Assembly (NCBI RefSeq): GCF_025753815.1
Contig: NZ_JAOWRF010000232.1
Location: 1-39,777 of the forward strand
DNA: 39,777 nucleotides
Reading direction: 5' to 3'
From: Plectonema radiosum NIES-515
Lineage (GTDB): Bacteria; Cyanobacteriota; Cyanobacteriia; Cyanobacteriales; Nostocaceae
Both the position numbers and the translations under genes were made by a program. Below the pieces are notes generated by a model. It did no database searches and had not been told where the DNA came from. It was given only the letters and a program-made list of their open reading frames with translations. Shown here in pieces: positions 1-39,777 of this stretch; the stretch's first letter is position 1, and each line of letters starts with the position of its first letter.

Positions 1-1
1 A

Positions 2-94
2 GCTAGAAAAGTAGCGATAAAGCTGGGATTAAATCTTGGTGGAATCAGTAGAGGCGCTTTGATATCGCCGTTAAGATCGTTAATCTGGTCTTAA
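2..94 (+). pseudogene. C-terminal end of an unidentified ORF, possibly a transposase
   Basis: An open frame enters from the left edge and stops at the TAA at 92-94, giving about 30 residues that end in SPLRSLIWS. It cannot be identified from this tail alone. A hairpin resembling the right end of IS200/IS605 elements follows directly, which suggests the end of a TnpB/OrfB-type gene. That is an inference from position only. It could also be a chance open frame. Confidence 0.25.
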
Positions 95-126
95 GAATCC
101 CCGTGCGTTCACGCCGGGGAGTGTCA
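92..126 (+). mobile_element. Candidate right end of an IS200/IS605-type element
   Basis: An imperfect hairpin lies at 98-120: TCCCCGTG pairs with CAC and GGGGA across a 3-nt bulge, with loop CGTT. It follows a stop codon directly and ends in GAGTGTCAA. Bulged, subterminal hairpins just after tnpB are characteristic of IS200/IS605 ends, and this general shape is familiar from cyanobacterial genomes. The rest of the element would lie outside the window, so the call rests on the hairpin shape and the adjacent stop. Confidence 0.4.
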
Positions 127-170
127 AAAACAACCTTTAACCGAACCGTATTGCCCCCACTTTCCACTTC

Positions 171-965
171 CTAATAGTTTTTGTTGACAGCGATGAAGTT
201 AAATGCTTTAAATGGGTAATGCAAAGCGTTGTCAAATTGGTCAAAGTCTAAGGGTAGGCGATCGCTCAGAAAATCTTTGAGCAAAAATATGGAGTAAGAA
301 TGCTTTTGAGTCAAAAATTCAAATACTTCAATCGGTTTCAAACCAAAGGAAGATAATCCTGGTTGAGTACACTCAAATAATAGCACAGGACGATAACGTT
401 GCAATGTTGATTCTGCACCGCGAAGTACAGCTAACTCGCCACCTTCAACATCAAGTTTGATAAAATCAACGCGGTGGTCAGCAGGCAAAATTGTATCCAA
501 CATCTCACTTTTGACCGTGAGTTCTTGTAGAGTACTATTTTTCATTTCGCGGCGATGCAATCCGCTATAGGCTGATTGAGTAGTATTGAAATAAAAAGTT
601 ACTTCCCCCGGTGTATCAGTTAATGCTAACTCTTTTACCTCAACTTCGGGAAACTTTTGTTTCAACCAATCTGCTTTATAAGGTAATGGCTCAATCGCTA
701 TGTGATGTCCTAATGGTGCTAGGTTCAGTATGGTACTCAGGGTTGAACCAAGATGACATCCGATATCTATACAGTTGAAAGAATCACCAATTATCCGCTC
801 CATTGCCTTGTCGGTTCTATCTGATTCTTGGTAAATGTCAATCAATTCCGGATACATTATCCGCTGTCTAAATCCGAGAAAATGGCGGATTTTTTTTGTT
901 GGTTTTTCTAAAGGTGTCCGGATAAAAAGGTGCTTGATATATTCGCTAAAAAGTTGTGTTTTCAT
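171..965 (-). CDS. FkbM family SAM-dependent methyltransferase
   Basis: Predicted FkbM-type methyltransferase that would O-methylate a sugar hydroxyl, probably decorating the polysaccharide made by this island. The SAM-binding motif I is visible as CIDIGCHLGS, and the family signature FIKLDVEGGELAVLRGA sits in the C-terminal half, so the protein is about the usual length (264 residues from the ATG at 963-965). The frame stays open to a TTG at 1008-1010, but the ATG reading MKTQLFSEYI is the more likely start; no clear Shine-Dalgarno is seen for either. It is the last gene of the minus-strand exopolysaccharide island, separated from wzx by a 590-bp spacer with a decayed TPR gene, so it may have its own promoter. 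The substrate is unknown. Confidence 0.85.
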   Translation of the reverse strand: MKTQLFSEYIKHLFIRTPLEKPTKKIRHFLGFRQRIMYPELIDIYQESDRTDKAMERIIGDSFNCIDIGCHLGSTLSTILNLAPLGHHIAIEPLPYKADWLKQKFPEVEVKELALTDTPGEVTFYFNTTQSAYSGLHRREMKNSTLQELTVKSEMLDTILPADHRVDFIKLDVEGGELAVLRGAESTLQRYRPVLLFECTQPGLSSFGLKPIEVFEFLTQKHSYSIFLLKDFLSDRLPLDFDQFDNALHYPFKAFNFIAVNKNY

Positions 966-1146
966 GGCGAATGAAGTTATAAAAAATACATTTTTATTAT
1001 AGCGATTCAAGCACGTATCCGGTAAAATTTATAACTATGTCCGAAGGCAACAGAGCGTTCGCGGTATCTCATAGAGAAGCGAAGTAAAGCAATCACAAAG
1101 GTTTTGAGTGTTTTACATTTGGTTACATAGTTAGTTTTATTTGTGC

Positions 1147-1440
1147 CTACCTACTTAAAGCTTCATGACTAGGCTTGAGAAACTGTAAAAAATCACCAAT
1201 CGCTTTCTAAGTATTCACTTCACCTAAGCGATCGCCAATATCGCGGTAGAATTATAGTGACTGTTGATCACAATCCTCAGCTTGTGTGACATCATCTTTA
1301 AGTTCAAAATAGAGATTCTCCAATTTTTCCAAACTCCTAGCCAAATCAGCCTTGAACTCTAACTTTTTTTTGCAACGCAATAGGGTTTTTATCTGCTTCA
1401 ATCGCTAATTTGCGATCTTGGGAAGTGCGATCGCTTAATA
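1147..1440 (-). pseudogene. Decayed TPR-repeat gene fragment
   Basis: The minus strand between wzx and the first FkbM gene encodes recognisable TPR-like sequence interrupted by stops. One frame reads ADLARSLEKLENLYFELKDD, then a TPR-like repeat ending FYRDIGDRLGEVNT, then KAIGDFLQFLKPSHEALSR, with in-frame stops after QQSL and after GEVNT. Upstream, in another frame, it reads LAIEADKNPIALQKK, and the two parts join across a run of eight A. The 'IGDRLGE' phrase is typical of cyanobacterial TPR arrays, including TPR-CHAT proteins. No start is preserved. Two stops and a homopolymer frameshift make this a dead remnant rather than a gene. Confidence 0.55.
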
Positions 1441-1597
1441 CCGTTGGTGTTAAGCCCGAAATCCTCCTAGAGAAGTAGCACTTGGTAGTCTATACATACG
1501 TAGCATTTTTCACACCAACTGTATTAGGCGATCGCTCAGAAAATCATCGAGAACCAGCAGAAATATATCTATTTATGATATACAATATCTAAAATAT

Positions 1598-2929
1598 TTA
1601 ATTAATTGGGAACCCAAATCCCAACAAATTGCGAATTATGAGAAAGAGCGCAAGTACTACGAGAAAAAAAGCTGTACTTTGAATATCTTGAACTATGCAA
1701 GAGAGTTTTTCTCGCCAAAGTCCATAAAGGTTAACTAGATATAAAGGCAAATCGCTGAATGCGATAACTATAATTGCTCCCAAAATGCCAAAGCGGAAAA
1801 ATGCTAAAGGCAATCCGACACTAATCATTACAAACCGAGCCAAATTGCTTTGTGCCGCATACAACGGTTTTCCAATTGCTAATAAAGCAGGGCTGATAGT
1901 ATAAAACAAGAGTGAAAACCAAATACCGCTGCACAAAATCGGCATCATCCAGACAGCATCAGCATACCTTTTGTCATAAAGTACGGCGATAATTAAATCG
2001 CCAACAGCCACGAGTGCAGCAAGTAAAACAGCAAACCCCATCAGCATCAGCCTACGTTTGGGGAGAATCTTAGCTCGCAGACTAGACCTAGCCAAGTCAG
2101 CTTGGTTAGAAATTGTGGGAAAAATGACTTTATAGCTAAGTTGTTTAATAATTTCTCGTGGTATACTCGCTAGGGTATAAGCTACGGTATAAATACCTAA
2201 AAATTGAAATGATAGTAGCTTACCCAAAATTAGACGGTCAGCTTGCTCTGCTAAGAACATTAGCGCTGAGGCAATAAACATCCATCTACCAAAAGATAGA
2301 ATTTCTTGAACGGCATCGCGATCCCACCCAAAGCGATTGGAATACCCGCGTATTAACCAAGTGCTTCCTACCATTTTGTATATTGCTGATATCACTGCGG
2401 TAGTAGCGATAAAAAATAAATTTCGACTAAGCCAAGCCATGATAATCAAAGTAGACTGAGCAAATACATTTAACAATATTTCATATACAGTTAACTTACC
2501 CAGATCCATCCGGCGATGGAGAGTATGTATGCTAGTGGAGGTGAAGCCATCGAAGACTGAGTACAGTCCAATGATGGGAATTAACCACAGCAGGCGATCG
2601 TCGTTGTAGAACTTTGCAACGGGAAAGGTAATTAGCAAGCAAAAAATCCAGACCAACAAGCCACGAATTGCTTGCAATGTCCAAGCGGTATTTAGAAAAG
2701 CAGGCTCATCTCCTCGCTTACTGTTGATTATACTTTGAGCAATACCAAGGTCTGAGAAAAGTTCCAGACCAATTCTTAAGGTATGAACCACAGTTATCAG
2801 ACCAAAATACTCTGGTATTAGCAAGCGAGTCAGAATTAGGTTGCTGGCAAACCGGATGACTTGAGCAGTTCCGTAATTTAAAATTGTCCAGATAGTACCA
2901 CGAATAGCAAGCTTTTTCAGAGATATCAT
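1598..2929 (-). CDS. Wzx-type lipid-linked oligosaccharide flippase
   Basis: Polytopic inner-membrane protein of the MOP/PST superfamily (443 residues), predicted to flip undecaprenyl-linked repeat units to the periplasmic face for polymerisation. It starts MISLKKLAIRGTIWTILNYG, the usual amphipathic start of polysaccharide flippases (compare WcaJ-linked WzxC-like proteins). About 12 hydrophobic segments follow, with the typical loop ILTRLLIPEYFGLITVVHT after the first helix and AEQADRLILGKLL in the middle. It ends the block containing GT4 and FkbM. A shorter decayed copy of codons around 277-323 lies at 7231-7371. The Wzx role fits the nearby Wzy and Wzc genes; the repeat unit it carries is unknown. 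Confidence 0.88.
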   Translation of the reverse strand: MISLKKLAIRGTIWTILNYGTAQVIRFASNLILTRLLIPEYFGLITVVHTLRIGLELFSDLGIAQSIINSKRGDEPAFLNTAWTLQAIRGLLVWIFCLLITFPVAKFYNDDRLLWLIPIIGLYSVFDGFTSTSIHTLHRRMDLGKLTVYEILLNVFAQSTLIIMAWLSRNLFFIATTAVISAIYKMVGSTWLIRGYSNRFGWDRDAVQEILSFGRWMFIASALMFLAEQADRLILGKLLSFQFLGIYTVAYTLASIPREIIKQLSYKVIFPTISNQADLARSSLRAKILPKRRLMLMGFAVLLAALVAVGDLIIAVLYDKRYADAVWMMPILCSGIWFSLLFYTISPALLAIGKPLYAAQSNLARFVMISVGLPLAFFRFGILGAIIVIAFSDLPLYLVNLYGLWREKLSCIVQDIQSTAFFLVVLALFLIIRNLLGFGFPIN

Positions 2930-3042
2930 AAACGCTTTAAAGAATAGGTAAGCTATTTAACTGAGATTTGACTGAGATTCAACTTAGTTCCAACAAGCTC
3001 ACCTGTAGTTAATGGTTATATTTTGGCTCTGTGAGAATTTTG

Positions 3043-3155
3043 TTAGCTATATCGGAATAGATTCGCTAATTTGCTTGCTTGTTATGCAACTTTATAAAGC
3101 GCTTTCAAGTATGCAGCACCGACTTTACCTATCTGCTCCAAATTCTCTGTTGGGA
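3043..3155 (-). pseudogene. C-terminal fragment of a GT4 glycosyltransferase
   Basis: This stretch is a diverged copy of the 3' end of the GT4 gene at 4283-5536. The copy reads PTENLEQIGKVGAAYLKAL, then a stop, then QASKLANLFRYS; the intact gene reads PTENLERMGKAGIVSVQAM and then QEASKLANLFRYS. The TAA replaces the GAA codon of the intact gene. At DNA level about 110 bp align with the region around 4331-4450. The homology ends abruptly at 3155, although the frame stays open to 3276 with an unrelated hydrophobic sequence. It is a remnant of a second GT4 gene, not a functional small protein. Confidence 0.75.
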
Positions 3156-3304
3156 GACCTTTCTTGGCTCGAGGCAAAAGGTGATTAAATAAAGTCGAGC
3201 TAAGGAACTTGCCAATAAATAAAATCCCAACCGTCAAACTCAGATCCGCAACACCCAACAGATAATTCAAATACACGTCGCTTGATTTTATTTGTTTGGA
3301 TCTC

Positions 3305-4234
3305 CTAAAAACTATATTTATGTTGTTCGATCATTTTCGCCAATTTATGAGGGTTGATCTGCCTCGGTGGTTTCAGCCCATCTGGTATGCGAATCGCCAC
3401 AAGGTCGTGATAGAACTTCATCTGTTCAAAGGATTCGATCTGCTGGATTTGTTTTTTGAACACCAGCCGACGAAGCCCGTATAGCGACAACCCAGACGCT
3501 TGTACAAAATCCCAAAGTTCTTTTTGGTTGTGGGCTGCCTCAAAGATTAAAAAGCGTAGGTTTGGTTGTTTGAGCAGCCAAGGCATTAGGTAAGGTTCAG
3601 CACCTTCGACATCTATTTTGACACCGAAGGGATTGTCGCCAATCAGTGGGGGAATATATGTAGCAATGTTGCGAACGGTAACTATTTGAGAATCCCAGTT
3701 GTTTCGGTCGGTTGACTCAATTAAGGTAGCCATACCGGAGTGGTCTGTAGGACGTGCTATTTTCATTTCACTGTCGCAATCCATCAGCGCGACACGGTGT
3801 AACTGAACGTTGGTGAGTCCTGCTTGTGCGATCGCCGCTGACACACGCTGGCAGAGTTGCTCTTGGGGTTCAAATAGGTGAACTTGTCCTGTTGAACCTA
3901 CTCTATGCGCTGCCAACAGCCCTATCGACGAGTAATTTGCCCCAATATCTAGAAAGCGATCGCCTGGACAAAGCAGTGCCTGAGCCGTCGTCTGCACTTT
4001 GGGATCGTTTGTGCCGAACAGATACAGGACGCGACCATCATAGTCGTGAGGGTCAACCTCAATACATACGCCATTACGCATCCTAGCAGAGATCAAACCA
4101 TTACACTGTGCAAATTGACTATGTGTCAGTGAGTTGAACGAAAGTTTTGTCAGTCCACCAGCTAGAGGCAGATAATGCAATAGCCTGCTATAAATCTGCA
4201 TAATAATTGGCGGTTTAGAGTATTTACTTACCAT
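3305..4234 (-). CDS. FkbM family SAM-dependent methyltransferase
   Basis: Second FkbM-type methyltransferase of the island (309 residues), predicted to methylate a sugar hydroxyl of the growing polysaccharide. Motif I is FLDIGANYSSIGLLAAH, the acidic loop is VHLFEPQEQ, and the family signature is VKIDVEGAEPYLMPWLLKQ. The start at 4232-4234 is firm: AAGGAG at 4241-4246 lies six bases upstream. It follows the GT4 gene by 48 bp on the same strand, so the two are probably cotranscribed, the transferase adding a sugar and this enzyme modifying it or the next one. It is only distantly similar to the FkbM protein at the left end, so they are not a recent duplication. Substrate position is unknown. 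Confidence 0.88.
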   Translation of the reverse strand: MVSKYSKPPIIMQIYSRLLHYLPLAGGLTKLSFNSLTHSQFAQCNGLISARMRNGVCIEVDPHDYDGRVLYLFGTNDPKVQTTAQALLCPGDRFLDIGANYSSIGLLAAHRVGSTGQVHLFEPQEQLCQRVSAAIAQAGLTNVQLHRVALMDCDSEMKIARPTDHSGMATLIESTDRNNWDSQIVTVRNIATYIPPLIGDNPFGVKIDVEGAEPYLMPWLLKQPNLRFLIFEAAHNQKELWDFVQASGLSLYGLRRLVFKKQIQQIESFEQMKFYHDLVAIRIPDGLKPPRQINPHKLAKMIEQHKYSF

Positions 4235-4240
4235 CTCAAA

Positions 4241-4246
4241 CTCCTT
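4241..4246 (-). promoter_or_regulatory. Shine-Dalgarno of the second FkbM gene
   Basis: AAGGAG read on the minus strand, six bases upstream of the ATG at 4232-4234. It fixes the start of this gene. Confidence 0.75.
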
Positions 4247-4282
4247 GTAACTTGAGTGTTGGCTGAGTTGACGCTTTTCGAT

Positions 4283-5536
4283 TCAATTAGCTTCTCCAAA
4301 AGTCAGAACTTCTTGAATTACTCTAGAATTCTCTTGGCTATATCGAAAGAGATTCGCTAATTTACTTGCTTCTTGTGCAACATTATGCATAGCTTGAACG
4401 GATACAATCCCAGCTTTACCCATTCGTTCCAAATTCTCTGTTGGGAGTTGCAGCACCTCACGCATCACTTCTGTCAAAGCTTCCATCGAACCGGATGGTA
4501 CAAGCCATCCGTTTATACCAGGCTTGACCAGTTCAGGAATGCCAGCAATATAGGTACTAATCACTGGACGTTCCAGTGCCAATGCTTCCATGATGACTAC
4601 AGGTAGCCCTTCTGCAAAACTAGGCAGAATCAAAGCACGAGAATTCATAATATATTTTTGAACCTCAGCACTACTAGCCCAACCAGTAATTTTTACCTGT
4701 TCTGAAAGACCGTACTCTTTGATTAAACTTTCAATTTTCTTTCTCAAAGGACCGTCACCTACTAAAGTCAAATTACACTGCAAACCAACACCTACTAGTT
4801 GACTGACTGCTTCAACCAGCAGCATTTGCCCTTTTTCTTCACAAAGGCGACCAACGCACACCAAGTTTGGCTCGGATGATATCGGTGTTGTGTATGAATT
4901 GAAAAAATCATTGTCTACACCACAACGAATCACATGGATCTTTTTCCACTGTTGGTGGTCGCACCATCGATAAAGCTGGCTTCTAGTAAAGGAGCTAACA
5001 GTTACAACAAACGCGGCTCGATTTATCTTCTCAGTCAGTGCTAAACTTTCAGGTTCATCAAACTCGTATGGACCATGAACCGTAAAGCTGTAGGGTGGTC
5101 CACCCATCCCATGACACAACATCGCGACAGTGGTTGGATTCGTTCCGAAGTGAGCGTGAAGGTGAGTTACCCCTGAGTTACGAAACCAATTTAGCAGCAC
5201 GCAAGCTTCCGCTAAGTAGATAATATGGTAAAAAACTCCCCGCTCTGAAGCCCAACCAACTTTGACAGCCAACCATAGACCTAAGAGCCAAGGAATTGGT
5301 CTTTTGATCGCAACACTCAATAAGTTAAACAGCAAACCTAAAATGCCTACACCTAAAACTACCTGAGTCTTCTCAAATTCTAATTTGTCTTCTGGATCAA
5401 CTAATAGTTCAGATTCACACTCTCGGATCGAGAAGCGTGCTACCAAAAGACCACAAGCTTCAAGTGCAGCAATTTCACGCCGGATAAAGCTGTGGCTGAC
5501 TTTTGGGTATTTATTGACTAGATACGCAATTTTCAT
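4283..5536 (-). CDS. GT4 family glycosyltransferase (colanic acid/WcaL-like)
   Basis: GT-B fold retaining glycosyltransferase of 417 residues, expected to add a sugar from a nucleotide-sugar to the lipid-linked repeat unit at the cytoplasmic face. The N-terminal domain begins MKIAYLVNKYPKVSHSFIRR, typical of the WcaL/HepE-like subgroup, and contains HLHAHFGTNPTTVAMLCH. The C-terminal Rossmann domain has VCVGRLCEEKGQ and the donor-binding E-x7-E region EGLPVVIMEALALERPVIS. The start is supported by GAGG a few bases upstream. It precedes the FkbM gene by 48 bp. A broken copy of its 3' end lies at 3043-3155, so the locus once carried two related genes. Linkage and donor cannot be inferred. Confidence 0.9.
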   Translation of the reverse strand: MKIAYLVNKYPKVSHSFIRREIAALEACGLLVARFSIRECESELLVDPEDKLEFEKTQVVLGVGILGLLFNLLSVAIKRPIPWLLGLWLAVKVGWASERGVFYHIIYLAEACVLLNWFRNSGVTHLHAHFGTNPTTVAMLCHGMGGPPYSFTVHGPYEFDEPESLALTEKINRAAFVVTVSSFTRSQLYRWCDHQQWKKIHVIRCGVDNDFFNSYTTPISSEPNLVCVGRLCEEKGQMLLVEAVSQLVGVGLQCNLTLVGDGPLRKKIESLIKEYGLSEQVKITGWASSAEVQKYIMNSRALILPSFAEGLPVVIMEALALERPVISTYIAGIPELVKPGINGWLVPSGSMEALTEVMREVLQLPTENLERMGKAGIVSVQAMHNVAQEASKLANLFRYSQENSRVIQEVLTFGEAN

Positions 5537-5582
5537 CTTGACCTCGGATGCACTGCAAGAGTCTCACACTCAGTAAGATCCC

Positions 5583-5667
5583 TCCAGAAGATAGATAAAT
5601 TGTCGCCAGCCGTAAAAAGTTATCAGCCGATATTAAAAGCTGTTCTGGCATTAGTAAAATTTGCTTT
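5583..5667 (-). pseudogene. Internal fragment of the GT2 gene at 7540-8454
   Basis: Eighty-five bases match 7858-7942, inside the intact GT2 gene, with three mismatches by eye. Both flanks are unrelated and the fragment has no start or stop of its own. The small number of differences suggests a recent duplication or gene-conversion event compared with the more decayed GT4 and wzx fragments nearby. Confidence 0.8.
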
Positions 5668-5740
5668 GTGAAGGTTCACTAAGTTCACTGATGCCCTGCG
5701 AAAATGATTTTACCATTACGAGGCGCATCTAGTATACTAA

Positions 5741-6607
5741 TTATTTTTTTTGAAACAAAACTTCAATACCGTCAACCACCAAATCATCAAAACAGTCGGT
5801 CTTGCTCTTAAAACAAGAAGGATACCTAACAATCATATCCAAGTGAAATGGATTGACATTTTCCTTGTACTTAAGTATCGATAGCTGACTAGAAAACTTT
5901 TTCCAGAGTTCTCGATAAGCTTGACATGACCAGCCATTGCAATACCAAAGATGTTGTGCTTCAACCACACTTCTAATCATGTCTGGTGGAAATAACATTT
6001 GACAGTAAGGAATAGCAAGCTCTAGCCAGGAATGGAGTCCCCAGGGTGACATATACAAAGGATTAAAATATAAGTAGATGTGTCCTCCTTTTTTGACAAC
6101 ACGCATAGCTTCCTTCAAAGCTTCCTCAGGGTTGTCCATATGCTCAAAGGCATTGAAAGAAAAAACGCAGTCAAAACTCTCATCTTCAAAAGTCAGATTG
6201 CTAGCATCCATCTGAGAAAAATTGACACCTGCATTTTTGGCAACTTCGCTGAAATTATCTGAATCAATGTCAATTCCAATAGTATTGTGTCCTTTCAATT
6301 TGAGCGCATAACTTACCATGCCATGCTGACACCCTAGTTCTAGGATGTTCAACGTATTGTTATTTTGACCGAGGGAGCTTAAAACTTTATTGGCACTAGT
6401 ATGATCTGGAGTTGTAAAAAGTGCTTCGCTATCTTGTTCATACTTTTCCCATGTGATTTTAACTGGATATTGCTCTTTCAAGCGCTCCAGTTCTTTAAAG
6501 TCAAGCCATTCCGGTGTAGTTGCTGCCTTTTTAAATGCAGATACTGCTTTGCCGCGAAGAAGTTTTAGGAGTAAAGTTTTGGTGCGAAATTTAAATTCTT
6601 TCAGCAT
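5741..6607 (-). CDS. Class I SAM-dependent methyltransferase (Methyltransf_11-like)
   Basis: 288-residue Rossmann-fold methyltransferase. Motif I is ILELGCQHGMVSYALK, the acidic residue after strand 2 is in IGIDIDSDNF, and motif IV is SFDCVFSFNAFEHM, followed by RVVKKGGHIYLYFNP. This pattern is of the UbiE/Methyltransf_11 kind often found in polysaccharide clusters, where such enzymes methylate sugars or act on the lipid-linked intermediate. It stands between the GT4 gene (with a GT2 fragment in the spacer) and a deleted acyltransferase gene. The N-terminal 90 residues are charged and unassigned. The substrate is unknown. Confidence 0.85.
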   Translation of the reverse strand: MLKEFKFRTKTLLLKLLRGKAVSAFKKAATTPEWLDFKELERLKEQYPVKITWEKYEQDSEALFTTPDHTSANKVLSSLGQNNNTLNILELGCQHGMVSYALKLKGHNTIGIDIDSDNFSEVAKNAGVNFSQMDASNLTFEDESFDCVFSFNAFEHMDNPEEALKEAMRVVKKGGHIYLYFNPLYMSPWGLHSWLELAIPYCQMLFPPDMIRSVVEAQHLWYCNGWSCQAYRELWKKFSSQLSILKYKENVNPFHLDMIVRYPSCFKSKTDCFDDLVVDGIEVLFQKK

Positions 6608-6656
6608 GGTAACGATGTTTAATACTAGTTATTTGTTCAAGTAAATGCACCTAAAA

Positions 6657-7138
6657 TTATTTAGGATGTCCCATATCTATCTCTAATCGTTTTTTCAAAG
6701 AGCGGAGTGTAAACATGTATGAAAATTTGAGTCTTGAATCAATCAAACTGAGGACAATGGGTGTATAAATACCAATGGCGGTTCCTACTAAAAAATGCAT
6801 GAAAGGTTCTGTAAAACCGAAGATTTTTTGCAGCGCGATGCGAAAAAAAGATGCAGTAATAATATGAGCAAAAAAAAATTCTAAGGAAAATATTCCCCTA
6901 AACCTGAGATAAAAAAGAATAAAGGCATGTGAAAGCCATAAATCCAGCGATCGACAAACAACAGCAGTTTAGACTCCTCCAAGATGGAACTGTTCACCAG
7001 ACCCCGGAGGATGTGTCCAACCACAACCAAAAATATCCCGATTCCTTTGGCATAATCGACCCAGTGGAGTCGCTCCCGCATTAACGGATAATCGAGCTTT
7101 TTTGGTGTAGACACTGAATTGGCAGATGTTTCTTTCAT
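6657..7138 (-). pseudogene. Acyltransferase-3 family gene with internal deletion
   Basis: The 5' part encodes the classic start of an acyltransferase-3 (OafA/WcaH-like O-acetyltransferase) protein: RLHWVDYAKGIGIFLVVVGH (with the family's essential-type His) and then GFHMPLFFFISG. Directly after FISGL the frame runs into a stop. In the next frame the sequence continues as a hydrophobic C-terminus, FRGIFSLEFFFAHIITASFF through MHFLVGTAIGIYTPIVLSLI, to a TAA at 6657-6659. A normal protein has about 330-380 residues; only about 70 N-terminal and 80 C-terminal residues remain, so the middle membrane segments are deleted and the join is out of frame. The likely original start is the ATG at 7136-7138. 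The strain has probably lost an O-acetylation of its polysaccharide. Confidence 0.8.
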
Positions 7139-7230
7139 GTATCTATTAATGAAATGCTCTAAAATATTACCTGAATTGGAAGAGCAAACCCTAATGAATT
7201 CCGAACGATCAAAAGTAGAGCGAGTACTCA

Positions 7231-7371
7231 AGCATACCTTTTCTCATAAAGTACGGCGATAACTAAATTGCCAACAGTCACTCTTCACAGTTCTTAAAAT
7301 CGCAAAACCCGTCAATATTAGCCGACGTTCAAAAGGAAAATCCTGGATCGCAGACTTGAGCATGGCAAATC
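7231..7371 (-). pseudogene. Decayed fragment of a wzx flippase gene
   Basis: About 140 bp resemble 1961-2100 inside the intact wzx gene. The copy encodes ERRLILTGFAIL in one frame and VTVGNLVIAVLYEKRYA in another, matching KRRLMLMGFAVL and VAVGDLIIAVLYDKRYA of the intact flippase, so a frameshift separates the halves. It abuts the upstream side of the broken acyltransferase gene. More mismatches than in the GT2 fragment point to an older event. Confidence 0.75.
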
Positions 7372-7539
7372 AAGGGTGAATGTTTAAGCAGGTGTCTAAA
7401 CTTATGTTTGATAAACTCCCGATGTAAGGATAATATTTTTTCAACATCAAATCATTTTTTTTGAGGTTAATCTTTAGATGCGCTGGGACTTTTTAAAGTT
7501 ACTGGATTTTATTTCCAAGTCCTGATTAGCAGAACAACT
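7372..7539. other. Spacer with no recognised feature
   Basis: AT-rich spacer between the wzx fragment and the end of the GT2 gene. No coding frame, hairpin or repeat was seen. Together with the wzx fragment it makes the 308-bp gap between genes. Confidence 0.5.
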
Positions 7540-8454
7540 TTAACTTATAACAGCTTTAGCATAGTTATAAGTCATTAGAGCACTGCACTTTAAGAAAGAT
7601 CCAAAAGAAAAGTTTTTTATGTATTCCCAAGACTCAGGTATTTGAAAAACTCGATTGAAACTAGTTTTTCCTGCAAGCATTCCAAATGCATTGGCATAAA
7701 GTCTATCCGCAAATAGTTTAGTTTCGGGAAACTTTTTTTTGAGATAGTATGAAGTTTTGATATTTGTTTCTGCATTTTTAAATGCAGTATCAGATCGGAA
7801 TTCAAATAAATTAGCTCCATGAATGCGATGAACGGCTAGTTTATCTGGCAACAACAGTCCAGGAGATAGATAAATTGTCGCGAGCCGTAAAAAGTTATCA
7901 GCCGATATTAAAAGCTGTTCTGGCATTGGTAAAATTTGCTTTAGTATATTACGTCTGAAACATAAACCACTAGTAGCTGGAAACCGAGGAAGGAGATGAC
8001 CCTTCAAAATGTTTTCGCGCAAGTCAGCAAATATACATTCAGATACACCTTGATTTATGGGAAATTCCAAATGATGCCTGTTAGTATCCACGTCATCTAG
8101 TTCGTGAAAAATCCAACCAGTATCGGGATTGTGTATAAAAAGTTCGGCAATTCGACTTACTTTATTTCCAGCGTAATAATCATCAGCATCAAGGAAACAA
8201 ATAATTTCTCCCTGACTTGCTTGAAAACTGGCATTAAAAGCTGAAGCCTGTCCACCATTTTTCTTAAATACAGAGACGATTCGTCCTCCATAATTGTTAA
8301 TAACTTCCCGTGAGTTATCTTTAGAGCCATCGTCAACCACAACAATTTCTACAGGAGAGTATGTCTGACTTAAGGCACTATCAATAGCTTCAGGTAAAAA
8401 GTTTTCGTAATTATAATTATTGATCAGAATACTCACTAAAGGTTTATCATTCAT
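7540..8454 (-). CDS. GT2 family glycosyltransferase
   Basis: GT-A fold inverting glycosyltransferase of 304 residues, cytoplasmic or membrane-associated, expected to add one sugar to the repeat unit. The N-terminus has LVSILINNYNYENFLPEAID, the nucleotide-binding VVVDDGSKDNS and the DxD-type FLDADDYY motif within the first 95 residues. The C-terminal part (after about residue 200) is not diagnostic and ends in a short hydrophobic stretch. It lies between the wzy-type gene and the damaged acyltransferase. An 85-bp piece of it is duplicated at 5583-5667. Donor and acceptor are unknown. Confidence 0.9.
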   Translation of the reverse strand: MNDKPLVSILINNYNYENFLPEAIDSALSQTYSPVEIVVVDDGSKDNSREVINNYGGRIVSVFKKNGGQASAFNASFQASQGEIICFLDADDYYAGNKVSRIAELFIHNPDTGWIFHELDDVDTNRHHLEFPINQGVSECIFADLRENILKGHLLPRFPATSGLCFRRNILKQILPMPEQLLISADNFLRLATIYLSPGLLLPDKLAVHRIHGANLFEFRSDTAFKNAETNIKTSYYLKKKFPETKLFADRLYANAFGMLAGKTSFNRVFQIPESWEYIKNFSFGSFLKCSALMTYNYAKAVIS

Positions 8455-8705
8455 AGCTTTGCAATCTCAAGCTAAAAGAACTAGAACTGGTGTATTAGAT
8501 TTTATGAAACAAAACTAGCTTTTACCCACACAAAATTATCTTATTTTCAACAACAAATCAATGCCAATCTTATGGTAGTTTGCATTTGAATACAATATAT
8601 GTAGGCTTTTTAATCGCTTAAGCAATTACTAAAAACTTGTGTTGTATCCAATTATCTATCTAATCGTAGCAAAAATGCGTAAAAAATCACAATTTTGTCT
8701 GTTCC

Positions 8706-9968
8706 TCATCTGAATTTACTTTGTTCAAAACTGTTGCGATTTTTTTGCTTGATAGTGAGAGCAACTGTTATATACAGAACCCAATAAATATTAGCTCCCC
8801 GCAGCAAGTAACTCTCTGAAAAGTTATTTATTGCCAGGAATAGCAGAACAGCTAATGGCCAAAGATCCTCTGATTTTTTCGCTGCGTAAGCCCGTTGAAG
8901 TGCGCGAAGATAGGTTATAGCAAAACTAACTATAAAAAGTGATAAAACTATCAAGCCAGCATCAAGCCCTAAATCAATGTAGCCATTATGAGCGTGGGGT
9001 GGGAGGTAATTTTCCGTCACGAAACTACCCGCTTGGCGTGAATATTTACTTTCAGGTGCCCAAATTGCACCACGTCCATAACCTAGCCAGGGTCTATCCG
9101 TAATTCTAGCTATTAGAAAACCCCACAAGGGTAACCGTCCAGTCAGAGTGGGATCTTTTCCCAAGCCACTTAAAATAGCTACCCATTGAGTTAAAACTAC
9201 TGTACCAACACATGCAAGAATAAGAATTCCTATATCTAAATAAATTAGGCTAATTTTTCCCCGCCATCGGTAGTTACGATAGAAAAGTAAAATTAATATA
9301 ATAATAAAAGAAAGAACAAGAGCAGTTTTTGAATTAGAACGCAGTATTAGAAACACTGACAGAGCAAAACCCGCCCACTTGTATAAGCGGTGATTTGGTT
9401 TGTTTACGGGCAGCAATAAAAATGTTAAATAGCTTAAAGACATCATGCTGCCCAAGGTATTTTTATAATCGTAGAGACCTTTCCATGATCCTATATGAAC
9501 AGTAACATCCTGACCAACACTAGGTGATATTAAAGCGAAATACGTACTAAAAAAAGCTCCTATTCCCAATGTAGTTGCAACTAGTTTTATCTGGTCTTTC
9601 AAGCAAAATCTTGTGGCAAAATATAAACCAAATATTGTCATTTGCCAAACTTCTTGCATATTCTTGAGGGTATAGTCTGGAAACTCAGACCAGAAATAAG
9701 ATGACAAGATTATTGGTGTCAATATCCAGATAAATATGTCATTTTTGGCTGTTGCTAAAGCTTTTTTCCAATTTAGGCAAATTAGCAAGATTGAAATTGA
9801 CCAAACAGAATATCTGATAAGTGAAATAATGATCCTTGGAATTATGCTTGGTGTCTCTAGGCCTGGTGTATCTACGCTTGATCCTACACCAAAAGCTCCT
9901 GAAAAAAAACTTAAACCTAAAACTATGAAGGCTTTTTCGGCAAATTCTAAAAATATTAACATAATCAC
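8706..9968 (-). CDS. O-antigen polymerase/ligase family protein (Wzy-like)
   Basis: Polytopic membrane protein of 420 residues with about ten to twelve hydrophobic segments and the Wzy_C signature. The large periplasmic loop has TGRLPLWGFLIARITDRPWL and GYGRGAIWAP, followed by PPHAHNGYIDLGLDAGLI, where the conserved His-Asn pair lies. In a Wzx/Wzy system this protein joins flipped repeat units into the polymer; the same family includes O-antigen ligases, so polymerase is inferred from context (Wzx, Wzc). The frame opens with GTG at 9966-9968 and an ATG follows two codons later; no Shine-Dalgarno decides between them. A MITE-like element is inserted just upstream of its start and could affect expression. 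Confidence 0.85.
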   Translation of the reverse strand: MIMLIFLEFAEKAFIVLGLSFFSGAFGVGSSVDTPGLETPSIIPRIIISLIRYSVWSISILLICLNWKKALATAKNDIFIWILTPIILSSYFWSEFPDYTLKNMQEVWQMTIFGLYFATRFCLKDQIKLVATTLGIGAFFSTYFALISPSVGQDVTVHIGSWKGLYDYKNTLGSMMSLSYLTFLLLPVNKPNHRLYKWAGFALSVFLILRSNSKTALVLSFIIILILLFYRNYRWRGKISLIYLDIGILILACVGTVVLTQWVAILSGLGKDPTLTGRLPLWGFLIARITDRPWLGYGRGAIWAPESKYSRQAGSFVTENYLPPHAHNGYIDLGLDAGLIVLSLFIVSFAITYLRALQRAYAAKKSEDLWPLAVLLFLAINNFSESYLLRGANIYWVLYITVALTIKQKNRNSFEQSKFR

Positions 9969-10002
9969 AAAAAGGAGAAATATCTCAACAAGTCATATCA
10001 AA

Positions 10003-10241
10003 TACTGAGGGGGTGACAAAACCCTTTGAACCAAAGACGTAGCAAGGGTTTTGAACGCTTGTGCCATAAAAAGATAAACATCATTTTTCGGGTTTATTGA
10101 TTCCACTCTCAATAATCACAGCCTAAAAGCCTGATTTTTTTGTTGGAATAGGTTCCCAATTTGTTTTGAGCATTTCAAGGCTAACCCTTTGATAATCCTA
10201 ATTTGATAAGGCTTTGAGACGAAGTTGTCACCCCCTCAGTA
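10003..10241. mobile_element. 239-bp MITE-like element with 17-bp terminal inverted repeats
   Basis: Perfect inverted repeats TACTGAGGGGGTGACAA (10003-10019) and its complement (10225-10241) bound a 239-bp stretch with no coding frame. The same five bases, TCAAA, flank it at 9998-10002 and 10242-10246, as expected of a target duplication. These are the marks of a miniature inverted-repeat element mobilised by a transposase elsewhere in the genome. The parental IS family was not identified. It sits in the promoter-proximal region of the wzy-like gene. Confidence 0.8.
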
Positions 10242-10320
10242 TCAAATATTGCTTAATTAAGTCACTTCGATGTTGAAAGACCGTCTGTTGATCAAGCTGC
10301 TGACCAGATAGTGCAGCCTT

Positions 10321-10407
10321 TTAAATCAACTTACTCAATCTTGCTCGATCCCAATTGAGTTCATCCTGAAACGGCACAGGCATTACTAGCAAAATTTTAT
10401 TTTTCAT
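10321..10407 (-). pseudogene. N-terminal stub of a glycosyltransferase
   Basis: An ATG at 10405-10407 with AGGGA upstream opens a 28-codon frame reading MKNKILLVMPVPFQDELNWD and ending in TAA at 10321-10323. 'KILLVMPVPF' is a typical first beta strand and loop of GT4-like enzymes from cyanobacterial polysaccharide clusters. The stub begins 25 bp after the DUF6492 stop, the usual spacing for the next gene of an operon, so the rest was probably deleted, perhaps together with the MITE insertion. The frame is too short to prove identity. Confidence 0.5.
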
Positions 10408-10432
10408 AGTACGAGTTCCCTGCATCCTTCGA

Positions 10433-11350
10433 TCATTTTTCCGATAGGCTTGAAGCACCTAAATCCTTACATTTGGAGGTGTACATCTTTACCAAAGTCT
10501 GATATTGCTCAACAGAGATACCAGCTTTAGCCGATATCATCACAGCTTTATCTTCTGGCTGAATTTCTGCAAAAAATTTTTGCAACTCTTCATCTGACAT
10601 TGCTTCACTAGACCAGTAGTCATGACAAATCCTTTTAGAATCATAATAATGCCCGGATGATTCTTGAAGAATCTGGTCAACAAATACTCCGTATAGTGTG
10701 TATTCAGAAAAATGCGATGAACTACATAGCGTTTCAATCCATCCCCTTCCGGAAACATTCTCAAGATGCTGATACAACTTCAAAAGATTGTCACGCCTCC
10801 AAGTAATAACCTGCCCAACATAGCCTGGAGCAGGTAAAATTACAGGAGGTAGACCAACTAAACGACTAGCAGTTATAAGCCACTTGTAATACCCTGGGTT
10901 TTCTCCAATAAATTGTGTAGTGCATTGGTTTGGTACGCGGAAAAGTCGGACTTGATCTTCGCGGACAAAACTTTCAACGTTGAGAGGTGATACAAATGTC
11001 AAGTCCGAATCAGCGAACACAAAAGCATCTTTATCAATGTATTGAGCGACTCCAAGTTTCACAATTTGCTGAAGTATCCAGCCGCGGATGAAAAGAGTTT
11101 TTAGACTCAGCCACCCATTTTTGATCAAGGGCAGACGTTTAATCCACCAAGGTAGTACTGATTCAACAGTAATAATTTCTGTATTTGGTTTTTGTAGCTG
11201 ACGAAAAAGCGGCAAATCGCTTTCAGGTACTATGATGTAATGGGTAACAGAAGGTGATATAAACTTTTCTACACTCCAAGATAATAGCTGACATCGTTCA
11301 AAGTCTGGGGCATAGCTAGGAGTAATAATGCCAAAATCGAATTTATTCAT
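10433..11350 (-). CDS. DUF6492 family protein, probable glycosyltransferase-like
   Basis: 305-residue soluble protein starting FDFGIITPSYAPDFERCQLL and containing VFADSDLTFVSPLNVE near residue 110, where DSD resembles the DxD metal and nucleotide-sugar site of GT-A enzymes. This matches DUF6492, a family found in polysaccharide clusters and thought to be glycosyltransferase-like; the biochemical function is not established. It also has a conserved-looking GPG-type segment around PAPGYVGQVITWRRDNLLKL. It lies downstream of the methyltransferase, with a 210-bp empty gap between, and is followed by a truncated glycosyltransferase stub. Assignment to DUF6492 is from recollection of the family pattern. 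Confidence 0.7.
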   Translation of the reverse strand: MNKFDFGIITPSYAPDFERCQLLSWSVEKFISPSVTHYIIVPESDLPLFRQLQKPNTEIITVESVLPWWIKRLPLIKNGWLSLKTLFIRGWILQQIVKLGVAQYIDKDAFVFADSDLTFVSPLNVESFVREDQVRLFRVPNQCTTQFIGENPGYYKWLITASRLVGLPPVILPAPGYVGQVITWRRDNLLKLYQHLENVSGRGWIETLCSSSHFSEYTLYGVFVDQILQESSGHYYDSKRICHDYWSSEAMSDEELQKFFAEIQPEDKAVMISAKAGISVEQYQTLVKMYTSKCKDLGASSLSEK

Positions 11351-11561
11351 TTTTTAACAAGCTTGTTATCGGATATTTTATGCATTAGGATTTGGGTAAT
11401 TTTTGTTGGTGTGCGGCAGCTTTATCTGTATTAGCGATCGCAATCAATCCATCTGTTCAAAAACTGCACGCAACGCCACATAAATTAATGTATCCAGGTG
11501 TCGGGTACAAAGTGTATGCGAACTAACACAATAGCCAACCTGGAATTTTTGATACATCAAC

Positions 11562-12263
11562 TTACATTTTCTTTTTCATCACAACAATAAAATCTGTAAG
11601 TTCCGCATCAATCTTGCCAAAAGACACTGCCTTGATTACTAGTGCCATCATTTTCCATCCTGTATCGAGCAGCCAATGACGCGCTCTCAGTTTTGTCTGT
11701 CTCGGATTTTCATATGCATGTAATCGTTCAATTGACAAATTATTTTTCAATGCAAATTGCTTTACCGATTCGGGAGAAATTGAAAACCTCAAGAATGTTT
11801 TAAAAGGTAAACGGTCATCAACCCCAGCTAGCTTTTCACCAAAAATATATCTGTAGAACCAAACATGAAATGTATGTGGTGTATACTTTGTAATCAGTCC
11901 TTTTAAAGACATTACATTGGGAATTGCCAAAACCATAATCCCATCCTTTTTCAGGGCTTTTCGACAATTATCCAATACTTTTTCCGGCTGGGAGAGGTGT
12001 TCCAAAATCCACCAACAAACAATTAAATCAAACTCTGATTCGGGGAAATCATAAGTTTCTGCATCTGCCAAAATCTTTTCGTTTAAAATCTCATTTCTAT
12101 CGAGTTGTTTTTGTGATATGTCAATTCCTACTATGTAGGAATTTTGTGGAATTTCGATATGAGAGCAAGAACCACAGCCTATTTCCAGCACTTTGAAAGG
12201 TTGGCGATGTTGGATTAATACATCAACTACTGACTGCAATTTAGGGTCTTCTACGAGCAACAT
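11562..12263 (-). CDS. Class I SAM-dependent methyltransferase
   Basis: 233-residue Rossmann-fold methyltransferase. Motif I is VLEIGCGSCSHIE, followed by IVGIDISQKQLDR, then FDLIVCWWILEHLSQPEKVL and KDGIMVLAIPNVMSLKG, a pattern of UbiE/Methyltransf_11 proteins. The frame is open to an ATG at 12321-12323, but the ATG at 12261-12263 (MLLVEDPKLQ) has a perfect AAGGAGA Shine-Dalgarno seven bases upstream and is the better start. It follows the GT2 gene by 65 bp in what looks like one operon with the acetyltransferase and Wzc genes. It probably methylates the sugar being assembled; the site is unknown. Confidence 0.85.
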   Translation of the reverse strand: MLLVEDPKLQSVVDVLIQHRQPFKVLEIGCGSCSHIEIPQNSYIVGIDISQKQLDRNEILNEKILADAETYDFPESEFDLIVCWWILEHLSQPEKVLDNCRKALKKDGIMVLAIPNVMSLKGLITKYTPHTFHVWFYRYIFGEKLAGVDDRLPFKTFLRFSISPESVKQFALKNNLSIERLHAYENPRQTKLRARHWLLDTGWKMMALVIKAVSFGKIDAELTDFIVVMKKKM

Positions 12264-12270
12264 ATATTCT

Positions 12271-12276
12271 CTCCTT
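12271..12276 (-). promoter_or_regulatory. Shine-Dalgarno fixing the methyltransferase start
   Basis: AAGGAG on the minus strand with seven bases to the ATG at 12261-12263. It argues against the upstream ATG at 12321-12323, which has no such site. Confidence 0.7.
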
Positions 12277-12328
12277 GACTGATGCAAACTTTGTGAATTG
12301 TGAGTTTGGGATTTGTGATACAAGACTT

Positions 12329-13360
12329 TCAGGATTGAAGCGCGGATTCTTGTTGAAGAATGCGGCGTTTTTGATTAGCTCCTGTGATTTTTAAAGCAAT
12401 AGCTTCAATTTGGCGATAAAGGGATTGTGGTAGAAGCCAGAGTGAATACGCAGCACCTAAGGTTATAAGTGTACGAGGCTCCAGCAGGATGCGCCAATAG
12501 CTAGATATGGCTTGGTTAACGAGGTTCACAGATGTTGAACCCGATTGCAAAGTTACTGCCCTTCTGGCTAAATGTCGCAGCTGGTAAGCTATAGATATGT
12601 TTTCCCACTCTCGCATCAACTCTGGAGCGTAGGAACGGGTTTTTTCTAGCATCCTTTTCCATGAATTTAACTTTTTAACTAGTTGAGCAGAATATCCGTA
12701 TGGATTTACTCGATAGAGCGTCAGGGGTTCAGGAACACCCTCGATTTTCCATTCTGTTTTAATGGCAATACGCAGTGTAATTTCAACATCTTCTGACGGG
12801 TGCAATTCTCTATCTTCATCGAAATAAAAGTCCTCTGCAACACCATAAAGATTGTCTTGGAATTTAATATCTTCAAAAACCTCTCGCCGAATCACTGGCA
12901 CCGACCCGTTGCCAATTGGATGCCGACAAAATAAATCCCTCAGAGTAATTCCTTTCAGTTTAGTAATCTGGTATATACCTAAAGGGTTTCCTCCCTCATC
13001 AATAAAAGCAGAGCGACAAAAGCTAACTCCTATTGCTGGTGAGTTATCTAAATGCTCAACATGCTTTACTAGTTTTTCTTTTAACCACAAGTCATCTGCA
13101 TCTAAAAAAGCCAAATATTCTCCTTGAGCATGGCGAATACCAGTGTTTCGAGCGGCAGCAACTCCCCGATTATCCTGACGAATAATTCTAATTCTGGGGT
13201 CTGTAAATTCCTGACAAATTTCTATACTTCTATCAGGAGAGCCGTCATCAATGAGCAGAAGTTCAAAATTTGTATAAGTCTGTTCCAGAACTGATTGCAC
13301 CGTAGCCGCTATATATTTATCTACTTTGTAAACTGGAATAATCACAGATACTTTTTTCAT
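12329..13360 (-). CDS. GT2 family glycosyltransferase
   Basis: GT-A fold inverting glycosyltransferase (343 residues from the preferred start). The motifs are KVSVIIPVYKVDKYIAATVQ, LLIDDGSPDRSIEICQEF and YLAFLDADDLWLKEKLVKH, which fit the WcaA/SpsA-like core. The C-terminal 120 residues have a hydrophobic patch (TLITLGAAYSLWLLPQSLY) suggesting membrane association. The ATG at 13358-13360 has GAGG eight bases upstream and begins directly with the first beta strand; the longer frame from 13405 adds 15 residues unlike the family. It is in the wzc-proximal block, so it may add one of the first sugars after the initiating one. Specificity is unknown. Confidence 0.9.
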   Translation of the reverse strand: MKKVSVIIPVYKVDKYIAATVQSVLEQTYTNFELLLIDDGSPDRSIEICQEFTDPRIRIIRQDNRGVAAARNTGIRHAQGEYLAFLDADDLWLKEKLVKHVEHLDNSPAIGVSFCRSAFIDEGGNPLGIYQITKLKGITLRDLFCRHPIGNGSVPVIRREVFEDIKFQDNLYGVAEDFYFDEDRELHPSEDVEITLRIAIKTEWKIEGVPEPLTLYRVNPYGYSAQLVKKLNSWKRMLEKTRSYAPELMREWENISIAYQLRHLARRAVTLQSGSTSVNLVNQAISSYWRILLEPRTLITLGAAYSLWLLPQSLYRQIEAIALKITGANQKRRILQQESALQS

Positions 13361-13576
13361 GGTAAAAACCTCATCTGACGTGAAATCTAGGTAAAACAAA
13401 AGCACGCATACTGCTGCAAGTTACCCTGATCGGTAGGGGCAAGTTTTTCGTAGATACTTGGTACTAAAAAATTCCTCGATTCAACCCGCTTATACTAACT
13501 TATAAACAAAGCCCGTTATTAATAGGTGGAACGCCTTTTGATTGACTGATAAATCAGTTACTTGATGAAGCTGTTG

Positions 13577-14203
13577 CTACCATTCAGCAGCACTCTTAGA
13601 GTTTACCGAGTTCATCTCACGAGAGCCAGAGCGAGCAAACTTGGAAGAATTGATGATTTTTGCAGGTATGCCAACTGCCGTTGCTCCTGCGGGAACATCG
13701 TAGAGAACTACGGCATTAGCACCAATATTTGCGTCATCTCCAATCGTGACGTTGCCAAAAATTTTCGCTCCAGCACCAACATTGACACGTTTACCTAACT
13801 TTGGGGCATCAGAGAGACGATCTAAATAACGGTTCCCTAAAGTAACGCCTTGGCGAATAATACTGTCATCAGCGATCGCACAATTTGCATGAATGACAAT
13901 CGCTCCCTGGTGTTCAATAATTACGCGCCGACCTAGTTGAACAGTATAAGGTAGTTCAATTCCATAAGTGTTGCGAATTTTCCGAAACAACATCCGATAT
14001 AAAATGCTGAAGGGTGCACGAAGTAGTTTCGGTTGAATTTTCATCCTCCAGACTCCAAAACGCTGAACTGCTACAGCTCGAAATCCTGGCTTAGTCCAAT
14101 CTCGTCCGTTAGCAATCCAGTCTTCTTTAACAAGCTGCCAAAGACTTAAACTAAAAAGTTCTGTGTCGCTTGTGTTTGATATCAACTCCGGTGATGCACT
14201 CAT
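13577..14203 (-). CDS. Serine acetyltransferase-like hexapeptide-repeat acyltransferase
   Basis: 208-residue left-handed beta-helix acyltransferase. Hexapeptide repeats are seen from about residue 95: RRVIIEHQGAIVIHANCAIA, then RQGVTLGNR, GKRVNVGAGAKIFGNVTIGD and DANIGANAVVLYDVPAGATA, ending in VGIPAKII. The fold and the His in the first coil resemble CysE (serine O-acetyltransferase). In a polysaccharide cluster such proteins usually act as sugar O-acetyltransferases with acetyl-CoA, and the classic N-terminal CysE domain is short here, so sugar acetylation is the more likely role. A weak AGGA precedes the ATG at 14201-14203. It lies between wzc and a GT2 gene and is probably cotranscribed with them. 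Confidence 0.8.
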   Translation of the reverse strand: MSASPELISNTSDTELFSLSLWQLVKEDWIANGRDWTKPGFRAVAVQRFGVWRMKIQPKLLRAPFSILYRMLFRKIRNTYGIELPYTVQLGRRVIIEHQGAIVIHANCAIADDSIIRQGVTLGNRYLDRLSDAPKLGKRVNVGAGAKIFGNVTIGDDANIGANAVVLYDVPAGATAVGIPAKIINSSKFARSGSREMNSVNSKSAAEW

Positions 14204-14329
14204 CTTATGGTTCCTATTTCAGTTTTTTCTTAGGTATTCAACTTAAGGGTATAAAGTTTAGGAAAGCGAGTTCTTCTTTTTTGACATTAACTAACTGTTA
14301 TCTGCCTCTAATATCGAGTGAGTGGATAT

Positions 14330-16519
14330 TTAGGGTAATGACGCAGTATTTACTTTATCCGCATTTTGTTCAGACCGGGAGTTGTTGTAGTAAAAATAGT
14401 TATCAGGCTCGTGCTTCACATTGACCGCGTTGGCTATGATTCCCAAAATATTAGCTTCAGAACGTGCTAGTAAAGACTTAGCAGCGGTAGCAGTACTTGA
14501 ATCTACAACACCAGGTCTCGCGACAATTAAGACTCCATCTACCATGTTGCCTAAAACTGCTGCCTCAGCGCTGCCTACTAAAGATGAAGTGTCAAAAATC
14601 ACATAATCATAAGTTTGAGACAACATATCAATGAAATTTGTCATGCGTTCTGAGTCAATCAGTGCTAAAGGATTAGGTGGCATGACCCCAGCAGTGAGGA
14701 CAGATAAGTTACTAGTGATATTTTTGACAGACTGGGAAAATTCATTCTCACCAACCATGACGTTACTTAAACCGACTGAGTTTATGAGACCCCAAAGATG
14801 ATGTTGAGATGGCTGACGCATATCTGCATCAACGAGCAAAACTCGTCGTCCAGCCAGAGCCATTACGGCAGCTAAATTAGCCGCAACTTCTGATTTACCC
14901 TCCCCAGACATAGAACTTGTCACCACAATTGCACAAACTTTTTTATCTAAGCTCATAAACTTGAGATTTGCCTGAAGCATTTGGTATGCTTCATGAATCA
15001 CAGTCCGCGGAGTAGTTGCAACAATAACTCGCGGTGAGACTTTTTGTAAGCTGGTATCCAAAGGGGCAGATGTATTATTGTTAGTTTCAAATTTGGGAAT
15101 TAGCCCTAGCAAGGTATAGCCAAAAAGTGCCTCTGCTTCTTTAGCGGTCTTCAATCTTCTATCGATTAAGTCAACAAAAAAGGCAGCTGCCACACCAAGT
15201 AGTACACCAGCAAATCCACCACCTAATGATATTCCCAGCTTCTTTTTGGTTGCTCCTGGACTGATCCCAACCACAGCAGATTGGATGACACGGGCATTTC
15301 CAACAGTTTGATTTTCTGCTATTTTGATTTCCTGTTGTCGAGTCACAAGGTTTTCGTAGCTTTTTTGTGTGATTGATAATCTTCGCTCTAGTTCTCCTTG
15401 CTCTTTCTCTAAATTTGGCACAACATCGGATCTGCGCTTATAAAACGCTATGACCCCAGACAAAGCTTCTACTTTTTTTTCTAAACCTAAGCGTTGTGAC
15501 TGTAATCTGACAAACTCTGATGTCAGGTTTTGCTTGATCTGCCCCATTTGCAATTGACTAGGAGAAATCGTTGTTCTATATCCTAGTGATTGGGATATTC
15601 GCTGCTGCAATAAAGAATTTAATGTTGCTTCTTGATTCTTGAGAGTAACGATGGATGGATGTGATTCTGTGTAGCGTGCTTGTTGAGCTGCTAGCTGAGT
15701 TTGCACTTTTTGCTGTTCACCTAAGAGTTCCTGCACACCAGGTACTTGGCTTAAAGAAGTAATATTTACAGCTTGATCTACAGGTAGATTCATTTGACGA
15801 CGTATTTCTACTTCCTGGGCACTTATATCAGCGAGTTGAGACTGAGCTTGAGCTAAGTCTTTCTCTACCTCACCCATCGTTCTAAGTGAGTTAGTCGTCT
15901 CTTCTTTAAGCTCGATAATCTGATTTTTTAGTTTAAACTGACGCAGATATTCTGCTGCTTGGTTTAATTCTGTTTTAGCTCGTGGCAATTGTTTTTCAAT
16001 AAATCCACCTGCGGATATAGCCTCAGAGCGATTAGTCTTTTGATTATTAGCAATGAAGGATTTCATTGCCTGATTGACTACTGCTGTAGCGAACTGAGGA
16101 TCTTCAGATACGTAAGAAACTTTAAGTACATCAGTGCCTAAAATTGAGTCAGCCTTGATTGCCAGTAACTCTGGATTGAGAAGAGCATCCTTTTTATCTT
16201 TGAGCTTGAGAGTATTTATCACCTCTTGTTTGATCGGCAAAGACTGCACAATTAGACTTTGCGTGTCTAGAGGATTAGCTTGAGCCTTTACGGTTTCAAG
16301 ATCCCCTATTTTTTCTCCGACTCCGGTCAGAGATGAGGTTCGATTTGATTGGAAAAGGAGCTGTCCACTTGCCTCGTAGGCAGGTCGTTGTATAAATAAA
16401 CTAATTCCAGCTAAGGAGGTACATGCTGCGAATACTCCTGAAATTACCAGCCAGCGACGTTTGAGAACTAGCAAATATTTTTGAACATCTATCTCTTCAG
16501 GATAGTTTTTTGTCTCCAT
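14330..16519 (-). CDS. Wzc-like polysaccharide co-polymerase and tyrosine autokinase
   Basis: 729-residue inner-membrane bacterial tyrosine kinase that controls polymer length and export. It has a Wzz-type N-terminus with a first membrane segment near residues 23-43 (WLVISGVFAACTSLAGISLF), a long coiled-coil periplasmic region rich in Gln, Leu and Glu, a second membrane segment near 426-450, and a C-terminal P-loop kinase. The kinase shows Walker A SSMSGEGKSEVA (about 533-544), Walker A' VLLVDADMRQP (about 560) and Walker B YVIFDTS (about 638). The tail has only a short tyrosine cluster, NYFYYNN, fewer than in enterobacterial Wzc. It is second in the minus-strand operon after the WecG-type gene. 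The Wzx and Wzy genes lie downstream in the same island; a Wza partner is not in this window. Confidence 0.92.
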   Translation of the reverse strand: METKNYPEEIDVQKYLLVLKRRWLVISGVFAACTSLAGISLFIQRPAYEASGQLLFQSNRTSSLTGVGEKIGDLETVKAQANPLDTQSLIVQSLPIKQEVINTLKLKDKKDALLNPELLAIKADSILGTDVLKVSYVSEDPQFATAVVNQAMKSFIANNQKTNRSEAISAGGFIEKQLPRAKTELNQAAEYLRQFKLKNQIIELKEETTNSLRTMGEVEKDLAQAQSQLADISAQEVEIRRQMNLPVDQAVNITSLSQVPGVQELLGEQQKVQTQLAAQQARYTESHPSIVTLKNQEATLNSLLQQRISQSLGYRTTISPSQLQMGQIKQNLTSEFVRLQSQRLGLEKKVEALSGVIAFYKRRSDVVPNLEKEQGELERRLSITQKSYENLVTRQQEIKIAENQTVGNARVIQSAVVGISPGATKKKLGISLGGGFAGVLLGVAAAFFVDLIDRRLKTAKEAEALFGYTLLGLIPKFETNNNTSAPLDTSLQKVSPRVIVATTPRTVIHEAYQMLQANLKFMSLDKKVCAIVVTSSMSGEGKSEVAANLAAVMALAGRRVLLVDADMRQPSQHHLWGLINSVGLSNVMVGENEFSQSVKNITSNLSVLTAGVMPPNPLALIDSERMTNFIDMLSQTYDYVIFDTSSLVGSAEAAVLGNMVDGVLIVARPGVVDSSTATAAKSLLARSEANILGIIANAVNVKHEPDNYFYYNNSRSEQNADKVNTASLP

Positions 16520-16627
16520 ACAGATTTTTTAATTGTAGATGAACGCTAAGTTGGAGCTATTAAAGAAATCAAAATGTGAATACTTTGAGTTAAGACTTGG
16601 CTTAACTACTCTTGAAACTAAAAGTTT

Positions 16628-17446
16628 TTACATTTTTTTGCTCTTTATCAAAGATGCGATGTTAATACCTTTATCTTTTTTAACTCCTGACCAAGGATTT
16701 TCGTAAAGCTGAAATCTTTGCTTTACAATTAACCACAAAAATGGAATAGCATCTAACAGATACCTCTTCCAGAGTCGCTGAGGTTCTCTTAACAGCCGAT
16801 AAAGCCACTCTAGACCAACTTGACTCATCCAATCAGGCGATCGCTTAATATTACCTGCCTCAAAACTGATAGTTGCACCAATCGCCAAAAATACTTTGAT
16901 TTTTTTCAATTGCTTTTTATATTTAGCAATCCACATTTCTTGCTTAGGTGCGCCTACACCAATTGCTAAAACTGTAGCATCTGAAGAATTAATCAGTTGA
17001 ACAATCTCTTGACACTCCTCTTCATTTTTCTCAAATCCAAAGGACGGCGAGTGTGCCGCAACTACAATATTTCTACCTACCTTTGAATTAATCTTTTCTT
17101 GAGCTATCTTAACTACATCTGCCTCAGCACCCAGCAAAAATATTTTGATTTTGTCATCATGCTGGTAATAAGTGTAAAATGCTGGAAATAAATCCGAACC
17201 AGAAATTTTTTCGTGTATCGGTGTCTTCAAAAAACTCGATACATACATCAACACTTTACTATCACAAACTCTATAATCTGCATCTTGATAAACAAGATAA
17301 AAATCTTGATTTTTCTGCAATTTCATCACGTGATCCACGTTGGGGGTAAACACAACACCGCCGATTCGCAGATTTTCTAGCAATTCGACCATTGTTATGT
17401 TGTTGATGGTCACATTTAGTAAGTTAACTTGTCTCATCATCACCAT
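16628..17446 (-). CDS. WecG/TagA/CpsF family glycosyltransferase
   Basis: 272-residue GT26-family enzyme, which transfers a sugar (ManNAc, ManNAcA or similar in characterised members) onto a lipid-linked acceptor at the cytoplasmic membrane. Signature parts are visible: FTPNVDHVMKLQ, KISGSDLFPAFY, VLAIGVGAPKQEMWIAKYKK and VGLEWLYRLLREPQRLWKRY. It is the first gene of the minus-strand exopolysaccharide cluster and precedes wzc by 108 bp, so it probably adds the second sugar after an initiating transferase coded elsewhere. Several in-frame starts lie close together (MVMMRQ); the third ATG may equally be used. The long AT-rich region upstream (17447-18041) probably holds the cluster promoter. 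Confidence 0.9.
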   Translation of the reverse strand: MVMMRQVNLLNVTINNITMVELLENLRIGGVVFTPNVDHVMKLQKNQDFYLVYQDADYRVCDSKVLMYVSSFLKTPIHEKISGSDLFPAFYTYYQHDDKIKIFLLGAEADVVKIAQEKINSKVGRNIVVAAHSPSFGFEKNEEECQEIVQLINSSDATVLAIGVGAPKQEMWIAKYKKQLKKIKVFLAIGATISFEAGNIKRSPDWMSQVGLEWLYRLLREPQRLWKRYLLDAIPFLWLIVKQRFQLYENPWSGVKKDKGINIASLIKSKKM

Positions 17447-18041
17447 TAAAACAACTAAGCCTGCGGGACAAAACTGTTTTTAGTGACCAACTAACCAAGC
17501 TCTTTTAACTAGGGAAATCGAACAGAACATAATGAATGCACCCATCCATGATTACAAAATACAGCTTTCCAACATTGCAATTTCAACAATAACTTAAACA
17601 AACATTTCAACTAAAGTAATTTTTAATTGCTTAGTTACTTTGTTATTTGCTGTATCTATGTACATTTTCTATTGCCACAAATAAATATACCTTTTTCTGT
17701 GTATATTTCAAATAGATAATATAAAGTTAATATGTAGAGACTAAAATCTTTTTTAAAGAAACTGTAAAGTTTTGGTAAAAAGCCCGGATTGAAAGAAAAA
17801 AACTGGAACTAAAACTAGGTTTATTAACTCAAGGAAATGTCATGCTAGGTCTGGGTTTCGGCATTTAAGAAGTAGAGCTATTTAAGGAAAAATGCGATCC
17901 TAGTATTTACGGCTACGTAAATACCCCATAAACTTAATCAAAGCAAAAATGTAGTCGAATAAAGTCGGATATTATAACAAAAAAATCTGACTTCGGGCAG
18001 AATTTATTCAGGAGTGGGGAGTGGGGAGTGGGAATAGGCTT
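17447..18041. other. AT-rich intergenic region upstream of the exopolysaccharide cluster
   Basis: No coding frame of note. It should carry the promoter for the minus-strand cluster, but no confident sigma-factor boxes were picked out. A 9-bp perfect palindrome with a 4-nt loop lies at 17903-17924 (GTATTTACG and its complement) and could be an operator or a hairpin. A short heptamer array of GGGGAGT type occupies 18011-18032 next to the amidase stop codon. Confidence 0.5.
18011..18032 (+). repeat. Short GGGGAGT heptamer repeat (STRR type)
   Basis: Three units of GGGGAGT in tandem, directly downstream of the amidase gene. It is the same class of heptanucleotide repeat as the arrays near 26860 and 27221. 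Confidence 0.7.
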
Positions 18042-19826
18042 TTAACGATCGCTTTTAAACCACTCAACAATAGCTTTCGCGATCGATGAAGCTTCTTTCT
18101 TTTGTTCAGAGGGATTTGTCACCAATTCAAATTCATCAGGATTACTCATAAAACCCAACTCCAACAACACCGACGGCGTACTTGTTGGACGCGTCAACGC
18201 CAAGTTATCCCAGAATACACCATAGGAAGGGCGTTTTAACTTCTTGACTATGTAATTATGTAAAAATATAGCTAAACTGTGGGCTTGGGGATGATACCAA
18301 AAAGCAGCAAAACCTTTGATTTTTTCAGCATCACCATCATCAGGTAAAGAATTATGATGAATGGAAATAGAAATTGCTGGTTCTTCTCGATCAATAATTG
18401 TTTGGCGATCGCCTAAAGAAACTTCCTTATCATCGGACCGTGTCATCACCACCGTTGCCCCTCGTTTTACCAACTCATCTTTGAGCAACTTCGACACAAC
18501 CAAATTTAAGTCTTTTTCTAAATACCCAGTTGGACCACTTGCACCAGATTCTTTCCCACCGTGTCCCGGATCGAGTAAAATCTTGATGCCAGATAGTGGC
18601 TTGTCATTTTTGCGGATTTCTGGGGGTTGACGCAAAGACAAAACTAAACTTGTTCCGTCGTATCTCAGCTTGTATCCCCACTGTTGATTTCTTTTGAGGT
18701 TAAAAGTATATTGCACGCTTCCTTGGGGCAACTGCTGCCAATCTAGGCGAGAAATTAAGGCGTTATCAACACTCCTGATAATGTCTGTTTGTGCTGTGGT
18801 ATTGTAAAGCGTGAGGGTGAGAAAGCGATCGCCTTGCTGTACGCTAACGGGTACAGCAACTTGCAACGGAAAAACTATTTCCGTCGCATTCGCAAGTTGA
18901 CGATATCCCACACTGCGAATAATTGTTTTTGGTGGAACTGCACCTGATAAAATGCGAGTTTCCTTACGATTAATCCAAGCACCATAATCCAAGCGTAACC
19001 ATTCACCTTCAAAACCTGTGACTGTGGCGCGTGTTTGTTTGGGTAAAGGTGTTAATCTAGAATAATCTGTACTCGGACCAGTACGAGCAACTCCAGCATC
19101 TACCGTCACCTCAGCAACTTGTAATTGCGTGGGTGAGAGAATTTTAATTTTTCCTTCACCGAGTTGAGTTATGGTTTTACCATTCAGCGTTAGTTGAAAT
19201 TCAGGTTGTCCCACATCGGCAGCAGCATTTATAGTAGTGCAAGCCTCGTACTTGCCAACGTTAGATTGGGTCTTTGGTTGATTATTTCCCGTTAGTGCGG
19301 CTAAATTGCTTGGGAGTTGTGGTTGTTGTGGTTGAGGTAAAAGAGGAATAGTTTGATTTGCCACTTTGACAGATACTGTGGCATCTTGGGGTGCGATCGC
19401 GCTAAAACAAATGAGTTCCCCCGCTAGTTTAGCAATATCCGCTGCTGGAGTGAGAGAATTTTTGGCAAAAGCTAACCCTTTTGGTATCTCAGGTAAGGAA
19501 GATATCCTTGTCACCTTAATTTGACGCTCTTGATTTTGATAGCGCACAGTAAAGAGATTCTCTCCTAACTGTAAGGGGAAATTTGGGGCAAAATGCCCAC
19601 CTTTGCTGCGAGTTATGGGTTTACCATTGATGAGAACTTCTCCATTTGGAGGTGCTGTACCCAGAAAGAAAATTTTTTCTTCGCTGGTTTGGTAGTTTGC
19701 TGTGGGAAAAACTATATTGAGAGATTGCTCTTGAGCCAATGTTGGGGAGGATATGACTATAGAGCCTAATAATACCAATCCGAAAACACTTTTCACAACC
19801 AAATTAAAGAAAATCGAATAATACAA
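18042..19826 (-). CDS. N-acetylmuramoyl-L-alanine amidase (AmiC-like)
   Basis: 594-residue exported zinc amidase that cleaves the amide between muramic acid and L-alanine in peptidoglycan, used in cell separation and, in filamentous cyanobacteria, in making septal pores. A signal peptide is visible (hydrophobic core VFGLVLLGSIVISSPTLA, cleavage near AQEQ). Next come beta-rich N-terminal domains, an SH3-type segment around residues 240-295 (VARTGPSTDYSRL, EGEWLRLDYGAW), an AMIN-like region and an Amidase_3 domain from about residue 413. Likely zinc and catalytic residues are His422 (LDPGHGG), Glu437 (YLEKD), His490 or His491 (SIHHN) and Glu556 (LLELGF). It is divergent from pyrG, with 57 bp between the starts. 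The AmiC name is by architecture, not by proven orthology. Confidence 0.9.
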   Translation of the reverse strand: MYYSIFFNLVVKSVFGLVLLGSIVISSPTLAQEQSLNIVFPTANYQTSEEKIFFLGTAPPNGEVLINGKPITRSKGGHFAPNFPLQLGENLFTVRYQNQERQIKVTRISSLPEIPKGLAFAKNSLTPAADIAKLAGELICFSAIAPQDATVSVKVANQTIPLLPQPQQPQLPSNLAALTGNNQPKTQSNVGKYEACTTINAAADVGQPEFQLTLNGKTITQLGEGKIKILSPTQLQVAEVTVDAGVARTGPSTDYSRLTPLPKQTRATVTGFEGEWLRLDYGAWINRKETRILSGAVPPKTIIRSVGYRQLANATEIVFPLQVAVPVSVQQGDRFLTLTLYNTTAQTDIIRSVDNALISRLDWQQLPQGSVQYTFNLKRNQQWGYKLRYDGTSLVLSLRQPPEIRKNDKPLSGIKILLDPGHGGKESGASGPTGYLEKDLNLVVSKLLKDELVKRGATVVMTRSDDKEVSLGDRQTIIDREEPAISISIHHNSLPDDGDAEKIKGFAAFWYHPQAHSLAIFLHNYIVKKLKRPSYGVFWDNLALTRPTSTPSVLLELGFMSNPDEFELVTNPSEQKKEASSIAKAIVEWFKSDR

Positions 19827-19859
19827 TTACTGTGGCACAATGACGGCATGTATTTTTAG

Positions 19860-21521
<1,662 letters not shown>

Positions 21522-21538
21522 AGGGCATGAACCTAGGA

Positions 21539-21626
21539 AAACCTCACCCTGTCCGTTCCGGACATCCCTCTCCGCAAGTTCGGAGAGGGAAAGATTTACC
21601 CTACGGGTAAAGCGAGGGTGAGGTTT
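21539..21626. repeat. Nested hairpin repeat downstream of pyrG
   Basis: Twelve-base inverted repeats (AAACCTCACCCT and complement) at 21539-21550 and 21615-21626 enclose a second perfect 10-bp hairpin at 21565-21574/21581-21590. It has the form of a dispersed cyanobacterial palindromic repeat and may also end the pyrG transcript. Confidence 0.65.
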
Positions 21627-21694
21627 AGGTTTTGGGCTTTTAGAGTCAATCTGAATAAGGCAACGGGATATTCTTTATGAGTTGCACCACTCTT

Positions 21695-21806
21695 AATACG
21701 GTTCGCTTAAGGATTTTTCGTGGTGATTTAGGGCATGTAGAGACGCGATACCCTTGGGTCTCTACAAGGTTTTTGGTTTATCGAATTTTCTTATCCGAAC
21801 CGTATT
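21695..21806. repeat. 112-bp inverted-repeat element with nested hairpin
   Basis: Eleven-base inverted repeats AATACGGTTCG (21695-21705) and its complement (21796-21806) bound the element. A second palindrome, beginning GTAGAGACG and ending GTCTCTAC (21738-21766), sits inside it. One terminal half (CCGAACCGTATTG) recurs at 140-152, so this is a dispersed family. It has no coding capacity. Confidence 0.65.
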
Positions 21807-21860
21807 GGCACTACTCTTAACTGTAACCCGCAGTCCCGCCCTGAACTAAAGTTCGGGCTA

Positions 21861-21925
21861 ATAGCTTAAGTCCACTAAAGTGGACTAATAAAGGATTTTA
21901 GTCCACTTTAGTGGACTTAAGCTAT
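21861..21925. repeat. Perfect 27-bp inverted repeat with 11-nt spacer
   Basis: Arms at 21861-21887 and 21899-21925 are exact reverse complements. Each arm itself contains the palindrome TCCACTAAAGTGGA. This would give a very stable stem or cruciform. It lies mid-way between pyrG and the TPR-CHAT gene, which read in the same direction, so it may act as a terminator, though no T run follows. Confidence 0.8.
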
Positions 21926-21979
21926 GAGCCAGGGAATTTATTCCTTGGCGGTTGTTGCCACTGATGCAAGATTTGGGTT

Positions 21980-22201
21980 TCTTGCACCGGACGATTAAAA
22001 TCGCGGCTACACAAACTTAGTCCGCGAAGGCGGACTAATATAGCGTTCTTCTTTGCGTCTTTGCTACGAGTGCGTGAGACAAAAAATTGCATAAATCTTG
22101 CACCGGACGATTAAAATCGCGGCTATATAAACAAAGTCCGCCTTCGCGGACTAATATAGCGTTCTTCTTTGCGGCTTTGCGTGAGACAAAAAATTGCATA
22201 A
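21980..22201 (+). repeat. Two tandem copies of a ~110-bp repeat with reversed hairpin loop
   Basis: Unit 1 (21980-22095) and unit 2 (22096-22201) are nearly identical apart from a few substitutions and a 9-bp deletion in unit 2. Each has a short hairpin, AGTCCGC-loop-GCGGACT; the loop is GAAG in unit 1 and CTTC in unit 2, meaning the loop strand is reversed between copies. The units also share ATTAAAATCGCGGC and GACAAAAAATTGCATAA. No coding frame is supported. Confidence 0.7.
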
Positions 22202-22266
22202 GCCCAAAAGTGCGAGATATATGTTTTAGGTAGATAATCAGACTCACACCGCCCTGAGAAATACTT

Positions 22267-24624
22267 ATGCATCGACAAAACCTGCGCCTCACCTTCGTTG
22301 TGCTACTCACCGCTGTTTTGATGCCTTTCTCTGCCAAGTTAACTGCACCATTCCAAGCGTCGCAGGTGTTGGCGCAAACAACCGATCCCCGGAAAGCTGA
22401 AGCACACAGACTGAATCAACAAGGTATTCAGCAGTATCAAACCAGTCAATTCGAGGCGGCATTACAGTCTTTCCAACAAGCATTAATTATCTACCGGGAA
22501 ATTAAAGACCGTCAAAGCGAAGGGTGGGCGCTGGGCAATCTGGGGATTGCTTACATTTACCTAGGAAACTACGCTAAAACAATTGAATATGAACAACAGT
22601 GGTTGGCGATCGCACAGGAAATTAAAGACCGTCAAGGCGAAAGTGCGGCGCTGGGCAATCTGGGTCTTACTTACAATTCCCTGGGGAATTACCCTAAAGC
22701 AATTGATTACCTACAGCAATCGTTGGCGATCACACGCGAAATTAAAGACCGTCAAGGCGAAAGTGCGGCGCTGGGTAATCTGGGTATTGCTTACATTTCG
22801 CTAGGGGACTACGCCAAAGGAATTGAATATGAAGAGCAACTTTTGGCGATCGCACGCGAAATTAAAGACCGTCAAAACGAAGGTTCGGCGCTGGGTAATC
22901 TGGGGGATGCTTACCTCGAACTAGGAAACTACGCTAAAGCAATTGAATATGAACAGCAGTGGTTGGCGATCGCACGACAAATTAAAGACCGTTCAAGCGA
23001 AGGTAAGGCGCTGGGCAATCTGGGTATTGCTTACAATTCCCTAGGGGACTACGCCAAAGGAATTGAATATGAAGAGCAACTTTTGGCGATCGCACGGGAA
23101 ATTAAAGACCGTCAAAGCGAGGGACAAGCCCTGAACAATCTGGGTGTTGCTCTGTTTAAATCTGGCAAACTTAGCCTAGCAGAGAGTACTTTAATTGAGG
23201 GCATTAAGGTTTATGAATCTCTACGCGGTGGATTAGAAGATATCAACAAAGTGTCTATTTCTGACACGCAAAGTAATACATACGAAACTTTACAAAAAGT
23301 CCTGATTGCTGAGAATAAAACCAATGCAGCGCTGGAAATTGCTGAACGGGGACGCGCTAGGGCATTTGTAGAGTTACTGAATAAGCGGTTATCACCAACA
23401 GATTCTCTAGCAAATAAACAATCTAATCCATCTATTGCCGAAATCAAACAAACTGCAAAAGCACAAAAGGCAACTTTGGTTCAATATTCAATTATTTACG
23501 ATGATTTCAAAGTTGAAGGTAAAAAACAAGCCAAGGAATCAGAACTTTATATTTGGGTAGTCAAACCTACAGGTGAAGTGACTTTTCGCAAAGCTGACTT
23601 GAAACCCCTATGGCAAAAAGAGAATACAACTCTTGACGACTTTGTAACCATCAGTCGTAAATCTATCGGTGCAAGAGGTCGCGGCGGTGTTGACGTGAGT
23701 TACAATCCGGCTGTGCAATCACAAAACCGATTTAAACAGCTTCACAACTTGTTAATCAAACCGATCGCCGATTTATTACCCACCAACCCCAACCAGCACG
23801 TTATTTTCATCCCCCAAGGTTCCCTATTCCTCGTTCCCTTCCCAGCTTTGCAAGATGCCAAGGGCAAATATTTAATTGAAAAACATACCATCCTCACTGC
23901 CCCGGCAATTCAGGTATTAGATTTAACCCATCGGCAGAGGGGGAGGGGGAGAGTGGGGGGGGGGGAGAGGGGGGGAATATTAATTGTGGGTAATCCTACT
24001 ATGCCTAGTGTGGCATTTGTACCGGGGGAGAAGCCGCAGCAATTGCCCAGTTTACCAGGTGCGGAAATGGAAGCAAAAGCGATCGCTACTCTTTTCAATA
24101 CCAAAGCGATTATCGGCAATCAAGCGACCAAAACAGCGATCGTTCAAAAAATGACCAAAGCCAGAATTGTGCATTTAGCCACCCACGGCTTATTGGATGA
24201 TTATAAACAACTGGGTGTACCGGGTGCGATCGCTCTTGCCCCAGACCCCCCTTCATCCCCCCTTACTAAGGGGGGAAACGAGGAAGGTAACGGTTTACTT
24301 ACAGCTTACGAAATCTTTGACCTAAAACTAAACGCCGAATTAATCGTTCTCAGCGCTTGTGACACTGGTAGAGGTAGAATTACAGGCGATGGCGTAATCG
24401 GGCTATCTCGTTCATTAATTACAGCAGGTGTCTCCAGCGTCATGGTGTCTTTGTGGAAAGTACCAGACGAACCCACAGCATCCCTAATGAGTGAATTTTA
24501 CAAAAATATTCAACATAATACAGATAAAGCCACAGCCTTACGTCAAGCCATGCTGACAACTATGAAAAAGAATCCTCAACCTTTAGACTGGGCTGCTTTT
24601 ACCCTGATTGGTGAGTCAGAATGA
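22267..24624 (+). CDS. TPR-CHAT domain protein (predicted caspase-like protease)
   Basis: 785-residue protein with a likely signal peptide or N-terminal anchor (FVVLLTAVLMPFSA, then LAQTTDP), at least six tandem 40-residue TPR units between about residues 45 and 300, and a C-terminal CHAT domain. CHAT proteins are caspase-related; the likely catalytic pair is His640 (HLATHG) and Cys698 (LSACDTG), both present, followed by GVIGLSRSLITAGVSSVMVS and LWKVPDEPTASLMSEFYKNI. TPR units typically read EIKDRQSEG...LGNLGIAY and bind partners. Two insertions look like non-family DNA: a G-rich stretch encoding RQRGRGRVGGG, and a palindromic C/G repeat encoding PDPPSSPLTKGGNEE. Function and substrate are unknown. 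Hairpin repeats flank the gene on both sides. Confidence 0.88.
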   Translation: MHRQNLRLTFVVLLTAVLMPFSAKLTAPFQASQVLAQTTDPRKAEAHRLNQQGIQQYQTSQFEAALQSFQQALIIYREIKDRQSEGWALGNLGIAYIYLGNYAKTIEYEQQWLAIAQEIKDRQGESAALGNLGLTYNSLGNYPKAIDYLQQSLAITREIKDRQGESAALGNLGIAYISLGDYAKGIEYEEQLLAIAREIKDRQNEGSALGNLGDAYLELGNYAKAIEYEQQWLAIARQIKDRSSEGKALGNLGIAYNSLGDYAKGIEYEEQLLAIAREIKDRQSEGQALNNLGVALFKSGKLSLAESTLIEGIKVYESLRGGLEDINKVSISDTQSNTYETLQKVLIAENKTNAALEIAERGRARAFVELLNKRLSPTDSLANKQSNPSIAEIKQTAKAQKATLVQYSIIYDDFKVEGKKQAKESELYIWVVKPTGEVTFRKADLKPLWQKENTTLDDFVTISRKSIGARGRGGVDVSYNPAVQSQNRFKQLHNLLIKPIADLLPTNPNQHVIFIPQGSLFLVPFPALQDAKGKYLIEKHTILTAPAIQVLDLTHRQRGRGRVGGGERGGILIVGNPTMPSVAFVPGEKPQQLPSLPGAEMEAKAIATLFNTKAIIGNQATKTAIVQKMTKARIVHLATHGLLDDYKQLGVPGAIALAPDPPSSPLTKGGNEEGNGLLTAYEIFDLKLNAELIVLSACDTGRGRITGDGVIGLSRSLITAGVSSVMVSLWKVPDEPTASLMSEFYKNIQHNTDKATALRQAMLTTMKKNPQPLDWAAFTLIGESE
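22501..23160 (+). repeat. 120-bp tandem DNA repeats coding for TPR units
   Basis: The phrase ATTAAAGACCGT recurs at 22501, 22621, 22741, 22861, 22981 and 23101, exactly 120 bp apart. Neighbouring and alternate units are very similar at DNA level, for example 22801-22860 against 23041-23100. Such identity indicates recent duplication or gene conversion among TPR units, and copy number probably varies between strains. Confidence 0.9.
23936..23978 (+). repeat. G-rich low-complexity insertion inside the CHAT protein gene
   Basis: A run of GGGGGAG-type units, including ten consecutive G, lies between the conserved LDLTH and ILIVGNP segments. It keeps the reading frame and encodes an Arg/Gly-rich linker. 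The homopolymer is prone to slippage and to sequencing error. Confidence 0.75.
24247..24276 (+). repeat. Palindromic CCCCCCTTA...AAGGGGGG repeat within a coding region
   Basis: A C-run/G-run palindrome of a type common between cyanobacterial genes lies in frame inside the CHAT domain, between catalytic His640 and Cys698. It encodes a Pro/Ser/Gly-rich loop without breaking the frame. Confidence 0.65.
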
Positions 24625-24695
24625 TTGACCCGTAGTAAGCGATTCATCGCTTATTTTGAGCACTAAAGTGCTCACTACGGTGCTCACTACGATCA
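24622..24695. terminator. Paired hairpins between convergent genes
   Basis: Two small hairpins lie here: TAAGCGATTCATCGCTTA at 24636-24653 and GAGCACTAAAGTGCTC at 24658-24673. An outer CGTAGT...ACTACG pairing and GATTG...CAATC surround them. They lie between the convergent TPR-CHAT and ROK genes and could end both transcripts; there is no clear T run. Confidence 0.5.
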
Positions 24696-24697
24696 AT

Positions 24698-25609
24698 CTA
24701 ACATCCTGAGTAGTGTTGCCATGCCAACTTCGCAGCACCCACTATTCCCGCAGAATTACCCAACTCAGCTTGCAATATTTGTAACCCCACGCGAGAAGTA
24801 GCCAGCACGCGTCGCTCAATTTCTGCCTTGACAGTTGGTACAAAAAATTCAAAACTAGCACTGACACCACCACCAAGAACGATCGCTTGCGGTGTCAATA
24901 CATATACCAAACTACTCAACCCAGCGCCTAAATCTTTACCATAAGTTTGCCAAAAAGTCAACGCTTCAGCATCTCCCGCTTGCGCCAAAGCGCCCAATTC
25001 CGCTGGCTCCTTCCCCGTGCGGCGACGAATTGCCACGACGGAGGTATACTGCTCCAAAGAGCCTTGATTACCGCTATTACACACCGGACCTGAGGGATTT
25101 AAGGTAATTAAACCCAACTCTCCAGCGGCTCCTAAATGCCCAACAAACAATTTACCATCAAGAATAACCGCCCCACCAACACCAGTTCCCAAAGTCAGCA
25201 AAATCAGGTTTTGAAAATGGCGACCGGCGCCTAACCAAGCTTCTCCCAACCCCGCACAGTTAGCATCATTAGCGAGAATTGTCAATTTCCCAGTTTTCGC
25301 TTCTAACCAATCAGCTAAGGGGACATCATGCCATCCTGTCAGATTGATGGCAACTTTGGCAATGCGTCCAGCAGCATCCGCAGGACCGGGAGTACCGACA
25401 CCGATCGCCATGCTAAGATTATCTGGGTCAAGTTGAGCGATCGCATCCACCATCACCGCCATCACAGCTTCAGGTGTCGCTGGTTGGGGAGTTGCCACAG
25501 TCAAAGATTGCAAACAAGCACCATCAGCCCTAAATCGCCCTAACTTAATCGCCGTTCCCCCCAAGTCAATGCCGATTACTTGAGAATTCACCACATTAAA
25601 CCCAATCAT
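24698..25609 (-). CDS. ROK family sugar kinase (glucokinase-like)
   Basis: 303-residue actin-fold kinase of the ROK family, predicted to phosphorylate glucose or a related sugar with ATP (or polyphosphate). The phosphate-binding loop is VIGIDLGGTAIKLGRF, the catalytic Asp is in LANDANCAGLGEAWLGAG, the second glycine loop is LTLGTGVGGAVILDG, and IVLGGGVSASFEF is near the end. The family zinc motif is altered: where most members have a His and C-x-C-G-x2-G-C-x-E, this protein has GELGLITL and GPVCNSGNQGSLEQ, so the His and two of three Cys are missing. The zinc may be dispensable, or the substrate may differ. The start is uncertain; a later GTG is possible. It is convergent with the TPR-CHAT gene. 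Confidence 0.87.
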   Translation of the reverse strand: MIGFNVVNSQVIGIDLGGTAIKLGRFRADGACLQSLTVATPQPATPEAVMAVMVDAIAQLDPDNLSMAIGVGTPGPADAAGRIAKVAINLTGWHDVPLADWLEAKTGKLTILANDANCAGLGEAWLGAGRHFQNLILLTLGTGVGGAVILDGKLFVGHLGAAGELGLITLNPSGPVCNSGNQGSLEQYTSVVAIRRRTGKEPAELGALAQAGDAEALTFWQTYGKDLGAGLSSLVYVLTPQAIVLGGGVSASFEFFVPTVKAEIERRVLATSRVGLQILQAELGNSAGIVGAAKLAWQHYSGC

Positions 25610-25645
25610 CGCAAATTTTCAGATTTCAAAAGCATCTTAGCCCCT

Positions 25646-25837
25646 TTAGGTCTTAGGGCGAAAATCTTCTAATTCCGTTTGCTTGGGTGCAGCACTGAAT
25701 GCAGCCACAGTCAAGGGATGAAAACTAGATTTAGCCTGGAAAGATGTTACCGGCGCACCTCGTAAAATACCTGTAAGAGCGACAGAAAGCATAAATCCAC
25801 CAGCAGCAGCCACAATTAAAGAAAGGTTATCTTTCAC
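25646..25837 (-). CDS. Small hypothetical membrane protein
   Basis: 63-residue frame with a hydrophobic N-terminal segment (LSLIVAAAGGFMLSVALTGI) followed by a polar Pro/Ser/Thr-containing tail ending EDFRPKT. It has an ATG start and lies 36 bp upstream of the ROK gene on the same strand, so the two are probably cotranscribed. The pattern fits a single-pass membrane protein or an uncleaved signal anchor. I do not recognise the family. Coding is supported by the clear hydrophobic-then-polar layout and operon position, but not proven. Confidence 0.55.
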   Translation of the reverse strand: MKDNLSLIVAAAGGFMLSVALTGILRGAPVTSFQAKSSFHPLTVAAFSAAPKQTELEDFRPKT

Positions 25838-25882
25838 ACAAATCTCTCATTCAGAAAATACAACAGTTGTTGGTTGTTGGTT

Positions 25883-25943
25883 ATCCACCATCCACCATCC
25901 ACTATCAACTATCCACCATCAACTATCAACTATCCACCAACTA
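25883..25943. repeat. Degenerate heptamer array (ATCCACC/ATCAACT)
   Basis: About eight tandem seven-base units alternating ATCCACC, ATCCACT and ATCAACT lie between the small membrane protein gene and the ABC permease stop. This is a typical cyanobacterial short tandem repeat. No function is evident. Confidence 0.75.
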
Positions 25944-25957
25944 CTAACCAATTCAAA

Positions 25958-26854
25958 CTACTTCCGGATACTATTTTCTTTCCGTAAACGGGGATTGACA
26001 AATTCATTTAACCCCTCACCCAGCAGCGACAACCCAACCACCATTAAAGTCATTGCCAAACCAGGAAAAAGCGTAGTCCACCAAATGCCTGTGGGTAGTG
26101 CTTCTAAAGCTTGCTTTAAATCGTGTCCCCATTCTGCCACTTCTTCGGGAAGTCCTAGCCCCAAAAAGCCCAAACCTCCCAACACCAAAATTGCATCAGC
26201 AGCGTTAAGGGTGAAAAGTACGGGTACGCTTTGAATTACGTTGAAAAATAAATATCGTGAAAGAACTTGCCAAGTGTTCGCACCCATTGCTTGAGCAGCT
26301 TCGATGAACACTTCAGTTTTCATGCTAACTGTGTGGTTGCGGACAACGCGGTAATATTGGGGGATGTAAGCAATACTGATTGCGATCGCTGCATTTAATA
26401 TTCCCCTTCCCACCACAAACGCCAGCGTCACGGAAAGCAACAACCCCGGTAAGGTATAAATGCTATCCATGATAAACAGCAAAACCTTATCCAATTTACC
26501 GCCCAGATAGCCACTCAGCATCCCCAAAGGCACACCGATAAACATACTGAGTGAGGTAGCCAAGATAACCACTTGCAACGCAGCTTGAACGCCGAAAATA
26601 GTCCGCGAGAACACATCATAGCCCAAGCGACTAGTGCCAAACCAATGTTTGCCTGAGGGTGGCTCGTGAATCGGGTTAGCCAAGAAATCTGTAGGATCTT
26701 GCAATAATCCCCAAGCTTGAAAAACGGGAGCGAAAAAAGCCAAGAAGACGAAAAACAAAGTCATAGCTACCCCAATCAGCATGAATTGCCGAGATAAATT
26801 GGGATTTTTGGCAAAACTAAAAAATCTGGGTAGCGGTTTTTTGATAACGGTCAT
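25958..26854 (-). CDS. ABC transporter permease, Opp/Dpp (peptide/nickel) type
   Basis: 298-residue inner-membrane permease of the OppC/DppC group, part of an importer for peptides or similar small solutes. An N-terminal membrane segment (FMLIGVAMTLFFVFLAFFAP) precedes the typical periplasmic motif HWFGTSRLGYDVFSRTIFG. Four to five further segments follow, with the EAA loop EAAQAMGANTWQVLSRYLF that contacts the ATPase and the end GLSLLGEGLNEFVNPRLRK. Length is normal. No partner permease, ATPase or binding protein lies nearby, so it must pair with proteins encoded elsewhere, as is common in cyanobacteria. Heptamer arrays lie on both sides. Confidence 0.92.
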   Translation of the reverse strand: MTVIKKPLPRFFSFAKNPNLSRQFMLIGVAMTLFFVFLAFFAPVFQAWGLLQDPTDFLANPIHEPPSGKHWFGTSRLGYDVFSRTIFGVQAALQVVILATSLSMFIGVPLGMLSGYLGGKLDKVLLFIMDSIYTLPGLLLSVTLAFVVGRGILNAAIAISIAYIPQYYRVVRNHTVSMKTEVFIEAAQAMGANTWQVLSRYLFFNVIQSVPVLFTLNAADAILVLGGLGFLGLGLPEEVAEWGHDLKQALEALPTGIWWTTLFPGLAMTLMVVGLSLLGEGLNEFVNPRLRKENSIRK

Positions 26855-26858
26855 ATAG

Positions 26859-27096
26859 AGAGTTAGGAGTTAGGAGTTAGGAGTTAGGAGTTAGGAGTTA
26901 GGAGTTAGGAGTTAGGAGTTTGGAGTTAGGAGTTTGGAGTTAGGAGTTTGGAGTTATGTAGAGACGTTTTGGTGGAACGTCTTTACGGGAGTTAGGAGTT
27001 TGGAGTTTGGAGTTTGGAGTTTGGAGTTTGGAGTTTGGAGTTATGTAGAGACGTTTTGGTGGAACGTCTTTACGGGAGTTACGAGTTGTAAGTTAA
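26859..27096 (+). repeat. GGAGTTA/GGAGTTT heptamer array (STRR) with two embedded copies of a 37-bp element
   Basis: More than twenty tandem seven-base units, first mainly GGAGTTA and then GGAGTTT, lie just upstream of the permease start. A 37-bp element is inserted twice, at 26954-26990 and 27041-27077. The copies are identical and hold an inverted repeat AGACGTT/AACGTCT. The array is the mirror of the one at 27221-27409. Confidence 0.9.
26954..27077 (+). repeat. Two identical 37-bp palindromic elements within the heptamer array
   Basis: Copies at 26954-26990 and 27041-27077, each starting TTATGTAGAGACG and ending TTTACGGGA. They resemble the GTAGAGACG palindrome nested in the repeat at 21738-21766. 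The duplication of array plus element as a block explains the spacing. Confidence 0.8.
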
Positions 27097-27220
27097 GAGA
27101 GTAGTTTTGTCAACTCAAAAATCAGGACTCAAGCTTTAAAACTACACCATAGCCGAGCATTGTTACACAAAAGATAATTTCACGCCAAGAGGGGGAAAGG
27201 ACTATTGAGAGATACGGACC

Positions 27221-27409
27221 AACTCCAAACTCCTAACTCCTAACTCCCAATTCCAACTCCCAACTCCCAACTCCAAACTCCCCACTCCCCACTCCCAACT
27301 CCCCACTCCCAACTCCTAACTCCTAACTCCCCACTCCCAACTCCCAACTCCCAACTCCCAACTCCCCACTCCCCACTCCCAACTCCCCACTCCAAACTCC
27401 CAACTCCGC
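27221..27409 (-). repeat. Heptamer array in the opposite orientation (AACTCC type)
   Basis: About 27 seven-base units of AACTCCC, AACTCCT and CACTCCC type run right up to the stop codon of the NTRC gene. They are the reverse complement of the GGAGTTx array at 26859-27096, with 124 bp between. The two arrays could pair as a long imperfect stem. Confidence 0.9.
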
Positions 27410-28774
27410 TTAGAGATTGCTTTCAATCAACTTACGATACTCGCTCTTTTGCTTGACGCCTTTAACTTCGTTGATTAATTGCTTATTTTTAAACAGTTGA
27501 ATTGTTGGTGTTCCTGTGACGTTGGCATTTTGGGCAATATCGCGGTCTTTGTCGATGTCAATTTCGACAAAGTGGATTTTGCTGTCAAATTCATCCACCA
27601 CTTTATTTAAAATTGGTTTGAGGGTATGACAAGGACCACAGCCAGGAGAAACGTATTTGACAAGGATTAGGCGATCGCTACCGTGGAACAACTTTCGTAA
27701 AGCATAACCCCCCTCATGGCGTGTCGCATTTAAATCAAATTCTTCTGGAGTTGCTTTCTTCTCAGTTGCTTGATGTTCTAATTCGTTATCTGGAGTTTCC
27801 GCTTTTTGATGAAATTCTGAAATCAAATCACTCGAAGATAACCAGCGTTCAGCTAACATTGCTGCCATACAGCCGGTACCTGCCGCCGTAATTGCTTGAC
27901 GAAACTCATGATCTTGCACGTCACCAGCCGCAAATACGCCTTCTACACTCGTCTCTACAGTACCGTGTTTGGTGATAACGTAGCCCACCTCATCCAGTTC
28001 TATTTGCCCTGTAAACAAAGATGTATTCGGCTTGTGACCAACGGCGTAAAATAAACCTTTGACGTGCAGTTGACTTTCTTCGCCGGTTTTGTTGTCGCGG
28101 ATTTTCACTCCATCCATGCGATCGTTACCGAAAATATCCACAGCTTCGGTGTTCCAATGCACCTGGATTTTCCGGTTACTCAAAACGCGGTCTTGCATCG
28201 CTTTAGAAGCACGCATTTTCTCCGTGCGTACCAATAAATTTACCTTTGAGGCATATTTCGTCAGGTAAATCGCTTCTTCTGCTGCCGTGTCACCAGCACC
28301 AATTACAGCCAATTCTGCACCCTGTAAAATCGGTGTAGCACCATCACAGATAGCACAAGCGGAAATACCCCGATTCCAAAATTCATCTTCGCTGGGTAAA
28401 CCCAAACGCTTGGCGATCGCACCTGTGGCAATAATAATACTGTGGGTTTTAAATTCCCGTTCTTCTGAGCGGACAGTAAAAGGACGCTGACTCAAGTCAA
28501 CGGAAATTACATCCTCAGTATATAACTCGGCTCCCCAACGCTCCGCCTGAGCCTTCATCTGATCCATCAGTTCTGGTCCTGTAATTCCCCGTGCAAACCC
28601 CGGAAAATTCTCAACTTCAGTCGTTGTCATCAACTGTCCCCCAGGTAAACCCCCAGCTTGGAAGCCTTCAAATACCACAGGTTTCAAATTAGCCCTTCCT
28701 GCATAAATAGCCGCTGTGTAGCCAGCAGGACCAGAACCGATAATTACCAAGTTTTCTACTGTCGGGTTAGTCAT
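27410..28774 (-). CDS. ntrC: NADPH-dependent thioredoxin reductase-thioredoxin fusion (NTRC)
   Basis: 454-residue fusion enzyme. The N-terminal two thirds form an FAD/NADPH thioredoxin reductase: [19 protein letters not shown] binds [20 protein letters not shown] binds NADPH, and the redox Cys pair is Cys140/Cys143 (ACAICDG). A linker near residues 315-345 leads to a thioredoxin domain with CGPC at about 379-382 ([13 protein letters not shown]) and the cis-Pro region [14 protein letters not shown] of plants and cyanobacteria passes electrons from NADPH to 2-Cys peroxiredoxin. The frame begins at 28792, but the ATG at 28772-28774 ([13 protein letters not shown]) fits the family better. The symbol is the plant/cyanobacterial NTRC, not the nitrogen regulator. 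It is divergent from the methyltransferase gene at 29077. Confidence 0.95.
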
Positions 28775-29076
28775 TGTTTTATACAAACTCATAACGACTA
28801 CGCTTAGTTTAGCATAATAAATTATGTTGGTGGGATGACAGCCTTCAAATTTGCCTTCTTTTTAAGGGGGATATTGCGTAATTCCTGATTTTGCGCGATG
28901 CCTAACGAGGGAAAAAGTTATATACCGCGTTAGAAATCTCAAAAAGTGGGAACACTAACAATTGGGTGTGCTTGTACTACCAGAAGGTGAATAAACCTCA
29001 CTTATTCTAAAAAGCCAGAAAAAAGTATTTTTGGTGGCAGGAAGCACTGAAAAAAATAGTGTTAGGAGAACTTGAA
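28775..29076. other. Divergent intergenic region between NTRC and methyltransferase genes
   Basis: About 300 bp that must contain promoters for both genes. No confident -10/-35 pairs and no coding frame could be assigned; one six-base AAGGGG run near 28863 has no apparent function. Confidence 0.45.
29064..29068 (+). promoter_or_regulatory. Shine-Dalgarno deciding the methyltransferase start
   Basis: AGGAG eight bases before the ATG at 29077. It favours that ATG over the upstream GTG at 29059, since the site would lie inside the longer reading frame. Confidence 0.7.
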
Positions 29077-30408
29077 ATGGATCGTCAAGCATCTGAATTA
29101 TTAGAGAAAATTCGTCAGCAATATGAAACTTCTCCATATCCGCGAGTTCCATTAGATGATTCACCCAAAAATGACTTTAATTCCTTGTTTATTCATAACA
29201 TAGTAACTTCTTACTATTTGAGATATCAAAAGATTATAGAAACCAAAGAAAAAGTCATTTTAGATGCAGGATGCGGTACTGGTTATAAAGCATTAATTTT
29301 GGCAGAAGCGAATCCAGAAGCCAAAATTATTGGTATTGATATTTCCGAAGAATCTGTTAAATTAGCTCGGCATCGCTTAGAGCATCATAAATTCGAGAAT
29401 GCAGAATTCCACACGCTTTCAATTTATGACTTACCAAACTTAGGGATAAAGTTTGACTATATAAATAATGATGAAGTCCTTTACCTTCTACCCGATCCAG
29501 TTGCAGCTTTAAATACAATGAAAGCTGTTCTGAAACCCCAGGGAATTATTCGCACTAATTTACATAGCGCTTTGCAAAGAAGCGGATATTTCCGGGCACA
29601 AGAAGTCTTTAGAAATATAGGATTGACTGATAGCAATCCGGGAGATTTAGAAGTTGAAATTACGCTAGAAACGATGAAATCGTTGAAGGATGGAGTTGAC
29701 CTAAAATCTCGGACTTGGCAGCCAGTTTACGAAGCAGAAGGAGGGAAACAATCAGTTTTAATGAATTACCTGCTTCAAAGTGACAATGGCTTTACGATTC
29801 CTGAGATGTTTAACATGTTGCGAACATCCGATTTGGAATTTATTAGCATGATAAATTGGCGGCATTGGGAAATTATGGATTTGTTTAAAGAGCCAGATAA
29901 TTTACCAGTGTTTCTTGCAATGACTTTACCGGAACTTGATGTTGAACAGCGATTGCATCTGTTTGAACTGTTGCATCCCGGTCATCGTTTACTTGACTTT
30001 TGGTGCGGTCATCCAAACCTAGAGGAACCTGTTGTACAACTTTGTGAATGGACTGCATCTGATTGGCTTTCTGGACGAGTGCATCTGCATCCCCAGTTGC
30101 AAAAACCCAAGGTAAAAGAAGACCTTATAGAGTGCATCACTGAACAGAAACCTTTTCAAATTAGTAAATATATCGGTGTGCCAACCATTGCCCTGGTAGA
30201 AATCGAGAGTACCATCGCAGCTTGCATCCTACCGCTTTGGGAGGGAGTGCAGCCGATAAGCGACCTAGTAGAGCGCTGGTGTAAGATTAGACCTCTGCAT
30301 CCTGCCACCCTAGAGCCGATAAGCCAACAGGCAGCTTGGGGTGAAATCAAAAAACTTCTAACCAAGCTTGAAGTGTTTCTATACGTGCTTTTAGAGCGAT
30401 CAACTTGA
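29077..30408 (+). CDS. Class I SAM-dependent methyltransferase with long C-terminal domain
   Basis: 443-residue protein with an N-terminal SAM-binding domain: ILDAGCGTGYKALILAEANP (motif I), AKIIGIDISEESVKLARHRL, FDYINNDEVLYLLPDP (motif IV region) and LKPQGIIRTNLHS. The C-terminal 200 residues are unlike standard methyltransferases, predicted to be helical, and end in KLLTKLEVFLYVLLE; they may bind the substrate protein. The start at 29077 is set by AGGAG. It is 114 bp upstream of the pilin gene on the same strand, and a pilin-then-OgtA order follows, so a role in pilus or hormogonium biology, perhaps modifying a protein or glycan, is inferred from context only. Confidence 0.8.
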   Translation: MDRQASELLEKIRQQYETSPYPRVPLDDSPKNDFNSLFIHNIVTSYYLRYQKIIETKEKVILDAGCGTGYKALILAEANPEAKIIGIDISEESVKLARHRLEHHKFENAEFHTLSIYDLPNLGIKFDYINNDEVLYLLPDPVAALNTMKAVLKPQGIIRTNLHSALQRSGYFRAQEVFRNIGLTDSNPGDLEVEITLETMKSLKDGVDLKSRTWQPVYEAEGGKQSVLMNYLLQSDNGFTIPEMFNMLRTSDLEFISMINWRHWEIMDLFKEPDNLPVFLAMTLPELDVEQRLHLFELLHPGHRLLDFWCGHPNLEEPVVQLCEWTASDWLSGRVHLHPQLQKPKVKEDLIECITEQKPFQISKYIGVPTIALVEIESTIAACILPLWEGVQPISDLVERWCKIRPLHPATLEPISQQAAWGEIKKLLTKLEVFLYVLLERST

Positions 30409-30522
30409 ACTGTGCAAAGGTCAAAAAAATTGCTTTGACCGAGATGATATGAACTCGCGCAAAAGTGGGTAAGTTATATCCATAAGCAATCAATCACACA
30501 TCCCCCTAAGGAAATACTTAAA

Positions 30523-31080
30523 ATGAAACCAGTAATCAAGCCCGAATTGCAAGTAAAATTTTTGCAACATCTCAACCGCAAGAAAAAAAATGATGAGGGT
30601 TTCACCTTAATTGAACTGCTCGTCGTCGTAATTATTATCGGTGTTCTAGCAGCGATCGCTCTACCTTCTCTGCTAGGTCAAATTTCTAAAGCCAGACAGT
30701 CTGAAGCTAAACAAAATATTGGTGCGATTAACCGTGCCCAACAAGCATATTTCCTAGAAAACCAAGACTTCACCACTAGCGTTCAAGCTGTGGGAATTGG
30801 TATTAAAACCCAAAGTGAGAGTTTCAAGTACCAAGCCATAACCGACGCTGGTAGTGACACAGTAGCTAACATGGGAATTGCAATCAAACCTGCGCTCAGA
30901 TCCTACTTTGGGATAGTAGGTACAACTTTAGGTGGTACTGGTACAAGCACAGAAGTACTTACAACAGCCTTCGCTTGTGAAGCTCTCAACCCCACAATAG
31001 TCGCACCAATAACAGGAACAAGCCCTTCGACGGTTGATTGCGTGACAAATAACAAAGAATACAAACCGATGGGTAAGTAA
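30523..31080 (+). CDS. pilA: Type IV pilin PilA
   Basis: 185-residue prepilin. The class III/type IVa processing site is EGFTLIELLVVVIIIGVLAA: a Glu-Gly before the mature Phe, then the hydrophobic N-terminal helix with the conserved Glu at +5. The leader before Gly is about 27 residues, longer than in proteobacterial type IVa pilins but common in cyanobacteria. Two Cys near the C-terminus (ACEAL and VDCVT) can form the D-loop disulphide. AAGGAA precedes the ATG. It is the major pilus subunit for gliding of hormogonia and is followed, after a strong hairpin, by an OgtA-type transferase, as described for Nostoc punctiforme. Pilin glycosylation by that enzyme is an inference. Confidence 0.93.
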   Translation: MKPVIKPELQVKFLQHLNRKKKNDEGFTLIELLVVVIIIGVLAAIALPSLLGQISKARQSEAKQNIGAINRAQQAYFLENQDFTTSVQAVGIGIKTQSESFKYQAITDAGSDTVANMGIAIKPALRSYFGIVGTTLGGTGTSTEVLTTAFACEALNPTIVAPITGTSPSTVDCVTNNKEYKPMGK

Positions 31081-31137
31081 CAAAACACAGTCTTTTGTTG
31101 TTGATAGTTCTTCGTTTTGTAGATTGTACTTTTATGG

Positions 31138-31169
31138 AAATGAGTAGTGTTATTTCACACTACTCATTT
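31138..31169 (+). terminator. Strong 13-bp hairpin between pilA and ogtA
   Basis: Arms AAATGAGTAGTGT (31138-31150) and its exact complement (31157-31169) flank a six-base loop, starting 58 bp after the pilA stop and ending 20 bp before ogtA. Only a weak T run follows (CTTTG), so it may be a partial terminator or a stem protecting the pilA mRNA 3' end. It would let the pilin be made in large excess over the transferase. Confidence 0.75.
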
Positions 31170-31189
31170 CTTTGTAAACAGAGATTTAT

Positions 31190-33430
31190 ATGAACACGAA
31201 ATCCTCTTTGATTACTTGCCAACAATGGCAACAGCAAGCTGAACAATACCTACTTCAAGGTGATTACTCTCAGGCTGCTAGACTGTACGAACTGGCAGTT
31301 GATGCAAAGCCAGATATTAAATCTTATTATTGGCATTTGGGCTTAATGTTGTTGTTGCAGGGACAACAAGTGGAAGCTCAAACGACTTGGTTTATGGCAC
31401 TGATGGAGGGTGAACCGGAAGAAGTCGAATTGTGGAATGCCGAATTAGTGGAGGTGTTGTCAACAGAAGCACAACGACGCAAAGAGTTAGCAGACTATGC
31501 AACAACTCAGATAATTCGGCAGCAAATAAAGGAAATTTGCCCAACGAATATTAGTAATTTATTACATTTAATTATACTTACTAACAAGTTGGAGACAGAT
31601 GCAGAAGAAGGGTTATCAACTCTTTTAGAAGTAATTGAAATCCTGCGAGAAGAGGAACTTTCAGGAATAGATTTTGAACTATTGATGCAAATGTTGCAGA
31701 GTGTTTTAGATTCTGTACCTTTGCATCCATACACCCAGGAATTAGTAGAAGCTTGTTTAGTTTATATCCAGAATAATAGTCAAGCCTTGACTTTTTTGGG
31801 TGTCATGCTGCCAGCAATGATTAATATTGCCTACATCCAGTTGCAACCGGCAATAGCAGCACGTCTTGGTGAATTCTGTTTGCGGTTGGATGCTAAAAAT
31901 ACAGAAATATTACGCCACTTGGCTACTTTTTATCAAAATGCCGGGGAACATGATAAGGGTATAGGGACTGGTAAATTCTGCTATTCCTTAGTAAAAGAAT
32001 TGATAGATAAAGTGTGGGCAAACCAACTGATTATTCGAGGTTTGATGAACGCTGGTGGATATTGGGAAGAAGCGCGTTCTTTCTTTTTGCAACATGAATC
32101 ACTGCTACGGTCTTTGATAGAACAACAACCAACTAATCTGTGTTCGGTCAAGGTTTCACAACTATTCAATTCATATTTTTTTGCTCCATACTTTCGAGAT
32201 AATCCGAGAACTGATAGACTAATTCAGAATCAACTGGCTAAACTCTGCCAAGCCAATACGGAAGTTTATGCTCAGGGAGACGTAGAGAAATGCCGTCAGC
32301 GACATCAACAGCGTCAACAACTGGGTGTTGTTCCTAAAAAATTAAAAATTGGCTACCTGTCTTATTGTTTAAAAGGTCATTCTGTCGGCTGGTTATCGCG
32401 ATGGTTGTTTCAACATCACGATCGCGATCGCTTTGAATTGTATGGCTACTTTATTAATAATCAAAAAACCTCGGAACCACTCCATAAATGGTTTCTAGCT
32501 CAAGTTGATCAAGTTCATAAATCAAGCAACAGCGATGAAATCGTTGAGCAAATTTACAAAGATGAAATCGATATTCTCGTCGATTTAGATAGCATTACGC
32601 TAGATGTTACTTGTGAAGTTCTAGCGATAAAACCTGCCCCGATTCAAGTGACTTGGTTAGCTTGGGATGCCACTGGAATCCCTGGTGTTGATTATTTTAT
32701 CGCTGACCCCTACGTTTTACCAAACAAGGCACAAGAATATTATTCAGAAAAAATTTGGCGTTTACCCCAAACCTATATAGCTGTGGATGGCTTTGAGGTG
32801 GGTGTACCTAATCTCCGTCGCGATCAACTTAATATCCCTAACGATGCCATTATATATCTTAGCGCTCAAAAAAGTTACAAGCGCAACGCCGATACAGTGC
32901 GACTGCAAATGCGGATTATCAAAGAAGTTCCTAATAGCTACTTCTTGATTAAAGGTACTGCTGAGGAAGAATCTTTGAAAAACTTCTTTAATCAAATAGC
33001 AGAAGAAGAAGGAGTAGACTGTTCCAAATTGCGATTTATCCCAGATGTGCCTTCAGAATCAGTTCACCGAGCAAATCTCGGCATTGCCGACGTTGTATTA
33101 GATACTTATCCTTACAACGGAGCGACTACGACTCTAGAAACTCTGTGGATGTGTATTCCTTTGGTGACGCGAGTTGGTGAACAGTTTGCCGCTCGTAATA
33201 GCTACACGATGATGATGAATGCTGGTATCACAGAAGGCATTGCCTGGACGGATGAAGAATATATAGAGTGGGGGGTGCGCTTGGGTAAGGATGAGGCTTT
33301 GCGACAACAGATAGCCTGGAAGCTCAAAGCATCACGGCAAACTGCACCGTTGTGGAATGCGAAGCAGTTTACTCGTGAGATGGAAAAGGCTTATGAGCAA
33401 ATGTGGCAAAGGTATATTGACGGTAGATAG
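31190..33430 (+). CDS. ogtA: SPINDLY/OGT-type O-GlcNAc transferase OgtA
   Basis: 746-residue protein with N-terminal TPR repeats (residues about 10-370; QQAEQYLLQGDYSQAARLYE) and a C-terminal GT41-like catalytic domain. The latter starts KLKIGYLSYCLKGHSVGWLS and contains IQVTWLAWDATGIPGVDYFI, the UDP-sugar pocket segment YLSAQKSYKRNADTVRLQ, and DVVLDTYPYNGATTTLETLW. Such enzymes attach GlcNAc or a related sugar to Ser/Thr of proteins in the cytoplasm. In Nostoc punctiforme the gene after pilA, ogtA, was reported as required for hormogonium development and motility, so the symbol follows position and architecture. The gene is 109 bp after pilA. Substrate is unproven; pilin is an obvious candidate. 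Confidence 0.88.
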   Translation: MNTKSSLITCQQWQQQAEQYLLQGDYSQAARLYELAVDAKPDIKSYYWHLGLMLLLQGQQVEAQTTWFMALMEGEPEEVELWNAELVEVLSTEAQRRKELADYATTQIIRQQIKEICPTNISNLLHLIILTNKLETDAEEGLSTLLEVIEILREEELSGIDFELLMQMLQSVLDSVPLHPYTQELVEACLVYIQNNSQALTFLGVMLPAMINIAYIQLQPAIAARLGEFCLRLDAKNTEILRHLATFYQNAGEHDKGIGTGKFCYSLVKELIDKVWANQLIIRGLMNAGGYWEEARSFFLQHESLLRSLIEQQPTNLCSVKVSQLFNSYFFAPYFRDNPRTDRLIQNQLAKLCQANTEVYAQGDVEKCRQRHQQRQQLGVVPKKLKIGYLSYCLKGHSVGWLSRWLFQHHDRDRFELYGYFINNQKTSEPLHKWFLAQVDQVHKSSNSDEIVEQIYKDEIDILVDLDSITLDVTCEVLAIKPAPIQVTWLAWDATGIPGVDYFIADPYVLPNKAQEYYSEKIWRLPQTYIAVDGFEVGVPNLRRDQLNIPNDAIIYLSAQKSYKRNADTVRLQMRIIKEVPNSYFLIKGTAEEESLKNFFNQIAEEEGVDCSKLRFIPDVPSESVHRANLGIADVVLDTYPYNGATTTLETLWMCIPLVTRVGEQFAARNSYTMMMNAGITEGIAWTDEEYIEWGVRLGKDEALRQQIAWKLKASRQTAPLWNAKQFTREMEKAYEQMWQRYIDGR

Positions 33431-33439
33431 GCTCGTAGT

Positions 33440-33463
33440 GAGGGCTTAAGCCCTCCATTTTTT
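33440..33463 (+). terminator. Rho-independent terminator of ogtA
   Basis: The palindrome GAGGGCTTAAGCCCTC (33440-33455) is followed by CA and six T, the classic shape. It lies ten bases after the ogtA stop codon and overlaps the end of the facing SPINDLY-type gene. Confidence 0.8.
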
Positions 33464-34919
33464 AAGCACTGAAGTGGTTACTACAAATTTCTTTATAGAA
33501 GGCTTCTAGACCTGCGACACAAGCTTTGTCATCAAAAAGACGATCGCAACGTTGTTTGATTTTTTCTGCAATTAGCGATCGCCAAATTGGGTCTAATCCT
33601 AATTTTACAGCAATCTCGATATATTCGGCTTCATTTTGGGCAATGGTGTCTCTTACTTGAATCATTTTCAGAAAGCTGTCAGAATGACGACCCCGCATCA
33701 ATTCCCCCGGACAGGTGACGATGGGAAGATGGCAAGCGATCGCTTCTAAGCTAGTATTACCACCAGACCAACTTAAAGTATCTAAATAAACGTCTGAAAG
33801 TACATTGATTGCTAAGTAATCAAGCCGTTCTGGAATCGTCAAGAAGACGCAGTAATCCTCGTAATTTAAATTAACTGCGGCAAAGGCTCTTTGTAGACGA
33901 GGTTTAAGGATACTGCCGCGTAAAAATACGAATGTAGCTTGAGGTACGCGACAAGCAATTTCTGGCAAAATAAAGTCATATTGCGGCAAGTATTTATAAG
34001 GTGCTTGACAGCACAAATAAATAACAGCATCATCCTTTAGGTGAAAATCTGCGCGGGTTTTTGTGATTAAAGGAATATAAGGTTTGGGGTAAGAAACTCC
34101 AATATTAGGTAAGCGAATTAATGTCTCTGAATAATGTTCTTGTGCATTTTCTGGTTCCATTAACTCGCTAGACAAAAAGTAATCAATTGTTGACAATCCA
34201 GTTGTCACGGGATGTCCCCAAGCGGTGCATTGGACTGGTGCTAATTGCAAAGAAGCCATTTGCATTGTTTGAGCATCCATGCCAATTTCTGGATATACGA
34301 GAATATGCAGTTTATCGGCTAGTATTTGTTGGCAAGCAGCTTCAAAGTTATGAGGAATATGCCGGAATACATCACTGTATTGCTGAAATTTTTGTGTGAT
34401 TGGATCTGGTTCGTTTCCTGTGTAGTAACAGTAAATTTCAAAGTTTTGGCGATCGCAATAATTCAGCCAGCCAATTAACCAAAGTGTTCCACTATAAGAA
34501 TGCAGATAAGCTGAAGCGTAGCCAATGCGAATTTTCTGATTCTCCTTTAAGATTGGCATGGTAATCGGTGCAACCCATTGAGGATAATTAGCCCCCATAA
34601 TTCTCTGGACTAAATTTCCATATTGCTGTTGCAGTTCTACATCGTTTTTAGCCTGAAAAGATAAGTAATAGTTCGTTAAATTTCTTATACCTGCTAAAGC
34701 CTTTTTTTGCTGTTCAGGACTGTCTAGAGATGTTTGTTGAATTAAGTTTTGCAATCCGGTTATAAATCGCTGACGATAGTAAATAATGTCTTCTTTACTA
34801 TCGTATAGTGTGGGAACTATTAAGTGTTTGAGGATTTGAAAAGTGTAGTCGTTAGGTAATGATTTAGATGCGGCATTGGCACTTATAATTGCTTCTTGGA
34901 TACGTCCATTTCGCTGCAA
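33462..34919 (-). CDS. SPINDLY-type O-GlcNAc transferase-like protein, second copy
   Basis: GT41-like protein, 485 residues if a TTG at 34917-34919 is used. The catalytic half has IRIGYASAYLHSYSGTLWLI, VQCTAWGHPVTTGLSTIDYF, YLCCQAPYKYLPQYDFILPE, VFLRGSILKPR and DVYLDTLSWSGGNTSLEAIA, which match the SPINDLY/HMW1C-like pattern. But the same frame continues upstream for about 70 more codons of clear TPR sequence (see 34920-35146) with no ATG, GTG or TTG, so the TTG start cuts a TPR domain and is doubtful. The true product is either fused to the upstream methyltransferase-GT2-GT4 protein by a frameshift or starts at a rare codon. It is convergent with ogtA and shares the terminator region. Confidence 0.8.
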   Translation of the reverse strand: MQRNGRIQEAIISANAASKSLPNDYTFQILKHLIVPTLYDSKEDIIYYRQRFITGLQNLIQQTSLDSPEQQKKALAGIRNLTNYYLSFQAKNDVELQQQYGNLVQRIMGANYPQWVAPITMPILKENQKIRIGYASAYLHSYSGTLWLIGWLNYCDRQNFEIYCYYTGNEPDPITQKFQQYSDVFRHIPHNFEAACQQILADKLHILVYPEIGMDAQTMQMASLQLAPVQCTAWGHPVTTGLSTIDYFLSSELMEPENAQEHYSETLIRLPNIGVSYPKPYIPLITKTRADFHLKDDAVIYLCCQAPYKYLPQYDFILPEIACRVPQATFVFLRGSILKPRLQRAFAAVNLNYEDYCVFLTIPERLDYLAINVLSDVYLDTLSWSGGNTSLEAIACHLPIVTCPGELMRGRHSDSFLKMIQVRDTIAQNEAEYIEIAVKLGLDPIWRSLIAEKIKQRCDRLFDDKACVAGLEAFYKEICSNHFSA

Positions 34920-35146
34920 GTTGATTATTAAAGGAAAATGCAGCTTTCCTTCTGCGGGGTAAAGTTTAATTGCTGATTGGAGGCAGTTAAAATATTCGTC
35001 TAAAAAATTTAACTGCCTGTAACACTCGCTTAAGCGAGAATAAAGTTCTACATCTCCTATGTGAGTTTCTAAAATCTTTTGATATTGAGAAATAGCTTCT
35101 TGCCATCTCCCTGACTCAAAGAATTTATTACTTAAGTAAAAAAAAA
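34920..35146 (-). other. TPR-coding extension without start codon, joined to upstream gene at a T9 run
   Basis: In frame with the SPINDLY-type gene, this part encodes NKFFESGRWQEAISQYQKIL, then ELYSRLSECYRQLNFLDEYF and LQSAIKLYPAEGKLHF: a TPR unit and a half. The frame is open back past nine T (complement of A9 at 35138-35146), where it overlaps the last codons of the 971-residue gene (QFFFT-stop, at 35132-35134). Reading the T9 run with one extra T, or shifting by -1 there, joins both genes into one frame of about 1,528 codons. There is no ATG, GTG or TTG between the in-frame stop upstream and 34919. Confidence 0.7.
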
Positions 35147-38047
35147 CTGCTCGTTTTGTTGTGTGGTGAATTTTTCTAATTCAAATGCGGGAATGTTTAC
35201 TCCATAAAATGCGATAGCTTGTTGATTTTCGGCTGATAAAATAATTCTGGCTTGGATGTGAGATATTAAAGCTTCCCACTGAATATCAGCCAAGTTACTA
35301 ACTAGAGAAATCTCTAGACCTTCGCTAATATCTATATCTTCTTCCATCAGCAAATTCATCGTCACACCAGATAACAAAAGTTCGGCATCTTCAGGAGAGA
35401 TATCAGTAGTATCGATTAACAAAGTTATGCGATCGCTTGCTGGATGAGTTGCGATCGCACTAATAACTCTTTGCAATTCTAAACCGAGTGATTCTTCTGG
35501 CTGTGACCAATCTGGAAATACAATTAAATTAATTTCTCTGAGATTCAATGGCAAAAGAGTAGTCTCAATTAAGGTAGAAGCAACGATTTTTGCCATATTT
35601 GACCAAGAAAACTTTTTCGCTTGTTCTAATCCCGCAGTAATTAACGAGTTGCGAACAGATGGTTTTTGTACTTCACACAATGCATTTACCATCTCATGAA
35701 TATCATCATCTTGCACATATAATGCGGCTTTACCCGCAACTTCGGGAATTGATGCATTTGGACAAGTGATGACTGGACAACCAGAAGCGAGCGCTTCTAA
35801 AACTGGCAAACCAAATCCTTCATATTTAGAAGGATAAACCAGCGCAATAGCACCAGAGTAAGCTGTTTTTAATTCTTCATCACTCAGTTGCAGCATATGA
35901 ACAGTACTACCCGATGTATATCTTCTTAATTCTTCATCGAGTAAGCCTACACCACCTGTACAGACAATATCAAATGCCTGTTTGCTGTAAAGTTGAGCAA
36001 AAGCCTCTAAAAATAAAAGAGTATTTTTATAACCCCCAATGCTTACTATCATAAAATAGGGCTTGGAAATGCCGTACTTTGTTTTAAAACTATTAACTTC
36101 TTGTTGACTAGCTGGTGAAAAATTATCTGTCACACCACAAAGAGCAACCTTTACTGATTCTAAAGGTATTTCTGGGAAAAACCTGACTAAATCACGCGCT
36201 GTATTTTCCGAAATTGCTAAATAGGCAGATGCGTTTTGAATACCCTGATGTTTTACTTGCCACATGGGATTATTCATATCCCATCCCATGACTTCTGGAA
36301 TCATATCATACGCCATGAATACAGAAGGTGTTGTCGTCGGGGTAGTGTAGTAAGTGGAGATAAATAAATCAGCACCTTCTTCATCGCATACTTGCTGTAA
36401 AATTTCGCGATCGACATCAGGATCATTGTAGTCATAAGATGGTAGAATTCGATATCTAATACCAGGAATTTTCGGAGCAGTTCCAGCGCGATCAAGTACA
36501 ACAATATGCTTCGCAAAGCCGTTGTTTACCCATTCTTCTAGTAATGATTTCCAAACACGCGCAATACCAGTTTTGTATAGTTGAAAAAATATTCCGTCAA
36601 CAAGAATCTTTGGATGTGTTGAATAATATTTTCTCGCAAAAATTCCTCTATTACGAATATGTAAAGCTATCTGATCGAGACGTCCATCCCTGCCAGTAGT
36701 ATTTTGTTTATGTCGCATCAAGTTTTCGATTTGAGGAATAGGTATCAGGGAGTATCCTGCTAATTTTGCCCTATAGCACAAATCTACATCATCCCAATAA
36801 CCTGGACCATAATCTTCACACCAACCTCCTAAGGCTTTTAGGGTAGAATTTTTAATGCATAATGACCATCCTTCTATATAACTTTCACCTAGCTCATTTT
36901 GCATTAGACCGGGACCAGCTATACCGTTTTTAGCTAGGTTGCATAGGCTTTCAAGTGGAAAATTTAAAACTTGCACATCATTGTTTAAGAACAAGATATA
37001 CTCTCCTGTAGCCACCTCTGCACCTTGATTGTTACCTGCGGCAAATCCCCGATTTTGCTCGTTTCGGATGAGTTTAATATTGTGTTGCTGGCAAAAATCT
37101 TCTAATGCCAATTTGCCTTGTGGCTGACTACCATTATCAACAAAAATTATTTCTGTATCCTTCAAGTGTTCAAGATTATGCTTCCATATATCTAATAAGT
37201 CAGTATGATCCCACCAAGGTACAACTATACTGGTTAATTCTTTGCTTAAAGATTGGCATTTTGTGGTGCAGTCAATAATTGTTTTTTTAGGTTGATGCAC
37301 ACCAACGAACAACAGTTGATAAGCACATAACTCTAAAAACTCTTCTTCCGAAACATCTAAAAGTGCAAGATTACCAAATCTTACAATGCGTTCTAGTCCT
37401 TGTGGACGGAAGGAATGTAATTCTTGACCTCCAAGATAGAAGACTGAATCACATATGATATTCGCTTGATTTAAAAGTTCGATAAAACTTTTCTGGGTGA
37501 AAAATCTTAAGTGAGTACGATCTAAAATTCCCTCGTCTTGGTATTCCCAAGTTCCAAGTTCTATAACTTGCCTTAAAGTCGGTAAATGTCGGATATTGGG
37601 TATACTCGCTATCATCACACCTTCTGGTTTAAGGAAAGTTGCATATTTACGAGCTATATGCCAAGGGTCTTTTAAATGTTCCAGTATGTCCCCAAAGATA
37701 ATACAGTCAAATTCTCCTTGGTTAAAGGGTGGTTCAAAAGATTCTAATTCAGCGTTATAAACTCGATCGATATTGTTGTTTGCGTAGTAAAATGCCTCAC
37801 GATCCAACTCAATTCCTACTACACATCGTTGGGGATTTTCTTCTTTTAATGCTTTACCTAACATCCCTGCTCCACAGCCTACATCAAGGATATTTAAAGC
37901 ATTCTGTGGCACGACTGCAACTATTTCTCGACGTACATGCCGATAATATTGCGGAAGTTCATTGAATGGGCGGACATTGTATGATAACTGAGTATTGTTT
38001 TCCATGAAATTATCCATATGAAAATTGGACATATTGTTTGACATCAT
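35132..38047 (-). CDS. Multidomain methyltransferase-GT2-GT4 glycan enzyme
   Basis: 971-residue protein with three enzyme domains. First is a class I methyltransferase (about residues 25-240; LNILDVGCGAGMLGKALKEE, FGDILEHLKDPW). Next is a GT2 domain (about 272-480; SIVVPWWDHTD, EIIFVDNGSQ, YILFLNNDVQV with the NND metal site). Then a GT4 domain (about 485-830; ILVDGIFFQLYKTGIARVWK, ALVYPSKYEGFGLPVLEALA). The last 140 residues (INLIVFPDWSQPEESLGLEL and on) match a region I recall at the end of other cyanobacterial glycosyltransferases, function unknown. Such proteins build an oligosaccharide in one polypeptide. Several ATGs lie close together at the N-terminus (MMSNNMSNFHM), none with a good Shine-Dalgarno. 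It overlaps the frame of the SPINDLY-type gene at its end. Confidence 0.87.
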   Translation of the reverse strand: MMSNNMSNFHMDNFMENNTQLSYNVRPFNELPQYYRHVRREIVAVVPQNALNILDVGCGAGMLGKALKEENPQRCVVGIELDREAFYYANNNIDRVYNAELESFEPPFNQGEFDCIIFGDILEHLKDPWHIARKYATFLKPEGVMIASIPNIRHLPTLRQVIELGTWEYQDEGILDRTHLRFFTQKSFIELLNQANIICDSVFYLGGQELHSFRPQGLERIVRFGNLALLDVSEEEFLELCAYQLLFVGVHQPKKTIIDCTTKCQSLSKELTSIVVPWWDHTDLLDIWKHNLEHLKDTEIIFVDNGSQPQGKLALEDFCQQHNIKLIRNEQNRGFAAGNNQGAEVATGEYILFLNNDVQVLNFPLESLCNLAKNGIAGPGLMQNELGESYIEGWSLCIKNSTLKALGGWCEDYGPGYWDDVDLCYRAKLAGYSLIPIPQIENLMRHKQNTTGRDGRLDQIALHIRNRGIFARKYYSTHPKILVDGIFFQLYKTGIARVWKSLLEEWVNNGFAKHIVVLDRAGTAPKIPGIRYRILPSYDYNDPDVDREILQQVCDEEGADLFISTYYTTPTTTPSVFMAYDMIPEVMGWDMNNPMWQVKHQGIQNASAYLAISENTARDLVRFFPEIPLESVKVALCGVTDNFSPASQQEVNSFKTKYGISKPYFMIVSIGGYKNTLLFLEAFAQLYSKQAFDIVCTGGVGLLDEELRRYTSGSTVHMLQLSDEELKTAYSGAIALVYPSKYEGFGLPVLEALASGCPVITCPNASIPEVAGKAALYVQDDDIHEMVNALCEVQKPSVRNSLITAGLEQAKKFSWSNMAKIVASTLIETTLLPLNLREINLIVFPDWSQPEESLGLELQRVISAIATHPASDRITLLIDTTDISPEDAELLLSGVTMNLLMEEDIDISEGLEISLVSNLADIQWEALISHIQARIILSAENQQAIAFYGVNIPAFELEKFTTQQNEQFFFT

Positions 38048-38084
38048 CTAGCAATCTGAAATTATTGAAACTTAGCGATCGCTC

Positions 38085-38474
38085 TTAGTTCTTTCCTACT
38101 TGTTTCTTCATCTGCTCTAACAAAGCTTTATACTCTTTACGCTCAGGTTGCAGTTTTACCAGTTTTTCTAATGGTTCAACAGCACCTTTAGTGTCTTTTA
38201 GCTGTACCCGTACATTTACCAACCCCTCTAAAGCCACTCGGTTTTCTGGTTCTCGCTGCAAAACCAACTCAAAACCCCGTACTTGTTGTTTTAATGAAGA
38301 CTCAACAGACGCAGTTGCCGGCTGGGGTTTATGATTAGCCTCTTGCAGTGCAGGAATCACCGCAAACGCTGTAGAACCAGCGAAGGAGATTATAGACACG
38401 AATCCAACAATCTTTTGCAGACGCTGCGATCGCTTCATCCGCGCCATCATGTATTCTTTTTCAGATATAGCCAT
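38085..38474 (-). CDS. Small TPR membrane protein
   Basis: 129-residue protein from the ATG at 38472-38474. The short basic N-terminus ([11 protein letters not shown]) is followed by a membrane segment or signal anchor, [20 protein letters not shown], then a tail with TPR-like repeats: [40 protein letters not shown] and [20 protein letters not shown]. It resembles conserved cyanobacterial small TPR proteins of unknown role and is probably anchored with the TPR outside or in the periplasm. The frame stays open to a TTG at 38525, but the ATG is preferred. It is 37 bp upstream of the methyltransferase-GT2-GT4 gene, same strand; a shared transcript is likely. Confidence 0.75.
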
Positions 38475-38525
38475 TTTTAAACTGCTGTAGTAACTTGACT
38501 GATTTTGGCTAGAGGCAAAATACAA

Positions 38526-39433
38526 CTATATACAGATTGACTAAATAATCAACACATGCATTGCAAGAACGAGGCATTTTGTCGATCAGAGCAAAATTGT
38601 TCTTCATAAAATCGACCCGACTCTCATCGGTAATTGCCCATGCTCAGGATACCCATCGACAACTGAGGAACTAACATTTGTGCGAAAAATTTCGCAGCAA
38701 TAATGCGCGAGTGCATTTAATTTGGCAGTCTTGGAAGCTGAGAATGCTTAGTATAAATAGATTTGGGCGTTTTTCGGCTCAGATCGTGAAAGTGCGATCG
38801 CCTTTTAGAAGTCTCAAATTCTTACTTTGCGTTGGTGCAATAAAAAAATACAGCGATCGCCAGTTGATGTAACATTATTTTTAGTATCATAGTTATAAAA
38901 GCGCAAAACCCCTTTTTGTAATTTGCTTTTAGTAGTGACAAGCAAAAATATCAAATTTAGATAAATATGTCCGGTTAGTTAGTCCAATCCCAAATGTTTG
39001 CGGTATCGTGAATAACGTTTCCCTCGAAGAGACAGTGAATATTTTTAGGCAACTGCAAAGTTTAGCCTGAATCAAAAATTTCCACACTCACCCCTTGTGC
39101 TATAAGTTGGTTATCTCTCATCCCCCTGCTTTGTTTTAATAGGAAAAACAAAATCTGACTAGCCGTATTCACCTGTGCTATATCTGCAAGTCCTAGGACG
39201 ACTAGTTTTTTGATATATGTCTACAACGACTGCTTGGTGGTATTTGAGTTTTGAGGTGGTGATTACCGTACAAAACCGAAATCATGACAACGCAACTAGA
39301 GTTAGTTATGGTAGAGTTAAGAAGTTAAGACTGACTTTGCCAAAGTAAAACTCTACGTATAGGCAAAAATCCCCCAAGGGAAAGCAGTTTTGATTAAGAA
39401 TTTACCATACAAAATCTGAATTCATTCGAGGCT
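38526..39433. other. Long intergenic region without recognised gene
   Basis: About 900 bp with no convincing coding frame. A 64-codon frame at 38678-38872 reads like noise (no hydrophobic, domain or repeat pattern). Two HIP1 octamers lie near 38796 and 38854. The last 150 bp must hold the promoter and leader of the DUF4327 gene; a CCCCCAAGGG stretch lies near 39370. No tRNA, riboswitch or CRISPR pattern was seen. Confidence 0.5.
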
Positions 39434-39661
39434 ATGACTCAGCAGCAAGTAATTCACCCTATGGTGAAATTGCAGCGTAACGTGCAATCACTCGTAGAAT
39501 CTAAAATTATCAAGCCAACCGATAGCATTTGGAAAATCGCGTTGCTTTACGGCAATGAATGGCAGTACTGGAAACAGGAACTGTTAGATTTTGGCTTTAC
39601 TATGCAAGACCCAATTGGCGATTTGTTAGCAGTAGAAGCTTGGGACGAAGAGTCAGACTGA
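39434..39661 (+). CDS. DUF4327 family protein
   Basis: 75-residue soluble protein reading VIHPMVKLQRNVQSLVESKI, then KPTDSIWKIALLYGNEWQYW and DFGFTMQDPIGDLLAVEAWD. This matches DUF4327, a small family largely confined to cyanobacteria, of unknown function. GAGG lies a few bases before the ATG. It stands alone between a long empty spacer and a tandem array, so context gives no clue. Family assignment is from recollection of the conserved sequence; the length is normal. Confidence 0.85.
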   Translation: MTQQQVIHPMVKLQRNVQSLVESKIIKPTDSIWKIALLYGNEWQYWKQELLDFGFTMQDPIGDLLAVEAWDEESD

Positions 39662-39777
39662 GGACAAGGGGACAAGGGGACAAGGGGACAAGGGGGACAA
39701 GGGGACAAGGAGGACAGGAAGAATTTCTCCCCCCTCTCCCTTGTCTCCCCCCTCCCCCTTGTCTCCCCCCTCCCTAC
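39662..39777. repeat. GGGGACAA tandem array with complementary partner
   Basis: Seven or so units of GGGGACAA type (39662-39717) are followed, after GAAGAATT, by CTCCCCCCT/CCCTTGT units, the reverse complement. The two halves can pair into a long stem just after the DUF4327 stop, so it may end that transcript. The array runs to the window edge. Confidence 0.8.

Follow-up and report, generated by a model that had tools for sequence, protein, structure and literature searches.

A conserved T9 run at the joint of a glycosyltransferase gene and a TPR-GT41 frame in cyanobacteria, a probable site of RNA-polymerase slippage

A run of nine T lying between two reading frames of Plectonema radiosum NIES-515, in the 39,777-nucleotide stretch of DNA analysed here (contig NZ_JAOWRF010000232.1, hereafter the window), is very likely a conserved recoding site; we put the probability roughly at 0.82. 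Through this run, probably by slippage of RNA polymerase, one locus would produce both a free multidomain glycosyltransferase and a fusion of this glycosyltransferase with a TPR-GT41 protein. That slipping occurs is inferred, without RNA, peptide or reporter data. What looks like a split or broken gene probably yields a multi-enzyme chain, predicted from summed ORF lengths to reach about 1,230 to 2,100 residues in the loci where the two halves are out of phase.

The anatomy of the joint is shown. Gene 1 (35132..38047, minus strand) has an ATG start and, read without a shift, encodes 971 aa with methyltransferase, GT2 and GT4 domains (Pfam matches), followed by a C-terminal linker without Pfam match (residues about 808-970; 35138..35626, minus strand), for which the structure model of a relative predicts an alpha/beta domain. 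Its 3' end reads CAG TTT TTT TTT ACT TAA: the T9 run (35138..35146, minus strand) is the joint of the two frames, and the TAA stop (35132..35134, minus strand) comes two codons past it. Gene 2, which encodes the TPR-GT41 part (33462..35138, minus strand, 558 codons and a stop), lies in frame -1 to gene 1 and would be entered by the shift. Its frame is open on the minus strand from 35180 to 33462, i.e. over 572 codons, with no ATG, GTG or TTG before a TTG at 34919 (34917..34919, minus strand), 73 codons past the run. This first conventional start is unlikely to be used: similarity to TPR begins at codon 2, and because it covers residues 2-65 after the run, matched by designed TPR proteins, a start at 34919 would remove that stretch. 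One added T opens 561 codons from the run to the stop, so that with one extra U these and the 967 gene 1 codons before the run make 1,528 residues; the junction peptide of the fused product would be EQFFFYLSNKFFESGR. The 20-base stretch around T9 occurs only once in the window's genome. All this agrees with the original prediction, which had placed a T9 at the end of gene 1 with a TPR-OGT frame at -1, had counted about 70 TPR codons before a TTG and no earlier start, and had foreseen a chain of 1,528 residues by one extra U or a -1 shift, against 971 unshifted.

Gene 2 displays a GT41 (OGT/SPINDLY-like) domain behind TPR repeats; this is established as a domain order, while the transfer of sugar to protein is inferred from sequence alone. 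The GT41 part matches PF13844 (E 1.5e-30), and the protein resembles human OGT (E 1.8e-35), 5djs (E 1.1e-28) and SPINDLY (E 2e-21). Its Pfam TPR matches are individually weak, below the curated cut-offs, and NCBIfam gave sub-cutoff matches only. The order TPR then GT41 is that of human OGT, plant SPINDLY and bacterial OGT, from which the present case differs in that the module is joined by a shift behind methyltransferase, GT2 and GT4. The window also contains a second TPR-GT41-like gene (31190-33430, 746 aa), convergent to gene 2 and 31% identical to it over the matched part.

We propose that T9 is a conserved recoding site where a variable upstream glycosyltransferase (in the window methyltransferase-GT2-GT4-linker) meets a constant TPR-GT41 module. 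Without a shift, the product would be the free 971-aa glycosyltransferase, ending a few residues past the start of the run; a slip of RNA polymerase on T9 would add one U to part of the transcripts and extend it to the 1,528-aa fusion. Nine relatives have the same T9 but encode the fusion directly, and there the slip would give the short form. A -1 ribosomal slip on U_UUU_UUU would yield an identical peptide; if recoding is accepted, we judge the polymerase the likely agent rather than the ribosome, but that the slipping is transcriptional remains an inference, as does the use of both products. That bacterial RNA polymerase slips efficiently on nine A or T is established knowledge (PMC5009743). 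Besides, the comparative criteria applied by others (PMC1088944) are fulfilled: a run of nine A or T stands where a slip lengthens the product, the out-of-phase run recurs in 34 of 89 loci, and homologues exist with the joined product in a single ORF, here nine loci with T9 in frame.

For the comparison, a DNA search covered 59 genomes including the window's own (48 with a match), and protein searches covered 217 genomes of the family (94 with E up to 1e-120) and 388 of the order (109 with E up to 1e-150), the own genome being included in both. Only the stronger part of the matched genomes was taken, and the counts below are valid for 89 rows only. The 74 and 20 stretches retained made with the window 95 rows, six of which were dropped before the tree and the counts: a T8 locus whose gene 2 is broken further down (L130, from G010), a 48% identical paralogue (L131) and four loci with a distant GT41 paralogue only (L132-L135, from G002, G001, G003 and G016).

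Among the 89 rows, window included, a T8 or T9 run stands at the joint in 43 (42 T9, one T8) and is absent from 46. All 43 run-bearing loci fall within one group of 71 rows (SH-aLRT 99), alongside 28 without the run. We call state A the loci where the run is present and TPR-GT41 is out of phase, state B those where the run is present and the two are in phase, and state C those of the same group that lack the run. State A accounts for 34 of the 43 (33 T9 loci and the T8 one) and state B for the other 9. Gene 2 identity to the window goes from 89% down to 66% in the state A set, which includes Fischerella sp. PCC 9431 (G008), Anabaena azotica (G225), A. subtropica (G236), Nostoc favosum (G142), Kastovskya adunca (G048) and Coleofasciculus sp. 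LEGE 07092 (G401); Nostoc linckia z4 (G147), Anabaena sp. 4-3 (G229) and Iningainema tapete (G118) belong to state B. The first DNA search gave the same out-of-frame, exact T9 joint in G004, G019, G008, G028, G006 and G048; G011, G031, G029 and G018 emerged from it as in-frame relatives that lack the run. A pattern scan of named genomes returned 28 stretches, of which 25 are cyanobacterial; judged by sequence, the remaining three (Eubacteriaceae, Prevotella, Pelagibacteraceae) resemble chance hits.

The run at the junction is conserved beyond chance. Its length is 9 in 42 of the 43 loci and 8 in G203, it is directly preceded by AG in all 43, and none of the 43 has T10. Elsewhere no fully invariant stretch exceeds 6 nt in gene 2 or 4 nt in the last 300 gene 1 codons, and the median pairwise difference at fourfold sites is 0.49. 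When up to 300 gene 1 codons and gene 2 were scanned in the 43 loci, junction run excluded, no other single-base run of at least 9 was found in these 110,673 coding bases, the longest being three A8 and two T7. TTT is certainly the usual Phe codon (median share 0.78), so that, given three Phe, codon choice alone would give three TTT in a row with a probability of about 0.48 per locus; the strength comes from its repetition across lineages. Over 12 representatives less than 80% identical, the probability of T9 by codon choice is about 5e-5, and only 3 of 27 other conserved Phe columns are all-TTT. A Fisher test of the T run against the layout (43, 0, 6, 22) gives p 3e-13, which ignores kinship and carries no weight.

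Both polarities of reading are observed. Without a shift, state A loci run into a stop codon four or five codons from where the run starts, and in the 31 out-of-phase T9 rows tested only one added T opens a long frame, of 556-569 codons; the T8 locus of G203, out of phase as well, needs one T less, i.e. a lost U. In state B, unshifted reading gives the long protein (9 ORFs of 1264 to 1841 aa, that of G208 being cut by a contig end); with one added T a stop comes after 3 codons in 6 rows, 7 in 2 rows and 31 in 1 row, and with one T removed after 4 codons in 9 of 9. Such early stops in the shifted frames partly reflect conserved Leu-Ser/Gly codons and are not counted as separate evidence. States A and B are interspersed on a quick tree of gene 2, with 7 changes between them, and its well-supported branches force at least 5 changes for B. 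What sets the two states apart is not the length of the run but single-base differences next to it: for example Iningainema tapete (state B) reads T9-CACCTAAG and Anabaena subtropica (state A) T9-ACCTAAG, and a single base just ahead of the run distinguishes G209 from G208 and G210, its close relatives, although this last case depends on a draft of 1,300 contigs. In three state A loci (G107, G209 and G401) the run is in another codon phase; therefore state A arose in more than one way.

Purifying selection acts on both halves, including the downstream codons that precede any start. Over 12 pairs dN/dS is 0.04-0.40 for gene 2 codons 0-73 and 0.12-0.28 for the rest of gene 2; for the gene 1 part nine pairs give 0.15-0.37, and the three pairs with unlike upstream parts give 0.57-0.79. 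Start codons were also surveyed in the 34 state A rows. The first ATG of the gene 2 frame comes at codon 180 or later in 30 of them, a start upstream of the run (ATG) exists in a single one, and a TTG is the second codon past the run in 16, overlapping the gene 1 stop in 15. The remaining 18, window included, lack this TTG. With 18 rows devoid of it and the first ATG mostly at 180 or beyond, reinitiation cannot be the common mechanism, though it is conceivable in 16.

The run-less relatives present another picture. In 22 of the 28 state C rows TPR-GT41 has its own frame, with open frames of 589-749 codons; G018 is interrupted and has 292. No run of 8 or more T occurs in these 22 loci of the same clade. 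The other 6 continue upstream in frame without the run, and the fusion can therefore exist without it. In three genomes of the window's genus (G001-G003) gene 1 stands alone, ends without the run and has no TPR-GT41 match, and in G012 the gene closes with T7, behind which lies a stretch that, by eye, resembles a decayed TPR part. The original prediction had called for a search of relatives with the joined order in a single gene: nine do read through the same T9, with varying upstream domains. Relatives with separate genes, which would have spoken against it, exist as well; these, however, lack any T run of 8 or more, and a second linker copy is present in the four inspected (G011, G031, G029, G018): theirs is a different arrangement. 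Its slippage interpretation is supported, the choice between polymerase and ribosome being still a matter of inference.

The modules found upstream differ among seven scanned carriers: GT4 repeats with Methyltransf_24 and CmcI-type domains, an FkbM methyltransferase with GT4 repeats, methyltransferase with GT2 and GT4, Methyltransf_24 with GT4, GT4 alone (two carriers) and DUF5672. We observe that two pairs of loci (L070 and L083, L071 and L068) have similar TPR-GT41 halves and quite different upstream halves, i.e. a module exchange before the T9 joint. In two state C loci, L072 and L117 (upstream of 8574 and 8588 respectively), a separate glycosyltransferase gene is followed at short distance by a linker-TPR-GT41 gene, and such side-by-side linker copies are a possible substrate for gene-fusing recombination. 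Confidence in the structure model, made for a state B segment, is only partial: the mean pLDDT is 68.6, with block means of 78-92 over residues 41-160. The model predicts an alpha/beta linker domain, then a helix (173-186) opening the TPR part, in which the Phe of the run are residues 176-178. As the joint comes after a complete alpha/beta domain in this model, the short product is predicted to end past a whole domain. The top 50 fold matches of the model place OGT and TPR proteins first and are uninformative on the linker.

Several other explanations must be weighed. The same two products could come from -1 ribosomal frameshifting on U_UUU_UUU instead of slippage by RNA polymerase, which we hold unlikely although it remains possible. 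In both codon phases the 0 frame contains the heptamer, an identical peptide would result, and the first 30 nt past the run fold slightly better than in run-less loci (mean z -0.6 against -0.21), so that a weak stimulator within these 30 nt cannot be fully excluded. However, seven U would suffice for the ribosome and yet nine are kept in 42 of the 43 loci and eight in one; SD-like tetramers are found upstream in only 3 of 43; and folding over 60 nt downstream, slightly better than that of shuffled sequence (mean z -1.15), compares with that of the 28 run-less loci of the clade (-1.0). A downstream stem had at first looked like a ribosomal stimulator, the 60-nt mean z being -1.19 while a control placed 600 nt away gave 0.39; since the run-less loci fold about the same, this folding mostly belongs to the TPR coding sequence. 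A hairpin just 5' of the run finds no support either (mean z -0.21). It might also be argued that the frameshift is merely tolerated: slippage would rescue the fusion, the short form would be a by-product, and the run would render neighbouring indels harmless. The origin of state A in more than one codon phase (3 of 34 rows differ), the one-base differences between A and B, and the purifying selection on the TPR-GT41 half, which shows that the fusion is needed, all fit this view. Against it, no T10 is seen in 43 loci though inserting one T would restore the frame of state A, state B retains the run although the fusion does not need it there, and the existence of gene 1 alone in same-genus genomes makes the short form a plausible enzyme. 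We regard this explanation, too, as improbable.

The remaining rivals fare worse. That the genes are simply separate, gene 2 being translated by reinitiation or from an internal start and T9 being incidental, could rely on the TTG at the second codon in 16 of 34 loci and on the existence of relatives with truly separate genes; the scarcity of usable starts described above (no such TTG in 18 of 34, the window among them; first ATG at 180 or later in 30; an upstream start in 1) makes it very unlikely. In the window, moreover, the first start would drop a TPR stretch which is matched from codon 2 and is under selection, and the retention of the run would be left unexplained. Phase variation at the DNA level, with replication slippage altering the tract and toggling the fusion within a population, is hardly more credible. 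Surface-glycan genes are typical phase-variable genes, homopolymers mutate often, and G203, with its T8, neighbours the T9 relative G008; on the other hand, between species the tract is exactly T9 in 42 of 43 and never T10, and the state is set by the bases beside the run. Finally, an assembly or sequencing error, or a recent disabling mutation, could be suspected in a genome that is a draft of 421 contigs. These were the alternatives left by the original prediction, and they fail: the same out-of-frame joint is found in 32 other T9 loci, plus the T8 one, several T9 loci lie on chromosome-size contigs (G008, G060, G134, G151, G228, G230, G235 and G237), and both halves are under purifying selection. 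This last explanation is all but ruled out.

The polymerase slippage that we favour has known counterparts. In tssM (C. rodentium tssM1, A11; Y. pseudotuberculosis tssM3, A9) two length variants come from a homopolymer as predicted here, and slipping produces the long form in one of the organisms but the short form in the other, like states A and B (PMC4256274); C. rodentium needs both forms of tssM1 and their ratio (PMC4256274). These are however two secretion-system genes tested by experiment, whereas our case is a T9 in a chromosomal glycosyltransferase of many cyanobacteria, and is predicted only. In Thermus thermophilus dnaX, with a nine-base run, the long product is in one ORF as in state B, and slipped transcripts stop soon after to give a short product, about half of each (PMC5009743); dnaX has a single reading state, and most carriers here show the opposite polarity. 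The slips of Shigella mxiE and spa13 lead to an extended product, as would those of state A (PMC5009743, PMC4256274), but in plasmid-borne secretion-system genes. The A8-A10 runs of IS elements in Nostoc sp. PCC 7120 have been interpreted as slippage sites (PMC1088944). The orfA-orfB pairs with A9 slippage, Nostoc sp. PCC 7120 included, are overlapping ORFs joined on nine bases and conserved among homologues (PMC1088944); they belong to mobile elements, and here we deal with a stable cell gene with exchangeable upstream modules.

A survey of 108 genomes found seven conserved groups of slippage sites, six of which are IS elements (PMC1088944). This suggests that conserved sites in stable, non-mobile genes are rare. 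In the literature searched (open access, supplements excluded) we found nothing on slippage in cyanobacterial glycosyltransferases, and a keyword search of PMC3711429 gave nothing on this gene. Compared with known sites the present one is unusual by its breadth, by the occurrence of both polarities in one family and by its position at a joint with exchangeable upstream enzymes. Sites where the slip shortens the product are hard to assess by sequence comparison (PMC1088944); in this family slipping on the same T9 is predicted to make the product longer in some species and shorter in others, and both polarities can therefore be compared on one tree and tested in culturable cyanobacteria. A bolder reading, which we advance tentatively and would not yet back, is that linker, T9 and TPR-GT41 form an exchangeable cassette with a built-in fusion switch. 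Any glycosyltransferase or methyltransferase recombined upstream might then automatically be made both free and tethered to TPR-GT41. A one-base change beside the run might set the majority form, and selection might keep the slip site rather than the frame; this too is for the moment more conjecture than conclusion.

Other homopolymers were noticed in passing. A second conserved slip site is possible at an A9 in a QKKT context near the start of a gene which, by eye, is FHA/protein-kinase-like (L080:2350, L089:1652, L096:1343), found at the same place in G224, G210 and G118. In the window, an A8 (RKKKND, 30583-30590) stands just before a pilin-like GFTLIELLVVV segment in the ORF 30523..31080 (plus strand). 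A G11 run (23955-23965), in the ORF 22267..24624 (plus strand), lies within a G-rich low-complexity stretch, RGRGRVGGGERGG, before ILIVGNPTMPSV, and is a candidate variable tract.
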